A stretch of 64,000 nt of DNA from Rhodoferax sp. BLA1 (lineage in GTDB: Bacteria > Pseudomonadota > Gammaproteobacteria > Burkholderiales > Burkholderiaceae_C). The stretch's first letter is position 1, and each line of letters starts with the position of its first letter. Of this stretch, positions 1 through 64,000 are shown in pieces. A model generated the notes under the pieces. The model was not told the DNA's origin, searched no databases, and saw only the letters and a list, made by a program, of their open reading frames with translations. Position numbers and translations under genes: made by a program. The stretch lies in NCBI RefSeq assembly GCF_013416775.1, contig NZ_SZVI01000009.1, positions 372,001 through 436,000 of the forward strand. The letters run 5' to 3'.

Positions 1-1286
1 GCCCACAAGAAGATGCCGGCCTTGGGTTCACAAAATATCTCAAACCCGGCCTTGAGCAAGAGGGAGGCGGTGGCCACATGGGCCTTGGCGAGGCGTTCGC
101 GCAGACCCTTGACATGTTTGCGACAGCGGCCATCGGTCAATGCACCGTGAGCCAGGCGTTCACTGAACTCGCTGGAGGTCAAACCCGAAATCATCTTGAG
201 CTGGGCCAGATCTTCCAGCAGGTCCGGGCTGGCCGCCACATAACCGACCCGGATATTAGGTGAAATGGTTTTGGAGAAACTGCTGATGTAGATGACGCGG
301 TTGAGTTGGTCCAGACTGGCCAGGGACGGACGAGGCTCCGGGTCCAGATCGGCGTAGATGTCGTTCTCGACCACCAGAAAGTTGTGTTTGTCAGCCAGCT
401 GCATCACCCGGTGCAGATGCGAGAGCTGGGCAATCGATCCCGTCGGGCTGTGCAGCCGTGGCTGGGTGAAAAACACCTTGGGTTGTTCTTCGACCACCAG
501 CCGCTCCAACTCGGCCAGATCGTAGCCGTTAGGTGTGCGTGGCACACCAATCAGGCGCGCGCCCAGGAACCGCAGTGAAAACAGCAGGTTCGGATAACCC
601 GGGTCATCCACCAGCACCGCGTCGCCCGGGCGTATCAGTCTGCGCGCCACCAAGTCCATGGCCTGGCTGGAGCCCTGGGTCAATAACACCTGCTCGGGCG
701 GCACCGAAATTTCCTGCTCGGCCAACATCTCACACACCAGTTGGCGCAAAGGTGGGTATCCCTTGGGTTCACCATAACCACTGAGCTCCGTCTCTTCGGT
801 GGCCAGACTGCGCAGCGCCCGGCGCACGCCGTCCTGAAACAACCAGTCCCCCGGCAGCCAGCCGCAGCCCGGCTTCAGCCGCAGTGCCCGGTTCTCAAAA
901 ATGCGGCGCAGGTACCACATCGAATCAAAGTTGAAGTTCGGGCCGTCACCTGCCACCGCCGCCACCGACAGCGGTCGGTTCTTGACAAAAAAACCCGAAT
1001 GCGGCCGGGAAGAGAAATAACCCTGGGCCACCAGACGGTCATACGCATCGACCACGGTGAACACACTCACATTGTGGGCGTGGGCAAACTGGCGGATGGA
1101 CGGTGCCTTGGAGCCGGGCCGCAGTGAGCCGTCTTCGATGTCAGCGCGAAAACCTGCCACGATCTGCAGGACCAGGGGGGTGGAACTCTGGGGGTTCAGT
1201 GTCAACATGAGCAATCTGTTGGGTGAGCGGACGACGGCCACATTGTCCAGGCTCGTGCCCCGATACGGTGTGTTCAATGTGTGCAT
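1..1286 (-). CDS. MocR/GabR-type transcriptional regulator (3' end outside window)
   Basis: Reading the minus strand from an ATG at 1286 gives an open frame to the window edge. It has an N-terminal GntR-type winged helix (residues about 27-95, with RPGSKAPSIRQFAHAHNVS and the wing RPHSGFFV), followed by a fold-type I aminotransferase domain (GYGEPKGYPPLRQLV; LTQGSSQAMDLVARRL; DDPGYPNLLF; ENDIYADL; and the PLP lysine in SSFSKTISPNIRVGY). This is the MocR family, whose members bind PLP and often control neighbouring GABA, taurine or PLP genes. It is divergent from gabT, so it probably regulates the gab/pot cluster. An in-frame ATG at 1208 is an alternative start; neither has a good ribosome-binding site. 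The C-terminus is outside the window. Family certain, ligand inferred. Confidence 0.9.
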   Translation of the reverse strand, partial: MHTLNTPYRGTSLDNVAVVRSPNRLLMLTLNPQSSTPLVLQIVAGFRADIEDGSLRPGSKAPSIRQFAHAHNVSVFTVVDAYDRLVAQGYFSSRPHSGFFVKNRPLSVAAVAGDGPNFNFDSMWYLRRIFENRALRLKPGCGWLPGDWLFQDGVRRALRSLATEETELSGYGEPKGYPPLRQLVCEMLAEQEISVPPEQVLLTQGSSQAMDLVARRLIRPGDAVLVDDPGYPNLLFSLRFLGARLIGVPRTPNGYDLAELERLVVEEQPKVFFTQPRLHSPTGSIAQLSHLHRVMQLADKHNFLVVENDIYADLDPEPRPSLASLDQLNRVIYISSFSKTISPNIRVGYVAASPDLLEDLAQLKMISGLTSSEFSERLAHGALTDGRCRKHVKGLRERLAKAHVATASLLLKAGFEIFCEPKAGIFLW

Positions 1287-1335
1287 CCAAAGGAAATAGC
1301 GCGGCCTGTGCCAAGTGTGTTTGTCATAGGGTTGC

Positions 1336-1420
1336 ACTGTATTGTGTGCGGGACCTGCACAGTACATCCTCAAAATAAGCCTGACTGTATATGGTTGATC
1401 CAGATCAACAACTCTACAGT
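1336..1420. promoter_or_regulatory. Divergent control region with repeated ACTGTAT half-sites
   Basis: Between the MocR-type regulator and gabT, ACTGTAT occurs at 1336-1342 and 1384-1390, and its inverse TACAGT at 1415-1420. MocR-family proteins commonly bind repeated half-sites between themselves and their target, so these are candidate operators. This is inference from position and repetition only. Confidence 0.3.
1395..1408. promoter_or_regulatory. FNR/ANR-type box upstream of gabT
   Basis: The sequence TTGATCCAGATCAA matches the FNR/ANR consensus TTGATNNNNATCAA at every fixed position and is extended by one more paired base on each side (GTTGATC-CA-GATCAAC). It ends 55 bp before the gabT ATG, a spacing that allows class II activation or repression. 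An oxygen-responsive regulator acting on the gab/pot operon is inferred. Confidence 0.6.
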
Positions 1421-1463
1421 GCATCAACTGTGTTTTCTAAATCACCCACTGCTTAGGAGAAGT

Positions 1464-2756
1464 ATGTTGACCAAAACCCTCAAAACCAATGCCGACCTGA
1501 TGGCCCGCCGCAGAGCCGCCATTCCCCGTGGTGTGGGTCAAAGCCACGAAGTGTTCATTGCGCGGGCCGAGAACGCCGAAATCTGGGACGTGGAGGGCAC
1601 ACGCTACATCGACTTTGCCGGTGGTATTGCGGTACTCAACACCGGCCATGGTCGCCCCGAGATCAAGGAAGCCGTCAAGGCGCAGATCGACCTGTTCACC
1701 CACACCTGCTTCCAGGTGCTGGCCTACGAGTCGTATGTGGAACTGGCCGAACGTTTCAACGCCCTGGCGCCCGGCGACTTTGCCAAAAAGACGCTGTTCT
1801 TGACCACCGGTGCCGAGGCCGTGGAAAACGCGATCAAGATCGCCCGCTCACACACCAAACGCAGCGCGGTGATTGCCTTCACCAGCGGCTACCACGGCCG
1901 CACCCTGCTCACCCTGGGGCTGACCGGCAAGGTGGCACCGTACAAAACCGGCTTTGGCCCCTTCCCTGGCGAAATTTTTCACGCCCAGTTCCCTAACGAA
2001 ACCCACGGCGTGAGTGTGGATGACTCAATCGCCTCAATTGAATCGATCTTGAAGAACGATGTCGAAGCCAGCCGCGTGGCAGCCATCATTGTGGAACCAG
2101 TGCAAGGTGAAGGTGGCTTCAATGTGGCGCCCACAGACTTTTTGCAGCGGGTTCGTACCCTGTGTGATCAACACGGCATCCTGATGATTGTGGACGAGAT
2201 CCAGACCGGCGCTGGCCGCACCGGCACCTGGTTTGCCATCGAACACAGCGGTGTGGCACCCGACATGATCACCATGGCCAAGTCCATGGCGGGTGGTTAC
2301 CCGATCTCCGGGGTAGTGGGCCGCGCCGAGGTGATGGACGCCCCGGCTGCCGGTGGTCTGGGTGGCACCTACGCCGGTAGTCCCATCGCCTGCGCCGCCG
2401 CCCTGGCGGTGCTGGATGTGTTCGAGAAAGACAACTTGCTGGAACGCAGCCGCAGCATGGGCGCCCACTTGGTGACGCGTCTGGAAGCGATGGCAGCCAA
2501 GGACAAACGCATTGCCGCCGTGCGCGGTCTGGGTGCGATGGTGGCCTTTGAATTGTGCAAAGACGGTGATCCGCACCAACCCAGTGCAGAACTGGCCAAA
2601 GCGCTGGCAGCGGAGGCCACCAAGCGTGGCTTGATCCTGCTGACCTGCGGCACGTATGGCAATGTGGTGCGTATTCTGGTGCCTTTGACCGCCAGCGACG
2701 CCATCGTGAATGAGGGCCTGGACATCATCGAAGCCTGCCTGGCAGCAACGGCCTGA
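1464..2756 (+). CDS. gabT: 4-aminobutyrate aminotransferase
   Basis: PLP-dependent class III (omega) aminotransferase, 430 residues. It transfers the amino group of GABA (or 5-aminovalerate) to 2-oxoglutarate, giving succinate semialdehyde. Seen: [11 protein letters not shown]-like N-terminal region (here [16 protein letters not shown]), the cofactor phosphate loop in [20 protein letters not shown], the EPVQGEGGF segment, the [11 protein letters not shown] motif that holds the PLP-binding aspartate, and the Schiff-base lysine in [14 protein letters not shown]. The start at 1464 is chosen because TAGGAGA precedes it; an upstream in-frame ATG at 1281 would overlap the divergent regulator. First gene of the probable gabT-transporter-gabD operon and partner of the gabD at the far end. 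Confidence 0.95.
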
Positions 2757-2763
2757 CTGGCAC

Positions 2764-2837
2764 ACTATTTGCATAGATAAAACAGCTTGTAGCCCTTATT
2801 TCATGGGCTTAGAGTGCTTTTGAAAGAATAGCAAATA
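2764..2837 (+). repeat. Dispersed palindromic repeat, copy 1
   Basis: Core AGCCCTTATTTCATGGGCTTAGAG, with outer arms (CTATTTGCATAG and AATAGCAAAT) that also pair roughly. It fills the gabT to ABC-ATPase gap and ends at the ATPase start codon, which has no separate Shine-Dalgarno sequence. One of twelve related copies in the window. Confidence 0.75.
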
Positions 2838-3929
2838 ATGGCCTTATCCGAACCCCTGGTCCGCTTCTCCGGCATTCAAAAGACCTACGACGGCAGCACC
2901 CTGGTGGTGCGTGACCTGAACCTCGACATCCAGAGTGGTGAATTTCTATCGCTGCTCGGGCCATCGGGTTCCGGCAAGACCACCACCCTGATGATGCTGG
3001 CCGGTTTTGAGTCGCCCACCGCCGGAGACATTTTGTTGAATGGCCGCCAGATCACCGGCACGCCACCGCACAAACGCAACTTTGGCATGGTGTTCCAGAA
3101 CTACGCGCTGTTTCCCCACATGAACGTGGCGCAAAACGTGGCCTACCCGCTCACGGTGCGCGATGTGCCCAAGGCCGAGCAGGAACAGCGTGTCAAGAAG
3201 GCGCTGGACATGGTGCGCCTCTCGGGCATGGGGGACCGGTTGCCGGCCAGGCTCTCGGGCGGCCAGCAACAACGAGTGGCGCTAGCGCGGGCGCTGGTGT
3301 TCAACCCGCAAATGGTGCTGATGGACGAGCCGCTGGGTGCGCTGGACAAGCAGTTGCGTGAACACATGCAGATCGAGCTCAAGGAGTTGCACCACCAGCT
3401 GGGTGTGACCTTTGTCTACGTGACCCACGACCAGGGTGAGGCCCTGACCATGAGTGACCGCGTGGCGGTGTTCAACGAAGGCATCATCCAGCAGCTGGCC
3501 GATGCCCAGTCGCTGTACGAGACCCCCTCCAACCGCTTTGTGGCCGGTTTTGTGGGTGACAGCACGGTGCTGCGCGGCACGCTGGGGCAGGATGCCGACA
3601 GCATCCACCTCACTGGCCTGGGGGTGAGCCTGCGCGGACTCAACATCAACCAGAGTACCAGCGGCGCAAAGGTAGAGGCCTGTGTCCGCCCTGAACGTAT
3701 TGCCTTGTCCCTGGACGCACCCAGCCAATCCAACTGCCTGACGGCCCATGTGGTAGACATCGTTTATTACGGTGACCACGTGCGCCTGTTGTGCAAGCTG
3801 GGGCCCGAGCAGCCCCAGGCGGTGGTCAAACTCGCATTGATCCACCCCTGTGCCCAACACCCGCCCGAGCCTGGCAGCACGGTGTACCTGGCGTTCCCGC
3901 CCGAATACACCCGCATCTACGCCGTGTGA
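2838..3929 (+). CDS. ABC transporter ATPase, polyamine/GABA type (PotA family)
   Basis: 363-residue ATPase energising uptake through the two permeases downstream. Walker A GPSGSGKTT lies at residues 41-49, the Q-loop in VFQNYALFPHMNV, the signature LSGGQQQRVALARAL around residue 137, Walker B in VLMDEPLGALDK, and the H-loop in VYVTHDQGEA. A C-terminal TOBE_2-like region follows (about 270-363). This architecture is that of the spermidine/putrescine/2-aminoethylphosphonate/Fe3+ importer group. The setting between gabT and gabD suggests putrescine, spermidine or GABA as substrate. The start codon abuts repeat copy 1 and lacks a clear ribosome-binding site, so translation may depend on the upstream gene. 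Confidence 0.93.
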   Translation: MALSEPLVRFSGIQKTYDGSTLVVRDLNLDIQSGEFLSLLGPSGSGKTTTLMMLAGFESPTAGDILLNGRQITGTPPHKRNFGMVFQNYALFPHMNVAQNVAYPLTVRDVPKAEQEQRVKKALDMVRLSGMGDRLPARLSGGQQQRVALARALVFNPQMVLMDEPLGALDKQLREHMQIELKELHHQLGVTFVYVTHDQGEALTMSDRVAVFNEGIIQQLADAQSLYETPSNRFVAGFVGDSTVLRGTLGQDADSIHLTGLGVSLRGLNINQSTSGAKVEACVRPERIALSLDAPSQSNCLTAHVVDIVYYGDHVRLLCKLGPEQPQAVVKLALIHPCAQHPPEPGSTVYLAFPPEYTRIYAV

Positions 3930-3991
3930 GCTGTTGGCACTTCCGTTTTCCCTCCCTGCCCTTCACCCACTACCCAAAGGAACTGTTCCCC

Positions 3992-5023
3992 ATGAAAAAA
4001 AGCCTGATCGCACTGGCATCCCTGTCAGCCTGCCTCACCCTGTCGGCGCACGCGCAAGAAGCCATCACCGTGGTGAACTTCGGTGGCGCCAATGCCAATG
4101 CCCAGAAAGTGGCCTACTACGAACCGATTGCCAAAGAGGGCATCAAGGTGACCGCGGTGGAATACAACGGTGAACAAGCCAAGATCAAGGCCATGGTCGA
4201 CACCAAGAACGTGACCTGGGACGTGGTCGAGGTGGAATCCCCCGACGTGGCCCGTGGCTGCGACGAGGGCCTGTTCGAAAAACTCGACTACAGCAAGATT
4301 GCCCCCAAGGCTGACCTGTTGCCCTCCGCTGTCAGCGAGTGCGGTGTGGGTGTGTTTGTCTGGTCCACCGTGATGGCCTACAACGGCGACAAACTCAAGA
4401 GCGCCCCCACCAGCTGGGCCGATTTCTTTGACACCAAAAAGATCCCCGGCAAACGCGGCATGCGCAAAGGTGCCCGCTACAACCTCGAATTTGCCCTGCT
4501 GGCCGACGGCGTGAAACCGGCTGACGTGTACAAGGTGCTGGCGACCAAAGACGGTGCCGAACGTGCCTTCAAGAAGCTGACCGAACTCAAACCCAGCATC
4601 CAATGGTGGGAAGCCGGTGCCCAAGCACCCCAGTTCCTGGTAGCCGGTGACGTGGTTCTCTCGACCGTCTACAACGGCCGTGTCGACGCCGCCAACCGCG
4701 AAGGCCGCAACCTGCAGATCTACTGGCCCGGTGGCATTTATGACCTGGACTACTGGGTGATCCCCAAGGGCACGGCCAAAAAGGACGCTGCCTACAAGTT
4801 CATCGCCTACGCCTCCAAGCCGGAAAACCAGGCCGTGTACGCCCAGAACATCGCCTACGGCCCGACCAACAAGAAGGCCCTGGCCAAGCTGGACAAGAAG
4901 GTGCTTGACAACCTGCCCACCTCGGACAAAAACGCCAAGGATTCGCTCCAGTTCAACACCACGTTCTGGGCTGACCAGGGCGAGGCTTTGGAAAAACGTT
5001 TCGCCGCCTGGGCCACCCAGTAA
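3992..5023 (+). CDS. Periplasmic substrate-binding protein of the polyamine/GABA-type ABC transporter
   Basis: 343 residues. The N-terminal signal peptide MKKSLIALASLSACLTLSAHA is followed by mature QEAITVVNFGG. The fold is that of PotD/PotF-type extracellular solute-binding proteins (family 1/8): NFGGANANAQKVAYY, DVVEVESPDVARGC, WSTVMAYNGDKLK, SWADFFDTKKIPGKRG, and the C-terminal YDLDYWVIPKGTAKKDAAYKF. It captures substrate in the periplasm and delivers it to the two permeases that follow. The start at 3992 gives a clean signal peptide; longer in-frame readings run back into the ATPase gene. The exact ligand cannot be read from the sequence. Confidence 0.92.
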   Translation: MKKSLIALASLSACLTLSAHAQEAITVVNFGGANANAQKVAYYEPIAKEGIKVTAVEYNGEQAKIKAMVDTKNVTWDVVEVESPDVARGCDEGLFEKLDYSKIAPKADLLPSAVSECGVGVFVWSTVMAYNGDKLKSAPTSWADFFDTKKIPGKRGMRKGARYNLEFALLADGVKPADVYKVLATKDGAERAFKKLTELKPSIQWWEAGAQAPQFLVAGDVVLSTVYNGRVDAANREGRNLQIYWPGGIYDLDYWVIPKGTAKKDAAYKFIAYASKPENQAVYAQNIAYGPTNKKALAKLDKKVLDNLPTSDKNAKDSLQFNTTFWADQGEALEKRFAAWATQ

Positions 5024-5050
5024 ACCGCCGCAGCTCAGGAGCAGCCCACC

Positions 5051-6292
5051 ATGCCGATGCCAACCAGTGCCAACCCGCCCTTGGGCGACCTGCGCGCCGC
5101 ACTCGCGCGTGCACAGTCACGCCGCAAATGGCGGGCCTTCACGTTGACGGTGCCTTTGCTGGTGTTTCTGCTGCTGACGCTGCTGGTCCCAATAGCTGCG
5201 CTGCTGATGCGCGCGGTGGAAAACCCTGAGGTGGCCAAGGCCCTGCCCACCACGGTGAAGGCCTTGGCCACCTGGGACCGGCAATCCCAACCCAGTGCTG
5301 GCGCTTATGCCGCGCTGGTGAAAGACCTGTCCCACCTGCCTGACACGTCGGACGCGGGCGCCCTGGCGCGCCGCCTCAACACCGAAGCGCCCGGTGCCCG
5401 CTCCCTCATCATGGGCGCCTACCGGGCCCTGCCGATCGAAGGGGATGCAGAAGCGGTGCGCCAACAACTGCTGGACAAAGACCCGCGCTGGGCAGAAACA
5501 GAATTCTGGCAAGCCATCGCCAAAAACGGCTCACGCTGGACACCCGACTACCTGCTGGCGTCGGTCGATCTGCGCCGCGATGCCCAGGGTGATCTTGCGC
5601 GCATGCCCGAAGAACAACGCGCCTACGGCGGCATTTTGCTGCGCACCTTCCAGGTCAGCCTGATCATCACCGTGATGTGCTTGCTGCTGGCTTACCCGCT
5701 GGCCTACTGGCTCTCCACCCTGCCCGAGCGCCAGGCCAATCTGCTGATGATTGTGGTGCTGGTGCCGTTCTGGACCTCGATCCTGGTGCGCGTGGCCGCA
5801 TGGATTGTGCTGCTGCAATCCGAAGGGCTGATCAACACCGCCTTGATCGACATCGGTGTCATCAGCAAGCCGCTGGAGCTGCTGTTCAACCGCACCGGCG
5901 TGATCATTTCCATGACCCATATCCTGCTGCCTTTCATGATCCTGCCGCTCTACAGCGTCATGAAAAGTGTGCCCCCGACCTATGTGCGCGCCGCCGTGTC
6001 GCTGGGCAGTGCGCCGCTGGCCGCCTTCGCGCGGGTGTATGTGCCACAAACCCTGCCCGGCGTCGGTGCAGGTGCGCTGCTGGTGTTCATCCTGTCGATT
6101 GGTTACTACATCACACCGGCCCTGCTCGGTGGTGCCGACGACCAGATGCTGAGTTATTACATCGCCCGCTACACCAACGTGGAAGTCAACTGGGGCATGG
6201 CCTGCGCACTGGGCGCCTTGCTATTGGCCACCACCATGCTGCTCTATGGTGTGTACCGCCGTCTGGGCAAGACCGACCTGGCCCTGGCATAA
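5051..6292 (+). CDS. ABC transporter permease (PotB-like)
   Basis: 413-residue inner-membrane permease. The first membrane helix (about residues 32-54) is followed by a roughly 130-residue soluble insertion (about 58-190, charged and helix-rich) before the usual binding-protein-dependent transport fold. That fold has a cluster of helices from LRTFQVSLIITVMCLLLAY onward and the EAA-type coupling loop around RAAVSLGSAPLAAFARVYVPQ. The large loop after the first helix makes it longer than E. coli PotB (about 285 residues), as in many proteobacterial polyamine-type permeases. AGGAGC lies ahead of the start. It pairs with the next gene to form the channel. Confidence 0.92.
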   Translation: MPMPTSANPPLGDLRAALARAQSRRKWRAFTLTVPLLVFLLLTLLVPIAALLMRAVENPEVAKALPTTVKALATWDRQSQPSAGAYAALVKDLSHLPDTSDAGALARRLNTEAPGARSLIMGAYRALPIEGDAEAVRQQLLDKDPRWAETEFWQAIAKNGSRWTPDYLLASVDLRRDAQGDLARMPEEQRAYGGILLRTFQVSLIITVMCLLLAYPLAYWLSTLPERQANLLMIVVLVPFWTSILVRVAAWIVLLQSEGLINTALIDIGVISKPLELLFNRTGVIISMTHILLPFMILPLYSVMKSVPPTYVRAAVSLGSAPLAAFARVYVPQTLPGVGAGALLVFILSIGYYITPALLGGADDQMLSYYIARYTNVEVNWGMACALGALLLATTMLLYGVYRRLGKTDLALA

Positions 6293-6317
6293 AAAGCACC
6301 GCGATCGGAAGACCCCC

Positions 6318-7136
6318 ATGTTCAAGCTGCCCCAATTTCCCCTGTACTACACCCTGGCCGACAAACTGGGCTGGTGGGCGCTGCGCCTGGTCTGCGTGGC
6401 GGTGCTCATCTACCTGCTGGCCCCGATCCTAGCCATCATTCCGCTGTCGTTTTCCAGCAGCTCCTTCCTGAGTTACCCCATGCCGGGTCTGTCGCTGCGC
6501 TGGTATGAAAACCTCTTCAACGCGCCCGAATGGGCCAACGCCACCCGCAACAGCTTCATCGTGGCACCTGCGGCCACCATCATCGCCACCGTGCTGGGCA
6601 CACTGGCCGCCGTCGGCCTGGCTCGTACCGACTTCCGCTTCAAGGGCCTGCTCATGGCGGTGCTGATCGCGCCGATGGTGGTGCCCATCATCGTGGTCGG
6701 TGTGGCCACTTACCTGTACTTCGCGCCGCTGGGCCTGACCGACAGTTATGTCGGGCTGATTGCGGTGCATGCCGCCTTGGGCGCACCCTTTGTGTTGACC
6801 ACGGTGCTGGCCACGCTGGCCAACTTCAATGACAACCTGATCCGCGCCTCACTCAGCCTGGGCGAAACACCGTTCAACACCTTCAGGCGCATCACCCTGC
6901 CGGTGATTGCGCCAGGCGTGATCTCGGGCGCGTTATTTGCCTTTGCCACCTCGTTTGACGAAGTGGTGGTGACCCTGTTCCTGGCCGGGGCCGAACAAAC
7001 CACCCTGCCGCGCCAGATGTTCACCGGCATCCGCGAAAACATCTCGCCCACCATCGCGGCCGTGGCCACACTGCTGATCCTGTTCACCACCAGCTTGCTG
7101 CTGGTGCTGGAGTGGTTGCGTGGGCGGCGGCGTTAG
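6318..7136 (+). CDS. ABC transporter permease (PotC-like)
   Basis: 272-residue second permease. It has six predicted membrane segments (first about residues 20-45, LRLVCVAVLIYLLAPILAII) and the EAA loop IRASLSLGETPFNTFRRITLP, which docks on the ATPase. WYENLFNAPEWANATRNSF is typical of the PotC/YdcV group. The start at 6318 (MFKLPQF) is chosen because it lies 25 bp after the previous gene. Together with the preceding ATPase, binding protein and PotB-like permease it completes one importer. Repeat copy 2 lies immediately downstream. Confidence 0.92.
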   Translation: MFKLPQFPLYYTLADKLGWWALRLVCVAVLIYLLAPILAIIPLSFSSSSFLSYPMPGLSLRWYENLFNAPEWANATRNSFIVAPAATIIATVLGTLAAVGLARTDFRFKGLLMAVLIAPMVVPIIVVGVATYLYFAPLGLTDSYVGLIAVHAALGAPFVLTTVLATLANFNDNLIRASLSLGETPFNTFRRITLPVIAPGVISGALFAFATSFDEVVVTLFLAGAEQTTLPRQMFTGIRENISPTIAAVATLLILFTTSLLLVLEWLRGRRR

Positions 7137-7167
7137 GCCTATCTGTGGTCTCTACCATGGTATTGGA

Positions 7168-7211
7168 TTGATAGCTGTTAGTCCTTATTTCATAAGGGCC
7201 AGAGAGCAATT
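7168..7211 (+). repeat. Dispersed palindromic repeat, copy 2
   Basis: GATAGCTGTTAG, then TCCTTATTTCATAAGGGCCAGAGAGC. It shows the same layout as copies 1 and 3: a left TAGCTG motif, a CCTTAT/ATAAGG palindrome and a right AGAG motif. Located between the PotC-like gene and the agmatinase remnant. Confidence 0.75.
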
Positions 7212-7259
7212 CCATTCATATCACTACCTGCTGAATGTCCAAGTAAAAACAAGCTACCC

Positions 7260-7655
7260 ATGACCCCAGCCGCTCCCAAAAACCAGCCCTTGTCTGGCAA
7301 TGCCATGCCGCGTTGTGGCGGCATCGCCTGCAAGATGCGTCTGCCGGTCGCCACAACGCCGCAAGGGCTAGACGCCCCGTATGTTGGTGTGCCGCTCGAC
7401 ATTGGCAACACCCCGTGTGACCCGAGTTTTGACATCGACGGCATCGACCCGGCCTATACCGGCACACCGGAGATTGATGGCCTGAGCCTGCCACAGGCGC
7501 TGGAGATCAACCGCGGCTGTCACGGGCTTAACATGGTGGGCTGTGATCTGGTCAAGGTGTCGCCACCGTATGACACGTCCGGCAACACCGCGTTGCTGGG
7601 CGCCAACCTGCTGTTCGAGATGTTGTGTGTGCTGCCGGGGGTACTCAAACGCTAG
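7260..7655 (+). pseudogene. Agmatinase (SpeB/ureohydrolase) remnant with large in-frame internal deletion
   Basis: An intact 131-codon frame encodes both ends of an agmatinase but not its middle. Residues about 16-49 (MPRCGGIACKMRLP...GLDAPYVGVPLDIG) match the N-terminus of the family. From residue 57 onward (SFDIDGIDPAY, then GTPEIDGLSLPQALEI, LNMVGCDLVKVSPPYD and ALLGANLLFEML) it matches the last 75 or so residues. About 180 residues are missing between them, including the first manganese-binding cluster (DxHxD type). A further short gap lies in DPAY-TGTPE, where family members usually read DPAxAPGTGTPE. A functional ureohydrolase is not expected. Its place among GABA and polyamine genes suggests the host once converted agmatine to putrescine here. 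No clear Shine-Dalgarno sequence is seen. Confidence 0.85.
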
Positions 7656-7711
7656 CAATTCAGAAGCTATTCACCCTTATTGAATAAGGGCTAGAGCCAT
7701 ATTTTTTATAG
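7652..7711 (+). repeat. Dispersed palindromic repeat, copy 3
   Basis: CTAGCAATTCAGAAGCTATTC followed by ACCCTTATTGAATAAGGGCTAGAG and an AT-rich right arm. Its left edge supplies the TAG stop codon of the agmatinase remnant. Its right edge ends just before the gabD ribosome-binding site. Confidence 0.8.
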
Positions 7712-7725
7712 ATTCAGGAGTTTTC

Positions 7726-9204
7726 ATGTCAACCACGCTTTCCCCTCTGTCCCAGCTCAAAGACTCCAGCCTGCTCAAGACGGACGCCTTGGTTAACGGC
7801 ACCTGGGTCACGGGTGCCGGCCGCTTTGATGTGCTCGACCCCGCCACCGGCCAGAAATTGGCCGATGTGGCCAACCTGGGCCCCTTGGATGCCGAAGCCG
7901 CCATCGCCGCCGCCAACGCGGCCTGGCCGGCCTGGCGCAGCAAAACCGCCAAGGAACGCAGCATCATCCTGCGCAAATGGTTTGATTTGCTCATGGCCAA
8001 CCAGGACGATCTGGGCCGCATCATGACCGCCGAACAAGGCAAACCCCTGCCCGAATCCAAGGGTGAAGTCGCCTACGCCGCGAGTTTTGTGGAATGGTTT
8101 GCCGAGGAAGCCAAACGCGTCAACGGCGAAACCCTGCCCCAGTTCGACAACAACCGCCGTTTGCTGATCCTGCGCCAACCGATTGGGGTGTGCGCTGCGA
8201 TCACGCCCTGGAACTTCCCAATTGCGATGATCACGCGCAAGGTGGCCCCGGCCCTGGCTGCGGGTTGTACCGTGGTCATCAAACCGGCCGAACTTACTCC
8301 CTTGACCGCGCTGGCCGCCACCGAACTGGCGATCCGCGCTGGCATCCCGGCCGGTGTGCTCAACATGGTCACTGCCGACGCCGACAACTCGATTGCGGTG
8401 GGCAAGGTCTTGTGTGCCAGCGACATCGTGCGCCACATCAGCTTCACCGGCTCCACCGAAGTGGGCCGTATTTTGATGGCGCAGTCGGCCCCCACGGTCA
8501 AGAAGATGTCGCTTGAACTCGGCGGCAACGCGCCCTTCATCGTGTTTGATGATGCCGACATCGACAGTGCAGTCGAAGGCGCCTTTGCCAGCAAATACCG
8601 CAACGCAGGCCAGACCTGTGTCTGCTCCAACCGGATCTATGTGCAGGCCGGTGTCTACGACGAATTCGTGGCCAAATTTGCGGCCAAGGTCAAAACTGCC
8701 AAGGTGGGCAACGGCTTTGACGACGGTGTTAACCAGGGCCCGCTGATCGAAGAAGCTGCGCTGCAAAAGGTGGAGCGCCATGTACAGGACGCGCTGGCCA
8801 AAGGTGGCCGACTGGTCGCAGGTGGCCAACGCCTGACGGGCCAGTTTTTCGAGCCCACTGTGGTGGCCGACGCCACGGCTGACATGTTGTGCGCCCGAGA
8901 AGAGACGTTTGGCCCGTTTGCCCCGGTGTTCAAGTTCAACACCGAGCAGGAGGCCATCGACGCGGCCAACGCCACCGAATTTGGCCTGGCCAGCTACTTC
9001 TACACTCGGGACGTGGGTCGCATCTGGCGCGTCAGCGAAGCGCTGGAGTACGGCATGGTCGGTGCCAATGTCGGCATTCTGGCGACCGAACACGTGCCCT
9101 TTGGTGGTGTCAAACAGTCCGGCCTGGGTCGTGAAGGCTCACACCACGGCATGGATGACTATGTGGAAATCAAGTACCTGTGTATTGGTGACATCCTGAA
9201 GTAA
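7726..9204 (+). CDS. gabD: Succinate-semialdehyde dehydrogenase, NAD(P)+
   Basis: 492-residue aldehyde dehydrogenase that oxidises succinate semialdehyde, the product of GabT, to succinate. Seen: LRQPIGVCAAITPWNFP, the cofactor loop FTGSTEVGR, the general-base glutamate motif LELGGNAPFIVFDDAD, the nucleophile cysteine in NAGQTCVCSNRI (two cysteines one residue apart, as in GabD, where the neighbouring Cys can form a regulatory disulphide), and EETFGPFAPVFKF. A strong CAGGAG lies before the ATG. It closes the GABA route from outside the cell to the TCA cycle: importer, GabT, GabD. Confidence 0.95.
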   Translation: MSTTLSPLSQLKDSSLLKTDALVNGTWVTGAGRFDVLDPATGQKLADVANLGPLDAEAAIAAANAAWPAWRSKTAKERSIILRKWFDLLMANQDDLGRIMTAEQGKPLPESKGEVAYAASFVEWFAEEAKRVNGETLPQFDNNRRLLILRQPIGVCAAITPWNFPIAMITRKVAPALAAGCTVVIKPAELTPLTALAATELAIRAGIPAGVLNMVTADADNSIAVGKVLCASDIVRHISFTGSTEVGRILMAQSAPTVKKMSLELGGNAPFIVFDDADIDSAVEGAFASKYRNAGQTCVCSNRIYVQAGVYDEFVAKFAAKVKTAKVGNGFDDGVNQGPLIEEAALQKVERHVQDALAKGGRLVAGGQRLTGQFFEPTVVADATADMLCAREETFGPFAPVFKFNTEQEAIDAANATEFGLASYFYTRDVGRIWRVSEALEYGMVGANVGILATEHVPFGGVKQSGLGREGSHHGMDDYVEIKYLCIGDILK

Positions 9205-9220
9205 ACACCGAGCTTGTTTA

Positions 9221-9240
9221 ACCCGGTTGGCCAACCGGGT
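9221..9240. terminator. Perfect 20-base palindrome between convergent gabD and polysaccharide lyase gene
   Basis: ACCCGGTTGGCCAACCGGGT is fully self-complementary and lies between two converging genes. There is no U-run on either side, so it may be a weak or factor-assisted bidirectional terminator. Confidence 0.45.
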
Positions 9241-9249
9241 GCATGGGCG

Positions 9250-10056
9250 TTATTGCAGCCTCTGGCGGGTGGTGGCGCGGCGAACCTTGGCAAACAAAAC
9301 CACTTGGGTGGGTACCTCCTGTGTGCCAAAACGTGTTTTGTAACGGGACAGGAAAGATCGGTAGAGCCCGTACTTGAAGTAGATGCCCGCGCCCGACGTT
9401 GTGCTGCCAGCGGTCTCGTATCGGAGGTCACCGTTGACGTAGACCCTGAAAAACCCGTCGAGCTTGTCCCATTTGGCATGCACCTCGATGTGATGCCAGC
9501 GCCCGAGCAGATCGTCCTGACTGATCAGCGGCACGCGCTCGGTGCTGTGGCCAAAATTCTTGTCGATCAGCAAACCCCCTGCGTCGTTCTGGAACATGAA
9601 CGCGGGTGATCTGCTGTTGCGCTGGTGAAATTGCCCGAAGGCCACTTTGGCTGGGTAGATGTTGGGGTGGTTGGGCGGTAAATAAAAATACCAGCCATAC
9701 CAGTATTCGCTGCCAGGTGGCGCGCTGCCGTTTTCAGACAACTCGGAACGTTCACGATCGGTGTCGCAGTCCGACCAGCCGGTTTGCGCGCCACAGTCAC
9801 CTGACCTGACTTCAAACCGCTCGACCTTGGCGCTGAGTGCACCACCGGTGTTGTCTTGCACCAGCGTGTAGCCATAAGCCGAAGTGTTCAAGCTGCGCTT
9901 GAAGGACCAGGCGGCAAACTCCTGCGCCTGCGCCTGCGCTGTCAAAGTAAAAGTAACTGACAACACCATTGCCAAACAGGTGATCCAACGGGTCGGTCTC
10001 ACGGTGGCTGAGCTGTCAAGCGTTGGCTGGGTTGTGTGGTGCTGTTTCAAAATCAC
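9250..10056 (-). CDS. Secreted polysaccharide lyase-like protein (heparin lyase I-type fold)
   Basis: 268 residues from a GTG at 10056. A long N-region is followed by a hydrophobic signal core (ITCLAMVLSVTFTLTAQAQAQ), so the protein is exported. The mature part resembles the beta-jelly-roll lyase family (Pfam Polysacc_lyase, PF14099): RSGDCGAQTG...RERSEL, EYWYGWYFYLPPNHP, AFGQFHQR, WHHIEVHAKWD, DGFFRVYVNGDLRYE, GIYFKYGLYRS. Such proteins cleave uronic-acid-containing polysaccharides by beta-elimination; the substrate is unknown here. A shorter start at a downstream ATG (MVLSVTF) would leave a weaker signal peptide. The gene stands alone and converges on gabD. Confidence 0.75.
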   Translation of the reverse strand: MILKQHHTTQPTLDSSATVRPTRWITCLAMVLSVTFTLTAQAQAQEFAAWSFKRSLNTSAYGYTLVQDNTGGALSAKVERFEVRSGDCGAQTGWSDCDTDRERSELSENGSAPPGSEYWYGWYFYLPPNHPNIYPAKVAFGQFHQRNSRSPAFMFQNDAGGLLIDKNFGHSTERVPLISQDDLLGRWHHIEVHAKWDKLDGFFRVYVNGDLRYETAGSTTSGAGIYFKYGLYRSFLSRYKTRFGTQEVPTQVVLFAKVRRATTRQRLQ

Positions 10057-10109
10057 ATCAACAGGCTTGCCTGGGCGCTCTGTACTTGCAGGTTAAAATA
10101 CGCAACTAA

Positions 10110-10183
10110 GCGGGTGTAGTTCAATGGTAGAACGGCAGCTTCCCAAGCTTCATACGAGGGTTCGATTCCCTTCACCCGCTCCA
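10110..10183 (+). tRNA. tRNA-Gly (anticodon CCC)
   Basis: 74 bases including the encoded CCA. The acceptor stem GCGGGTG/CACCCGC pairs fully. The D arm is GTTC-AATGGTA-GAAC, the anticodon loop TTCCCAA, and the T arm GAGGG-TTCGATT-CCCTT with discriminator T. It closely resembles E. coli glyU. The anticodon stem GCAGC/GCTTC contains one C-T mismatch at its second pair, which the E. coli gene does not have. Confidence 0.93.
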
Positions 10184-10198
10184 TATCTAGATAAGTCA

Positions 10199-10226
10199 TT
10201 GATTTTGATCAAGAAATCAAGATTTT
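10199..10226 (+). terminator. Stem-loop after tRNA-Gly
   Basis: TTGATTT and AAATCAA form a 7-bp stem around an 8-base loop and are followed by GATTTT, 16 bases after the tRNA. It plausibly ends the tRNA transcript. Confidence 0.4.
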
Positions 10227-10606
10227 ACACCTCAGCTACAGCACACTCATACAAAGGTGTGCAGTGCAAAATCTCTTTCGTCGCCCATCAGGGACCTACG
10301 TTCTCCGTCTAGCCGTACTGTTTCAACTGCGCTCAATTTTCGGCAAACGCGAAGTTGTCGTCACCAGGGGCAGCTGTGAATTGTCCATCGTGTTTCTTCC
10401 TTTCGTTTGCTTGGCGGCGCACGCTTGGAAGTCTCTACGATGGACTACCTCTTGAAAAGTCGAACTTCTACTGCCACCCGGCAGAGCCGAGGGCCTCCCT
10501 TGCTGGCCAGCGCCGCATCACTCGCCAAACCTTTGCCTGGATGCCGGTCTGGCGCGGTATCCACTCTCGCTAGAATAAAGGGATAACCCTGGAGCCAGCT
10601 CGCAAG
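10227..10606. other. Intergenic region before dapA, no convincing gene
   Basis: About 380 bases without a recognised gene. On the minus strand a 21-codon open frame (10388 down to 10323, beginning MDNSQLPLVTTTS) is preceded by GAAAGGAAG, a fair ribosome-binding site. I see no homology and treat it as unproven; it could be the relic of a longer gene. The dapA promoter probably lies near 10560-10600, where GGGATAACC is seen. Confidence 0.3.
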
Positions 10607-11500
10607 ATGACCTCTCTATCCCGACCCATCACCGGCAGCATCGTTGCCCTGATCACCCCCATGCTGCCAGACGGCGCGGTAGATTACCCGGCCTTGCGCA
10701 AACTCATCGACTGGCACATTGCCGAAGGCACTGACTGCATTGGTGTGGTCGGCACCACCGGTGAATCCCCCACGGTGAGTATTCAGGAAAACTGCGAAGT
10801 CATCCGCGTCTCGGTCGAGCAAGCTGCAGGCCGGGTGCCGATCATGGCCGGTTGTGGCTCCAACTGCACCGCCGAGGCGATTGAACTGGCCGGTTTTGCC
10901 AAAAAAGTCGGGGCCGACTGCCAATTGCAGGTCGTGCCTTACTACAACAAACCCACCCAGGAAGGTCTGTACCAGCACTTCAAGGCGATTGCCGAAGCGG
11001 TGGACCTGCCAATGGTGCTGTACAACGTGCCGGGCCGCTCGGTGGCAGACATGTCGGTTGAAACAAGCCTGCGCCTGGCCCAGTTGCCGGGCATCATCGG
11101 TATCAAGGAAGCCACCGGCAATCTGGACCGTGCCCAGTGGCTGATCCGCGAAGCGCCCCAAGGGTTTGCGGTCTACTCAGGTGACGACGCCACGGCGGTT
11201 GCCCTGATGTTGTGTGGTGGCCAAGGCAACATCAGCGTCACCGCCAACCTGGCACCCCGCCTGATGCATGAGTTGTGCATGGCGGCAACAGCCGGTGACG
11301 TGAAACGCGCCATGGCCATTCAGTTCAAACTGATGCCGCTACACAAAAACCTGTTTTTGGAGGCCAACCCGATCCCGGTGAAATGGGCTGCGGCCCGCAT
11401 GAACCTGTGCGGCCCGACCCTGCGCTTGCCCCTGACCGAGCTCAGCGCAAGTTACCAACCTGTCGTTGAAGCGGCCCTGCGCACCGTGGGCCTGCTCTGA
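10607..11500 (+). CDS. dapA: 4-hydroxy-tetrahydrodipicolinate synthase
   Basis: 297 residues. Condenses pyruvate with aspartate semialdehyde, the first committed step to diaminopimelate and lysine. Seen: [10 protein letters not shown] near the N-terminus, the GTTGES substrate loop, [14 protein letters not shown] with the catalytic tyrosine, YNVPGRS, the Schiff-base lysine in [10 protein letters not shown], and YSGDDATA. Full length for the family. It is followed 37 bp later by bamC, the usual pairing (bamC is also called dapX). Confidence 0.96.
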
Positions 11501-11537
11501 GCTGACCCTGCCAACCTCTCTTCCTGAAGGATATTTT

Positions 11538-12632
11538 GTGAACCATTCCCCAAAATTTGTGTTGCTCGGTCTGACCCTGGCGCTCGGCGCCTGCTCGATG
11601 CTGCAGAGTGAAAAGATTGACTACAAAAGCGCGACCACCAACAAAACCCCGTCGCTGGAAATCCCGCCTGACCTGACACAGATTTCCAAGGACACCCGCT
11701 ACACCGTGCCTGGCTCGGCGGTGACCGCATCGAGTTACCAACTCGCTCAAAACACGGTGGTGGCTACACCCACGGCAACCGCATCCTTGGGTGATGTGCG
11801 CATCGAGCGCGCAGGTGACACCCGTTGGCTGGTGATCAACCGCCCGGCCGACAAGTTGTGGGAGCCGGTCAAGGAGTTCTGGCAAGACAACGGTTTCCTG
11901 CTCGCGATGGACCAGGCCAACCTGGGCATCATGGAAACCGACTGGGCCGAAAACCGCGCCAAGATTCCTCAGGATTTTGTCCGCGCCACCTTGGGCAAGG
12001 TGTTTGATTCGCTCTACTCCACCGGTGAGCGCGACAAGTTCCGCACCCGCCTAGAACGCGGTGCCGACGGCAGCACCGAAATTTTCATCAGCCACCGCGG
12101 TATGGTCGAGGTGTATGACAGCAAGGAAAAGGAACGCACCGTGTGGCAACCCCGCGCCGCCGATCCCGAGCTGGAGGCCGAATTCCTGCGCCGCCTGATG
12201 GTCAAGCTGGGCGTGGGTGAGGAACAATCCAAAGCCCTGTTGGCAGCCGGTGTGGTCAAGGAAAACACCCAAGTTACTACCGTGAGTGGACAACCCGTGG
12301 TGCAGCTGGCGGACGGTTTTGATCGCGCTTGGCGCCGGGTAGGTCTGTCACTGGACCGTACCAACTTCACCGTGGAAGACCGTGACCGCAGCAAGGGCCT
12401 GTACTTTGTGCGTTATGTGGCCCCCAACGCCGACATGGAAAAAGACGAGCCGGGCTTCTTTGGCAAACTGTTTGGCAAGTCCAAACCGGATGCACAACCG
12501 TCGAAATTCCGCGTGGCCGTGCTCAGCCAAGGCAATGCCACCACGGTGTCGGTGCAAAACGCCGACGGCACTGCAGCCGCCATGGCCGATGCACAACGCA
12601 TCATCAAGGTGCTGGCAGAAGACCTGAAATAA
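11538..12632 (+). CDS. bamC: Outer-membrane assembly lipoprotein BamC
   Basis: 364 residues from a GTG preceded by GAAGGA. The signal peptide ends in the lipobox LGAC (Cys about residue 19), so it is a lipoprotein of the beta-barrel assembly machinery, acting at the inner face of the outer membrane. The conserved unstructured segment (KIDYKSATTNKTPSLEIPPDL) that contacts BamD is present. Two helix-grip domains follow (about 90-200 and 240-360, e.g. RWLVINRPADKLW and RAWRRVGLSLDR). The KPDAQPSKFRVAVLSQGN region is typical of the second domain. Co-transcribed with dapA and ended by a strong terminator. Confidence 0.92.
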   Translation: MNHSPKFVLLGLTLALGACSMLQSEKIDYKSATTNKTPSLEIPPDLTQISKDTRYTVPGSAVTASSYQLAQNTVVATPTATASLGDVRIERAGDTRWLVINRPADKLWEPVKEFWQDNGFLLAMDQANLGIMETDWAENRAKIPQDFVRATLGKVFDSLYSTGERDKFRTRLERGADGSTEIFISHRGMVEVYDSKEKERTVWQPRAADPELEAEFLRRLMVKLGVGEEQSKALLAAGVVKENTQVTTVSGQPVVQLADGFDRAWRRVGLSLDRTNFTVEDRDRSKGLYFVRYVAPNADMEKDEPGFFGKLFGKSKPDAQPSKFRVAVLSQGNATTVSVQNADGTAAAMADAQRIIKVLAEDLK

Positions 12633-12647
12633 ACCCGCTGAGGGAAA

Positions 12648-12682
12648 AGCCACCTGCCGTGACCGGTAGGTGGCTTTTTTTA
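12648..12682 (+). terminator. Rho-independent terminator after bamC
   Basis: AGCCACCTGCC and GGTAGGTGGCT pair around GTGACC (one bulge) and are followed by TTTTTT. It ends the dapA-bamC transcript. Confidence 0.85.
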
Positions 12683-12731
12683 TGGCCAAATTGGCTCCAG
12701 CCCTTAAACAAGAAGGGCAAGTAGCTACAAA
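12683..12731 (-). repeat. Dispersed palindromic repeat, copy 4
   Basis: On the minus strand TAGCTACTTGCCCTTCTTG is followed by TTTAAGGGCTGGAGCC. The TAG of its TAGCTAC arm is the stop codon of the dehydrogenase gene that reads into it. Confidence 0.7.
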
Positions 12732-13819
12732 GACTGCAGCGCCTGAGTGATTGCCCGGCCCAGATCCTGAGTCTTGTCGCAACCACCCAGATCGGGCGTG
12801 CGCGGTGCGCCACTGCCGGGGGCCAGCACCTGTTCGATGGCTTGCAACACCGCGTCATGCGCTGCGCGGTAGCCCAGAAAGTCCAGCATCAGCGCGCCAC
12901 TCCAGATCTGACCAATCGGGTTGGCCTTGGCCTGGCCGGCAATGTCGGGCGCCGAGCCGTGCACCGGCTCAAACAGCGAGGGGTGGGTTCGCCCGGGATT
13001 GAGGTTGGCACTCGGTGCAATCGCAATCGTGCCGGTGCAGGCTGGGCCCAGGTCACTCAGGATGTCGCCAAACAGGTTACTGCCCACCACCACGTCAAAA
13101 AAATCTGGCCGCTGGACAAAATGCGCGGTCAGGATGTCGATGTGGAACTTGTCCACGGTAACGTCTGGGTAGGCTTTGGCCATCTCGGCGACACGCTCGT
13201 CCCAGTACGGCATGGTGATGGCGATGCCGTTGGATTTGGTGGCGCTGGTCAGGTGTTTTTTGGGGCGAGATTGGGCCAGCTCAAACGCAAACTTGAGCAC
13301 CCGGTCCACGCCAACGCGTGACATCACCGTCTCTTGCATCACGATTTCGCGCTCGGTGCCGGCAAACATGCGCCCACCGATGCTGGAGTATTCACCCTCG
13401 GTGTTTTCACGCACGATCACCATGTCGATCTCACCGGGCGCTCGGGCGCTGCCATCACGCCGCACCACCGGGCAGGTGATACCTGGCATCAGGCGCGCCG
13501 GGCGCAGGTTCACATACTGGTCAAACTCTCGTCGAAACAACAGCAGCGAACCCCACAACGACACATGGTCTGGGATTTTTTCCGGCCAGCCCACTGCACC
13601 GAAGTAAATCGCGTCGTGGCCGCCGATTTGATCCTTCCAGTCGTCAGGCAGCATCTGGCCGTGCCGCTCGAAGTACTGCCAGCTGGAGAAATCGAAGTGG
13701 TCCATCTGCAGTTGGATGCCAAACTTGTCGGCCGCAGCTTCAAGCACCCGCAGGCCTTCTGGCATCACCTCTTGGCCAATGCCGTCACCGGCGATGACAG
13801 CAATTTTGTGCTGGGCCAC
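12725..13819 (-). CDS. Tartrate/D-malate dehydrogenase (isocitrate/isopropylmalate dehydrogenase family)
   Basis: 364 residues. An NAD-dependent decarboxylating dehydrogenase of the beta-hydroxyacid family. Seen: IAVIAGDGIGQEVMPEGLRVL, the substrate arginine region NLRPARLMPG, the family segment VIVRENTEGEYSSIGG, TSATKSN with the catalytic lysine, DKFHIDILTAHFV, VVVGSNLFGDILSDLG for metal and substrate binding, and EPVHGSAPDIAGQAKANP for NAD. The WQYFERHGQMLPDDW stretch and VGWPEKIPDHVSLWGSLL point to the TtuC/DmlA subgroup rather than LeuB. Its stop codon lies in repeat copy 4. It lies 9 bp downstream of pgsA, so it may be co-transcribed with uvrC-pgsA. Confidence 0.9.
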   Translation of the reverse strand: MAQHKIAVIAGDGIGQEVMPEGLRVLEAAADKFGIQLQMDHFDFSSWQYFERHGQMLPDDWKDQIGGHDAIYFGAVGWPEKIPDHVSLWGSLLLFRREFDQYVNLRPARLMPGITCPVVRRDGSARAPGEIDMVIVRENTEGEYSSIGGRMFAGTEREIVMQETVMSRVGVDRVLKFAFELAQSRPKKHLTSATKSNGIAITMPYWDERVAEMAKAYPDVTVDKFHIDILTAHFVQRPDFFDVVVGSNLFGDILSDLGPACTGTIAIAPSANLNPGRTHPSLFEPVHGSAPDIAGQAKANPIGQIWSGALMLDFLGYRAAHDAVLQAIEQVLAPGSGAPRTPDLGGCDKTQDLGRAITQALQSL

Positions 13820-13828
13820 GTGATCTCC

Positions 13829-14395
13829 TTACTTGACCTTGGCGCGGATTTCCGGAAGGGCTTTTTGCAGGTAATAGACCATCGACCAGACGGTCATGAT
13901 CGCGGCCAGCCAGATCAACCAGACACCCCAGAGGTGGGTGTCGATGAGTCCGAACAACAGGCCGTCATAGAGCAGGAACGGGATCGCCACCATTTGGGCG
14001 GTGGTTTTGAGTTTGCCGATCATGTGCACCGCCACACTGCGCGAGGCACCAATCTGCGCCATCCACTCGCGCAGCGCCGAGATCGCGATCTCGCGGCCAA
14101 TGATGATCAGCCCAACAAACACGTCAGCGCGCCCCAGGTGTACCAGTACCAGCACACAGGCACACACTAGAAATTTGTCGGCCACCGGGTCCAAAAAGGC
14201 GCCAAAAGCCGACACCTGGTTGAGCTTGCGAGCCAGAAAACCGTCGAGCCAGTCGGTGGCGGCAAACACCACAAACATCACGGTGGCGATCAGGTTACGG
14301 CTGGCGGGCTCGATCGGCAAATAAAACACGCCAACGATCAAGGGAATGGCCGCAATACGCGCCCAGGTCATGAGGGTAGGAATGGTCCAGAACAT
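13829..14395 (-). CDS. pgsA: CDP-diacylglycerol--glycerol-3-phosphate 3-phosphatidyltransferase
   Basis: 188 residues from the ATG at 14395 (MFWTIPTLMTWARI). Makes phosphatidylglycerol phosphate in the inner membrane. The CDP-alcohol phosphatidyltransferase signature D-G-x2-A-R-x8-9-G-x3-D-x3-D is visible as DWLDGFLARKLNQVSAFGAFLDPVADK. Several hydrophobic helices follow. A further in-frame ATG 24 bases upstream gives a non-family extension and is rejected. It sits 41 bp after uvrC, the usual uvrC-pgsA order. Confidence 0.94.
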   Translation of the reverse strand: MFWTIPTLMTWARIAAIPLIVGVFYLPIEPASRNLIATVMFVVFAATDWLDGFLARKLNQVSAFGAFLDPVADKFLVCACVLVLVHLGRADVFVGLIIIGREIAISALREWMAQIGASRSVAVHMIGKLKTTAQMVAIPFLLYDGLLFGLIDTHLWGVWLIWLAAIMTVWSMVYYLQKALPEIRAKVK

Positions 14396-14436
14396 GTCTC
14401 GATTGTGGCATGCAGCCACCGGCCTACAGCCAGCGT

Positions 14437-16566
14437 TCAGTGCAACGCCCGATAGATTTCTTCCGCCAGTTCATGTGAGATGCCTTCGACACTGGCCATG
14501 TCGTCCACCGAGGCCATCGCCACCCCGCGCACACCGCCAAAACGCTGCAACAAACGGGCACGCCGTTTCGGGCCAATGCCCGGGATGTCTTCGAGCTTGC
14601 CACCGTCCATTCGCACCTTGGCACGTGCGGCACGCATGCCGGTGATGGCAAAACGGTGCGCCTCGTCGCGGATCTGCGCCACCAGCATCAGCGCGGCTGA
14701 ATCCTTGCCCAAGTAGACCTTCTCGCGCCCATCGGCAAACACCAGCTCTTCCAGACCAATGCGCCGGCCCTCACCTTTTTCGACACCAACGATCAGAGAC
14801 AGATCCAGACCCAGCTGCACAAACACCTCGCGCGCCATGCTGACCTGGCCTTTTCCACCGTCCACCAACACCAGGTCCGGCAAACGGCCGGTGCCCGGCG
14901 GGGTTTCACCGCTGCGTTTGGCTTCCTGCAACACCTCGGCGAGTTTGCCGTAGCGGCGCAGCAGCACCTGGCGCATCGCGGCGTAATCGTCACCGGGCGT
15001 GATGTCGGTGATTTTGTAGCGCCGGTACTCGGCGTTTTGCATCTTGTGGTGGTGAAACACCACACACGAGGCCTGGGTGGATTCCCCGGCAGTGTGTGAA
15101 ATGTCAAAACACTCGATGCGCAGTTCGTCCAGGTCGTCCAGCCCCAGATCCAGCGCCTCATACAACGCACGGGTGCGCGCTTGCTGAGAGCCTTCTTCCG
15201 ACAGCAGACGGGCCAGTTGCAGGTTGGCATTGGTTTGCGCCATCTCCAACCAGACCCGGCGCTGTTCACGCGGCGCATGCACCGCCGTGACCTTGATGCC
15301 GGTTTGTGCGGTCAAGGCTTTGAGCAGCGCCTTGTCCACTGGGCTGCTGACCACCAGCGAGGGCGGCACCGGCACATTCAGGTAATGCTGGGCGATGAAG
15401 GCGTCCAGGATCTGTGATTCGACTGAACGGACCTCAGCGCCGTCTTCTTCCAGCTCCAGCGCGGCGCCGTCCTGCACCTGCACCGGAAAGTAGGGCCGAT
15501 CCCCCAGATGGCGCCCGCCGCGCACCATGGCCAGGTTGACACAGGCGCGCCCGCCCTGCACCTTGACCGCGAGGATGTCGACATCGCGGTCGCTGACGTT
15601 GTCCACACTCTGCTGGTGCAACACACTCGAAAGCGCGGCGGTCTGGTTGCGCAACTCGGCTGCCTGCTCGAATTCAAGCTTGTCGGCGTGCGCCATCATG
15701 CGTGCCTGCAGGCTGCTCATCACCTCTTGTGCATCGCCATTCAAGAAACGTTCTGCGTCCGCCACATCCTGGGCGTAATCAGTTGGTGAAATGTGACCCA
15801 CGCACGGGCCGGAGCAACGTTTGATCTGGTACAGCAAACAGGGCCGGGTGCGGTTGGCAAACACCGACTCCTCACAGGTGCGCAGTTTGAACACCTTTTG
15901 CATCAGCAAAATCGCTTCCTTGACCGCCCAGGCACTGGGGTAGGGGCCAAAGTAGTGGTGTTTTTTCTCGACCGCACCTCGGTAATAGGAGACGCGGGGG
16001 AACCAGTCACCATTGATGCGGGTCACCGACGATGGTGTGTCTTTTTGGCCTGTAGCCCTTACAGATAAAGGGCCAGGCGCTCCTTTTTTTGCAAGAAGGC
16101 TGCTGTCTTTGGGCAGCGGTGCCGGGGCGCTGATCTTGAGGTAGGGGTAACTCTTGTCGTCCCGAAACAGGATGTTGTACTTGGGGTTGAGCGTCTTGAT
16201 CAGGTTGTTTTCAAGCAGCAGCGCCTCGGCCTCGGAGCGCACTACGGTGGTCTCCAGCCGCACAATCTTGCCCACCATGTGGCCAATGCGGGTGCCGCCG
16301 TGGTTCTTCTGAAAATAACTCGACACCCGTTTTTTGAGGTTGATCGCCTTGCCGACATAGAGCACCTGGCCCTGCGCATCAAAGTAGCGGTAAACCCCCG
16401 GCAGCGCGGGCAGGCTCGCCACATCATTGAGCAGTTGCTCGGGGTGGACACCGGCAGGAGCCTCAGGCTCGGCACCATCGGAGCTGAGGGTCACAACGAG
16501 CGGCAGTTCGGCAGGCAGCTTGACGGGGTCAACGGGTGGCACGGGGTTTTCAGGCAAATCGGACAT
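14437..16566 (-). CDS. uvrC: Excinuclease ABC subunit C with repeat-derived insertion
   Basis: 709 residues; family members are usually about 610-650. UvrC makes both incisions in nucleotide excision repair. Domains in order: an extra N-terminal stretch (about 1-46), GIY-YIG nuclease (about 50-135, [11 protein letters not shown] and [13 protein letters not shown]), UVR motif ([14 protein letters not shown]), RNase H-like C-terminal nuclease ([21 protein letters not shown]), and tandem helix-hairpin-helix ([16 protein letters not shown]). Residues about 147-186 interrupt the normally short link between PYLKIS and FPRVSYYRG. Their coding DNA contains a dispersed palindromic repeat. The frame stays open and the catalytic regions look intact, so it is probably functional. 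Confidence 0.95.
16044..16090 (-). repeat. Dispersed palindromic repeat, copy 5, inside uvrC
   Basis: On the minus strand GCGCCTGGCCCTTTATC is followed by TGTAAGGGCTACAGGCC, read in frame as [13 protein letters not shown] at UvrC residues 162-174. The AGGGCTACAGGC half is shared with copies 6 and 9. Confidence 0.75.
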
Positions 16567-16593
16567 AGGGCGCTATTGTGGACAATCCCGATC

Positions 16594-17727
16594 ATGAATT
16601 TGCCACCTGCTCAGCCCAAATTGCATTGGGACATTTTTTGCCGCGTGATCGACAACTTTGGTGACATCGGTGTCTGCTGGCGCCTGTGTGTGGATCTGGC
16701 GCAACGCGGTCAGACCGTGCGGCTCTGGGTCGACGATGCGTCGGCCCTGGCCTGGATGGCGCCAGATGGCGCACCCGGGGTGACGGTACTGGCGTGGAGC
16801 ACCCCTTTTGCCCACCACAGCCAGACGCCCGGCGATGTGCTGGTGGAAGCCTTTGGCTGCGAAGTCGATCCTGAATTCATAGCTGCATACGCCCACAAGA
16901 TCAGGGCTACAGGCCAGACAAGCCAGTGGATCAACCTCGAATACCTGAGCGCCGAGGCCTACGTGGCGCGCTGCCACACCCTGCCCTCACCCGTGATGTA
17001 TGGGCCAGGCCAGGGGCTGGCCAAGCATTTTTTCTACCCTGGCTTCACACCCGACACCGGCGGCCTGTTGCGCGAAGCCGATCTGCTGCAGCGCCAGGCC
17101 AGTTTCGAGCGCAGCGCCTGGTTGACAACACAAGGCATAGCCTGGCAAGGCCAGCGTCTGGTCTCGCTGTTTTGTTACGAACCTGCAGGCCTGCCCGCCT
17201 TGCTGCACACATTGGCTGCGGACGACAGACCCACACAGCTGTTGGTGACCGCAGGGCGGGCCAGCGCCGCGGTGCGCCGCTTGGTTGAGCATGAAATTAG
17301 CCTCCAGCCCTTTATTAACAAGGGTCAGAAGCTCTCAATTTCATATCTTCCATTGCTATCGCAGGCCGACTATGACCACCTGCTGTGGGCCTGTGACATC
17401 AACTTTGTGCGCGGCGAAGACTCGCTGGTGCGCGCTTTGTGGGCCGGCAAACCCTTGATCTGGCAGATCTACCCGCAAGACGATGACGCCCACCACCACA
17501 AGCTCCACGTCTTCCTGGACTGGCTGCAGGCCCCGCCCGCATTGCGCCGCGCACATCAGCGCTGGAACGGTTTGCCGGGTAGGGGCACCGACGACGTCAA
17601 CGCGCCATTGTTCACGACCGAAGACGAGCGAACTTGGCAAGCTGCCTGCCAGCGCGCCAAGCAAACGCTGCTGCAGCAAAACGATCTGGCAAGCCAGTTG
17701 CTCGATTTCATGACAAAAACCCACTAA
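16594..17727 (+). CDS. earP: EF-P arginine rhamnosyltransferase EarP
   Basis: 377 residues. Transfers L-rhamnose from dTDP-rhamnose to the loop arginine of EF-P. Seen: [20 protein letters not shown] at the N-terminus (the conserved aspartate of DNFGDIG is part of the active site), [24 protein letters not shown], and the nucleotide-sugar site [27 protein letters not shown]. The gene lies directly upstream of efp, its substrate. Two segments, about 95-108 and 233-251, are encoded by DNA that matches the dispersed palindromic repeat; both keep the frame. The start at 16594 is chosen because homology begins immediately after it. uvrC is divergent, 27 bp away. Confidence 0.93.
16878..16915 (+). 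repeat. Dispersed palindromic repeat, copy 6, inside earP (degenerate)
   Basis: CATAGCTGCATACGCCC and then ACAAGATCAGGGCTACAGGCC follow the layout TAGCTG...CCC...GGGCTACAGGCC of the family, with weakened pairing. It is translated in frame as [12 protein letters not shown]. The RATG peptide recurs in UvrC and CoaBC for the same reason. Confidence 0.6.
17293..17344 (+). repeat. Dispersed palindromic repeat, copy 7, inside earP
   Basis: TTAGCCTCCAGCCCTTTATT followed by AACAAGGGTCAGAAGCTCTC resembles copies 8 and 10. Translated in frame as [17 protein letters not shown]. Confidence 0.65.
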
Positions 17728-17821
17728 AATAGCGGGCTTTGCGGCATGTGGTCGATTTTTCATCGAGTGCTCCAGCCGCCCTCGCCGCCAGATGGGCGGC
17801 CTAACTTCACTCTCTGACTTT

Positions 17822-18376
17822 ATGAAAATCGCTCAAGAAATTCGCGCCGGCAACGTCATCATGCAAGGCAAAGACCCGATGGTCGTCCTGAAAACCGAAT
17901 ACGCCCGCGGTGGCCGCGGTGCCGCCACCGTGCGCATGAAGCTCAAGAGCCTGATCGCCAACTTCGGCACCGAAGTCGTGTTCCGGGCCGACGACAAGAT
18001 GGACCAAGTCATTCTGGACAAAAAAGATTGCACCTACTCCTACTTTGCCGACCCGATGTACGTGTGTATGGATGCCGAGTACAACCAGTACGAAGTTGAA
18101 GCAGAGAACATGGGCGACGCGCTCAACTACCTCGAAGACGGCATGGAAGTCGAAGTAGTGTTCTACGACGGCAAGGCCATCTCGGTTGAACTGCCCACCA
18201 CCGTGGTGCGTGAAATCACCTGGACCGAACCCGCTGTCAAGGGTGACACCTCTGGCAAGGTTCTGAAACCGGCCAAGATTGCAACAGGTTTCGACGTCGG
18301 TGTGCCGATTTTTGTGGCCCAAGGCGACAAGGTCGAAATCGACACCCGCACTGGCGAATACCGCAAGCGCGTCTAA
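17822..18376 (+). CDS. efp: Translation elongation factor P, arginine type
   Basis: 184 residues. Binds ribosomes stalled at polyproline and stimulates peptide-bond formation. The tip of the loop in domain I reads [13 protein letters not shown] with Arg at position 32, the residue rhamnosylated by EarP (lysine-type EF-P has Lys here). Domains II and III ([45 protein letters not shown]) are complete. TAAAAT near the earP stop codon may be its -10 box. Strong terminator downstream. The start at 17822 matches the family start [12 protein letters not shown]. Confidence 0.97.
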
Positions 18377-18411
18377 ACACCCGTGGCTGGCTTCACTGCC
18401 AAAAACAAGCA

Positions 18412-18440
18412 GGGCTTCACTCCGTGAGGCCCTTTTTTTT
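18412..18440 (+). terminator. Rho-independent terminator after efp
   Basis: GGGCTTCAC and GTGAGGCCC pair around TCC and are followed by eight T. Confidence 0.88.
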
Positions 18441-18457
18441 AACTGACAATTCGGACC

Positions 18458-19333
18458 ATGGAACACACCCAACCCCTGACCCAACACGTCACCGAACACA
18501 AGCTGGCCGATGCCCTGGCCGACCTGCTCAACCACCCGGCCGACGAGACCGTCCTGCACCCCAACGCCTACCGGCTGGCTTTTGCCGACCCCGAATTCCT
18601 GCTGCGCCGGGAATCACGCGGCATCCGCATCCAGTTGGAGATGCTCAAACCCGACCTCGACCAGAGTGAACAAGGCATTGACAACACCATTGTGGTGTTT
18701 GGCAGCGCGCGTTTTCCGTCCCCCGAGACCGCCAACGCCGCCATGCAAGCCGCCCTGGCTAGCGCCGACCCGGCGGCGATCCAGCTGGCCCAGCGCCACC
18801 TGCGTAACGCCCAACATTACGACCAGGCGCGCCTGTTTGCCCGGCTGGTTGCCAACTACAGCAACGACCAGGCGCACAGCGCCAAACTCTACATCTGCAC
18901 CGGCGGTGGCCCGGGCATCATGGAAGCCGCCAACCGGGGTGCCCACGAACTGGGTGCACCCACCGTGGGCCTGAACATCGCGCTGCCGCATGAGCAGTCG
19001 GCCAACCCCTATGTCACCCCGGCGCTGAGCTTCAAGTTCCACTATTTTGCGATCCGCAAGATGCATTTCATGATGCGCGCCAAGGCACTGGTGGCCTTCC
19101 CCGGCGGGTTTGGCACACTCGACGAGCTGTTTGAGGTGATCACCCTGGTGCAAACGCGCAAAGCCCAGCCGGTGCCCATCGTGCTGTTTGGCAGCGACTA
19201 CTGGAAGCGCCTGCTCAACATCGATGTGATGGTGGAAGAAGGGGTGATCTCCCCCGAGGACCTGAAGCTGTTCCACTATGTCGACACCCCGGAAGCCGCC
19301 TGGGACGTGATCCGGCATTTCTACGCGCTGTAA
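18458..19333 (+). CDS. LOG-family protein (putative cytokinin riboside phosphoribohydrolase-like)
   Basis: 291 residues. Rossmann-like fold of the LOG/TIGR00730 group: NTIVVFGSARFPSPE, the nucleotide loop CTGGGPGIMEAANRGAHELG, and the signature PGGFGTLDELFEVITLVQTRK with its catalytic glutamate. Plant-type LOG enzymes release the base from nucleoside 5'-monophosphates; the bacterial substrate is often AMP or unknown. An N-terminal helical extension of about 75 residues and a spacer (residues about 90-130) make it longer than minimal LOG proteins (about 190), as in the longer bacterial subgroup. Starts 18 bp after the efp terminator. Confidence 0.85.
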   Translation: MEHTQPLTQHVTEHKLADALADLLNHPADETVLHPNAYRLAFADPEFLLRRESRGIRIQLEMLKPDLDQSEQGIDNTIVVFGSARFPSPETANAAMQAALASADPAAIQLAQRHLRNAQHYDQARLFARLVANYSNDQAHSAKLYICTGGGPGIMEAANRGAHELGAPTVGLNIALPHEQSANPYVTPALSFKFHYFAIRKMHFMMRAKALVAFPGGFGTLDELFEVITLVQTRKAQPVPIVLFGSDYWKRLLNIDVMVEEGVISPEDLKLFHYVDTPEAAWDVIRHFYAL

Positions 19334-19380
19334 AACCGCGCGAAGCGCCCTCTTCCCCGGGCAGGGGCCTGGGATGAGGG

Positions 19381-20577
19381 TCAGGCCTTGGGTGGCGGGC
19401 GCAAAAACCACGCCGAACGGGCACCCAGCCCCACCGCCGTGCCCACTGTCCAGAACACCAGCGACACGCCCAAGGTGGCACCGGCGGTGCCAAACAACAT
19501 CGGCATGAACACACTGGAGGCATTGATCGCCATCAGCCGGAAGCCCAGCGCCTCACCGTGGCGTGACTCCGGGGTGATCTGGTGCAAGGTGCTCATGATC
19601 ATCGGCTGTACCGAACCCAGGGACACCCCCAGCAGCGCCGAACACACGGCCATGGCCCAGGCCGAGTGTGTCAGCGGGTAGATGGCAAACAACAGCGCGG
19701 TGCTCAGCATGGCGCCGGTCACCACCACCCACTCCCGCAGATGGGCCACCAGAAACGGCAACACCACCCGCACGGCCGTGGCCGCCAGCGCAAACCCACC
19801 CAAAATCGCGCCAATGGCCGAGGCGCTGACACCGCGCTCATGCCCGAGCACCGGCACCACAAAGGTGTGCACATCCCAGCAGGACGACAGCAACCAGTTC
19901 ACCAGCATCAGGCGGCGCATCATGGGCTCACGCATCAGGTCCCAGGCGCGGCCTTTTTTGCCACCCGGCTGGGCCACCACCGGCGGCAACTCCAGGGTGT
20001 GACGCACCCACAGCCAGGTCATCAGCGGAAAACACGCGAGACAGGCAAAACTCAGCCTGAAACCGCCCTGGTCAATCAGGATACCGGCCACCAGCGGACC
20101 GACAAAGTTTGCCAGCGCCGGACCAATCGACAACCAGCTGAACATCGACTTGAGCTGCGTCGTGTCTTGCGCCGAGCGCCCGACATGGCGCTGCACACAG
20201 ATAGATGCCACCCCGGTGGCGCCACCGGTCATCAAGGCACTCAGGCACAAGACCGGAAACACCGGGAACACGAACGCCAACGCCGCACCCGCACTGGCCA
20301 TGCCCACCGCCAGCCTCATCGGCCGTTTGAAGCCATGGCGGTCGGTGTAGCGCCCGGCGGGCATGGCCAGGAAAACCTGCGTCAGCGCAAACAAGGCCAG
20401 CAGCGTGCCCACCGCCAGGGCACTGTAACCCTCACGCAGGGCTAGCAGGGGTGACGCGAGCCGCATACCGGCCATACAGGCGTGCAGACAGATATGGCCA
20501 CCAATCAGCCGCGCCAGACCCACTTGGGTCAACACTGGTTGTGGCGCGGTGGACTCACTCAAAGGGGCAGAACTCAC
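19381..20577 (-). CDS. MFS transporter
   Basis: 398 residues with about 12 hydrophobic segments. The MFS motif between helices 2 and 3 is seen as PAGRYTDRHGFKRPM. HERGVSASAIGAILGGFALAATAVR fits the start of the second half. The substrate cannot be deduced. The start is a GTG that overlaps the rmuC stop (GTGA), indicating translational coupling with rmuC. Confidence 0.85.
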   Translation of the reverse strand: MSSAPLSESTAPQPVLTQVGLARLIGGHICLHACMAGMRLASPLLALREGYSALAVGTLLALFALTQVFLAMPAGRYTDRHGFKRPMRLAVGMASAGAALAFVFPVFPVLCLSALMTGGATGVASICVQRHVGRSAQDTTQLKSMFSWLSIGPALANFVGPLVAGILIDQGGFRLSFACLACFPLMTWLWVRHTLELPPVVAQPGGKKGRAWDLMREPMMRRLMLVNWLLSSCWDVHTFVVPVLGHERGVSASAIGAILGGFALAATAVRVVLPFLVAHLREWVVVTGAMLSTALLFAIYPLTHSAWAMAVCSALLGVSLGSVQPMIMSTLHQITPESRHGEALGFRLMAINASSVFMPMLFGTAGATLGVSLVFWTVGTAVGLGARSAWFLRPPPKA

Positions 20578-21995
20578 GCGCCGGGTGTCCCTTCGCTGCT
20601 GTCAAAGTCGCGGTCCAGAGTGATCAGCGACTGGGCCTGGGTCTCGGGCAAGGCCTCTACGGTTTTAAGAGCACGCCCCATCGCACGGCTGCGGGTTTGG
20701 GCGCTATCCAGCGTTTTAAGCACGGTTTCGGTCTGGGCCTTGACCTTGGCCAGCACATCGCCAAACTTGCCGAACTCGGTTTTGACCGCACCGAGCACCT
20801 GCCAGACTTCGCTCGAGCGTTTTTCGAGCGCCAGGGTTCTGAAACCCATTTGCAGGGAACTCAGCATCGCCAACAACGTGGTCGGCCCGGCCAGCGTCAC
20901 ACGGCAGTCGCGTTGCAATGCCTCCATCAGGCCGGGACGACGCAGCACCTCGGCGTACAGGCCTTCGGTGGGCAGGAACAAAATCGCAAAGTCGGTGGTG
21001 TACGGCGGCTCCAAGTACTTGTCGGCAATCGACTTGGCTTCCAGGCGGATGCGTTGCTCGAGCGCGCGCGCGGCCAGCTCAGCGGCCACCACATCGGCAA
21101 GGCCCTGGGCGTCAAGCAGGCGTTCGTAATCTTCGTTGGGGAACTTAGCGTCAATCGGCAGCCACAGCGGCTCGCCTGAATCGGAGCGCCCAGGCAGTTT
21201 GATGGCGAAGTCGACCACATTTTTGCTGCCCGGACGCGTCGCCACCTGGGCCGCGTACTGGTCCGGTACAAACACCTGCTCCAACAGACTGGCAAGTTGC
21301 GCCTCACCAAAAATACCGCGGGTTTTGACGTTGGTCAGCAGGTGCTTGAGGTCACCCACACCCTGCGCCAGCGTCTGCATTTCACCCAGGCCTTTGTGCA
21401 CCTGTTCCAACCGGTCCGCAACCTGTTTGAAACTTTCACCCAGGCGGGCTTGCAAGGTGGTCTGCAATTTTTCATCGACGGTGGCACGCATTTCGTCGAG
21501 TTTGGCGGCGTTGTTGGTTTGGAGCTGCGCCAGCTGTTTTTCAAGCGTTTCGCGGATCTCGCTCATGCGCCGCACATTGGATTCACTCAAACCCGAGAGC
21601 TGGGTCGACAGCGTGTCAGACAGAGTTTTTTGCAACAGGGCCAGCTGCTGGCCAAACGCGTCGATCTGGGTGTTTTGCGTGCGGGTGGCTTCGGCGCCCT
21701 GCTGCACCAGCGTCTGCTGGAAGGTGGCCAGGTTCTGCGCCAGTTCCTGGCGCGCGCTGCGAGAGGAGTCGCTGATGTCGCGCTGCAGGTCACGCGCCAG
21801 TTTGTCGGTGTTTTGGGTGATATGCGCCAGCAGCGCCTGATGGCGGGCCAGCTGGGCTTGCTGCTCCTGCTGTTGTTTGGCCAGCTCGGTTGCGTCGGGC
21901 TGGGTGGCCCGGCCAAGGCGCTGCAACAGCACCAGCAACAACAACGCATTCACCCCACCCAGCGCCAGCGCGCCCCACATTGCAAAATCAGTCAC
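20574..21995 (-). CDS. rmuC: DNA recombination protein RmuC
   Basis: 473 residues from a GTG preceded by GGAGAGC. An N-terminal membrane helix (MWGALALGGVNALLLLVLLQ) is followed by a long coiled coil rich in Gln, Leu and Glu (about 30-230), then the RmuC nuclease-like domain: KTRGIFGEAQLASLLEQV, VDFAIKLPGR, LPIDAKFPNEDYERL, IADKYLEPPYTTDFAILFLPTEGLYAEVLR. RmuC limits inversions between short inverted repeats in E. coli, which is suggestive given the many short palindromic repeats here. A longer frame upstream lacks a ribosome-binding site. Confidence 0.93.
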   Translation of the reverse strand: MTDFAMWGALALGGVNALLLLVLLQRLGRATQPDATELAKQQQEQQAQLARHQALLAHITQNTDKLARDLQRDISDSSRSARQELAQNLATFQQTLVQQGAEATRTQNTQIDAFGQQLALLQKTLSDTLSTQLSGLSESNVRRMSEIRETLEKQLAQLQTNNAAKLDEMRATVDEKLQTTLQARLGESFKQVADRLEQVHKGLGEMQTLAQGVGDLKHLLTNVKTRGIFGEAQLASLLEQVFVPDQYAAQVATRPGSKNVVDFAIKLPGRSDSGEPLWLPIDAKFPNEDYERLLDAQGLADVVAAELAARALEQRIRLEAKSIADKYLEPPYTTDFAILFLPTEGLYAEVLRRPGLMEALQRDCRVTLAGPTTLLAMLSSLQMGFRTLALEKRSSEVWQVLGAVKTEFGKFGDVLAKVKAQTETVLKTLDSAQTRSRAMGRALKTVEALPETQAQSLITLDRDFDSSEGTPGA

Positions 21996-22074
21996 GTTCA
22001 AAGCTCTCCTGGGTACCGATTGTGGTTCAAAACCGAATACCCCTGGCAATCGGTTTTGACATTTTTATATAAGA

Positions 22075-22121
22075 AATTGGCTTCCAGCCCTTGTATTAAA
22101 AGGGCAGACAGCTATCACATT
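22075..22121 (-). repeat. Dispersed palindromic repeat, copy 8
   Basis: On the plus strand TTGGCTTCCAGCCCTTGTAT is followed by TAAAAGGGCAGACAGCTATC, close to copies 7 and 10. It lies between the upstream end of rmuC and the 3' end of the hydroxyacid dehydrogenase gene. Confidence 0.75.
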
Positions 22122-22208
22122 CATAACATTTGACAAGCGCCAGCATGCCCGCCAAGTCGCCCCGAAGCGTGGCATAAAACCAGCGCCGGGGCACAACAAA
22201 ACACCCAC

Positions 22209-23189
22209 TCAGGCGGCCAGCACCTGCGGGTTCAAGGGTGTCAGCGGCTTGCCGTTCAGCAAAAACCCGATCAGGTTGTCTGCCGCGAGTTGCGCCATCG
22301 CCAGCCGCGTGGGCCGGGTGGCACTGGCGATATGCGGGGTCAACACCACATTGGAACAAGCCAACAGGTCCGGGTGCACCGTGGGTTCACCCTCAAACAC
22401 ATCGAGCCCGGCGGCGGCAATCTGGCCGGCACGCAAAGCTTCAGCCAGGGCCGCGTCATCCACAATGCCGCCCCGTGCGATGTTGACCAACGTGGCTGTG
22501 GGTTTCATCAGCGCCAGCTCCGGTGCACCAATGCTGTGGTGCGACGCGGCGCTGTAAGGCAGCACCAGCATCAGATGGTCACAGGTTCGCAGCAATTCCT
22601 CCTTGCTGACCCAGCGCGCTTGGCACGCGGATTCGGTGGCTTCGTCCAGCCGCGAACGGTTGTGGTAGATCACCTTCATGCCAAAACCCAAAGCGCCGCG
22701 TTTGGCAATGCCTTGCCCAATGCGACCCATGCCCAGAATGCCCAGGGTGCTGCCAAACACCTCGGCCCCGGTGAACATGTCGTAGCGCCAGCGGTTCCAC
22801 AAACCCGCACGCAAAAAGTGCTCGGACTCGGTGATGCGCCTGGCCGTGGCCAGCAGCAGTGCAAAACCAAAATCGGCGGTGGTCTCGGTCAACACGTCGG
22901 GGGTATTGGTGGCCAAGACCCCGGCTGCGGTCATCGCATCCACATCAAAATTGTTGTAGCCCACCGCCATGTTGGCGCAGATCTTGAGGTCAGGGCATGC
23001 TGCCAGCACCGCCGCGTCGATGCGCTCGCTGCCGGTGGTGAAAGCGCCCTGTTTGCCCTGGAGCTGCTGCATCAACTCGGAGGGTGTCCACAACACGTCC
23101 TCCTGGTTGGTGGTGAGCTCAAAATGCTGCGCCAGCTTGTCCAGAACCTCGGGGAAAACGGCGCGCGCGACCAGAACAGCAGGTTTCAT
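22209..23189 (-). CDS. D-2-hydroxyacid dehydrogenase (glyoxylate/hydroxypyruvate reductase type)
   Basis: 326 residues from the ATG at 23189. Two Rossmann-like domains: ANMAVGYNNFDVDAM in the catalytic domain, the NAD loop GILGMGRIGQGIAKR, ARGGIVDDAALAEAL with the substrate arginine, GLDVFEGEP with the catalytic glutamate, and NVVLTPHIASAT with the catalytic histidine. It most resembles the GhrB/GyaR group that reduces glyoxylate and hydroxypyruvate. Its start lies 7 bp after the nhaD stop, so the two are one transcript. Confidence 0.9.
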   Translation of the reverse strand: MKPAVLVARAVFPEVLDKLAQHFELTTNQEDVLWTPSELMQQLQGKQGAFTTGSERIDAAVLAACPDLKICANMAVGYNNFDVDAMTAAGVLATNTPDVLTETTADFGFALLLATARRITESEHFLRAGLWNRWRYDMFTGAEVFGSTLGILGMGRIGQGIAKRGALGFGMKVIYHNRSRLDEATESACQARWVSKEELLRTCDHLMLVLPYSAASHHSIGAPELALMKPTATLVNIARGGIVDDAALAEALRAGQIAAAGLDVFEGEPTVHPDLLACSNVVLTPHIASATRPTRLAMAQLAADNLIGFLLNGKPLTPLNPQVLAA

Positions 23190-23196
23190 GACCGAC

Positions 23197-24483
23197 TCAG
23201 TGTCCAAACAGGCGCATTTCAACGATGTAGAACAAGGCACCGCCAAAATACCCCAGCAGCGCCAGCCCGCTGATTTTTTTCATGTACCAGAAGAAATCAA
23301 TTTTCTCCAGCCCCATCGCGGCCACACCAGCTGCTGAGCCAATGATCAGGATGGAACCACCGGTGCCCGCACAATAGGCCATGAACTCCCACAGGAAACT
23401 GTCCGGCGGGAACTGGGCCAAGTCATACATGCCCATCGACGCAGCCACCAGCGGCACGTTGTCCACCACCGCGCTGACCAAACCAATGATCATCACGATC
23501 ACATCCTGGCGACCCACCGCCTGATCGAGCCACTGCGCCAGCGAGGTCAGAATGTGGGTGTGTTCCAGAGAGGCCACGGCCAGCAGAATGCCGATGAAAA
23601 ACACAATCGAGCCCATGTCGATCTTGGACAAGGCATGGACCAACGTGAAGTGGTCCTTGTCCTCGTCACACTTGTCGCGGTGCAACAGGTCGCCCACCAG
23701 CCACAAAATACCCAGGCCAAACAGAATGCCCATAAAAGGTGGCAAATGGGTCACCGTTTTGAACACGGGCACCGCCACCAGAATCCCCAAACCCAAACAA
23801 AACATGATGTTGCGCTCAGCGTTGGTGGAGGCCACAGCATTGGACTCGGCCTGGCGCTCAGGCGACACCACGGGTTTGCCTTTCAAAATAAAAGCGGTCA
23901 CCGCCAGTGGCACCAACAGGTTGATCAGGGACGGCACAAACAGCCCCTTCATGATGTTCAGTGCGGTGATCTGGCCACCAATCCACAACATGGTGGTGGT
24001 CACGTCGCCAATCGGCGTCCAGGCGCCGCCCGAGTTGGCGGCAATCACAATGATGCCGGCAAAAAACAGGCGGTCTTCCCGCTTGTCGAGCAGCTTTTTC
24101 ATCAGCGACACCATCACGATGGTGGTGGTCAGGTTGTCCAGAATCGAGCTCAGAAAAAAGGACACAAAACCCACCATCCACATCAGGGTGGCAAGCTTGG
24201 TGGTTTTGATGCGCGAGGTGATCACCTCAAACCCGTTGTGGGCGTCAATCACTTCGACAATGGTCATGGCACCCATCAAAAAGAACACAATTTGTGCGGT
24301 GCTCATCAGCGATTCGGACAGGTTTTCACCCACCAGATGGGCGTCCGCACTCGACACCGCATAGATGGTCCACAACAAACCAGCGCCAATCAGGGCCGAA
24401 GCTGACTTATTGATTTTGATAGGGTGCTCAAGTGCAATGGCTGCGTACGCCAGCACAAAAACAATGACCAGAGCTGTCAACAT
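23197..24483 (-). CDS. nhaD: Na+/H+ antiporter, NhaD family
   Basis: 428 residues, about 11-12 membrane segments, ion-transporter superfamily. Seen: IVFVLAYAAIALEHPIKINKS at the N-terminus, FLMGAMTIVEVIDAHNGFEVI, LDNLTTTIVMVSL, VIAANSGGAWTPIGDVTTTMLWI, VVDNVPLVAASMGMYDL and YCAGTGGSILIIGSAAG. The paired NSGGAWTPIGD and DNVPL blocks are hallmarks of NhaD. It exchanges Na+ or Li+ for protons in the inner membrane. First gene of a two-gene transcript. Confidence 0.92.
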   Translation of the reverse strand: MLTALVIVFVLAYAAIALEHPIKINKSASALIGAGLLWTIYAVSSADAHLVGENLSESLMSTAQIVFFLMGAMTIVEVIDAHNGFEVITSRIKTTKLATLMWMVGFVSFFLSSILDNLTTTIVMVSLMKKLLDKREDRLFFAGIIVIAANSGGAWTPIGDVTTTMLWIGGQITALNIMKGLFVPSLINLLVPLAVTAFILKGKPVVSPERQAESNAVASTNAERNIMFCLGLGILVAVPVFKTVTHLPPFMGILFGLGILWLVGDLLHRDKCDEDKDHFTLVHALSKIDMGSIVFFIGILLAVASLEHTHILTSLAQWLDQAVGRQDVIVMIIGLVSAVVDNVPLVAASMGMYDLAQFPPDSFLWEFMAYCAGTGGSILIIGSAAGVAAMGLEKIDFFWYMKKISGLALLGYFGGALFYIVEMRLFGH

Positions 24484-24601
24484 GAAATTACCTTTGTTAT
24501 TGATGGAACGACAGCGCGATTATCACTGGTGGTTTTGTCGACAACCCGACTTTCAGGCAGCTGCAAACCGGCACCCAACACCGCGACCCCAGTGACTAAG
24601 C

Positions 24602-24633
24602 AAAAAAAAGCCACCCGAAGGTGGCTTTTTTTG
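24602..24633 (-). terminator. Rho-independent terminator after the Ala-rich lipoprotein gene
   Basis: GCCACC and GGTGGC form a stem around CGAA, flanked by A and T runs on both sides, so it can work on either strand. It lies just past the stop codon at 24645. Confidence 0.85.
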
Positions 24634-24644
24634 ACTGGGTCCAA

Positions 24645-24866
24645 TTACTTGGAAGCAGCTGCAGCGGCGGCTTCAGCAGCAGCGGCGGCTGCAGCATCAG
24701 CGGGGGCAGCAGCGGCTGCATCAGAAGCGGGAGCAGCAGGTGCTTCAGCAGCGGGAGCGGCAGCAGCAGGTGCTTCAACAGCGGGTGCAGGAGCTTCTTC
24801 CTTTTTGCCACAGGCGGCCAAAGCAGCAGCAGCGATCACAGCGGCGAGTACGAGAGTTTTGTTCAT
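24645..24866 (-). CDS. Small alanine-rich lipoprotein
   Basis: 73 residues. The signal peptide MNKTLVLAAVIAAAALAAC ends in the lipobox LAAC (Cys 19). The mature part starts GKKEEAPAPAVEAP and is then almost only Ala with Pro, Glu, Asp and Ser. It is compositionally like a flexible tether and has no recognisable domain. The coding DNA is a run of GCA/GCC/GCT/GCG codons, so length variation by slippage is likely. AATTACAAATG gives a weak ribosome-binding site, and a strong terminator follows. Several reading frames are open here because of the repetitive composition; the lipobox and the terminator position decide for this one. Function unknown. Confidence 0.8.
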   Translation of the reverse strand: MNKTLVLAAVIAAAALAACGKKEEAPAPAVEAPAAAAPAAEAPAAPASDAAAAAPADAAAAAAAEAAAAAASK

Positions 24867-25028
24867 TTGTAATTACCTAAAAAAAAGACAATTTCCGGAA
24901 ATCCTTGATGCAGTTTCCTGCATCCCAACAAGCATACATCGCTGTTGCGAAAGTTGCTTGGGGCTTGATTATAGTCACCTTACCAATGGTTTCTACCATT
25001 GACATACCACAAATCTTATGCTTCAGCT

Positions 25029-26168
25029 TCAAACCAAGTGCAACCAGCCCGCCGCCGCCCAAGCAGCCAGCAACTCCTGGGCCTGTTTGCTGAGTTTTTG
25101 CAGCTCTTTGGCGCTCAGGCTTTTCTGATTGGCCAGCAAACGCATCAACGCGGCATCGCGACCAGTGGCCAAAAAACTTTCGCCGTTGATAAAAATGTGA
25201 TGCTGATCGAACATCATCCGGGTGCGACGATCCAGCTGCACCGCGCAGTCGGCCAGCTGGACCCCATCGTCCTCCGGCAAGGCTTCAAACCAGACATGGG
25301 GTTTGGGTTCGGTCATGTATTCACCCAGTCCGCGTGCCAGCGCCAGTGGGTCCTTGAGCGCGTCCTCGACCGCTTGGTGGGCAAACGCCAACATAGCGGC
25401 CGGTATCTCGGCCGCTTGTGCCACCGCTGGCTGGCTGGCATCGCGATACAACACCTCACCAACTTCATCCTCGGCCTGCTCCGCCACACGCTGCAGCAGT
25501 TCACGCGCCAGCTCGGCTTTTTTGGGGATGCGAAAACCAATCGAGTAGGTCATGCACTCACCCTGGGCGATGCCATCATGGGCATAACCTGGCGGCAGGT
25601 ACAACATGTCTCCGGGCTCAACCACAAACTCCTGTTCCGGCTCAAAGTTGGTCAAAATCTTGAGCGGCACACCGTCTTGCAGCACCGGTTTTTTCTGGCG
25701 CCCGATACGCCACAACCTGCGGCCCTGGGCCTGCAATAAAAACACGTCGTAACTATCGATGTGCGGCCCCACACCCCCACCGTCCGTGGCATAACTGATC
25801 ATCACGTCATCGAGCCGGGCATCGGGCACAAAACGGAACTGGTTCATCAGTTGGTGCACAGACTCGTCATGCAGGTCCACACCCTGCAACAGAATGGTCC
25901 AGCCAGCTTGTTTGAACGGTGGCAGGGCTTTGCGCTGAAACGGCCCGTGTTTGAGTTGCCAGCCGGGACTCTTACCCGGCTGTTGCACCACCAGACGTGA
26001 GGCCACATCCTCATCTGCGGCCACGGCCATCAGCTCGGATCGATTCAACAGCGGCTTGAACTGACGCAAGGCGTGACGCACCAACAGGGGCTTTTTTTGC
26101 CAGTAGCGTTTCATGAACTGCTGCGGGCTGATGCCGCCCAGCAAAGGCAGGGCTTGGGTGATGTCCAT
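25029..26168 (-). CDS. roxA: Cupin/JmjC ribosomal oxygenase (50S L16 arginine hydroxylase type)
   Basis: 379 residues. Fe(II)/2-oxoglutarate oxygenase of the YcfD/RoxA family, which hydroxylates an arginine of ribosomal protein L16. Seen: PQQFMKRYWQKKPLLVRHAL at the N-terminus, the iron ligands in GVGPHIDSYDVFLLQAQG (HxD) with the third histidine in YLPPGYAHDGIA, and a helical dimerisation and winged-helix region at the C-terminus (VRHALRQ aside, residues about 240-379). The start at 26168 is preceded by GAGGAG. Divergent from the FKBP gene with a 31-bp gap. Confidence 0.9.
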   Translation of the reverse strand: MDITQALPLLGGISPQQFMKRYWQKKPLLVRHALRQFKPLLNRSELMAVAADEDVASRLVVQQPGKSPGWQLKHGPFQRKALPPFKQAGWTILLQGVDLHDESVHQLMNQFRFVPDARLDDVMISYATDGGGVGPHIDSYDVFLLQAQGRRLWRIGRQKKPVLQDGVPLKILTNFEPEQEFVVEPGDMLYLPPGYAHDGIAQGECMTYSIGFRIPKKAELARELLQRVAEQAEDEVGEVLYRDASQPAVAQAAEIPAAMLAFAHQAVEDALKDPLALARGLGEYMTEPKPHVWFEALPEDDGVQLADCAVQLDRRTRMMFDQHHIFINGESFLATGRDAALMRLLANQKSLSAKELQKLSKQAQELLAAWAAAGWLHLV

Positions 26169-26199
26169 GGAATGCTCCTCTAATGCGACAATTCTAGGT

Positions 26200-26730
26200 A
26201 TGAAAATTACTGAACAATGCGTAGCCGCTTTAAGCTGGACCCTCAGCGACACCCTGGGTGAAGAACTGGACGTGCTCCAGGACCCGGTTGAATTCCTGAT
26301 CGGCGGGGATGACCTGTTTCAGATCATTGAAGACGCGTTGCAAGGCTGCAGCGCAGGCGACACCGTCAAACTGCAGATCGAACCCGAACAAGGTTTTGGC
26401 GAGTACAACGAACAACTGGTGTTCCTGGAAAGCCGCGCCCTGTTCCCCGATGAACTCGAAGAAGGCATGAGTTTTGACGGCAGCGCCCTACCCGCTGGCT
26501 GCAACCCCGATGCACCACATGACGCGCTCTACACCGTGACCGAGATCTATCCGGAACATGTGGTGCTGGACGGCAACCACCCGCTGGCAGGTATTGCCTT
26601 GCGCCTGAGCCTGACCGTGCGTGCTGTGCGTGAAGCCACCGAGGAAGAAATTGGCAGCGGCACCGCTGGCACCGGTTTTTTCAAGATCACACCGATGCTG
26701 CAGGCACCCGGCAGCAACAGCTTGCACTGA
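26200..26730 (+). CDS. FKBP-type peptidyl-prolyl isomerase, SlyD-like
   Basis: 176 residues. Isomerase with the FKBP/IF (insert-in-flap) layout: VALSWTLSDTLGEELD-like start, FLIGGDDLFQIIEDALQGCSAGD, IEPEQGFGEYNEQLV, a flap insert with EEGMSFDG...YTVTEIYPEHVVLDGNHPLAG. GNHPLAG is the SlyD/SlpA hallmark. It lacks the His/Cys-rich metal-binding tail of E. coli SlyD. It likely assists protein folding in the cytoplasm. Convergent with dut. Confidence 0.88.
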   Translation: MKITEQCVAALSWTLSDTLGEELDVLQDPVEFLIGGDDLFQIIEDALQGCSAGDTVKLQIEPEQGFGEYNEQLVFLESRALFPDELEEGMSFDGSALPAGCNPDAPHDALYTVTEIYPEHVVLDGNHPLAGIALRLSLTVRAVREATEEEIGSGTAGTGFFKITPMLQAPGSNSLH

Positions 26731-26762
26731 GATCACACAGCGCCCGCAAGCGCCTGTTGAAC

Positions 26763-27212
26763 TCAGGCCTTGCCGGTTGAGCCGTAACCGCCCTCGCCAC
26801 GCTCGCTGGCGGGAAACTCGTTCACCAGGTTAAAACGCGCCTGCATCACCGGCACCACCACCAGCTGGGCAATACGCTCCATCGGCTCGATGGTGAACGC
26901 GTTACTGCTGCGGTTCCAGGCGCTGACCATCAGCTGCCCCTGGTAGTCGCTGTCAATCAGTCCCACAAGGTTGCCCAGCACAATGCCATGTTTGTGGCCC
27001 AGGCCCGAGCGCGGCAGGATCAATGCCGCGTAGCCAGGATCCTTGAGGTAAATCGCCATGCCCGTGGGCACCAGTTGCCAGGCATTGGGCTCTAAGGTCA
27101 ATGGCGCGTCCAGACAAGCGCGTAAATCCAGCCCGGCACTGCCCGGTGTGGCATAGGTGGGCAGCTGGTCGACCAGCCGCGGGTCGATGATCTTGATGTC
27201 AATATCTAGCAT
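26763..27212 (-). CDS. dut: dUTP diphosphatase
   Basis: 149 residues. Hydrolyses dUTP to dUMP and pyrophosphate. All five trimeric dUTPase motifs are visible: [44 protein letters not shown] (catalytic Asp), [10 protein letters not shown], and the C-terminal [11 protein letters not shown]. Its ATG lies 2 bp after the coaBC stop, and the dut start codon directly follows the tail of repeat copy 9. Confidence 0.96.
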
Positions 27213-27214
27213 TT

Positions 27215-30204
<2,990 letters not shown>

Positions 30205-30205
<1 letters not shown>

Positions 30206-31062
30206 TGAAACTCTGTGGTTTTGAGATTGGCCTGGATCGGCCGTTTTTCCTGATTGCCGGGCCCTGTGTGATCGAGTCAGAACAATTGCAGATGGACACG
30301 GCGGGCACGCTGAAAGAGATCACGACCAGCCTGGGCATCCCGTTCATTTTCAAAAGCAGTTTTGACAAGGCCAACCGTTCCAGCGGTAACACCTTCCGTG
30401 GCCCGGGCATCGACAAAGGCCTGGAGATTCTGGCCAAGGTCAAACGTGAACTGGGTTTGCCGGTGCTCACCGACATCCATTCTGAAGACCAGATCGCCCA
30501 GGTGTGTTCGGTGGTGGATGTGTTGCAGACACCGGCCTTTTTGTGCCGCCAGACCGATTTCATCCGCGCTGTGGCCCAGAGTGGCAAACCAGTGAACATC
30601 AAAAAGGGCCAGTTCCTGGCCCCCGGCGACATGAAAAACGTCATCGACAAAGCCCGCGCAGCGGCGCGTGAAGCAGGCCTGGTGGAGGACAACTTCATGG
30701 TCTGTGAACGGGGTGCCAGTTTTGGCTACAACAACCTGGTGAGCGACATGCGTTCGCTGGCCATCATGCGTGACACCCAGGCGCCTGTGGTGTTTGATGC
30801 CACCCACTCGGTGCAACTGCCCGGCGGCCAAGGCACCAGCAGTGGCGGCCAGCGCGAGATGGTGCCGGTGCTGGCACGTGCGGCGGTGGCCGTGGGTGTG
30901 GCGGGCCTGTTCATGGAGACCCACCCGAACCCGGCGCAGGCTTTGAGCGACGGCCCCAATGCGGTGCCGCTCAAACACATGAAAGCCTTGCTGGAAACCC
31001 TGCTGGACCTGGACCGGGTTACCAAAAAGCATGGTTTTCTTGAAAATGACTTCTCGGCGTGA
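30205..31062 (+). CDS. kdsA: 3-deoxy-8-phosphooctulonate synthase
   Basis: 285 residues. Condenses phosphoenolpyruvate with arabinose 5-phosphate to KDO 8-phosphate for lipopolysaccharide core. Seen: [91 protein letters not shown] and [17 protein letters not shown]. The start overlaps pyrG by one base. Confidence 0.97.
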
Positions 31063-31112
31063 TGCAATCACACCCCACAAATAACTATTTTTCCCTTGTG
31101 TTTAACTACTGA

Positions 31113-32408
<1,296 letters not shown>

Positions 32409-32417
32409 ACGCCAGTT

Positions 32418-32693
32418 GTGGGCAGACGCCTCGTCCCGACCCTGCTGATCACGCTGCTGCTGCTGTTGCACGCGCAGCTGTGGTTGGGCCGGGGCAGTTT
32501 GCCCAAGGTGGCGCAATTGCGCGCCGATCTGGCCGACCAGCTTCTGAAAAATGAACAGTCACTGCAGGCCAACAGCCAGCTGGAGGCTGAGGTGCAAGAC
32601 CTGAAAGAAGGCCTGGAAATGGTCGAGGAAAAAGCCCGCATGGAACTGGGCATGGTGAAAACCAACGAAATCTATGTTCAGATTTCACGTTGA
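32418..32693 (+). CDS. ftsB: Cell division protein FtsB
   Basis: 91 residues from a GTG nine bases after eno. A single membrane helix (LVPTLLITLLLLLHAQLWLG) is followed by a periplasmic coiled coil (LRADLADQLLKNEQSLQANSQLEAEVQDLKEG) and the conserved EKARMELGMVKTNEIYVQI tail. It bridges FtsL and FtsQ at the divisome. The eno-ftsB order is typical. Confidence 0.93.
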   Translation: MGRRLVPTLLITLLLLLHAQLWLGRGSLPKVAQLRADLADQLLKNEQSLQANSQLEAEVQDLKEGLEMVEEKARMELGMVKTNEIYVQISR

Positions 32694-32788
32694 GGCCGAC
32701 CCGCTCGGCCTTGAACGGATGGCAGGCTGACGTCCAGCCCCTCGCAACAAAAAACCCTCTCACAGCGTGTTGTCCACGCATCGCCGCC

Positions 32789-32794
32789 TACAAT
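32789..32794 (+). promoter_or_regulatory. -10 box for 6S RNA
   Basis: TACAAT lies seven bases before the predicted 6S RNA 5' end. I see no good -35 at standard spacing. Confidence 0.5.
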
Positions 32795-32800
32795 GGGGTC

Positions 32801-32969
32801 GTCTGTCGTGTTCGCTGGGCTGTATATTCCTTGAACCAATGCTCATTGAGCCAGGGCTTGGAACATTGTGTTGTTGGCGTGATCATCTCGCGTTAGATGA
32901 ACCCAAGACGACACTGACCTCGCCCACCTGAACCCCGGTTCAGGATGCCGGTCTGGTGCCACGGCAGAC
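32801..32969 (+). ncRNA. ssrS: 6S RNA
   Basis: About 169 bases with the 6S layout. A fully paired (one G-U) 10-bp closing stem is formed by GTCTGTCGTG and CACGGCAGAC. A conserved 5' side (TTCCTTGAACCAATGC) faces the central bubble. The 3' side has CACCTGAACCCCGGTTCAGG, the counterpart of CACCTTGAACCAAGGGTTCAAGG in E. coli 6S, followed by GATGCCGGTC. 6S RNA mimics an open promoter and binds sigma-70 RNA polymerase in stationary phase. No protein frame is convincing here. Recognised from pattern, not from a covariance search. Confidence 0.85.
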
Positions 32970-33066
32970 ACCTTTCTTTGAACACCGCCATCTTGGTGTT
33001 CACCGCACACGAAGTGCCGGCCCATACTCAATGGGTACAGTGCACAGCCTTTCCCAAAATAGAATA

Positions 33067-33117
33067 AGCTTTTTGACCTCCAGCCCTTATATATCAAGGG
33101 CTGGTAGCTATCAATTA
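33067..33117 (-). repeat. Dispersed palindromic repeat, copy 10
   Basis: The best-preserved palindrome of the family: CCAGCCCTT-ATATATC-AAGGGCTGG, with GGTAGCTATC on one side and TTTTTGACCT on the other. It stands alone between 6S RNA and the IS200 relic. Confidence 0.85.
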
Positions 33118-33177
33118 ACAATCACCGAAAAAGCCGGAGAATCTCAATTTGTGATCCACTCAAAGCGGCATTACGGG

Positions 33178-33317
33178 GTCGCTAACGCGCCCCTCAACTC
33201 TTTATGCCACCTATCGGTGGCGTTTATCTCCGCAACTCAAGCTGATCAAGTCTTTCATCTTCCTGATCTTGATGCCGCATGCGATGTCAGATCACTTGCT
33301 CGTTTCGTCCGTGATCG
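33178..33317 (-). pseudogene. IS200-like transposase relic, 3' part and right end
   Basis: The minus-strand frame HRMRHQDQEDERLDQLELRR ending at a TAA (33224-33226) matches the C-terminus of an IS200/IS605-type Y1 transposase (usual ending about IRNQEEEDRRLDQLNLWR). Just beyond it is a hairpin GCCACC-TATC-GGTGGC (33205-33220 region), the kind of end structure these elements carry. An in-frame TGA precedes the fragment, and most of the gene is missing. The IS66 element splits this relic from its 5' part at 35833-35945. Confidence 0.65.
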
Positions 33318-34905
33318 GTAAGCGCGCAGCCAACCCATCTTGACCGCAGCGCCGAAGTTGAGGCAGTTGCCAGGAATCAAATAGCATAGCCAGAACTGGT
33401 GGCTGACAGCGATGGGGCAATAGATCTGCGATCTGGCTATTGCGCTGAGTCGGCAGTCGTGTCAGCACATCTTTCAAGTAGGCAAACGGATCATGCCCAT
33501 TGAGCTTGGCACTCTGGATCAGACTCATCACCGCCGCAGCGCGCTTGCCCGCGCGCAGTGAACCGGCAAACAACCAGTTGTTCCTGCCGATGGCAATGGG
33601 ACGAATCTGGTTCTCGATATGGTTGTTGTCCACCGGCAGTTGCCCGTCGTAGAGGAAACGCGTGAGAGGCCCCCAACGTCTGAGGCTGTAATCAAGCGCT
33701 TTGGCCGTAGCTGCTCCATCAGGGACCTTCTGCCGATTCAAGATCATCCACTGATGCAAAGCATCCAGCAGTGGTTTTGATTTCTCCTGGCGTATTCGCA
33801 TTCGTTCATCGGGCGGCAGTTCTTTGACTTCGCGCTCAATCTCGTAGACCCTGGCAATCTGCTCCAGTGCACTGTGTGCGATCTGACTCTTGTTGCTGGC
33901 ATGCAAATCAAAGAACTTGCGCCGTGCATGGGCCAGACAGCCCACTTCGGTCACCCCCTGGGTCATCAATTGCTTGTAACCACTGAAGTCATCACACACC
34001 AAGCTGCCACGCCAGTCACCCAGAAACAGTTTGGCATGCTCCCCAGCGCGGCTGTCGCAGAAGTCATAGACCACCGCCTTGGTGTCCTCAAAGGCCCCGG
34101 CCGCATACGCCCACAGGTAAGCGCGGTGGGTTTTACCGGTACCGGGCTTGAGCATCTGCACTGGGGTCTCATCGGCATGAATGACACTTTGGCTGAGGAT
34201 GTCGGCCTTCAGTGCATCGACCAAAGGTTGCAACTGCACCCCGCAACTGCCCACCCAGGCGCCAAGTGTGGAGCGCGGTATGGCCACGCCCGCGCGACCA
34301 AAGATGACTTCTTGCCGATACAGCGGTAGATGGTCTGCAAACTTGGCCACCAGCACCTGGGCCAGAAGACCCGTGGTGGGAATGCCTTTGTCGATGATGT
34401 GTGCCTCCACCGGGGCCTGGATCAGCGTTTGGCACTGGGCACAGACCCATTTGCCACGGATGTGACGCTGCACACTGAAGACACCGGGCTGGTAATCGAG
34501 CTTCTCGGCGACATCCTCACCGATGCGCTTCATCTGACAGCCGCAAGCGCAGGTAGTGGAGTCCGGTTCGTGCTGGACCTCCACACGGGGAAGATTCGCT
34601 GGCAGTGGCTGGCGTTTGGGTTGTTCCTTGATCCGGGGTGCCGGTGCATCGGTGGCACTGATCTGTTCGATCTCGTCGCTCACTGCTTGCAGGTCCTCAT
34701 CAAGCGTTTCGTCAAGCAGGCTTCTTTGCTCTGCGCTGAAGCGCTCACTCTGGGCAGCAAACTTCAGGCGCTTGAGATACGCGTTCTCATGCGTGAGTTT
34801 GTCGATGGTGGCTTGTTTGAAGGTGACCGTCTGCAGCAGGGACTGCACCACGTCGCGCAGTTCGTCTGCACTCATGTGGGGGAGTTGCTCAGGGGTGAAC
34901 ACCAT
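33292..34905 (-). CDS. tnpC: IS66 transposase TnpC
   Basis: 537 residues. Domains in order: N-terminal leucine-zipper-like helix (about 15-60), zinc-finger-type CxCx..C region (TTCACGCQMKRIGEDVAEKLDY then GKWVCAQCQTLIQAP), and the DDE catalytic core with VIHADETPVQ, LVCDDFSGYKQL and NHIENQIRPIAIGRNNWLF, where the final glutamate is seen. The C-terminal IS66 tail (ALNGHDPFAYLKDVL-like) is present. The frame crosses the left inverted repeat, so its last few residues are encoded by host sequence outside the element. The coding sequence is intact. Confidence 0.95.
   Translation of the reverse strand: MVFTPEQLPHMSADELRDVVQSLLQTVTFKQATIDKLTHENAYLKRLKFAAQSERFSAEQRSLLDETLDEDLQAVSDEIEQISATDAPAPRIKEQPKRQPLPANLPRVEVQHEPDSTTCACGCQMKRIGEDVAEKLDYQPGVFSVQRHIRGKWVCAQCQTLIQAPVEAHIIDKGIPTTGLLAQVLVAKFADHLPLYRQEVIFGRAGVAIPRSTLGAWVGSCGVQLQPLVDALKADILSQSVIHADETPVQMLKPGTGKTHRAYLWAYAAGAFEDTKAVVYDFCDSRAGEHAKLFLGDWRGSLVCDDFSGYKQLMTQGVTEVGCLAHARRKFFDLHASNKSQIAHSALEQIARVYEIEREVKELPPDERMRIRQEKSKPLLDALHQWMILNRQKVPDGAATAKALDYSLRRWGPLTRFLYDGQLPVDNNHIENQIRPIAIGRNNWLFAGSLRAGKRAAAVMSLIQSAKLNGHDPFAYLKDVLTRLPTQRNSQIADLLPHRCQPPVLAMLFDSWQLPQLRRCGQDGLAARLPITDETSK
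33310..33317. repeat. Target site duplication of IS66 element, left copy
   Basis: CGTGATCG, identical to 35833-35840. Confidence 0.92.
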
Positions 34906-34986
34906 GACACGCAGTGTATTTCTGGTGAACGAAAGGCACCATTGGTGCTTATCTGTATTGACTCAAATGCTATCTATTTCGATGAT

Positions 34987-35331
34987 TCAGACCATGGTGA
35001 TGATGCCTGCCTCGCCCAAGCGTTGCCAGGGTAGTCCCAACACCAGGGCATCCAATTGGATGCGGCTCAAAGTCACACGGTTGGAGCCATTGAACGCACT
35101 GGTCAGAGGCCACACGAAGTGGCCCTGGTGCAGCCGTCTGGCGGCCAGCCAGATGCCAATGCCGTCGTGCACCAAGACTTTGATGCGAGTAGCTCGTTTG
35201 TTCGCGAACAAATAGGCCGTGTGCGGGTGGGCCGCACCAAACACCGACACAACCCTGGCCAAGGCAGTGTCGGTGCCAGCGCGCATGTCCATGGGCGCAG
35301 TTGCCAGCCAGATGGCGTCGATGCGGATCAT
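34987..35331 (-). CDS. tnpB: IS66 accessory protein TnpB
   Basis: 114 residues from the ATG at 35331 (MIRIDAIWLATAPMDMRAGTD). The Orf2/TnpB hallmark PMDMRAG...L is present, followed by AYLFANKRATRIKVLVHDGIGIWLAARRLHQG. Needed together with TnpA for IS66 transposition; the biochemical role is unclear. It starts 8 bp after tnpA. In most relatives the W-L-C-x-RRLExGxF segment is similar, so it looks functional. Confidence 0.92.
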   Translation of the reverse strand: MIRIDAIWLATAPMDMRAGTDTALARVVSVFGAAHPHTAYLFANKRATRIKVLVHDGIGIWLAARRLHQGHFVWPLTSAFNGSNRVTLSRIQLDALVLGLPWQRLGEAGIITMV

Positions 35332-35339
35332 TTGAAGGA

Positions 35340-35753
35340 TTACTTGAGAATGGCCCGGCTCCATTGCGCCAAGTCGGCAGCGGCACTGGCGGGCCAGGTG
35401 AGAATCATGGACACGGCGCCTTTGTGCAGCTCAACCTTGATGAGGTCTGTGTTCGGCAGTTCAGGCGTTGCAGTGGCGGGGAGTTTGACGGCAATGAACG
35501 CGGGCTCGGGTGGTGAAGTTACCAGTGACTGAGCAGCGGAGCTGCAGACGATGCGTTGGTGGCGCCCACTTTGTTGGTGTTCTTTGAGCCAACGGTGCAG
35601 CACGTTGGCGTTCATGCCATGCTGCCCGGCTATGGCAGCGATGGAAGCACTGGGAATTTGGCAGGCCGCTACCAGCTCAGCTTTGAACTGGCTGCTATAG
35701 GTACGGTGGGTGCGTCGGGCCAGATACTTGGCGAGGTCTGGGTCTTTGAGCAT
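35340..35753 (-). CDS. tnpA: IS66 accessory protein TnpA
   Basis: 137 residues from the ATG at 35753; a GTG nine bases upstream is also possible. A helix-turn-helix of the transposase_8 (IS3/IS66 Orf1) type is seen in RTYSSQFKAELVAACQIPSASIAAIAGQHGMNANVLHRWLKEH. The C-terminal half (FIAVKLP...IKVELHKGAVSMILTWPASAAADLAQWSRAIL) is characteristic of IS66 TnpA. Probably binds the element ends. Confidence 0.92.
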   Translation of the reverse strand: MLKDPDLAKYLARRTHRTYSSQFKAELVAACQIPSASIAAIAGQHGMNANVLHRWLKEHQQSGRHQRIVCSSAAQSLVTSPPEPAFIAVKLPATATPELPNTDLIKVELHKGAVSMILTWPASAAADLAQWSRAILK

Positions 35754-35832
35754 GGTGTGCACGATGGGTTACGTGCACACGATCTTGCGAGATGCGAGAG
35801 TTCAGTTCAAGATGGGTTGGCTGGACGCTTAC

Positions 35833-35840
35833 CGTGATCG
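35833..35840. repeat. Target site duplication of IS66 element, right copy
   Basis: CGTGATCG, identical to 33310-33317. Confidence 0.92.
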
Positions 35841-35945
35841 ACCATGGGGTGTCCCTCCTCCATACGGTAGCTCTTTTGATGCGTCAGACTTCGAAACACT
35901 TCCCCCAGATACTTGCGCAGCTCCGCGTACAACGCCTTTCGTCAT
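35833..35945 (-). pseudogene. IS200-like transposase relic, 5' part
   Basis: On the minus strand an open segment reads RKALYAELRKYLGEVF, then RSLTHQKSYRMEEGHPMVDH, the conserved middle of IS200/IS605 Y1 transposases (usually ELRRYLGEVF...EEGHLMPDHVHM). It stops at the IS66 target site. The HUH histidine motif that should follow (HVHM) has been lost, as has the N-terminus. It joins the 3' relic at 33178-33317 across the IS66 insertion. Confidence 0.65.
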
Positions 35946-35955
35946 ATCAGGCAAT

Positions 35956-35984
35956 AAAAAAGGGAGCCGAAGCTCCCCTTTTTT
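35956..35984 (-). terminator. Rho-independent terminator after the PEP-CTERM gene
   Basis: GGGAGC and GCTCCC pair around CGAA, with A/T runs on both sides. It lies 14 bases past the PEP-CTERM stop codon on the minus strand. Confidence 0.85.
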
Positions 35985-35997
35985 AATTGAACTGACA

Positions 35998-36606
35998 TCA
36001 GCTGTTTTTTCTGCGACGTGAATAACTCAAGCCTGCAACTGCCAAACCAATCAAGGCAAGTGAGCCTGGCTCTGGCACTGACTGGGTGTTCGACAATTCA
36101 AATCTGGCAGTGTGAGTTGAACCTGAGGCATTCAGGTCATCAATTGCGTACAAAACAGACCCACTGGAATCCTTGAACACAATATCGTAAATATCGCGAG
36201 AAGAGCAGCAGTCCGTGCGACCCCAAATTTGAAACAAATCAAGTTCAGCAACGCTGGCAAAAGTGATCGTCAGCGTATCGAAACTGGTGTCTCTTCCTTC
36301 ATGGAAGATATTTCCACTGCCAAAGTCGCCCAACGTGCTGCCATCAATTGCCTTTGCTGGCATTGAAATCGAGCTCCACCAGTCAGGTGCATTGGCGGTA
36401 GCACCGTTCGATGCAAGTGCCACATTCACCGCCGATGTGTTGAATGCTTGCACTTCAGCCACCTGGAGATAAAGGTTCATCGCGTTGGAAATTTCAATTG
36501 TTTTAACGCCAACCAATCCGGCATGCGCCGTGACAGTCAACCCCGTCAACAACGATAAGGCAATAGTTGCGCCTTTTAAAAACCGGGGAATAGCAGAGTT
36601 CAACAT
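35998..36606 (-). CDS. PEP-CTERM sorting-domain protein with galactose-binding-like module
   Basis: 202 residues from the ATG at 36606 (MLNSAIPRFLKGATIALSLL), which gives a clean signal peptide ending near THAGL (VTAHAG). The mature part (NLYLQVAEVQAFN, SSISMPAKAIDGST, FHEGRDTSFDTLTITFASVAELDLFQIWGRTDCCSSRDIYDIVFKD) resembles F5/8 type C or discoidin-like carbohydrate-binding folds. The C-terminus VPEPGSLALIGLAVAGLSY then SRRRK is a classic PEP-CTERM exosortase signal: PEP, membrane helix, basic tail. It is expected to be exported, cut at PEP and released or attached at the cell surface with the EPS. A sigma-54 promoter precedes it. It lies downstream of the EPS operon on the same strand. Confidence 0.9.
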   Translation of the reverse strand: MLNSAIPRFLKGATIALSLLTGLTVTAHAGLVGVKTIEISNAMNLYLQVAEVQAFNTSAVNVALASNGATANAPDWWSSISMPAKAIDGSTLGDFGSGNIFHEGRDTSFDTLTITFASVAELDLFQIWGRTDCCSSRDIYDIVFKDSSGSVLYAIDDLNASGSTHTARFELSNTQSVPEPGSLALIGLAVAGLSYSRRRKNS

Positions 36607-36642
36607 GCAGAAAGTTTCATAAAAGTTTGCGATAGACAATTT

Positions 36643-36663
36643 AAAGCAAAAAACGCGCCAAAT
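36643..36663 (-). promoter_or_regulatory. Sigma-54 promoter of the PEP-CTERM gene
   Basis: On the minus strand TTTGGCGCGTTTTTTGCTTT matches the -24/-12 consensus TGGCACG-N4-TTGCW, with GG and GC exactly ten bases apart. The predicted start of transcription is about 36634, leaving a leader of about 28 bases. PEP-CTERM genes in EPS-forming betaproteobacteria are known to be RpoN-dependent through PrsK/PrsR-type regulators; none of these is in the window. Confidence 0.7.
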
Positions 36664-36824
36664 ATCAAATACAGAAAAAAACCAAGCAAAATCAATAGCC
36701 AAGAAATCAAAAGTTGAACTGCCATAGTGACTCACCTGCGGGAAAGGAAAAAATGTAAAAAATTCCGACAGTTGACAGTGAATGTGCAAAGAAGAAGAGA
36801 CAGAAACACGTTGACAAGCAAATT

Positions 36825-38099
36825 TCAGTCCTTGGCAGTTTGGACAAGTTGCATGTGCTGCGCCAGCTTGGTCAACACCATGTCAATGTGCAGATATTGT
36901 TCTGCGTAAGCACGGGCGGCCACACCTAGACGATTGCGAAGTACCTCATCGTTCAAAAGCACTTTAATCGCCGCCAGCATCGCTGCTGCGTTCTCGGGTT
37001 GCACAACCAAACCGCACTGCGTGTCTGGCCCAGACCCGGCAACCACGCGGGAAAGTTCTGTACCTGCATGCGCGGTTGCTATCACGGGTTTGCCGCTAGC
37101 CAAAATACCTGTCAATTTACTAGGCATCACCAAATCAGCAGCATCTGCGCGTTGTGGCAGCAAATGAATGTCCGCCATGACCAACAAATCGTTTAGTCGG
37201 TCTAGTGGTTGCAGTGGCAAAAAAAACACGTTTATCAAACCAGTGCACGCCAATTGCAACGCAGACTTACCAGCACCATCACCACAAAACACAAACACAA
37301 GGGGCCTGCTGTCAGATTTAGCGAGGTCAGTTGCATGCAAACGGGCAACTTCGGCCAAGATCTCCAAACCTTGTTTGCCCCCCATGTTGCCGCTGTAAAG
37401 CGCCACCACGCAGTCTGTGGGCAAACCCAATAACACCCGATAGGGGTTGTCGCCAACGTATTTGGTCTTGGGGCGGATGGCAGCTATATCCACCCAGTTG
37501 GGTGCCAAAAACGTATGTCGTGCAGGCACACCCTTGGCCAGCAACAAATCCAGCATCCTGCTGGAAATGGTGGAAACCACGTCAAACCGCCGCATCAGCC
37601 AGCTCTCACAGCGTTCAACCACCTCGCGGATACGCTTACCACGCAGCAAGCCCATACTGAAGGCAGCGTCCACCTCAAAGTCTTGAATGTGCAGCCACGC
37701 CTTGGCCCCCGACAAACGCGCCACCACGACAGCGCAGGGCGCGCAAAACAAGGCGGGCTCTACCACCCACACCACATCAGGCCGCCAAAAAATCTGGCGC
37801 AGCATGACCGGCACGCTTGACAAGGCGAAACTGGCCAGATGCACAAGCCGACTGGCGCCACCGGGCTTGGCTGGCACCCACAGCGGACAGCGCCAGACAT
37901 CCACCCCCATAGTTTTTTCAGTTGACCATGTCCTGGCGCTGTAACCCACACTGACTGCCCACGCTGGGTAATAAGGCGGTGCAGTCACCACGCGGACCTC
38001 ATGCCCATGACTGACAAGCCACGCAGCCATTTCGCCGGTGTATTTGCCAATGCCTGTGAGTTCGGGGGAAAAGTTGATGCCGTACAGAAGAATTTTCAA
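36825..38099 (-). CDS. Glycosyltransferase family 4, WcaI-like
   Basis: 424 residues. GT-B fold: the N-terminal acceptor domain starts MKILLYGINFSPELTGIGKYTGEMAAWL with PPYYPAW, as in the colanic-acid enzyme WcaI. The C-terminal donor domain has ALYSGNMGGKQGLEIL, VFVFCGDGAGK and the family 4 glutamate region around PSKLTGILASGKPVIATAHAGTELSRVV. It adds one sugar of the EPS repeat unit on the cytoplasmic face of the membrane. The sugar is not readable from the sequence; WcaI is thought to be a fucosyltransferase. Last glycosyltransferase gene of the EPS operon. Confidence 0.88.
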   Translation of the reverse strand: MKILLYGINFSPELTGIGKYTGEMAAWLVSHGHEVRVVTAPPYYPAWAVSVGYSARTWSTEKTMGVDVWRCPLWVPAKPGGASRLVHLASFALSSVPVMLRQIFWRPDVVWVVEPALFCAPCAVVVARLSGAKAWLHIQDFEVDAAFSMGLLRGKRIREVVERCESWLMRRFDVVSTISSRMLDLLLAKGVPARHTFLAPNWVDIAAIRPKTKYVGDNPYRVLLGLPTDCVVALYSGNMGGKQGLEILAEVARLHATDLAKSDSRPLVFVFCGDGAGKSALQLACTGLINVFFLPLQPLDRLNDLLVMADIHLLPQRADAADLVMPSKLTGILASGKPVIATAHAGTELSRVVAGSGPDTQCGLVVQPENAAAMLAAIKVLLNDEVLRNRLGVAARAYAEQYLHIDMVLTKLAQHMQLVQTAKD

Positions 38100-38204
38100 G
38101 TCGCCAACCTATTTTTTAATTCGTTTCGGGAAGAAATTGAATGCTAAATCGCGTTCAAAACAACGCTCAACAGACTGTTGCACCAACAAAGAATGATGGG
38201 CAAA

Positions 38205-39242
38205 TTAGGAGGCTGCCTTTTTTTGACCCAAAAATGCAATCGAAGTCAAATTGAATTTACTAAGCAAGACATGTACAGCGATTGGGCCAGATATCCCCAT
38301 GACCATTCCAAAGAAAATATTGACTAATACATCAGTAATGCCAAGCTTGACTAACACCACCCTTACTGCCGCAAGAAAAAAAACATGGTACAAGTAAATA
38401 GAAAAAGAAAAATTACCAATGAATATCAGTATTCTATTTTGGATTCCCAAGGAATACAACATAAAACAAGAGATTAAACCAAATATCAATCCAAACAAAC
38501 TGTCTTTGCCCCAGCCACCACTTCCATATGACTCAAATTTATAGTAGGCAAAAATCAGGAATATCGCAATTGCTACAAGTTTTACGGCTCGATCGGATTT
38601 AAAGTCGTCAATTCGCAAAATGCCAAGCAACGCCCCAAAAGAGAAAAAAGGCAGCAAAAAGAAGAATCCGGAAAGAGAAAATATATTTATATCAGACGGA
38701 AGTAAAATCAGACAAATAGAACCAAAAATCATCCCTAACAAATACTGGATTAGTGGTTTCTTGACAAGAAATGATAGAAGCAAATGAAAAGAAAAAACCA
38801 GAAACATTGCTTGTAAAAACCAATAATGAAATCGACTCATCCACAACACACTGAGATAGTAATCAATGGAATCACCTGTAACACCGATATTTGCTACGCC
38901 ACTATTTTTTTGGACATAAACGAATAACGGCCCAACAAAAATCAGAGGCACAAGTAGCCGAACTACCTTGCCTTTCAGAAATGCCGACCTTTTGCCAGCG
39001 ACAATACCTCTAAAGGAAAAAACAATACCGCCAAGAAAGGCGAATAAAGGCATGCGTGTGTGTTCAAGCGTAACGTTGAATAGGTGAAAAACGTTTCCCT
39101 CATCAAGCCGAAGCCCAGAAGTTAACGGGTAGCCAATCAAATGGCCAAAAACCAATAAGAAACAAGCAAGCCCTCTCAAGGTCTCTAGATTTAAGTCGCC
39201 TTTTTTAGCTATTACAGCGTGTTGGCTTGTTGCGGTCTTCAC
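38205..39242 (-). CDS. Acyltransferase 3 family membrane protein
   Basis: 345 residues with about ten hydrophobic helices. N-terminal LRGLACFLLVFGHLIGYP carries the family histidine (FGHL), and RMPLFAFLGGIVFSFRG is the second conserved block. Such proteins put acetyl or other acyl groups on EPS or O-antigen sugars. The DNA is more AT-rich than the flanking genes. One of three members of this family in the locus. Confidence 0.87.
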   Translation of the reverse strand: MKTATSQHAVIAKKGDLNLETLRGLACFLLVFGHLIGYPLTSGLRLDEGNVFHLFNVTLEHTRMPLFAFLGGIVFSFRGIVAGKRSAFLKGKVVRLLVPLIFVGPLFVYVQKNSGVANIGVTGDSIDYYLSVLWMSRFHYWFLQAMFLVFSFHLLLSFLVKKPLIQYLLGMIFGSICLILLPSDINIFSLSGFFFLLPFFSFGALLGILRIDDFKSDRAVKLVAIAIFLIFAYYKFESYGSGGWGKDSLFGLIFGLISCFMLYSLGIQNRILIFIGNFSFSIYLYHVFFLAAVRVVLVKLGITDVLVNIFFGMVMGISGPIAVHVLLSKFNLTSIAFLGQKKAAS

Positions 39243-39265
39243 AGGGTTTCTGACATAACAAAATT

Positions 39266-40147
39266 TCAGTTACCCGTTGCGTTTTTGGCAGGTGGTCCTG
39301 CAAACGCCCGCGCGCCCATGAACTTCATCTGGTAGTCGCTAACATTGCGGTGACTCTGCGCCGACACGATGAGGTAGAAGTTCTGCAGGCGCGCCACCTC
39401 GGGCACATAGGGCGGCCCTGCTTCCAGCACCTTCTGGCCGTTGAGCCACCACCGCACCGTCAACGTCTTGGGTTCGTACGACACCCCGAACACATTGGGC
39501 TGCATACGATCTAGCGGCACCTTTGACGTCGGGTTGGGGTTCTGGATTTTTTTGTGATTGGGCCAGATGCCAGACCACGAAATGGCCGTATGGTGCCCGC
39601 CAGGTCCAAAGCCACCTTCATCAATATCCAGCTCAAACCATCGCTCAAAACCGCTCGGATCCGGATCGTAGACATCCTCCATCCGCAGGTTGTGCTCGAT
39701 CGGCATCAGCCAGACGGCCGGAAAATTGTCGCGGTCATTAGAAGAGATGGAGACCTGTGCCTCGATGTAAAACGGCCTATCCCCTTTCAGCAAAGGAAAA
39801 AAGCCCCGGTAGGAGTTCGTCTTGACCATGGCCACCAAGGCACCCCGTTTGATGATCAGGCCGTCGTCTGCCTGCGCGTAAAAGCTTGAGTCCTTGGGTT
39901 TGCCGAACCACACCCCGCTGTAATACTTCTTGCCATCGGCCTTCCCGGTGAAATCCACGTCAACAATCTGCGGACAGTCCCGGAACAAGGGTTGATCAGC
40001 GCCAACTTCGGCGGCCCCGGCCGGTATCCCGTCTAGCCGGCAGATCAGTTGATCGGCAGAATGAACAATGCCTGCCCATGACAGGCACGAGGCCGCCAGA
40101 GCAAGTTGGCAAAGGAGAACGGTGGACTTGATATGCATATGGTTCAT
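39266..40147 (-). CDS. Secreted GH16-like glycoside hydrolase or transglycosylase
   Basis: 293 residues from an ATG at 40147 whose ATGA overlaps the stop of the preceding glycosyltransferase gene. Signal peptide about 1-31 (STVLLCQLALAASCLSWAGIVHSA). A concanavalin-like beta-sandwich region follows: VDVDFTGKADGKKYYSGVWFG, GALVAMVKTNSYRGFFPL, FYIEAQVSISS, FPAVWLMP, and FELDIDEGGFG, in which E172-L-D-I-D-E177 fits the GH16 catalytic ExDxxE pattern. HTAISWSGIW and TLTVRWWLNGQKV follow. Its place inside the EPS operon suggests trimming or length control of the polymer in the periplasm, like ExoK. The first in-frame ATG of the long frame is far upstream and rejected. Confidence 0.78.
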   Translation of the reverse strand: MNHMHIKSTVLLCQLALAASCLSWAGIVHSADQLICRLDGIPAGAAEVGADQPLFRDCPQIVDVDFTGKADGKKYYSGVWFGKPKDSSFYAQADDGLIIKRGALVAMVKTNSYRGFFPLLKGDRPFYIEAQVSISSNDRDNFPAVWLMPIEHNLRMEDVYDPDPSGFERWFELDIDEGGFGPGGHHTAISWSGIWPNHKKIQNPNPTSKVPLDRMQPNVFGVSYEPKTLTVRWWLNGQKVLEAGPPYVPEVARLQNFYLIVSAQSHRNVSDYQMKFMGARAFAGPPAKNATGN

Positions 40148-41115
40148 CCCAAAGAAGTTGTGTTGCCACGGCCATCCGGGGCCGCCGTCAGCGCCACCAG
40201 CTTGTGCCCGGTGTGGCGGCTCAGCTCGGCGCATATCTCGGCCTTGTCGCTCAGGTGGGCAATGGCACGCTCCAGCTCCATAACCTTTGTGCCCACCAAA
40301 AAGCGGTACCAGTAACCTTGCAGAAAGTGGTAAACCAGCCCACTGCGGCCATCCAGAAAGCCCAACTGAAAGATATAGCGCCACAAAAAGTACAGCGTGG
40401 CGCTCAGTGTGAACGGGATGCGGTTGTACACACGCTCTTTGGCCCAGCGCTTGAATGAGGCTTGCACGGATGCGCTCCCGCTGTTCAGTGTCTCGTCCCG
40501 GGCGAACAGCTGCAAACGGTGATTGAGCACCTCAATGGCCTCACGTGTGGCGTACTTGTTGTGCTTGTCCGTGAAGTAGGTCAGATCGTTCAGATTGTGG
40601 TCGGCAAACCCGCCCTCAAACGTGACCGTGCGCCCATCGGTGACGGTGATGTGCTCGTCCATCCAGCGGTCTTCAACGCGACCTTTGCCACGCCGAAATA
40701 CACGCAGCATCAGCAGCGGGTAACGCCCACCATGCCGAACCCAGCGGTCCATGAAGATGTGCTTGCGCTTGAGATTGATGCCAGTGACTTCGTTTGGCAG
40801 CTGGGGCAGCTTCGCTGCAATTTCGCGGGACAGATCGGGCTCAATGATTTCGTCGGCGTCCAGCCGTAGCACCCAACTGGTAGCCAGCGGCGCGTTGTCC
40901 ATGGCCCATTGAAATTGCTTTGCCTGATTAACAAACGGGTGGTACAGCACTTGTGCACCGCGTTCGGTGGCGATGCGTACGGTGTCGTCCGTCGAGCCCG
41001 AATCGATTACGAAAACTTCTGTTGCAATGCCCTTAACTGAATCCATCGCACGTGCAAGGTGCATGGACTCGTTGTAGGTAAGAATGATGACGGCAAGGTC
41101 AGGTGTCATGAACAT
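40144..41115 (-). CDS. Glycosyltransferase family 2
   Basis: 323 residues. GT-A fold: VIILTYNESMHLARAMDSV, the nucleotide aspartates in VFVIDSGSTDDTVRIA, and VLRLDADEIIEPDL with the DxD-type motif. FEGGFADHNLNDLTYFTDKHNKYATREA and the amphipathic C-terminal third, with a hydrophobic stretch (TLSATLYFLWRYIFQLGFL), are typical of WaaE/KdtX-like members. It transfers a sugar to the lipid-linked repeat unit. The start overlaps the acetyltransferase gene; the stop overlaps the GH16-like gene start. Confidence 0.9.
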   Translation of the reverse strand: MFMTPDLAVIILTYNESMHLARAMDSVKGIATEVFVIDSGSTDDTVRIATERGAQVLYHPFVNQAKQFQWAMDNAPLATSWVLRLDADEIIEPDLSREIAAKLPQLPNEVTGINLKRKHIFMDRWVRHGGRYPLLMLRVFRRGKGRVEDRWMDEHITVTDGRTVTFEGGFADHNLNDLTYFTDKHNKYATREAIEVLNHRLQLFARDETLNSGSASVQASFKRWAKERVYNRIPFTLSATLYFLWRYIFQLGFLDGRSGLVYHFLQGYWYRFLVGTKVMELERAIAHLSDKAEICAELSRHTGHKLVALTAAPDGRGNTTSLG

Positions 41116-41656
41116 CTTTCATCTGGCGGGCCTTGATCAGCTTGGCCGGGTGGCCCGCCCAAACCGACCACGGCGTATTGATTGAGCGGGTGACGACCGC
41201 CCGCGCCCCGACGACGACGCCATCTGCAATGGTGACACCCGGTGCAATAAAAGCCTCAGCTGCGACCCAGCATTCGGAGCCGATGCTGATGGGCTTAAAC
41301 GTTAGCGGCATCGCCTGGTCTGAATAGTCGTGGCTGCCGGTGCACAAATAGCACCGTTGCGACACAACGCTCATGCGACGAATGCGGATCAGGGCAAAGT
41401 TGTAGAGGTCCACGGAGTGTCCTATCGCAACAAACTCGTCAAGCTCCAGGTTCCAGGGCATCAACACCTTGACGCCTGGCATCACCAGGCAGTTCTTCCC
41501 GATGCGTGCGCCGAACACTCGCAAGAAAAAGATTCGGATGAAACTGCAAGACTTCGGCAGCCAGCGCACCAGAGGTTCCGCAACAAATGTCCATAGGCCT
41601 CTGGCAATTTGGCTTTGCCAGCCCCACCGCGTTTTACTTTTGGACAAGTCAATCAT
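41099..41656 (-). CDS. WcaF-like hexapeptide O-acetyltransferase
   Basis: 185 residues from the ATG at 41656 (MIDLSKSKTRWGWQSQIARGLW), whose ATGA overlaps the previous stop. Left-handed beta-helix repeats: IGKNCLVMPGVKVLMPWNLELDEFVAIGHSVDLYN, LCTGSHDYSDQAMPL with the catalytic histidine, PISIGSECWVAAEAFIAPGVTIADGVVVGARAVVTRSI and AGHPAKLIKAR. This is the WcaF/NodL-type acetyltransferase of colanic-acid-like loci. Uses acetyl-CoA in the cytoplasm to acetylate a repeat-unit sugar. Confidence 0.9.
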   Translation of the reverse strand: MIDLSKSKTRWGWQSQIARGLWTFVAEPLVRWLPKSCSFIRIFFLRVFGARIGKNCLVMPGVKVLMPWNLELDEFVAIGHSVDLYNFALIRIRRMSVVSQRCYLCTGSHDYSDQAMPLTFKPISIGSECWVAAEAFIAPGVTIADGVVVGARAVVTRSINTPWSVWAGHPAKLIKARQMKDVHDT

Positions 41657-42402
41657 GGCGAGCCACCCGCCTTCAAGCGGTTGACCAGCTTTTTTGCCGA
41701 TGCACTTGTCAGATACAAACCTCTGATGCAAAGCCGCGCGACTAATGGCACACGAAGAATGTCGCGCTGAACCGCCCAATTTTCCGATCGTCCTTTTCCC
41801 TGCTGTTGATTTGAAACGCCACTCATGTCAAACCGGCAGATAGGCACGGACAGCCGCAAACATTTGGCCCCCCGCATGATGGTCTGGGAGGTAAATGCAT
41901 AGTCGCCCGCAATGCGAAATGCGGGTTTATACCGGACACCACCAATGAAATCCTTGCGGAAAAGCATGGATTGATGGTTGCCGAACATGCCGTAGTACAC
42001 AAACCGATGGTGTCGAGCCGTCTTGAGCTGCGTGCGGCCGTCACTGAACTCCAGCAGGCAATTGCCATAGACTAGATCGTGATGGTTGGTGAGGGCCGGT
42101 GCAACGTTCTCCAAAGTCTTGGCTGAACAGAAGCTGTCGCCGCCATTCAGAAACATCAGCCAGTCGCCTGAAGCTTTTTCCATGCCTTTGTTCATGGCAT
42201 CAAAAATGCCGTTGTCCTTCTCGCTGACCCATGAAATACGGGGGTCTTTGATGTTGTCCAAGAATTGAACAACCTCTGGCCCTGAGCCTCCGTCAATGAT
42301 CAGACATTCAAAGTCACCGAATGTCTGATCGGTGATCGACTTCAATGTCTTTTTAAGGCCAACCATATCTTTGAAAGTGATGGTGATGATGGATATTTTC
42401 AT
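41653..42402 (-). CDS. Glycosyltransferase family 2, WcaE-like
   Basis: 249 residues. ISIITITFKDMVGLKKTLKSI, FECLIIDGGSGPEVVQF, SEKDNGIFDAMNKGMEKASGDWLMFLNGGDSF and HQSMLFRK are close to the WcaE / PGL-like GT2 pattern in colanic-acid operons. Adds one sugar, possibly fucose, to the growing unit. The stop overlaps the acetyltransferase start. The preceding gene ends 80 bp upstream. Confidence 0.9.
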   Translation of the reverse strand: MKISIITITFKDMVGLKKTLKSITDQTFGDFECLIIDGGSGPEVVQFLDNIKDPRISWVSEKDNGIFDAMNKGMEKASGDWLMFLNGGDSFCSAKTLENVAPALTNHHDLVYGNCLLEFSDGRTQLKTARHHRFVYYGMFGNHQSMLFRKDFIGGVRYKPAFRIAGDYAFTSQTIMRGAKCLRLSVPICRFDMSGVSNQQQGKGRSENWAVQRDILRVPLVARLCIRGLYLTSASAKKLVNRLKAGGSP

Positions 42403-42481
42403 GGCTTGATCAAATATGTGTGATGGGCATCCTGGTGAGGATGCCGATGCTCAGCATGTTTGCATGTTCGTTTTTCGAGGA

Positions 42482-43600
42482 TCACCAACGCGTACGAGGA
42501 ACCGCATTGCCTATGGGCCGCACCATGCGACCAACCTGTGTCGGCGTCGGTGCTCGGCCGCCCAGCAGCGGTTTCAAGACCGCAGGCGCAACTGTGATGC
42601 CGATTCGAATGGCGATGACCGATGAGACCAATACCAGCAAAGGCGCGCAGATGAAATACGTCAGCACTGCGGCGGACGAGTTAGCTAACCCAGCACGCAC
42701 AAAGACCATCCACCAGACCCCCGCCGCCATCCCATGGGTGCAAAAGATAAAAAATGCCAAGGGTTCGTACCGCAAAAGAAACTCGCCGAAAGGGTGTCCG
42801 CGTAGCAGACAGGCCACATGCCAGAACACCACAGAGCTTGCCGCAAAAAGCGCCATAGCTGCTGCGCCGTAAGCAGCGGAATGGGGCAGCGAAAGACTCC
42901 AGCCAGGCGGGGCGTATCCATACATGGGAGCAACAGAGAGCACCACTAGGATGAGGGCGCTGGCAGCCACGACCGTCTTTGGCAAACCATCGGTTGGTAT
43001 GGCCACCGTACGACTCCACAGGAGACACCCCCCAAAGAAATAAAGTGGAATCCCGCTATTGATGAAAAGCGACCCATCTGCATTCAGTATGGCGTTGATG
43101 AGCAGGGCCGCTAGGGTTAACAGTGGTGCCTTGTGGACTGCCAACAGCAGCAGGGGTGACATCAAAAAGCAAACGAACACATCCCGAAGGAAATAAAGCG
43201 GCATCATGGCAGGCGCTGCACTGATGGCCAGCACCGCATTGGGCCAATCTGACGCAGTTGGAACACCGGCCAAGCCCGCCTCCAGAAACTCTTTGAAGAT
43301 GTAAATCAGGTTCCATAGAACCAGCGGCACGATCAACGAATACAGCTTGTTTTTCAGTTCGTACGAGAAGCTGCGTGCACTCATCGACTTGGCCAGCAAA
43401 TACCCTGACACCATACTGAGCAAGGGCACGCTGCCTTGGCCCAGCAGCAGTCGAAGAAAATAGATGACGCCTTCTTGGGATAGCAACGTGGTCGGCACGC
43501 CAGATGAATAAGGTTGTGCGTGGGCATACACCAGCAGCAAAATGCAAAGCACCCTGGCGAGACTTATGCATTCCGAGAGCTGTGGTTTCATCAACGGCAT
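42482..43600 (-). CDS. Acyltransferase 3 family membrane protein
   Basis: 372 residues from the ATG at 43600 (MPLMKPQLSECISLARVLCILLLVYAHAQPYSS), preceded by GAGGGAAA. ISLARVLCILLLVYAHA carries the family histidine (YAHA). LPLLSMVSGYLLAKS-like second block (VPLLSMVSGYLLAKSMSAR) follows, and about ten membrane segments. Likely modifies an EPS sugar with an acyl group. A longer frame upstream runs into the neighbouring gene and is rejected. Confidence 0.86.
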   Translation of the reverse strand: MPLMKPQLSECISLARVLCILLLVYAHAQPYSSGVPTTLLSQEGVIYFLRLLLGQGSVPLLSMVSGYLLAKSMSARSFSYELKNKLYSLIVPLVLWNLIYIFKEFLEAGLAGVPTASDWPNAVLAISAAPAMMPLYFLRDVFVCFLMSPLLLLAVHKAPLLTLAALLINAILNADGSLFINSGIPLYFFGGCLLWSRTVAIPTDGLPKTVVAASALILVVLSVAPMYGYAPPGWSLSLPHSAAYGAAAMALFAASSVVFWHVACLLRGHPFGEFLLRYEPLAFFIFCTHGMAAGVWWMVFVRAGLANSSAAVLTYFICAPLLVLVSSVIAIRIGITVAPAVLKPLLGGRAPTPTQVGRMVRPIGNAVPRTRW

Positions 43601-43628
43601 AGATTTCCCTCTTGTTTTTTGCGGGCGT

Positions 43629-44726
43629 TCAGTTGTCGAGAGCAGATTGCGCTGAAACGGATGAAAGTCGTTGAGCCTCAACCGCAAAGCGCGCAGCCGC
43701 AGCGCTCCCGCCCAGCCTGACCGACTCTTGCGCCCGCAGCGCCGCACGGTCCCAATGGAACTCGAAGCAGAAACTCCGCAGGCGCTGCAGCAATGCTTTT
43801 GCATTGCCAGCCTCAAAAACATAACCGTTGCGCCCGTTCTCGATCACGTCGCTGGCCCCGCAGCGATCACTACAGATCACCGGGGTACCGACCATCAGGG
43901 CTTCGTTAACCACTGCGCCCCAACCATCAAACTTGCTCGGTAGCACCAGCACATCGGCGGCTGCCATGGCTGCCACGATTTCTGCATTGGGCATACCTTG
44001 CGAGTAGCTCACCCGCTCAGATATGCCGAGCTGGGTCGCCAGCGCCTTAAGCCTTTGCTCTTCTTCGCCTTTACCGATGATGCGAAGACGTGCCGATGGC
44101 ACATCCAGCTGGCTGAACGCTGTCAGCAACAGATCAACCCGCTTGCGCACAATCAACTGGCCCACGTACAGAATTTCCTTATGGTCGCGCTTCACAGGTG
44201 AATGTTGAACCGGGGTGCTGTCCACCACATGCACAAAAGGCACGATACGTTCCCGCGGGTAACCACAAGCCGTGAAGAACCTGGCACCGCCATAACGACC
44301 GGAATGTCCGATGCAAAACACACCTTTCAAATGACGGCGGTAGCGCAGAGCGTCCCAGGTATAGGCCAGCCAGCGAGGGAACAACCGCAGGCCCGGTTCG
44401 TATCGGTTTTCCGTCATCAGGAAGCGTTTCACCGGGGCGCCAAAGCTGGCGTTGAAGGCGGTCTGTGGTAGCGCGAAGCCCCGCAAGCCAAAGAACACCT
44501 GCACAGACCCAGGTAGTCCGGCAAGTTCGGTAATCTCGGTCGCTGTGGGTGCAACGTACAACTTTACCTTGCCGGTGTCTGGCACCGGATAGCCCAGCAC
44601 GCGGTAGTTGCTCGGCAACTCTTCTTCTACGCACCAGTGCACTGTGTTGCCTGGGATGTTCGCTAGCTCGCGGATGTACGCGGCCTGGTGAAACATGAGG
44701 TAGGGGTGCCAAAAGACGTACTGCAT
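43629..44726 (-). CDS. Glycosyltransferase family 4
   Basis: 365 residues. GT-B enzyme: N-terminal half with FWHPYLMFHQAAYIREL and a basic, aromatic middle; donor half with ILYVGQLIVRKRVDLLLTAFSQL, LRIIGKGEEEQRLKALATQLGISERV, and ADVLVLPSKFDGWGAVVNEALMVGTPVICSD, which holds the EX7E pattern. It adds a sugar to the repeat unit; donor and acceptor unknown. Follows the acyltransferase gene at 44736 by 9 bp. Confidence 0.9.
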   Translation of the reverse strand: MQYVFWHPYLMFHQAAYIRELANIPGNTVHWCVEEELPSNYRVLGYPVPDTGKVKLYVAPTATEITELAGLPGSVQVFFGLRGFALPQTAFNASFGAPVKRFLMTENRYEPGLRLFPRWLAYTWDALRYRRHLKGVFCIGHSGRYGGARFFTACGYPRERIVPFVHVVDSTPVQHSPVKRDHKEILYVGQLIVRKRVDLLLTAFSQLDVPSARLRIIGKGEEEQRLKALATQLGISERVSYSQGMPNAEIVAAMAAADVLVLPSKFDGWGAVVNEALMVGTPVICSDRCGASDVIENGRNGYVFEAGNAKALLQRLRSFCFEFHWDRAALRAQESVRLGGSAAAARFAVEAQRLSSVSAQSALDN

Positions 44727-44735
44727 AGTCTGGGC

Positions 44736-45740
44736 TCAGCTGGCTGAGTTTGCGCGACCCAATGAGTCTGGAGGAGGAGGTACAACAAGAGCACGCAACC
44801 AATCTGCTAGCCGATGTAGGGTGAATGCAAATACGGGGATGGGCGCTAGCGCGATGACAAGCAATATCGTGTAACCGAGACCAAGATTCAGGCTTTCGAG
44901 CAAAACAAGCCAAGGGCCTTGAACCAGATAAATTTCCAGCGTCAGCCCAGATAACCAATAGACGGCGTGTCGTGCGCTGGTCTTGCTTAACAATTCCAAT
45001 ATTTTTGGGGAGCAAAAAAGATGAAACGAATAATAAATAATTGGATAAAGTAACAGGTGATTTACGAACTGAAACTCCGAAAATCCAAAACGAAAAAGGG
45101 TGAGTTTCATCACTACAAAGGCCAAGTACGACAGCAGAAACATTCCAATATTCAGGCTATTCGCTTTGGGAGTAATTCCGGATTTGGCAACAACCGACCC
45201 CATAACCGTGATACAGAAGTAATTGATGATCTTGACAAAGTTCTCACTCTCTACAGTGAACTTGCTCAAATCAAGCTGAAGATACAGATAGATATATGGG
45301 ACGATGAGTGGAGCCAGGGCAAGGATCGCGACACGGGGGCGCAACCGGGCAATGCTAAACAAGGGTATGTAGAAGAGCATGACGGCTGGAATGAACCAGA
45401 ACGGCGTTGGCCATATCAGGGACTTAAAAAAATCGAATTCCTTTTGGTAGTAAACCGAATTGGCAAGAAGCGCTGGGCCAAACATCAGTAAAACCGCTGG
45501 ATAGAGCCTGAGAATGCGTCGCTTGTAATAGTCGAGAAACGATGGTGACCGCGCTGCTGCGGCGCTCGCTGTTAGGGCGCAAGTGACGCCGAAACCCGAT
45601 AGGAAAAAAAACAAGGAGTTGCCGATCGCGCCGCCGGACGCTATCCGCGGGTCCGGGACAAAAGCGTCAAGATGCGATAAGGTGATCAACACAGTTGCGA
45701 TAAACAACATTAATCGAGTATCTACTTGTCGGTTTATCAT
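44736..45740 (-). CDS. Acyltransferase 3 family membrane protein
   Basis: 334 residues, strongly hydrophobic with about ten helices. MLFIATVLITLSHLDAFV carries the family histidine in SHLD, and GNSLFFFLSGFGVTCAL is the second conserved block. Probably O-acetylates the EPS. An AT-rich gap of 106 bp separates it from the upstream wzy-like gene. Confidence 0.84.
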   Translation of the reverse strand: MINRQVDTRLMLFIATVLITLSHLDAFVPDPRIASGGAIGNSLFFFLSGFGVTCALTASAAAARSPSFLDYYKRRILRLYPAVLLMFGPALLANSVYYQKEFDFFKSLIWPTPFWFIPAVMLFYIPLFSIARLRPRVAILALAPLIVPYIYLYLQLDLSKFTVESENFVKIINYFCITVMGSVVAKSGITPKANSLNIGMFLLSYLAFVVMKLTLFRFGFSEFQFVNHLLLYPIIYYSFHLFCSPKILELLSKTSARHAVYWLSGLTLEIYLVQGPWLVLLESLNLGLGYTILLVIALAPIPVFAFTLHRLADWLRALVVPPPPDSLGRANSAS

Positions 45741-45846
45741 ATATACTACTTATTTAATGAAATTAAATTAAATTAATGATCAGATATTCGAAATTTTTAC
45801 ATTAAATTCAATTATTATTCATGATTTAGAAATATTAATATAAAAA
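45741..45846. other. Very AT-rich intergenic gap
   Basis: A run rich in ATTAAA-type words between the Wzy-like gene and the acyltransferase gene. No gene is seen. It belongs to the low-GC part of the EPS locus. Confidence 0.6.
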
Positions 45847-47058
45847 TCAAATTACCGACATTGGCTTTATTTGATGCGGCGGAAGCTGCACAGCAAGAAA
45901 TGCGGCAAGAATAATAAATGAAGCCGGATTTCCGATAGAGATAAGGTACCTCGCGAAAATAGATTCAACCAAAGCAAAAATGAGTACGGCGATTATTTCC
46001 GGACTCATTGTTACTGAATCAAAATTTCGGATAGAGTTAATCAACACTCTAACCAGCAACACAGTAACCAAAAGAGTTAATGGCAAGCCTATTTCGTATA
46101 TTAAGGTGATGTAGGAATTATCTGAATCAAATGCTATTTCATCCGACCAGCTACGAAACCCGTGACCAAAAAATAGAACTAATGGCTGATCCTGAATCAT
46201 TTCAATGAAAGCCGCCCAATTCTGGAAACGTCCGGTTCCACCTGAATTGATGCCACGACTGGCTGAATTAATATCAAGAATTTCAAGTATATAGTCGCTT
46301 TTCCATATAACCAAAGCTGCGATGCCAAGAAGGGCAATAAATAGAACAAGGTTGTGTTGGCGCGCCAACACCGTGGGTGTTGCTTCCTCCTTAGGGCGCG
46401 TAATAACAACCACAATTATGGAAGTGACTAGTAACGCAAGAATACTACCTCTTGAACTGGTGGCCAAAATAATTGTTAAAAAAAGGAATAGAAGAGGTAT
46501 TATTACAAAATAATTCGGCTTCGTATCAATTCTAAACATGCGTGCTATCAACAAAGCGGCAGCAGTTCCAATGAAGTGTGCTGCAAGATTGGGATGATTC
46601 CCAAAGGGTCTAAGTCGAAAGAGACCCTTATTTGTTTGGGTCGCACTCAGAGCAACGCGAATCGAATCAAAATCTAATATGACAAGTGTTAACACCAGAA
46701 ATGCACATGCATACAAGTAAAGCGATGCAAGGCTATGAAAATCATACTTAGTTGAAATCCACTTGGCTGAAAATATAGTCAACGTAAATAGAATCGAATA
46801 AGCGATAAGTTGAAAATTTTCGTAAAAGGCAGAAGTGAGTGCTGAAAGAAACGCGCACGGTACGGCAAGTATCCAAAAAAGAATCTTTTGTTCTTCTCTT
46901 GAAGAATTTTCAGGATGACTCGCCCGAACAATCAACCCAAAGGCAACTAAAAAAAATATCGCAATGAGCTGTGGCACGAAAGCGCCACCCGCAGGCGATA
47001 TACCAGCCAGATAGAAGGCCATCACAGCAAACCAGCCTGCAAAAAAATCGAGTTTCAT
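45847..47058 (-). CDS. O-antigen ligase/polymerase-like protein (Wzy)
   Basis: 403 residues, about ten to twelve membrane helices, AT-rich DNA. The segment LRPFGNHPNLAAHFIGTAAALLI and the periplasmic loop GINSGGTGRFQNWAAFIEM, FFGHGFRSWSDEIAFDSDNSYITLIYEIGLPL are characteristic of Wzy_C / O-antigen polymerase-ligase proteins (RxxxW and the H-G-F/H-N-x-Y-type region). It likely polymerises flipped repeat units in the periplasm. The start (ATGA) overlaps the Wzx-like stop. Confidence 0.85.
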   Translation of the reverse strand: MKLDFFAGWFAVMAFYLAGISPAGGAFVPQLIAIFFLVAFGLIVRASHPENSSREEQKILFWILAVPCAFLSALTSAFYENFQLIAYSILFTLTIFSAKWISTKYDFHSLASLYLYACAFLVLTLVILDFDSIRVALSATQTNKGLFRLRPFGNHPNLAAHFIGTAAALLIARMFRIDTKPNYFVIIPLLFLFLTIILATSSRGSILALLVTSIIVVVITRPKEEATPTVLARQHNLVLFIALLGIAALVIWKSDYILEILDINSASRGINSGGTGRFQNWAAFIEMIQDQPLVLFFGHGFRSWSDEIAFDSDNSYITLIYEIGLPLTLLVTVLLVRVLINSIRNFDSVTMSPEIIAVLIFALVESIFARYLISIGNPASFIILAAFLAVQLPPHQIKPMSVI

Positions 47059-48326
47059 CTCGTAGTACTTAAGTTACGGAGTTCTCTTAGCAGTAAGGGC
47101 ACAAGGGCTACTTCACCAAATGCCAACACATAAGACATGGCTACCACATTAGTCGTGTTTACAAGAGTCAGGTATGCCGCAGCCAATGAAATCAATGTAG
47201 CCAATAAAAGTAGCCGCGACAGTCTCTGAGTTTTGTTGATTGAACTAAGAGAAAGACTGATGGCGAGAATGGCCGATTGTGCAGTTGCTGATACCGCAAC
47301 TGGCACGAACAGTGCTGGTGGAAGATGAATTTTGTCCGACAGCCAGGTCACGTTGATTTCCGACAGAAAAAAGAAAGTAAAAACGGAAGTGGCTATGAGT
47401 AACGCGGTTGACCCGGCCATAGCAAAAAAGGCGAGTTTTTTAAACGTTTTAAATTCATTTCGGCCCCAATAGAGCGTTAACTCATGTTGAATCGACGCCA
47501 AACCAATACCGATAGGTTGAATAGCCACGCGCGACAGGGTTCTGGTTGATGAGTAGACTGCCGCCAGCGTTGGGCTTATCAGGGCGGAAATCAGTAAAAC
47601 AGGGGCGTGCAACGTGAGGTGTTGAATCGATGCTGTTAAGGCAAGCCCCCTTCCCGCTGATGCAACTTCTTGGACGGAACTATTGGTTACTGCTGCGGGA
47701 AATTCATCGAAGTATTTGTTAGCTTTAGCAATTGCGATGCTGCTATATAAAATCCGAATCACAAGCGCGATCAATGCAATGACAGCAATGTTGTTAAATA
47801 ATGTATATGCAACAACGTAGGTGACTAATTCGAAAAGTCGGCCAATATTAATGAAATATATGGCCTTATCAGGTTTACCTTGGTGCCGTTGGGCGGCGCT
47901 ATATACATTGACTGTAGGTTGGAGCGCACTGTTGATTGCAAAAAGCAAACAACACAATGCTATTTCTAGACCACCATCTGTTTGCCTTAGATTCAAAAAA
48001 TAGTAGACACACAAGATTAGTGCGAATGTACTCAAAGTTATAAGTACGTATTTAGTCGCTAATTTTTTAGTTTGAGCGGCAATTAGCTTGGCCTCTGCCT
48101 GTTGTCCTTCAGACAATAGGCAGATATGGTTGGCAAGTGCCATAGTAACACCTAAATCTGCCAGTAGCATTAATTGGGTTATTCCAGTTATCGTTAAAAT
48201 AATGCCGTAAGAATCAGCGCCAATATTTCTAATAGCAATAGCAGGGATCAATATCGTCGACAGAATGGTGATAGCTTGGCCAAATCCATGTGCACCAAGC
48301 GTTCTTAATACTCTGCCAATGTTCAT
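47055..48326 (-). CDS. Repeat-unit flippase (Wzx-like, MATE/MOP superfamily)
   Basis: 423 residues with about 12-14 membrane helices. GADSYGIILTITGITQLMLLADLGVTMALANHI fits the N-terminal polysaccharide-biosynthesis (Wzx/PST) pattern, and VQEVASAGRGLALTASIQHLTLHAPVLLIS fits the middle. It flips the undecaprenyl-linked repeat unit across the inner membrane. The DNA is AT-rich compared with gmd upstream. Coupled to the Wzy-like gene by a 4-base overlap. Confidence 0.85.
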   Translation of the reverse strand: MNIGRVLRTLGAHGFGQAITILSTILIPAIAIRNIGADSYGIILTITGITQLMLLADLGVTMALANHICLLSEGQQAEAKLIAAQTKKLATKYVLITLSTFALILCVYYFLNLRQTDGGLEIALCCLLFAINSALQPTVNVYSAAQRHQGKPDKAIYFINIGRLFELVTYVVAYTLFNNIAVIALIALVIRILYSSIAIAKANKYFDEFPAAVTNSSVQEVASAGRGLALTASIQHLTLHAPVLLISALISPTLAAVYSSTRTLSRVAIQPIGIGLASIQHELTLYWGRNEFKTFKKLAFFAMAGSTALLIATSVFTFFFLSEINVTWLSDKIHLPPALFVPVAVSATAQSAILAISLSLSSINKTQRLSRLLLLATLISLAAAYLTLVNTTNVVAMSYVLAFGEVALVPLLLRELRNLSTTR

Positions 48327-48393
48327 AGCAGATGCTTTTTTTCAGGCAATAAGCTTATGAACATCTCGGAATAGTCTGGGTTGATTGAAGGCA

Positions 48394-49533
48394 TCAGTGC
48401 TCGGTCGCCACCGCTGTGTCATAGCCGTGCGTTTTGAGCAAGGCATGTTGCCGTGCAACCGCCAGATCGTTGGCAACCATTTCTTTACACATGTCTTGCG
48501 CAGTGATTTCGGGGATCCAGCCAAGGTCTTTTTTGGCCTTGGAGGGGTCGCCCAGCAGGGTTTCGACTTCGGTGGGACGGTAGTAGCGCGGGTCGACCTT
48601 GACGACGATGTCACCCACTTTGAGGGCAGGGGCGGCGTCGCCAGTGATGGCGGTGACCACAGCGTGTTCCTGGTCGCCTTCACCATTGAATTCAACGGTG
48701 ATGCCCAGGGCAGTAGCTGTCCAGGTGATGAATTCACGCACGCTATATTGCACGCCGGTGGCGATGACAAAATCCTGCGGCTTGTCTTGCTGCAGCATCA
48801 TCCATTGCATGCGCACATAGTCTTTGGCATGACCCCAGTCACGCAGGGCGCTCATATTGCCCATAAACAGGCATTGCTCCAGCCCTTGAGCGATGTTGGC
48901 CATACCGCGAGTGATCTTGCGGGTAACAAAAGTTTCACCACGGCGCGGGCTCTCATGGTTGAACAGGATGCCGTTGCAGGCATACATGCCATAGGCCTCG
49001 CGATAGTTCACCGTGATCCAGTAAGCATACAGTTTGGCCACGGCGTAAGGGCTGCGCGGGTAGAAGGGAGTGGTTTCCTTCTGCGGTATCTCTTGCACCA
49101 GGCCATACAGCTCGCTGGTGCTGGCCTGGTAGAAGCGGGCTTTTTTCTCTAGCCCGAGGATGCGGATGGCTTCGAGCAGGCGCAGGGTGCCCATGCCGTC
49201 CACGTCGGCGGTGTATTCGGGGCTCTCAAAGCTGACGGCGACGTGGCTTTGTGCACCCAGGTTGTAGATCTCGTCGGGCTGGGTTTCTTGCACGATGCGG
49301 ATCAGGTTGCTGGTGTCGCTCAAATCCCCGTAATGCAGTTTGAAGCGGGCGTTGTTGATGTGCGGGTCTTGGTAGATATGGTCTACCCGGGTGGTGTTGA
49401 ACGAGCTGGCGCGCCGCTTGATGCCGTGCACGATGTAGCCTTTCTCGAGCAGGAGTTCAGCGAGGTAAGAGCCGTCTTGCCCGGTGATGCCAGTGATGAG
49501 GGCGACTTTGGAGGCTGCAGCGGGTGTGGTCAT
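48394..49533 (-). CDS. gmd: GDP-mannose 4,6-dehydratase
   Basis: 379 residues. First step from GDP-mannose to GDP-L-fucose. SDR fold: [56 protein letters not shown], the catalytic tract [19 protein letters not shown] with [31 protein letters not shown], and [26 protein letters not shown]. Acts with Fcl, encoded just upstream. Highly typical sequence. Confidence 0.97.
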
Positions 49534-49570
49534 GGTGGTTTCCGGGTTTTGATTGCTATCGAATATGTAT

Positions 49571-49607
49571 CTATTCGCGCTTATTAAATAAGGGCTAGAA
49601 GGTGTTT
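49571..49607 (-). repeat. Dispersed palindromic repeat, copy 11
   Basis: CTATTCGCGCTTATTAAATAAGGGCTAGAAGG, similar to copy 3 (CTTATT/AATAAG palindrome and GGGCTAGA right arm). It fills the gap between the fcl and gmd genes, another within-operon position. Confidence 0.72.
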
Positions 49608-49640
49608 TTTCTTGAAACTGGTGGGGCGACGGCTTTATTT

Positions 49641-50621
49641 TTACGCCGTAGTCTCAACAAAATCGGCGTAGGCCTGGCGCAGGCCGCTGGCCAGGTCGGT
49701 CTTAGCTTGCCAGCCCAGGCTGTTGAGCCGGGTGCTGTCCATCCACTTGCGTGGGGCACCGTCGGGTTTGGTGGCATCAAAGGTGATTTGGCCAGGGTAA
49801 CCCACAGCTTTACCGACGGCGTGGGCCAATTCAGAAATGGTGATGTCGCTGCCATAGCCGACGTTGATGTGGCTTTGCATGGGTCGGGTGTGGGTTTGGT
49901 ACAGGGTATCGGCCAGGTTCATCACAAAAACACTGGCACTGGCCATGTCGTCAACATACAAAAACTCGCGCTTGGGTATGCCGGTGCCCCAGATGGCAAC
50001 TTCGGGCGCGCCAGCCACTTTGGCCTCATGAAAACGGCGGATCAGCGCCGGGATCACATGGCTGTTTTCGGGGTGGTAGTTGTCACCAGGGCCATACAGG
50101 TTGGTCGGCATCACGCTGCGGTAGTCACGGCCATATTGGCGGTTGTACGACTCGCAGAGTTTGATGCCGGCAATTTTTGCCACGGCATAGGGTTCGTTGG
50201 TGGGCTCCAGGACACCGGTGAGCAAGGCCGATTCGGTCATGGGCTGGGCGGCCATGCGCGGGTAGATGCAGCTCGAGCCTAAAAACAGCAGTTTTTGCAC
50301 GCCATGGGTGTGGGCGGCGTGGATGACATTGGCCTGCACCATGAGGTTGTCATAGATGAAGTCTGCCGGATAGGTGTTGTTGGCATGGATGCCGCCCACT
50401 TTGGCAGCAGCCAGGTAAACCTGACTGGGTTTTTCAGCTGCAAAGAAGGCTTGCACGGCGGCCTGGTTGCACAGGTCCAACTCGGTGCGGCTGCGAGTGA
50501 GGATGCGGGCTTGCGGCACACCCTGCTGGATCAGCGTGCGGACAATGGCTGAGCCAACCATGCCACGGTGACCGGCGACAAAGATTTTTTGGTCAGAATT
50601 GACCGTTGACTGTGTAGACAT
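49641..50621 (-). CDS. fcl: GDP-L-fucose synthase
   Basis: 326 residues. 3,5-epimerase and 4-reductase that completes GDP-L-fucose. [56 protein letters not shown], the YxxxK pair in [22 protein letters not shown], and the [31 protein letters not shown] block are all family hallmarks. With gmd it shows the EPS contains L-fucose, or a derivative. manC and manB for GDP-mannose are not in the window. Confidence 0.97.
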
Positions 50622-50749
50622 GTGAAATATCCCTGAGTTTTAGCAAGCTTGGTCCACGTTTTCCGGAACTTCTTGTAGACGTTTTTTTGATCACGAAGGC
50701 ACTGTTTTGAGCAGTAGCTATATCAGTCCTGGAAGCACCCAGCCCGATA

Positions 50750-51190
50750 ATGATCAGCAGCCAAGCCTGCAGTCGGGCTGCCTGGCCAGAATGGTTATTG
50801 AAAGAGGGTGTCAGCTTGTTCACAAAATCGGTTTCAAACAGTAGGCAGCGCGTGTGGCGCGTGATGGCGACTTTGCTGGCGGTGATGTTGCCCGTGGGTT
50901 TGTGGGTGGGCGGTGCGCAGCCGATAGCCGTGGGACTGATTCCTGCGCCATGGGACAAGCTGGCTCATGCAGGCGTGTTTGCCCTGTTGGCCATGGCACT
51001 GGGTTATGCCAGCGGCCTGCGCAGACTTGCCCTGCTGCTGCTGGCGTTTGCCGGCGCCTTGGGCGTGGGCGTGGTGGACGAGTGGCATCAGTTGTTCCTT
51101 CCAGGGCGCAGTGCTGACCTGGACGACCTGACCGCCGACGCCATAGGCGCCGCACTGGGTGCGTGGGCCATTTACTTCAAGCATCGTTAA
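50750..51190 (+). CDS. VanZ-like family membrane protein
   Basis: Up to 146 residues, on the opposite strand to the EPS genes. Four hydrophobic segments and the VanZ-like pattern PAPWDKLAHAGVFALLAMALGYA ... GVGVVDEWHQLFLPGRSADLDDLTADAIGAALG: the DKxxH and DExxQxFxPGRxxxxxDxxAN-type blocks. VanZ-like genes are frequent in EPS/exosortase loci; the role is unknown. The start is uncertain; a later in-frame TTG (50816) would remove a polar N-terminus. Its last 14 bases overlap the end of epsG head to head. Confidence 0.75.
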   Translation: MISSQACSRAAWPEWLLKEGVSLFTKSVSNSRQRVWRVMATLLAVMLPVGLWVGGAQPIAVGLIPAPWDKLAHAGVFALLAMALGYASGLRRLALLLLAFAGALGVGVVDEWHQLFLPGRSADLDDLTADAIGAALGAWAIYFKHR

Positions 51191-52049
51191 GCACCGAGCC
51201 GATCAGCGCCACGCCGCTGGCCTGCAGGCGTTGGGCGAGCTGGGTGGTGGCGGTGAGCAAAGAGGTGTTTTTGCGCGTCACGATCAGGGCGGCTCCGGCG
51301 CGAGCGGCAATGACCTCGGCGTCGGCATAGTCAGCACCGGCGGGCGTATCGATCAAGATCACGTCAAATTGCTGAGAAACACTGTGGAGCTGCCTGCCAA
51401 AGCTGGTGTTGCCCAACAACTCTTGAGGATTGGGCGGTACGGCACCAGCGGGCAGCACCACCAAGTTGCTCAGGCCGGGCACAGCCTGCATGGCTTCTTC
51501 CAGGCTGGCACGGTCTGCCAACACGGCCGACAAGCCGTGACCGCGCTCCAGCTTGAACAGGCTGTGCTGGCCGCGCTCGGGTTTGGCGCGTAGGTCGGCA
51601 TCAATCAGCAGCGTACGCTGGCCTTGCTGGGCAAAAACGATAGCCAGGTTGGCGGTGACAAAGCTGCGGCCCTCACCCACGCCAGCACTTACCACAGCCA
51701 GCACCTTGCGAGCCCGGTCACCATTGAACCAGCGCAGCATGAGCTGGCTGCGCACGGCGCGTATGTTTTCGCTGGCCACACCAAAGGGCTGGTAGGCGGC
51801 CACCAGTTCTGGGCTGAGACGGGTGTCGGCCGGGCTCAGGTAGGCGTAGTGAAACTGTTGGCTCAGTGCCTGGTCGATATCGTCTTTGGTGAGCAGATTC
51901 AGGGCAATGGCGGCTTCGCCAAACGGGGTGTGATTTTGCACCTGGCTGTCGAGTATGCGCTGCAGGTTGGCCGGGCTCAGGCGGCCACTGGCCAGCAGAA
52001 TGTCACCCATGCTGCGGCTCGCGGTGTTGATGGGAACAGGAGCGTTCAT
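51177..52049 (-). CDS. epsG: Chain-length determinant ATPase, EpsG family (BY-kinase-like)
   Basis: 290 residues. N-terminal small domain (about 12-75, SMGDILLASGRLSPANLQRIL and QALSQQFHYAYL), then a MinD-like ATPase: VLAVVSAGVGEGRSFVTANLAIVF (P-loop with Arg128 where Walker A lysine is usual), TLLIDADLRAKPERG (Walker A'), and VILIDTPAGADYADAEVIAARAGAALIVTRK (Walker B). It lacks the tyrosine-rich tail of classical BY-kinases. It partners EpsF to control EPS chain length and export. The start overlaps the epsF stop (ATGA). Confidence 0.88.
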   Translation of the reverse strand: MNAPVPINTASRSMGDILLASGRLSPANLQRILDSQVQNHTPFGEAAIALNLLTKDDIDQALSQQFHYAYLSPADTRLSPELVAAYQPFGVASENIRAVRSQLMLRWFNGDRARKVLAVVSAGVGEGRSFVTANLAIVFAQQGQRTLLIDADLRAKPERGQHSLFKLERGHGLSAVLADRASLEEAMQAVPGLSNLVVLPAGAVPPNPQELLGNTSFGRQLHSVSQQFDVILIDTPAGADYADAEVIAARAGAALIVTRKNTSLLTATTQLAQRLQASGVALIGSVLNDA

Positions 52050-53395
52050 GCGGGGACTCCGGTGTGGGCAATGCTGCCAAGCAAAGGCAGTTTGAGCACG
52101 TCAGCCAGGTCGGCAGCGCTGCGTACGCGGGGGTTGGCCAGTTCAAGCAGCAGCGCCAGACCCACGCCCAGCAGTGTGCCCAAAAAAATGGACACCAAGA
52201 TGTTCAGCAACACCCTGGGTTTTGACGGGCCCGCCGGGGTCGAGGCGGGGTTGAGCAGCGCGATGTTGGTCTGATTGGCCTGGCTCTCGATGTTGGTTTG
52301 TGAAGCGCGCAGACTCACCGCCTCAAAGGCGCGCTGGGCAGATTCAATCTCGCGGCGCAACACGTTGAGCTCGTCACGCTGTTTGTTCAACGCCAGCACG
52401 CGGGCTTTTTGGCCAGCCAGGGCACCTTGTAGCTGGGCCTCGCGCTGTTTGCCAACCCGGTAGGTGGTTTCGATGCTGCTGGTGATTTGGCGGGTTTCCT
52501 GGGCCAACTGGGCCTTCAGGGTGGCCAGTTCGGCTTCGCTGCGCTGGGTTTGCGGGTGGTTTTTGCCCAGGTTGCCACTGTTCTCGGTGAGTTTGGCTTC
52601 CAGGCGGGCAATGTCGGCTTTCAGGCCATTGATCAGTGGACTTTGCATAACCTCGGCCACGGTGTCAGCCTGAGTGCTGCCGCGTTTGCTTTGGCTGTCT
52701 GTGGTCAGGGCCTGAATGCCGGTGAGCTGGCTGCTGGTCTCATTCAACTTCGCAGTTTCGAAGTCAACCCGCTCGTCCACCGAGGTGATGCCGTTGGCCT
52801 GCTGGTAGTCAGACAGGGCCTTTTGAGCGATTTCAAGTTTGGCGCGAGCGGCTTTGGTTTGCTCTTCAAAAAACGCAGCGTATTGCCTGGCTGGCGCAAG
52901 ACGCAGATCCAAATTGACGTTGATATATGACTGGGCAAAGGCGTTGGCGACTGCGGCAGCAAAGTCGGGGTCGGTGCCGGTGTAATTGATATTGACGACG
53001 TTGCTTTCGCGGCTGGGTTTGACGCCCAGCTGCCTTTCCAATTCGGTCGCAAGCCAGTCAGTAAGCTGACCCCTGCCGCCAGTGGCATCGCGCCACTGCT
53101 GCTGCACCATGTCGTTGGTGTCACGCATGAGCAGCTTGACCACGTCTTTGGCAACGCGGTCGCTTTTGATAATGTCAATCTGCGTCGCCATGTAGCCGGG
53201 GGCCACCGTGCCTTGCAGCGTGAGGCCACTAACCAACTCTGGCGATTTGACATCAATCACCACAGCGGCACTGGCGGTGTATTGTTTTGGCAGCAGCAGA
53301 TTGACGGCCACCGTGGTGACCATGGTGGCCAACAAGACCAGCAACGCCACTTTGTAGCGCGCTCGCAGAATAAGGAATAGCTGTTGGACAGTCAT
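52046..53395 (-). CDS. epsF: Chain-length determinant protein, EpsF family (Wzz/PCP)
   Basis: 449 residues. Polysaccharide co-polymerase: first membrane helix about 17-37 (VALLVLLATMVTTVAVNLLLP), a long periplasmic coiled-coil-rich domain (about 60-400), and a second helix near the C-terminus (VLLNILVSIFLGTLLGVGLALLLEL) preceded by a proline-rich NPASTPAGPSKP segment. This is the EpsF/GumC-like layout. It sits in the inner membrane between EpsE outside and EpsG inside. Confidence 0.92.
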   Translation of the reverse strand: MTVQQLFLILRARYKVALLVLLATMVTTVAVNLLLPKQYTASAAVVIDVKSPELVSGLTLQGTVAPGYMATQIDIIKSDRVAKDVVKLLMRDTNDMVQQQWRDATGGRGQLTDWLATELERQLGVKPSRESNVVNINYTGTDPDFAAAVANAFAQSYINVNLDLRLAPARQYAAFFEEQTKAARAKLEIAQKALSDYQQANGITSVDERVDFETAKLNETSSQLTGIQALTTDSQSKRGSTQADTVAEVMQSPLINGLKADIARLEAKLTENSGNLGKNHPQTQRSEAELATLKAQLAQETRQITSSIETTYRVGKQREAQLQGALAGQKARVLALNKQRDELNVLRREIESAQRAFEAVSLRASQTNIESQANQTNIALLNPASTPAGPSKPRVLLNILVSIFLGTLLGVGLALLLELANPRVRSAADLADVLKLPLLGSIAHTGVPA

Positions 53396-54252
53396 CAGAA
53401 CAGGCTTTCTTTGACATAGATGACGTCATTGGGGAACACGGTGTCGGTGAGCTGAGGCTCCAACTCGGTGATGCTGCCGCTAGCGTCCTTGCGATGCAGG
53501 CGCAGGCGTTTTTCGGAGCCGCGGGTGGTGGGACCGCCGCCTTGGGCCAGAGCCTGCATCACGGTCATGCCGCGCTCAATGCGGTAGGCACCAGGGCGTT
53601 GGGCTTCGCCATAGATATAGAACACCGGGGCACGGTGCACATAAATGGCGTCGCCGCCTTGCAGCACGATGTCCTCTGCAGCGTCGTCTGTAAGAAACAG
53701 CTGGGGAATGTCGATGAGCTTGCGAAAAGGCTTGCCGCCACGCACGCCGGTGACGATGGCCATGTCGTCACCGGTGGTGGTGGCACCACCTGCGTTGGCC
53801 AGCATATCGGTCACACGGGTGTTGGCTGTTTCCATGGGAAAACGACCGGGGCGGTTGACCTGACCCAGAACGGCCACCTGGTTGCCGCGGATTTGCGTGA
53901 GCAGGATGGTGACCTGAGGCTGCTTGATGAAGTCACCGGCCTGAAGCGCGGTGGCAATTTTTTTCTCGGCCGCGCCAATGGAGAGACCACCCAGGCTGAC
54001 CGTGCCGATCAGTGGGAAGGTGATGGTGCCGTTTTCTGAAACGCGAGTTTCGATGGTGAGATCAGGGTTTTGAAACACCTGGATGCGCAGGGCATCACCC
54101 GCACCCAGCGGGTAGTCAGGCTGGGTGGTACGACTGGGGAGCAAGTTGCCTGCCGCCGACTGTGCGTGCGCCAGTGGGCCAAGGCCGCCCAGGGTGACCA
54201 GGGAGGCAAGCAAAAGGTGGATCAGGCGGAAGTGACGGGTGGGCATGGACAT
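53395..54252 (-). CDS. epsE: Polysaccharide export outer-membrane protein, EpsE family (Wza-like)
   Basis: 285 residues. Signal peptide about 1-30 (LIHLLLASLVTLGGLGPLAHAQS); there is no lipobox cysteine, unlike E. coli Wza. Poly_export domain: DYPLGAGDALRIQVFQNPDLTIETRVSENGTITFPLIGTVSLGGLSI. Two SLBB domains follow: VAVLGQVNRPGRFPME and FYIYGEAQRPGAYRIERGMTVMQALAQGGG. Forms the periplasm-to-surface channel for EPS. It shares one base with epsF. Confidence 0.93.
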   Translation of the reverse strand: MSMPTRHFRLIHLLLASLVTLGGLGPLAHAQSAAGNLLPSRTTQPDYPLGAGDALRIQVFQNPDLTIETRVSENGTITFPLIGTVSLGGLSIGAAEKKIATALQAGDFIKQPQVTILLTQIRGNQVAVLGQVNRPGRFPMETANTRVTDMLANAGGATTTGDDMAIVTGVRGGKPFRKLIDIPQLFLTDDAAEDIVLQGGDAIYVHRAPVFYIYGEAQRPGAYRIERGMTVMQALAQGGGPTTRGSEKRLRLHRKDASGSITELEPQLTDTVFPNDVIYVKESLF

Positions 54253-54322
54253 CTTTGATGTGGATAGATTCTAGGGAGTATGAAATAGCAGATGTGGTGT
54301 TTCATTCCAACCATCCACTCCA

Positions 54323-54373
54323 TTTTTTATAGCTATAGACCAATTGATTTTGAAGGGTAGAGCCGTATTTCTC
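54323..54373 (-). repeat. Dispersed palindromic repeat, copy 12 (degenerate)
   Basis: TTTTTTATAGCTATAGACCA, then ATTGATTTTGAAGGGTAGAGCCGTATT. It retains the TAGCTAT arm and AAGGGTAGAGCC arm but has lost most pairing. It occupies the epsL-epsE gap. Confidence 0.5.
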
Positions 54374-54411
54374 TTTCGATATGGATGTGTGGACATGTGG
54401 TGGAGGCATGG

Positions 54412-55629
54412 CTAAAAACTGAAATCGGCCGACAGTTTGCCCACGGTGCTGCTGTAGTCAAGCGGGGCAAGATTGGTGACGGCGGCATCACGCGTGCTTT
54501 TTTTCAGCGAGGCGTTGAAAGCCACAAACTGGAAAGGCTGCCAGTTGAGTGACAAGCTGGCGTCACGCAAAGTGTCCTTGCGCTGGGTGATCGACCCAGC
54601 GTCGGGCGCGCCCAGGTAGTCGATGTAGGTCAGGTCATAACGCAGGCCCAAATAAGTTTTGCTACCAATGCGCCAGGTGGGGCCAAGTGATAGCCGGTTA
54701 CTCAGGGTGTGATTGGAGTAGCCAGTCTGATAACTGCCGAGTTGACGAGCCCAGCTTGCGGCCAGGGCAGTTTTGCCGGTGATGTTCCAGTTGATGGCAA
54801 CACCTGTGTTAAAGCCACTGTAGTCGCGTTGAGGCTGACTCGGGTGGTTGCGGTCGATGTGAACGGCGCTTAAGTTAGCGGTGGTGTTGCCTGACAGTAC
54901 CCAGGACAGGTTGACCCCATTGTCAATCTGGTCGAATTCGCGATTGTTGGCGCTGGCGGTGAGGTATCTGCCGCTGGAGGTTTTGAGGTTGTAGGTGAAC
55001 ACACTGTTGGAGCCAGATGCACGGCGCACGCCCACGCTGGCCGTGTTGGCGTTGTAGTCGTCCCCCGTACCCAGAGCCACCTGATTGGTTTGGTTGGTGC
55101 GCGACAGACCGGCCAGCAAGCTCCAGGTGCCGTCCATGTCATAAATGGCGTCAAACCCGGTGTTGCTGGTGGTACGCAGGTTGCGCTGGGTGACGTCGGG
55201 AGCGTCAGAAGGATTGTTGGGTGTTACCAGGCGGTCCGCAGTCAGGCTGCCATGAAAACGCGGTGTGATGCTCCAGCGCCAGGCGGCAGCGTAGTTGGTG
55301 GCCGTAAAGCTGTATTGGCTGAAGTTTTGGTAGCTGTAGTCGAGCACGCTCAGGTCCAACTCCAGGCGTTGCAAGCTGTAGGCTTTGTTGAAGGACACTC
55401 CCAGCGTGCTGATGCCAATGCGCTCGGCCGTGCTATCGCGGCCAGTTTGGGCCGAGACGTTAGCGCTGGCGGGCAGGCGCTGCAGGTTGCTGTCGGACTG
55501 GAGTGTGTAGTCGGCGCGGAACATGAGCGTGTCTTGGACTTGGACAAGGTCTTGCTGCTGCGCCCGCGCAGACGTTGTACTGATCAACGCCAGCAGAGTC
55601 ACCAGCCAAAATGCTTGGGCTTGCAGCAT
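54412..55629 (-). CDS. epsL: EpsL-type outer-membrane beta-barrel protein of the EPS locus
   Basis: 405 residues. Signal peptide about 1-23 (LVTLLALISTTSARAQ), then alternating polar/hydrophobic strands typical of a beta-barrel and a C-terminal phenylalanine (KLSADFSF), the outer-membrane sorting residue. The pattern SLQRLELDLSVLDYSYQNFSQYSFTATNYAAAWRW fits the EpsL family found in PEP-CTERM EPS operons. Its role in export or assembly is not established. It lies 3 bp after the priming transferase gene. Confidence 0.83.
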   Translation of the reverse strand: MLQAQAFWLVTLLALISTTSARAQQQDLVQVQDTLMFRADYTLQSDSNLQRLPASANVSAQTGRDSTAERIGISTLGVSFNKAYSLQRLELDLSVLDYSYQNFSQYSFTATNYAAAWRWSITPRFHGSLTADRLVTPNNPSDAPDVTQRNLRTTSNTGFDAIYDMDGTWSLLAGLSRTNQTNQVALGTGDDYNANTASVGVRRASGSNSVFTYNLKTSSGRYLTASANNREFDQIDNGVNLSWVLSGNTTANLSAVHIDRNHPSQPQRDYSGFNTGVAINWNITGKTALAASWARQLGSYQTGYSNHTLSNRLSLGPTWRIGSKTYLGLRYDLTYIDYLGAPDAGSITQRKDTLRDASLSLNWQPFQFVAFNASLKKSTRDAAVTNLAPLDYSSTVGKLSADFSF

Positions 55630-55632
55630 GGC

Positions 55633-57072
55633 TCAATAAGCCTTCTGGTCTTTCAAGACCAGGCGAATGGTTTTCAGGATGATGTCGATGTCAAGCTGCA
55701 GCGACCAGTGCCGCAGGTAGTCCAGGTCGTAGTCAATACGACCCTGCATCTTGTCCAGAGTGTCGGTCTCCCCCCGGTAGCCGTTGACCTGGGCCCAGCC
55801 GGTGATGCCGGGCTTGACCTTGTGACGCACCATGTAGCCCTTGATGAGTTTTCGGTACAGCTCGTTGTGAGCCACAGCGTGCGGGCGGGGGCCGACGATG
55901 CTCATGCGCCCCTGCAAGACGTTGACAAACTGGGGCAACTCATCAAGGGAGGTGCGACGCAAAAAGGCGCCCAAGGGGGTAATACGGGCGTCGTTCTTTT
56001 GTGCTTGCTGGATGTTGCCACCGTCTTCGGTAACCGTCATGGAGCGAAATTTGTAGACCAGGATCTCCTCACCATCGAGTCCGTAACGACGCTGCTTGAA
56101 GATGATGGGCCCGGACGAGGTCAGCTTGATGGCAATGGCAATGATCAGCAAGACCGGAAAGATCAGCGCCAAGATCAACACCGAGAAAACCACGTCGCTG
56201 ATACGTTTGACAGTACCGTTGGTGGCCTTGAACGGGGTTTCGCAGACTGAGATCACCGATGTGCCACAGACGCTGTCGGCTTGCCCCTGGATCAGGTCAG
56301 TAACAAACATATCTGGCACAAAGTAAATCGAAGCAGTGGTGTCCTTGAGTTCATCCAGCACATGCAGGATGCGCGGCTGGGACGCCATTGGTAAAGACAG
56401 ATAAATGAGTTTGATATTGTGGTCGCGCACAATGTGTGCCAACTGTTCGTGTTTGCCCAGCAGCTTGTAGCAATTGTTGGTGTCCAATCGTTCAGGGCTG
56501 CGGTTGTCCACAAAACCAATCAGCTTGATGCGTGAGTAGAGCGAGGCCGTGATGCCATTGGCCAGCGCCAAACCCTGTTCATTCATGCCCACAATCAACG
56601 CACGTTGGGCCGGACCCTGCCAGCTGAGCAGTAAAGGAGCCATTCTGCGAATGGCAAGGGCACTCCCGAACTTGCTGAGCGGCGCCAGCCACAACCACGT
56701 GTAAAGAACGCGTTCAGAGAAAGCGCTGGTATAACCCGTGACCCAACCCATGAGCAGCAGCAAGCTGGCGGTCCAGGCCCAGTTGATAACACTCTCACCG
56801 GCCAAGGACGCCACCGATGCTTGGAGGCGAGCGGTGCCCGGAAAAGATATGGCAAAGGTCACCAGCGACAACACAAGATATTGGGGCAGGATGGCGCCCT
56901 CAAAATAATGCGACAGCGCCCACAATGAAAACACATAGGCGACAGGACCAACAAAGGCCTCAAACTGGCTGAGCAGGTTGTCATTGCCCAGAGTGGATGT
57001 CCTCACTGCCGGTTTGACAGACGCAGGTGGCAAAGCCACCGGGGCATCAAGCAGACTGGGCATTTCAGGCAT
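55633..57072 (-). CDS. Undecaprenyl-phosphate glucose phosphotransferase (WcaJ-type priming transferase)
   Basis: 479 residues. Four or so N-terminal membrane helices (about 35-140), a CoA-binding-like Rossmann middle domain (RALIVGMNEQGLALANGI), a further helix (RISDVVFSVLILALIFPVLLIIAIAI) and the bacterial sugar transferase domain: SSGPIIFKQRRYGLDGEEILVYKFRSM, RRTSLDELPQFVNVLQGRMSIVGPRPHAVAHN, VKPGITGWAQVNGYRGETDTLDKM, RIDYDLDYLRHWSLQLDIDII. It starts EPS synthesis by placing a sugar phosphate on undecaprenyl phosphate. The start overlaps the epsA-like regulator gene. Confidence 0.93.
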   Translation of the reverse strand: MPEMPSLLDAPVALPPASVKPAVRTSTLGNDNLLSQFEAFVGPVAYVFSLWALSHYFEGAILPQYLVLSLVTFAISFPGTARLQASVASLAGESVINWAWTASLLLLMGWVTGYTSAFSERVLYTWLWLAPLSKFGSALAIRRMAPLLLSWQGPAQRALIVGMNEQGLALANGITASLYSRIKLIGFVDNRSPERLDTNNCYKLLGKHEQLAHIVRDHNIKLIYLSLPMASQPRILHVLDELKDTTASIYFVPDMFVTDLIQGQADSVCGTSVISVCETPFKATNGTVKRISDVVFSVLILALIFPVLLIIAIAIKLTSSGPIIFKQRRYGLDGEEILVYKFRSMTVTEDGGNIQQAQKNDARITPLGAFLRRTSLDELPQFVNVLQGRMSIVGPRPHAVAHNELYRKLIKGYMVRHKVKPGITGWAQVNGYRGETDTLDKMQGRIDYDLDYLRHWSLQLDIDIILKTIRLVLKDQKAY

Positions 57073-57877
57073 AACTGGTCAAGGCGGTGACTTTGCCCAC
57101 GGCCTGGGCACGGTTGCTGACATTGAGCTTCTTGAAAATGTTTCTCAGATGGCTCTTGATGGTGAATTCGCTGATGGTCAAGATGCGCCCGATCTCTGAG
57201 TTGGTCTTCCCCAGGGCAACCCATTGAAGAACTTCTTCTTCTCGATCAGACAAGCTGCTTTCAAGCATCTGTTGCGGTACCTTCGGATCGTCTGTCAAAG
57301 GGCCCGGTTGGGTTTGATGTGGCAGCAAAGCAACCTGACGCAAGCTGGCGTCAATGTAGGGCAGCACCTTGGCCATGGCGCTACGTTGGCTTGGACTGAA
57401 AGTAGGTATGTCGCTAAAAGCCAAATACAGACAGTCTTGGCTGCCACGCTCGTCTCGCATACCGTGCACCAAGACACAACGCATTGTTCCCAAGGCGTCT
57501 TTCAGTTGGGAGTTTGGGGTGGCATCTTGCAAGGAAAAACCGTCAACACCGGCATTGATGACAAAGGGAGTACCACCAAACTCGCTCCATCGCGTGAACA
57601 TGTGAAGCAGCATCGGCAGGATGGCGTCAGGGCATGAGTTGTGCGAACGCACACCAACCAGCGGGGAAATAATGTCGTGGCTGAGCTTGCCCTTTTCGAA
57701 GTTGCCCCAAGCCGCAATCAGGATGGCGTGTGGCAGGTAGTGCTGCATGTCGCCTTGCAGCCAAACCATCGCATCAAAATGGCTGCGTACTTGTGCAGCG
57801 CGGGCAACAGCGTTGTGAAATCGGTGCAGGTCATATTCGGACGTGGACGGTAAAAGAGCCATGGTTGTGCATTTCAT
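57065..57877 (-). CDS. epsA: LuxR-family regulator, EpsA type (copy 1)
   Basis: 270 residues from the ATG at 57877; an ATG at 57862 (MALLPSTSEYDL) is equally plausible, and neither has a clear ribosome-binding site. The N-terminal EpsA-specific sensor-like region (VRSHFDAMVWLQGDMQHYLPHAILIAAWGNFEKGKLSHDIISP) is of unknown ligand. The C-terminal LuxR helix-turn-helix is LSDREEEVLQWVALGKTNSEIGRILTISEFTIKSHLRNIFKKLNVSNRAQAV. It has no receiver or autoinducer domain. The 3' end overlaps the priming transferase gene by 8 bp, so it is the first gene of the EPS operon and likely its regulator. Paralogue of the gene at 59170. Confidence 0.9.
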   Translation of the reverse strand: MKCTTMALLPSTSEYDLHRFHNAVARAAQVRSHFDAMVWLQGDMQHYLPHAILIAAWGNFEKGKLSHDIISPLVGVRSHNSCPDAILPMLLHMFTRWSEFGGTPFVINAGVDGFSLQDATPNSQLKDALGTMRCVLVHGMRDERGSQDCLYLAFSDIPTFSPSQRSAMAKVLPYIDASLRQVALLPHQTQPGPLTDDPKVPQQMLESSLSDREEEVLQWVALGKTNSEIGRILTISEFTIKSHLRNIFKKLNVSNRAQAVGKVTALTSYA

Positions 57878-57984
57878 TGATAGCAATGAGCGATTCCACA
57901 CAAATCGAGGACAAGCTTCCGTGCGATGGCGCACTGAGCAAGCCCCCACAACGGAAACACCACAGGTCAGGTCATTTTTTGCAA

Positions 57985-58007
57985 GGAGGCGGATTTCATC
58001 CGCCCCT
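57985..58007 (-). terminator. Stem-loop between microprotein gene and epsA
   Basis: GGCGGAT and ATCCGCC form a 7-bp stem around a 3-base loop, 25 bp after the microprotein stop codon. No U-run follows, so this may be an attenuator or processing site rather than a full terminator. Confidence 0.35.
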
Positions 58008-58031
58008 CTTTGGTGCATTCTCAGAAATAGC

Positions 58032-58202
58032 TCAGGAGTTGTTCGACTTGAAGCGGCGCCACACGATGACGGCCATCGTGCCAAGACCCAACAAAATCAT
58101 GCGGGAGCTTTGTGGCTCGTTGGTCAAACTTGCTGTGGATGCAAAAGCGCTCAGGCTCGACACGGCGAATGCGGCGGCTGCAGTGAGGGATGTCAGTGTC
58201 AT
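58032..58202 (-). CDS. 56-residue PEP-CTERM-like microprotein
   Basis: A short frame from ATG 58202 to TGA 58032. Residues 1-23 (MTLTSLTAAAAFAVSSLSAF) look like a signal peptide with a cut near FAS. After a mature stretch of fewer than ten residues comes EPQSSRMILLGLGTMAVIVW then RRFKSNNS. This has the layout of a PEP-CTERM signal (acidic-Pro, SS, L-L-G-L-G helix, basic tail), though the usual PEP is reduced to EP. GGAG lies nine bases before the ATG. A -10 box and a perfect dyad lie upstream. So it is almost only an export signal joined to a sorting signal. It lies between the Crp-like gene and epsA on the same strand. Confidence 0.65.
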   Translation of the reverse strand: MTLTSLTAAAAFAVSSLSAFASTASLTNEPQSSRMILLGLGTMAVIVWRRFKSNNS

Positions 58203-58244
58203 GGTGTATTACTCCGTGGCAAGTAGCAAGATCACTACGGGTAA

Positions 58245-58250
58245 ATACTA
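58245..58250 (-). promoter_or_regulatory. Candidate -10 box for the microprotein gene
   Basis: TAGTAT on the minus strand; predicted start about 58238, leader about 36 bases. No -35 match (TCGACG at the right place), which suggests an activator is needed. Confidence 0.4.
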
Positions 58251-58273
58251 ATTGCGTACCCTCTCATCGTCGA

Positions 58274-58289
58274 TAGTCCGTTCGGACTA
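58274..58289. promoter_or_regulatory. Perfect dyad, candidate EpsA/LuxR-type operator
   Basis: TAGTCCG-TT-CGGACTA. Its edge abuts the -35 position of the promoter above, so its centre is near -43, the usual place for a LuxR-type activator box. Which protein binds is inferred only from neighbourhood. Confidence 0.45.
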
Positions 58290-58362
58290 GTCTGACGCCC
58301 TCAAACCCACATTGGCAACACGGCTACCCGGAGATCAAATGCCTGAGGTGATTGGCTTTGCT

Positions 58363-58890
58363 TCAAAGAAAACCAACATCGGCCAGACCTGGCAACTTGT
58401 CGTTGGTAGCATGACGCAATTTGCTGGTGGTGGTGTGAAGCAAAGCGAGCATGATCTTGTTGCTCAAACGTGGGTGATCTGACAACAAGGCCATGAATTT
58501 GTCATGGGTGAGCACAGCAAAATCACTGGGCAAAGTGGTGACACAGCTGGCAAAGCGTTTTTGCCCGTCGAACATGGACATTTCGCCAACAATGTCGCCA
58601 GGCTTAACGACGTAAATCACTTTATCAAGGCCCTCGTGCAACTGGGTAATGACAGCGCCGCCCGTGATCAGAATAACCAAGTAGTCCCCCTCCTCGCCCT
58701 CGCGCAACACGGAAGAACAACGCGGTACACCAAAACACTCAAGGTAATCACCGAACAACAGGATTTCACGGCGGTTAATCCCCTCCAACAGACGCCCAGC
58801 CTGAACGGCGTGGATGAATTCGTTGAGATAGTCTCTAACTTTGCCCAGCGGTTGCACGCCTGGCTGGAGCTCTGCAAAGGGTGAATTCAT
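58363..58890 (-). CDS. Crp-like cyclic-nucleotide-binding-domain protein without DNA-binding domain
   Basis: 175 residues. A helical N-terminus (about 1-45) is followed by one cNMP-binding beta-roll: LECFGVPRCSSVLREGEEGDYLVILITGGAVITQ, KVIYVVKPGDIVGEMSMFDGQKRFASCVTTLPSDFAVLTHDKFMALL. The phosphate-binding cassette is degenerate (GEMSMFDGQKRFAS), so the ligand may not be cAMP. There is no helix-turn-helix; the C-terminus is a short helix. This small Crp-like protein type accompanies some PEP-CTERM EPS loci. It lies upstream of the microprotein gene and is divergent from the second epsA-like gene. A role as a c-di-GMP or other nucleotide sensor is only a guess. Confidence 0.85.
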   Translation of the reverse strand: MNSPFAELQPGVQPLGKVRDYLNEFIHAVQAGRLLEGINRREILLFGDYLECFGVPRCSSVLREGEEGDYLVILITGGAVITQLHEGLDKVIYVVKPGDIVGEMSMFDGQKRFASCVTTLPSDFAVLTHDKFMALLSDHPRLSNKIMLALLHTTTSKLRHATNDKLPGLADVGFL

Positions 58891-59110
58891 AACTCGATAA
58901 CTCCGCCTCAGGTGTCAAAACACAAGGCTGATTATCGAAGGACGTAACAGAGAGTAACAATAGCTCCAACGAACTATATGAACCCATGGAGGCGATACAT
59001 TGCTACCAAAACCTCATGCATAGCACATCGCCAGATGTTGTAAATACGATAAAAAATTGTCACATTTTGAAGATACCCTGCATCCAATCAAGATGCAAAC
59101 TTGTTTAACT
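58891..59110. other. Divergent intergenic region between Crp-like and second epsA-like genes
   Basis: No gene seen. GCATC-CAATCAA-GATGC near 59082-59100 is an inverted repeat that could be an operator or hairpin. TTGTCA at about 59056 could be a -35 box for the rightward gene, but no matching -10 stands out. Confidence 0.3.
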
Positions 59111-59153
59111 GCTCCGAATTTTTGACACCAGATGGTCTGGTGTGATTTGGAGC
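59111..59153 (+). promoter_or_regulatory. Hairpin that can sequester the ribosome-binding site of the second epsA-like gene
   Basis: Perfect inner stem ACACCAGA-TGG-TCTGGTGT (59125-59143), extended by outer pairing of GCTCC (59111-59115) with GGAGC (59149-59153). GGAG is the only Shine-Dalgarno-like sequence before the gene, so in RNA it would be paired. It may equally be a DNA operator. Confidence 0.5.
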
Positions 59154-59169
59154 AAACCATATTTCAACT

Positions 59170-59955
59170 TTGAATATTCTCCAATCATCACTATCTCCTG
59201 CGGATATTCACCATTACCACCGTGTGGTCTCCCAATCAGCGGGGATTCGGACTCACTTCGACATGCTGATCTGGCTACAGGGGGAAATGCAGTATTACCT
59301 TCCGCATGACATCATGATCGCGGTATGGGGTAACTTCAACGAAGGTCAACTTCGCCACGACGTGATTTCACCCATGACCGGGGTCAGGTCACACAATGTG
59401 AACACCGACACACTGTCGCCGCTGCTGCTGCAGCTCTACCATCGCTGGACGCAGTACAGCAAAAGCCCCTACGCCATGAAAGTAGGAGAAAGCGGCTTTT
59501 TGTTGGAAGACACCGGGCTCCAATGCATGCTGGGTGATGCCCTGAAGTACATGCGTAGCGCGATGGTGCACGGCATTTGCGACGAGCGCCACGGCATTGA
59601 GTGTCTGTATGTCTCATTCAGCACCAAACCGGACTACAGCCAAGTGGACAGGGCGACTGTCACCGCAATCCTGCCTTACATTGATTCGGCCTTGCGTCAA
59701 GTTAGCCACTTACCTGAGCAGGCAAGCGTGGGCCCATTGACCCTGAAAGAGAACCTGAAACCCACCCATACCTTGTCAACCCGAGAAGTGGAAATCATGT
59801 ATTGGGTGGCACTGGGCAAAACCAACCCTGAAATTGGCTGCATCCTGAACATCAGCGAATTCACCGTGAAAAACCACATGCAGCGGGTTTTCAAGAAGCT
59901 TGATGTGATCAACCGGGCGCAAGCAGTGAGCAAGTTCAAAGAGCTGTGTGCCTAG
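59170..59955 (+). CDS. LuxR-family regulator, EpsA type (copy 2)
   Basis: 261 residues from a TTG at 59170; an ATT at 59161, eight bases after GGAG, is an alternative, and the frame closes upstream at 59143. The sensor-like part (IRTHFDMLIWLQGEMQYYLPHDIMIAVWGNFNEGQLRHDVISPMTGVRSHN) and LuxR helix-turn-helix (LSTREVEIMYWVALGKTNPEIGCILNISEFTVKNHMQRVFKKLDVINRAQAV) align throughout with the regulator at 57065. It is transcribed away from the EPS genes. The weak start codon and the hairpin suggest low or controlled translation. Confidence 0.88.
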   Translation: MNILQSSLSPADIHHYHRVVSQSAGIRTHFDMLIWLQGEMQYYLPHDIMIAVWGNFNEGQLRHDVISPMTGVRSHNVNTDTLSPLLLQLYHRWTQYSKSPYAMKVGESGFLLEDTGLQCMLGDALKYMRSAMVHGICDERHGIECLYVSFSTKPDYSQVDRATVTAILPYIDSALRQVSHLPEQASVGPLTLKENLKPTHTLSTREVEIMYWVALGKTNPEIGCILNISEFTVKNHMQRVFKKLDVINRAQAVSKFKELCA

Positions 59956-60079
59956 CGGACCTCCAAGTAAAATACCCAACCTTCACCCATAAATTGACCC
60001 CTTGCGTCGATCGTCTGTGTTTTCACAAACCGGTTCAGCGGGCCGCCCTGGTACCCGGTAATACCCTTCTCTGGTTTGA

Positions 60080-60901
60080 TTGATGCACTTTGAACCCTCT
60101 CTGATTTTTGCCCTTGGCCTGCTCGGCCTGATCTCAGGTTTTTTGGCGGGGCTGCTGGGGATTGGTGGCGGCATGATCATGGTGCCGTTTGTCACCGCCA
60201 TCCTCTCCGACCAGGGTGTTGATCCGCAGCTATCGATCAAGATGGCCATTGCCACCTCCATGGCCACCATCGTTTTCACCTCCGTGTCGAGCTTGCGGGC
60301 GCACCACAAACGTGGCGCCATCCGTTGGGACTTGGTCAAAAGCCTGGCGCCAGGCATCGTTTTGGGCGCGGGCATCGCCAGCATCGGGGTGTTTACCGTT
60401 TTGAAAGGCTCGGCCTTGGCTTTGGTGTTTGCCTTGTTTGTGGGGTTTTCCGCCACACAGATGTTTTTGGACAAAAAACCTGCGCCAAGTCGCTCGGTGC
60501 CCGGGCCGGTGGGTCTGGTCGGTACCGGTTCGGTGATCGGCTTTTTGTCCGGTTTGGTGGGGGCTGGTGGTGGTTTTGTCAGCGTGCCCTTCATGACCTG
60601 GTGCAATGTGCCAATTCACGCGGCGGTGGCCACCTCGGCCGCGCTGGGTTTTCCCATCGCGCTGGCCAATGCACTGGGTTTTGTGGTGGGCGGCTCCGGT
60701 GTGGCCCATCTGCCCCCCTACTCCCTGGGTTACATCTGGTTGCCCGCTCTGATGGTGATTGCCAGTTGCAGCATCCTGACCGCCCCATTGGGTGCCGCAG
60801 CGGCCCACAAACTCCCGGTTAAACGCCTCAAACGGGTGTTTGCCAGCATCTTGTATCTGCTGGCGGCTTACATGTTGTACCGTGCTGCGGTCAGCTGGTA
60901 A
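60080..60901 (+). CDS. Sulfite exporter TauE/SafE family permease
   Basis: 273 residues, about eight membrane helices in two repeats. LGLLGLISGFLAGLLGIGGGMIMVPFV and its echo GSVIGFLSGLVGAGGGFVSVPFMTW carry the two GxGGG motifs of the family. FTSVSSLRAHHKRGAIRWD is the conserved loop after the second helix. It moves a sulfur-containing or other organic anion across the inner membrane; the substrate cannot be deduced. Convergent with tnaA. Confidence 0.9.
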   Translation: MMHFEPSLIFALGLLGLISGFLAGLLGIGGGMIMVPFVTAILSDQGVDPQLSIKMAIATSMATIVFTSVSSLRAHHKRGAIRWDLVKSLAPGIVLGAGIASIGVFTVLKGSALALVFALFVGFSATQMFLDKKPAPSRSVPGPVGLVGTGSVIGFLSGLVGAGGGFVSVPFMTWCNVPIHAAVATSAALGFPIALANALGFVVGGSGVAHLPPYSLGYIWLPALMVIASCSILTAPLGAAAAHKLPVKRLKRVFASILYLLAAYMLYRAAVSW

Positions 60902-60952
60902 GGCGTTACCCCAGAGGTATTCCGTTCTAGAAAACGCTTCTGAGTCTGCGAA

Positions 60953-60968
60953 GGCCACTCCGGTGGCC
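60953..60968. terminator. Hairpin between convergent TauE-like and tryptophanase genes
   Basis: GGCCAC-TCCG-GTGGCC, six perfect pairs, no U-run. Possibly a shared weak terminator. Confidence 0.35.
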
Positions 60969-60978
60969 CCCGTCTGGT

Positions 60979-62355
60979 TCAGGCGTCCACCCAGGCACAC
61001 TCACAGGTGAAGTGACGCAGGAAGGGCGGCTGTTTGGTGATCTTCACACCGCGAATGCTGGAAGCCTTTTGCTTCACCTCAGCAATCACTTCGGCAGCAT
61101 AGTCAAAGTGGCTCTGGGTATACATGCGCCGAGGGAAAGCCAGCCGTACCAGTTCCATGCTGTGATAGGTCTCGGTGCCGTTGGCCAAGCGTTTGCCAAA
61201 CATCACTGAGCCGATTTCCACACCACGGATGCCCCCCTCTAGGTACAGGGCATTGCACAGCGCCCAAGCCGGGTAATGGGCCACCGGCATGTCGGGCAAC
61301 ACGGTACGGGCGTCAATGTAGACCGCGTGGCCACCGGTGGGTTTGACAAAACTCACACCCGCTGCCTCCAGCCGCTCACCCAGGTATTCGGCGGTGCGCA
61401 GGCGGTAACGCAGGTAGTCTTCCTGCATGCCCTCCTCCAGCCCCACCGCCAGCGCCTCCAGGTCGCGCCCAGCCAAGCCGCCGTAGGTGGGGAAACCTTC
61501 GGTCATGATCAACACGTTGCGCACCGCGTCCATCCACTCTTCGCTGCGCAGCACGATGAAACCGCCGATGTTGACCATGCCATCTTTCTTGGCACTCATG
61601 GTCGCACCGTCGGCGTAAGAGAACATCTCTTGCACGATGGCCTTGATCGAGGTGTTTTCGTAACCGGGCTCGCGCATCTTGATAAACATGGCGTTTTCAG
61701 AAAAACGGCACACATCCATGATGAAAGGTTTGCCGTATTTCTTGAGCAAGGCAGCATAAGCGCGGATGTTGGCCATCGACACCGGCTGGCCGCCACCGGT
61801 GTTGTTGGTGACGGTGATCATGCCAAACGGGATCTGGTCGCCGCGCGTTTTCAGCAGGGCCTCAACCCGCTCCAGGTCGATGTTGCCCTTGAAGGGGTGA
61901 ATCGTCGCGGGTTGTGTCCCTTCGGCAATCACCAGGTCCAGCGCCTCGATACCCAGGTACTCCAGGTTAGCGCGGGTGGTGTCAAAGTGACAGTTGTTGG
62001 GCACCACATCGCCTTTTTTGCAGACGGCGGTGAACAGCACTTTTTCTGCGGCACGACCCTGGTGGGTCGGCACAAAGAAGTTCATGCCGGTGATGTTCTG
62101 GATGACTTTTTCCAGCCGGTAAAAACTGCGTGCACCGGCATAACTCTCGTCACCTTCCATGATGGCGCCCCACTGGCGGCTGGACATGGCGCCGGTACCG
62201 GAGTCGGTCAACCAGTCGATCAACACGTCTTCGGCGTGTAATTTGAAGACGTTGAGTTTGGCGGCTTCCAGCAGCTGAACCCGCTCCTCACGGGTCGTCA
62301 TACGAATGGGTTCAATGCTTTTGATGCGAAAGGGTTCAATCAGGGTTTTGGGCAT
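60979..62355 (-). CDS. tnaA: Tryptophanase (or close beta-eliminating lyase)
   Basis: 458 residues. PLP-dependent beta-eliminating lyase: EPFRIKSIEPIRMTTREER, LTDSGTGAMSSRQWGAIMEGDESYAG, PTHQGRAAEKVLF, TVTNNTGGGQPVSMANIRA, the PLP lysine in FSYADGATMSAKKDGMVNIGG, EGFPTYGGLAGRDLEALAVGL. In the active-site segment it reads VEIGSVMFGKR, as in tryptophanase, where tyrosine phenol-lyase has MERG with its substrate-binding arginine. It would split tryptophan into indole, pyruvate and ammonia. The overall sequence is intermediate between the two enzymes, so activity should be tested. No TnaC-like leader is seen upstream. Confidence 0.85.
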   Translation of the reverse strand: MPKTLIEPFRIKSIEPIRMTTREERVQLLEAAKLNVFKLHAEDVLIDWLTDSGTGAMSSRQWGAIMEGDESYAGARSFYRLEKVIQNITGMNFFVPTHQGRAAEKVLFTAVCKKGDVVPNNCHFDTTRANLEYLGIEALDLVIAEGTQPATIHPFKGNIDLERVEALLKTRGDQIPFGMITVTNNTGGGQPVSMANIRAYAALLKKYGKPFIMDVCRFSENAMFIKMREPGYENTSIKAIVQEMFSYADGATMSAKKDGMVNIGGFIVLRSEEWMDAVRNVLIMTEGFPTYGGLAGRDLEALAVGLEEGMQEDYLRYRLRTAEYLGERLEAAGVSFVKPTGGHAVYIDARTVLPDMPVAHYPAWALCNALYLEGGIRGVEIGSVMFGKRLANGTETYHSMELVRLAFPRRMYTQSHFDYAAEVIAEVKQKASSIRGVKITKQPPFLRHFTCECAWVDA

Positions 62356-62499
62356 GTTTTGCTCGTCTCAGTCAATGGAGGCGAGAAGGTAGCATCGGTT
62401 TTAAGCGCATGGTGTCGGTTAAAACCAACACTTCTCAACCAGCGTGGCGATCCCAGCGACGAGCACCCGGGATCGCCGTCGAAACTGACGCAACCTCGC

Positions 62500-64000
62500 T
62501 CAGAGCTTAAAAACAGCCACGGTCTGCACCAAGTCATTGGCCTGGGACTTCAAGCTACTGGCGGCAGCGGCCATTTCCTCGACCAGGGCCGCGTTTTGCT
62601 GGGTCACCCGGTCCATTTGCGTGACGGCTTCACCCACCTGTGACACACCCAGGCTCTGTTCTCGGCTGGCGGCACTGATCTCACCCACCACATCCACCAA
62701 CCGGGCGATGCTGCTGACCACCTCGCTCATGGTGCTGCCCGCCTGATCTACCAGCGCCGTGCCACTGGACACACGTTCCACGCTGGTGTTGATCAGGTTC
62801 TTGATCTCTTTGGCTGCGTCGGCGCTGCGCCCGGCCAAAGACCGCACCTCGCTGGCCACCACGGCAAAACCGCGCCCTTGTTCACCCGCGCGGGCGGCTT
62901 CCACCGCCGCGTTCAGCGCCAGGATATTGGTTTGGAAGGCGATGCCGTCAATCACCGCAATGATGTCGCTGATTTTGCGCGAGGCCTCGTTGATGCCACC
63001 CATGGTCGCCACCACGTCGGCCACCACCCGACCACCCTGCACCGCCACACTGCTGGCATGTACCGCCATCTGGCTGGCTTGAGCCGCGCTCTCTGCGTTG
63101 TGCTGCACCGTGGCACTGAGCTGTTCCATGGAGGCAGCGGTTTGCTCCAATGCACTGGCCTGGCTTTCGGTGCGGTCCGACAAGTCCTGGTTGCCCTGGG
63201 CGATCTCGGAGCTGGCGGTAGCCACACCTTCCGAACCCTCACGTACATGCCGCACGATGGCGGCAAAACGGTCACGCATGGTCCGCAAGTCATACAAGAT
63301 GCTGCTGCTGTCCTGGGGTCGCAGCTCGATGTGGGTGGCCAAATCTCCCTGGGCAATCCGCTGGGTCAGGTCACTGACAACACGGGGTTCACCACCCAAC
63401 TGGCGCAGGATGCTGCGCGAGATCAACCAACCAAAACCCGCCAACAGAGCCAGTAGCAACAGGGTGCCAGCGGCAAAACCGATGGCCCGGCGCCAGACCG
63501 CCGCATTGACGTTGTCGACGTAGACGCCCGAGCCAACGACCCAGCCCCAGGGCTCAAACCCTTTGACATAAGAAATTTTTGGCACCGGCTCGGTATGGCC
63601 TGGCTTGGGCCAGACATAACTGACAAAACCATCACCAGCGGTTCTGACCTGCTTGACGAAGTCAACAAAAATGAACTGCCCGGTGGGGCTTTTGAGGCCT
63701 GAGACGTCCGTGCCTTCGAGTTCGGGTTTGATCGGGTGCAGCACCACGTAGGGGCGCATGTCATTGATCCAGAAATACTCGGAACCGCTGTAACGCAATT
63801 GGCGCAGTGTGTCGATGGCTTGCCGTTGGGCGTCATCCTGTGTCAGTTTGCCCTGTGTTTCCAGAGCGTGAAAACGCGTCAGCACACCCTGCGCGATTTC
63901 TACCGTCTGACGCACGGCCGTTTGCCGTTCTTCCAGGATCAGGGCACGTTCTGACCAGAGAAACACACACGCCAACAACACCAGACCCAACATGGCACCG
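62500..64000 (-). CDS. Methyl-accepting chemotaxis protein (5' end outside window)
   Basis: About 500 residues seen. The first membrane helix is cut by the window edge ([15 protein letters not shown]). A periplasmic single-Cache (sCache_2) domain follows: [57 protein letters not shown]. Then a second helix ([21 protein letters not shown]), a HAMP domain and the long signalling coiled coil with the tip [27 protein letters not shown]. It senses an unknown small ligand, often an organic acid in this Cache group, and controls CheA. No CheR-docking pentapeptide is seen at the C-terminus (VAVFKL). The frame is open to the edge, so the true start is beyond base 64000. Confidence 0.93.

Follow-up and report, generated by a model that had tools for sequence, protein, structure and literature searches.

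The described systems closest to the gene reported here are those that link PEP-CTERM proteins with EPS loci. In the available parts of Haft et al. (2006; PMC1569441), 99 of the 167 PEP-CTERM genes from proteobacteria are reported to have a sigma-54/PrsR motif upstream, with further regulatory proteins and motifs said to be still awaiting discovery. The floc protein PepA of Aquincola tertiaricarbonis is presented, in the portion available of the corresponding report, as a full-length, RpoN-dependent PEP-CTERM protein tied to EPS (PMC9850573). The available sections of these two papers and of a third (PMC3684757) describe no minimal PEP-CTERM protein, and the titles and opening lines of abstracts of open-licence PubMed Central articles, among the matches listed, name neither a minimal PEP-CTERM protein nor such an operator. 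Here, we follow up a first-pass annotation of a 64,000-nucleotide stretch of Rhodoferax sp. BLA1 (contig NZ_SZVI01000009.1, positions 372,001 to 436,000 of the forward strand; hereafter the window, to which all unprefixed coordinates refer), which had singled out a 56-codon gene encoding little more than a signal peptide and a PEP-CTERM-like tail. With a probability of roughly 0.5, we propose that this gene is a kept, shortened descendant of the PEP-CTERM protein found in the same slot in relatives, and that its product is probably now a membrane micropeptide of the EPS regulon.

Gene and Locus Structure

The gene (MTLTSLTAAAAFAVSSLSAFASTASLTNEPQSSRMILLGLGTMAVIVWRRFKSNNS; 58202-58032) lies on the minus strand, the plus strand at 58032-58202 reading differently, and is preceded by a ribosome-binding site, GGAG (58212-58215, minus strand), 10-13 bases ahead of the ATG. 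Its product joins a signal-peptide-like N-terminus to a PEP-CTERM-type tail through a 7-residue spacer. The putative signal peptide (codons 1-21; 58140-58202, minus strand) was delimited by sequence reading and hydropathy; it shows a hydrophobic stretch and an AFA site, without Lys or Arg ahead of the stretch (as judged by hydropathy only), and cleavage would be expected after A21. The tail (codons 29-50; 58053-58118, minus strand), made of EPQSS, a hydrophobic span and RR, is matched by the Pfam PEP-CTERM model PF07589 at 22.4 bits, just above the cut-off of 20.7. The NCBIfam PEP-CTERM model TIGR02595 gives 12.6 bits, below its cut-off of 16, and the FxDxF model NF038126 gives 12.9 bits over the tail only, below its whole-protein cut-off of 50. 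The annotated architecture, a signal-peptide-like start and a PEP-CTERM-like tail with almost no mature domain between them, holds up; the HMM check suggested along with it divides, PF07589 backing the assignment and TIGR02595 not. An intact Pro-Glu-Pro is absent: the motif reads NEP in BLA1 and HEP in the orthologue from Rhodoferax sp. U2-2l (BLA1 and U2-2l being G000 and G084 in our genome set), the first Pro being lost in both. The BLA1 genome (4.46 Mb in 15 contigs, 99.95% complete) contains eight PEP-CTERM frames, of which the 56-codon gene is the shortest and the lowest-scoring, with 58 codons from stop to stop against 240 in the next shortest; the seven other tails all carry PEP followed by LALxGLALAG or a close variant. 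A full-length PEP-CTERM protein is also encoded within the window (35998-36789), its tail being similar to the tails of the remaining long PEP-CTERM proteins of BLA1.

As first annotated, the gene heads an EPS locus beside regulators. It is flanked downstream by epsA, encoding a LuxR-type regulator (57065-57862, minus strand; TIGR03020, 212 bits, cut-off 170), and upstream by a gene for a CRP-like protein (58363-58890, minus strand). A TTG at 58084, which would make epsA overlap the 56-codon gene, was rejected as the epsA start because the EpsA match begins within the frame opening at 57862. Downstream of epsA follow epsB-epsL-epsE-epsF-epsG (51177-57072, minus strand; HMM matches), and a second epsA lies on the plus strand (59170-59955; TIGR03020, 244 bits). 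Neither epsD, which relatives carry between epsL and epsE, nor xrtB-epsI, which they carry after epsG, was found in the BLA1 EPS locus. The CRP-like neighbour (175 residues) may lack a DNA-binding part, because it matches CRP at model positions 29-131 of 214 only, that is, in the cyclic-nucleotide-binding part. Palindromes occur upstream of its relatives in loci L112, L113, L118 and L119; none was found upstream of the CRP-like gene of the window at up to 2 mismatches.

Sequence Conservation

In U2-2l the same slot holds a frame of 56 codons, identical to that of BLA1 at 38 of 56 residues (68%) and free of indels. Nucleotide identity between the two is 77%, with 13, 7 and 19 differences at codon positions 1, 2 and 3, respectively; dS is 0.70 and dN 0.18, a dN/dS of about 0.25 drawn from two sequences only, and the comparison of changed synonymous and non-synonymous sites gives p = 1.9e-4 (Fisher's test). 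When the same substitutions were placed at random, at least 38 identities and no stop were obtained in 115/20000 trials, or in 50/20000 with the other copy as template. By part, identities amount to 15/22 in residues 1-22, 3/6 in residues 23-28, 19/25 in residues 29-53 and 1/3 in residues 54-56. Among five other frames taken as a control, dS exceeds dN by a smaller margin in three, one on the sense strand and two antisense (dS/dN of 0.41/0.24, 0.33/0.26 and 0.44/0.24); the remaining two are reversed. Drawn from two sequences, the case for coding constraint on the 56-codon frame is good but not overwhelming. A chance open frame was rejected on the excess of dS over dN, the Fisher value (p = 1.9e-4) and the 115/20000 random trials. 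With GGAG in place and the same length kept in U2-2l, the frame behaves as the real short gene claimed at first pass; it shows an excess of synonymous change, and conservation under the same gene order is found in one close relative.

The orthologue was reached via the epsA slot, and it is the sole other close match in 89 genomes of the genus searched with a two-row profile. A contig scan returned U2-2l and one Micavibrio match (39% identity, E 3e-4). Genome searches with the peptide or the two-row profile retrieved mostly generic PEP-CTERM tails, with matches in 15/60 genomes at E <= 0.1 and, in a second sample, in 53/399 at E <= 0.01; U2-2l belongs to neither sample. The form with 56 codons is present in two genomes only, BLA1 and U2-2l.

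The Slot across the Genus

EpsA was detected at E <= 1e-20 in 18 of the 89 genus genomes, and over the family cut-off in 16. With G072 and G091 (weak EpsA matches) left out, 17 EpsA regions were mapped together with the window, giving 18 loci. The slot beside epsA/epsB of the EPS operon holds a PEP-CTERM frame in 10 of them (the window, U2-2l, G024, G104, G061, G004, G017, G018, G093 and G063). Six of these frames, in G061, G004, G017, G018, G093 and G063, encode full-length proteins of about 166-187 residues from their likely starts; the four of the six that were tested against NF038126 (cut-off 50) score 101 (G004), 75 (G017), 66 (G018) and 94 bits (G093). Two further slot genes are short: that of G024 has 48 codons, with the signal peptide fused directly to VPEP, and that of G104 has 43 and has lost most of its signal peptide (in an assembly 75% complete). 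In G073, G102 and G034 an EPS operon is present, but its slot gave no flagged PEP-CTERM frame, nor did the two-row profile search find a close member there. Such an outcome is weak against diverged short genes, because the slot tail profile, seeded with some chance frames, scored the 56-codon genes at E 0.2 and 0.6 only; the U2-2l frame entered the slot map by hand. The G035 locus contains EpsA together with a CRP-like relative and gives no epsB or epsL match, and a second type of locus (4/18: G083, G095 and the second loci of G004 and G024) has a PEP-CTERM gene beside EpsA with no epsB or epsL match nearby. Across the genus, at least nine open PEP-CTERM frames of 100 codons or fewer occur among the matches listed, two of which occupy the slot in G024 and G104; of the other seven among these matches, three hit a contig end and four are without an evident signal peptide (by eye). 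The search for the same small frame in related EPS loci, proposed at first pass, thus succeeds in U2-2l and not elsewhere, where the slot gene is longer, apparently shortened independently, or not detected. In another family of the same order, three consecutive PEP-CTERM frames stand beside epsA (L159, 5518-7865).

Both the EpsB+EpsL tree and the EpsB tree group the window with U2-2l and G024 with G061 and G004, and pair G104 with G017. Because G061, G004 and G017 are full length, the short forms in window/U2-2l, G024 and G104 would most simply represent three events; an ancestral short slot form, with later gains, is conceivable as an alternative. The tree of the CRP-like proteins (6 sequences) places U2-2l with G024 and does not pair the window with U2-2l, a conflict with the EpsB trees suggesting that the locus may be mosaic. 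In the window/U2-2l lineage, the shortening and the loss of EpsD, exosortase B and EpsI would most simply be one event. As G024 keeps XrtB and both G024 and G104 have shortened slot genes, shortening can occur without XrtB being lost and might reflect decay. The 48 codons of G024, the 43 codons and damaged signal peptide of G104, and the slots of the G073, G102 and G034 EPS operons in which no PEP-CTERM frame was flagged could be cited for a slow relic: a substrate left purposeless by the loss of XrtB would be decaying, caught in BLA1 and U2-2l before its disappearance. We find such a relic rather unlikely, as frame, length and promoter have been kept over a dS of about 0.7, with a synonymous excess.

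Exosortases and Tail Type

The whole-genome exosortase search of BLA1 returned a single match, an XrtA with an EpsI domain, encoded on contig C7 outside the locus, and no XrtB. U2-2l also has one exosortase genome-wide, off-locus, with an N-terminus like that of BLA1 XrtA (not typed by HMM). By tblastn over the 18 loci, EpsD was found in 11 and a relative of XrtB in 9, all 9 also having EpsD; neither was found in the window or U2-2l loci, which are covered through epsG and beyond. EpsI, like EpsD sought in loci only (exosortases in whole genomes), was found in 5/18 loci, several regions being too short to reach its position. The other loci without XrtB comprise L116 and L124, which end at a contig end, L115, which has no operon, and the four of the second type. 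XrtB was identified by HMM, at 407-433 bits, in the in-locus exosortases of G061, G018 and G024 and in a second one elsewhere in G024. Each of the six full-length slot genes comes with an exosortase in its locus (the G017 one runs off the contig), and in G018, G063 and G093 this exosortase is the only one found in the genome, so that the slot tails of these three go with it.

In ungapped BLOSUM62 comparisons, the tails of the BLA1 and U2-2l genes score 44-59 against slot tails from seven relatives (the G104 tail being omitted); against BLA1's seven other PEP-CTERM tails they score 6-29. The gapped scores are 46-59 and 24-48, respectively. By this measure, the tail of the short gene is of the kind seen in XrtB-bearing EPS loci. 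That XrtA took over and cuts the peptide, which would then act as a competitor, a gauge or a minimal anchor along the lines of the first pass, might be argued from the presence of XrtA in BLA1 and from a PF07589 score above cut-off; the tail, however, scores lower against the PEP tails of its own genome than against relatives' slot tails, has lost the first Pro of PEP in both species and falls below the TIGR02595 cut-off, and we regard this takeover as very unlikely. The first-pass idea of a decoy or sensor substrate for an exosortase is weakened on similar grounds, because XrtB, the enzyme matching the tail type, is absent, the tail is closer to relatives' slot tails than to those of its own genome and the first Pro is lost.

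Promoter and Operon Structure

Upstream of the gene lies a palindrome, TAGTCCGAACGGACTA (58274-58289, minus strand), a putative operator and the only exact copy in the BLA1 genome, followed after 23 bases by a -10-like box, TAGTAT (58245-58250, minus strand). A sigma-70 consensus scan upstream of the gene found no promoter. The promoter elements claimed at first pass are thus retained in another form, as a palindrome with a -10-like box common to relatives. In 9 of the 10 genus slots, TAGTCC-N4-GGACTA (up to 2 mismatches) stands exactly 23 bases ahead of TANNNT, a pattern with a frequency of 0.0033 per position in these loci; no palindrome was found at the full-length slot gene of G063. Genus-wide, palindrome-N23-TANNAT (up to 1 mismatch) occurs at 23 sites in 16/89 genomes and the reversed control at 4. 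Visual inspection placed 13 of these 23 sites immediately ahead of PEP-CTERM frames, 2 ahead of signal-peptide frames without a recognized tail and 8 ahead of something else. EpsA is present in 10/16 genomes with the module and in 8/73 others (p = 3.8e-5, the weak EpsA genomes G072 and G091 being counted as holders); the other 6/16 have no EpsA match. Within BLA1, the full module has one exact match and, at up to 3 mismatches, 3 matches against 10 for the control; with at most 1 mismatch, the bare palindrome is found at fewer sites than its reversed control (3 vs 19). Outside the genus, among 40 fetched loci, the N23 module precedes PEP-CTERM genes only in L164 (two genes). A pilin-like frame close to a weak EpsA relative is likewise preceded by the module (L204; G072:C269:112704-112748). 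A 5' UTR stretch, TAGTATTTACCCGTAGTGATCTTGCTAC (58223-58250 of the window), is identical in the window and U2-2l and contains GTAG-N8-CTAC.

Given the -10-like box at 58250-58245, the centre of the palindrome would fall about 43 bases before the start of transcription, a position typical of class II activators, and the neighbouring LuxR-type EpsA probably binds there.

In 7 of the 10 slots (G024, G104, G061, G004, G017, G018 and G093), a hairpin with a U-tract lies behind the slot gene; no U-tract terminator was found there in the window, U2-2l or G063. In the window, the gene is followed by a hairpin without a U-tract on the minus strand (57988-58004), possibly an eroded terminator, and in U2-2l 72 bases separate the slot-gene stop from epsB. 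With the U-tract terminator missing, the EPS operon of the window/U2-2l lineage probably begins with the short gene as its first cistron. This arrangement opens the way to a reading in which the EPS operon captured the slot promoter after terminator loss and the peptide itself is inert, the frame being kept solely for the promoter and translational coupling that reside in its start, translation and 5' region. The missing terminators and the 72-base interval fit, and the close conservation of the palindrome, the -10-like box and the 5' UTR between the window and U2-2l, with a 3' flank that is not conserved, is explained equally well. The constraint on the amino acids is not (dN/dS of about 0.25, a joint null of 115/20000 and, in the tail, the best conserved part, 19/25 identities), and we consider an inert leader unlikely.

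Evolutionary Model

We favour a kept membrane micropeptide, as the constraint seems to act on the amino-acid sequence itself. The ancestor would have been the PEP-CTERM protein that heads the EpsA/XrtB-type EPS loci of the genus, of the FxDxF type in the four relatives tested. In the lineage of the window and U2-2l, EpsD, exosortase B and EpsI would have disappeared from the locus, and the mature domain from the substrate, with signal peptide, tail and promoter staying behind. After signal-peptidase cleavage, the product would be a 35-residue inner-membrane micropeptide with a single span (N-out/C-in), co-produced with the EPS enzymes and possibly influencing EPS assembly at the membrane. That the orphaned sorting signals were in this way exapted, and re-used as an EPS-promoter-driven membrane micropeptide that regulates EPS assembly, a role already raised at first pass, is a tentative extension that we hold possible rather than probable. 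Bolder still would be the proposal that signal peptidase and XrtA jointly release an extracytoplasmic signal peptide of about 9 residues. If the peptide works, a sorting tail would have outlived its sorting enzyme to become a functional micropeptide, and what a PEP-CTERM tail does alone could be tested.

PepA, in the parts available of its description, shares the link between PEP-CTERM and EPS; unlike the short gene, which is without a mature domain, it is full-length and RpoN-dependent, and its likeness suggests that the full-length slot relatives may have a matrix role (PMC9850573). With the FxDxF family (NF038126), the short gene has in common the slot and promoter module of the relatives' members, a signal-peptide-like N-terminus and a tail that aligns ungapped from Glu-Pro onwards; it differs in having no mature domain of ~120 residues and in the replacement of the first Pro of PEP. 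The PEP-CTERM/exosortase system, as set out in the available parts of Haft et al. (2006; PMC1569441), offers the same sorting-tail architecture and EPS-locus context; BLA1, on the other hand, has no XrtB, and the promoter consists of a palindrome and a -10-like box. The strict arrangement of palindrome, 23 bases and -10-like box ahead of PEP-CTERM genes in EpsA-bearing members of the genus is a candidate for a further regulatory class, alongside that of sigma-54/PrsR.
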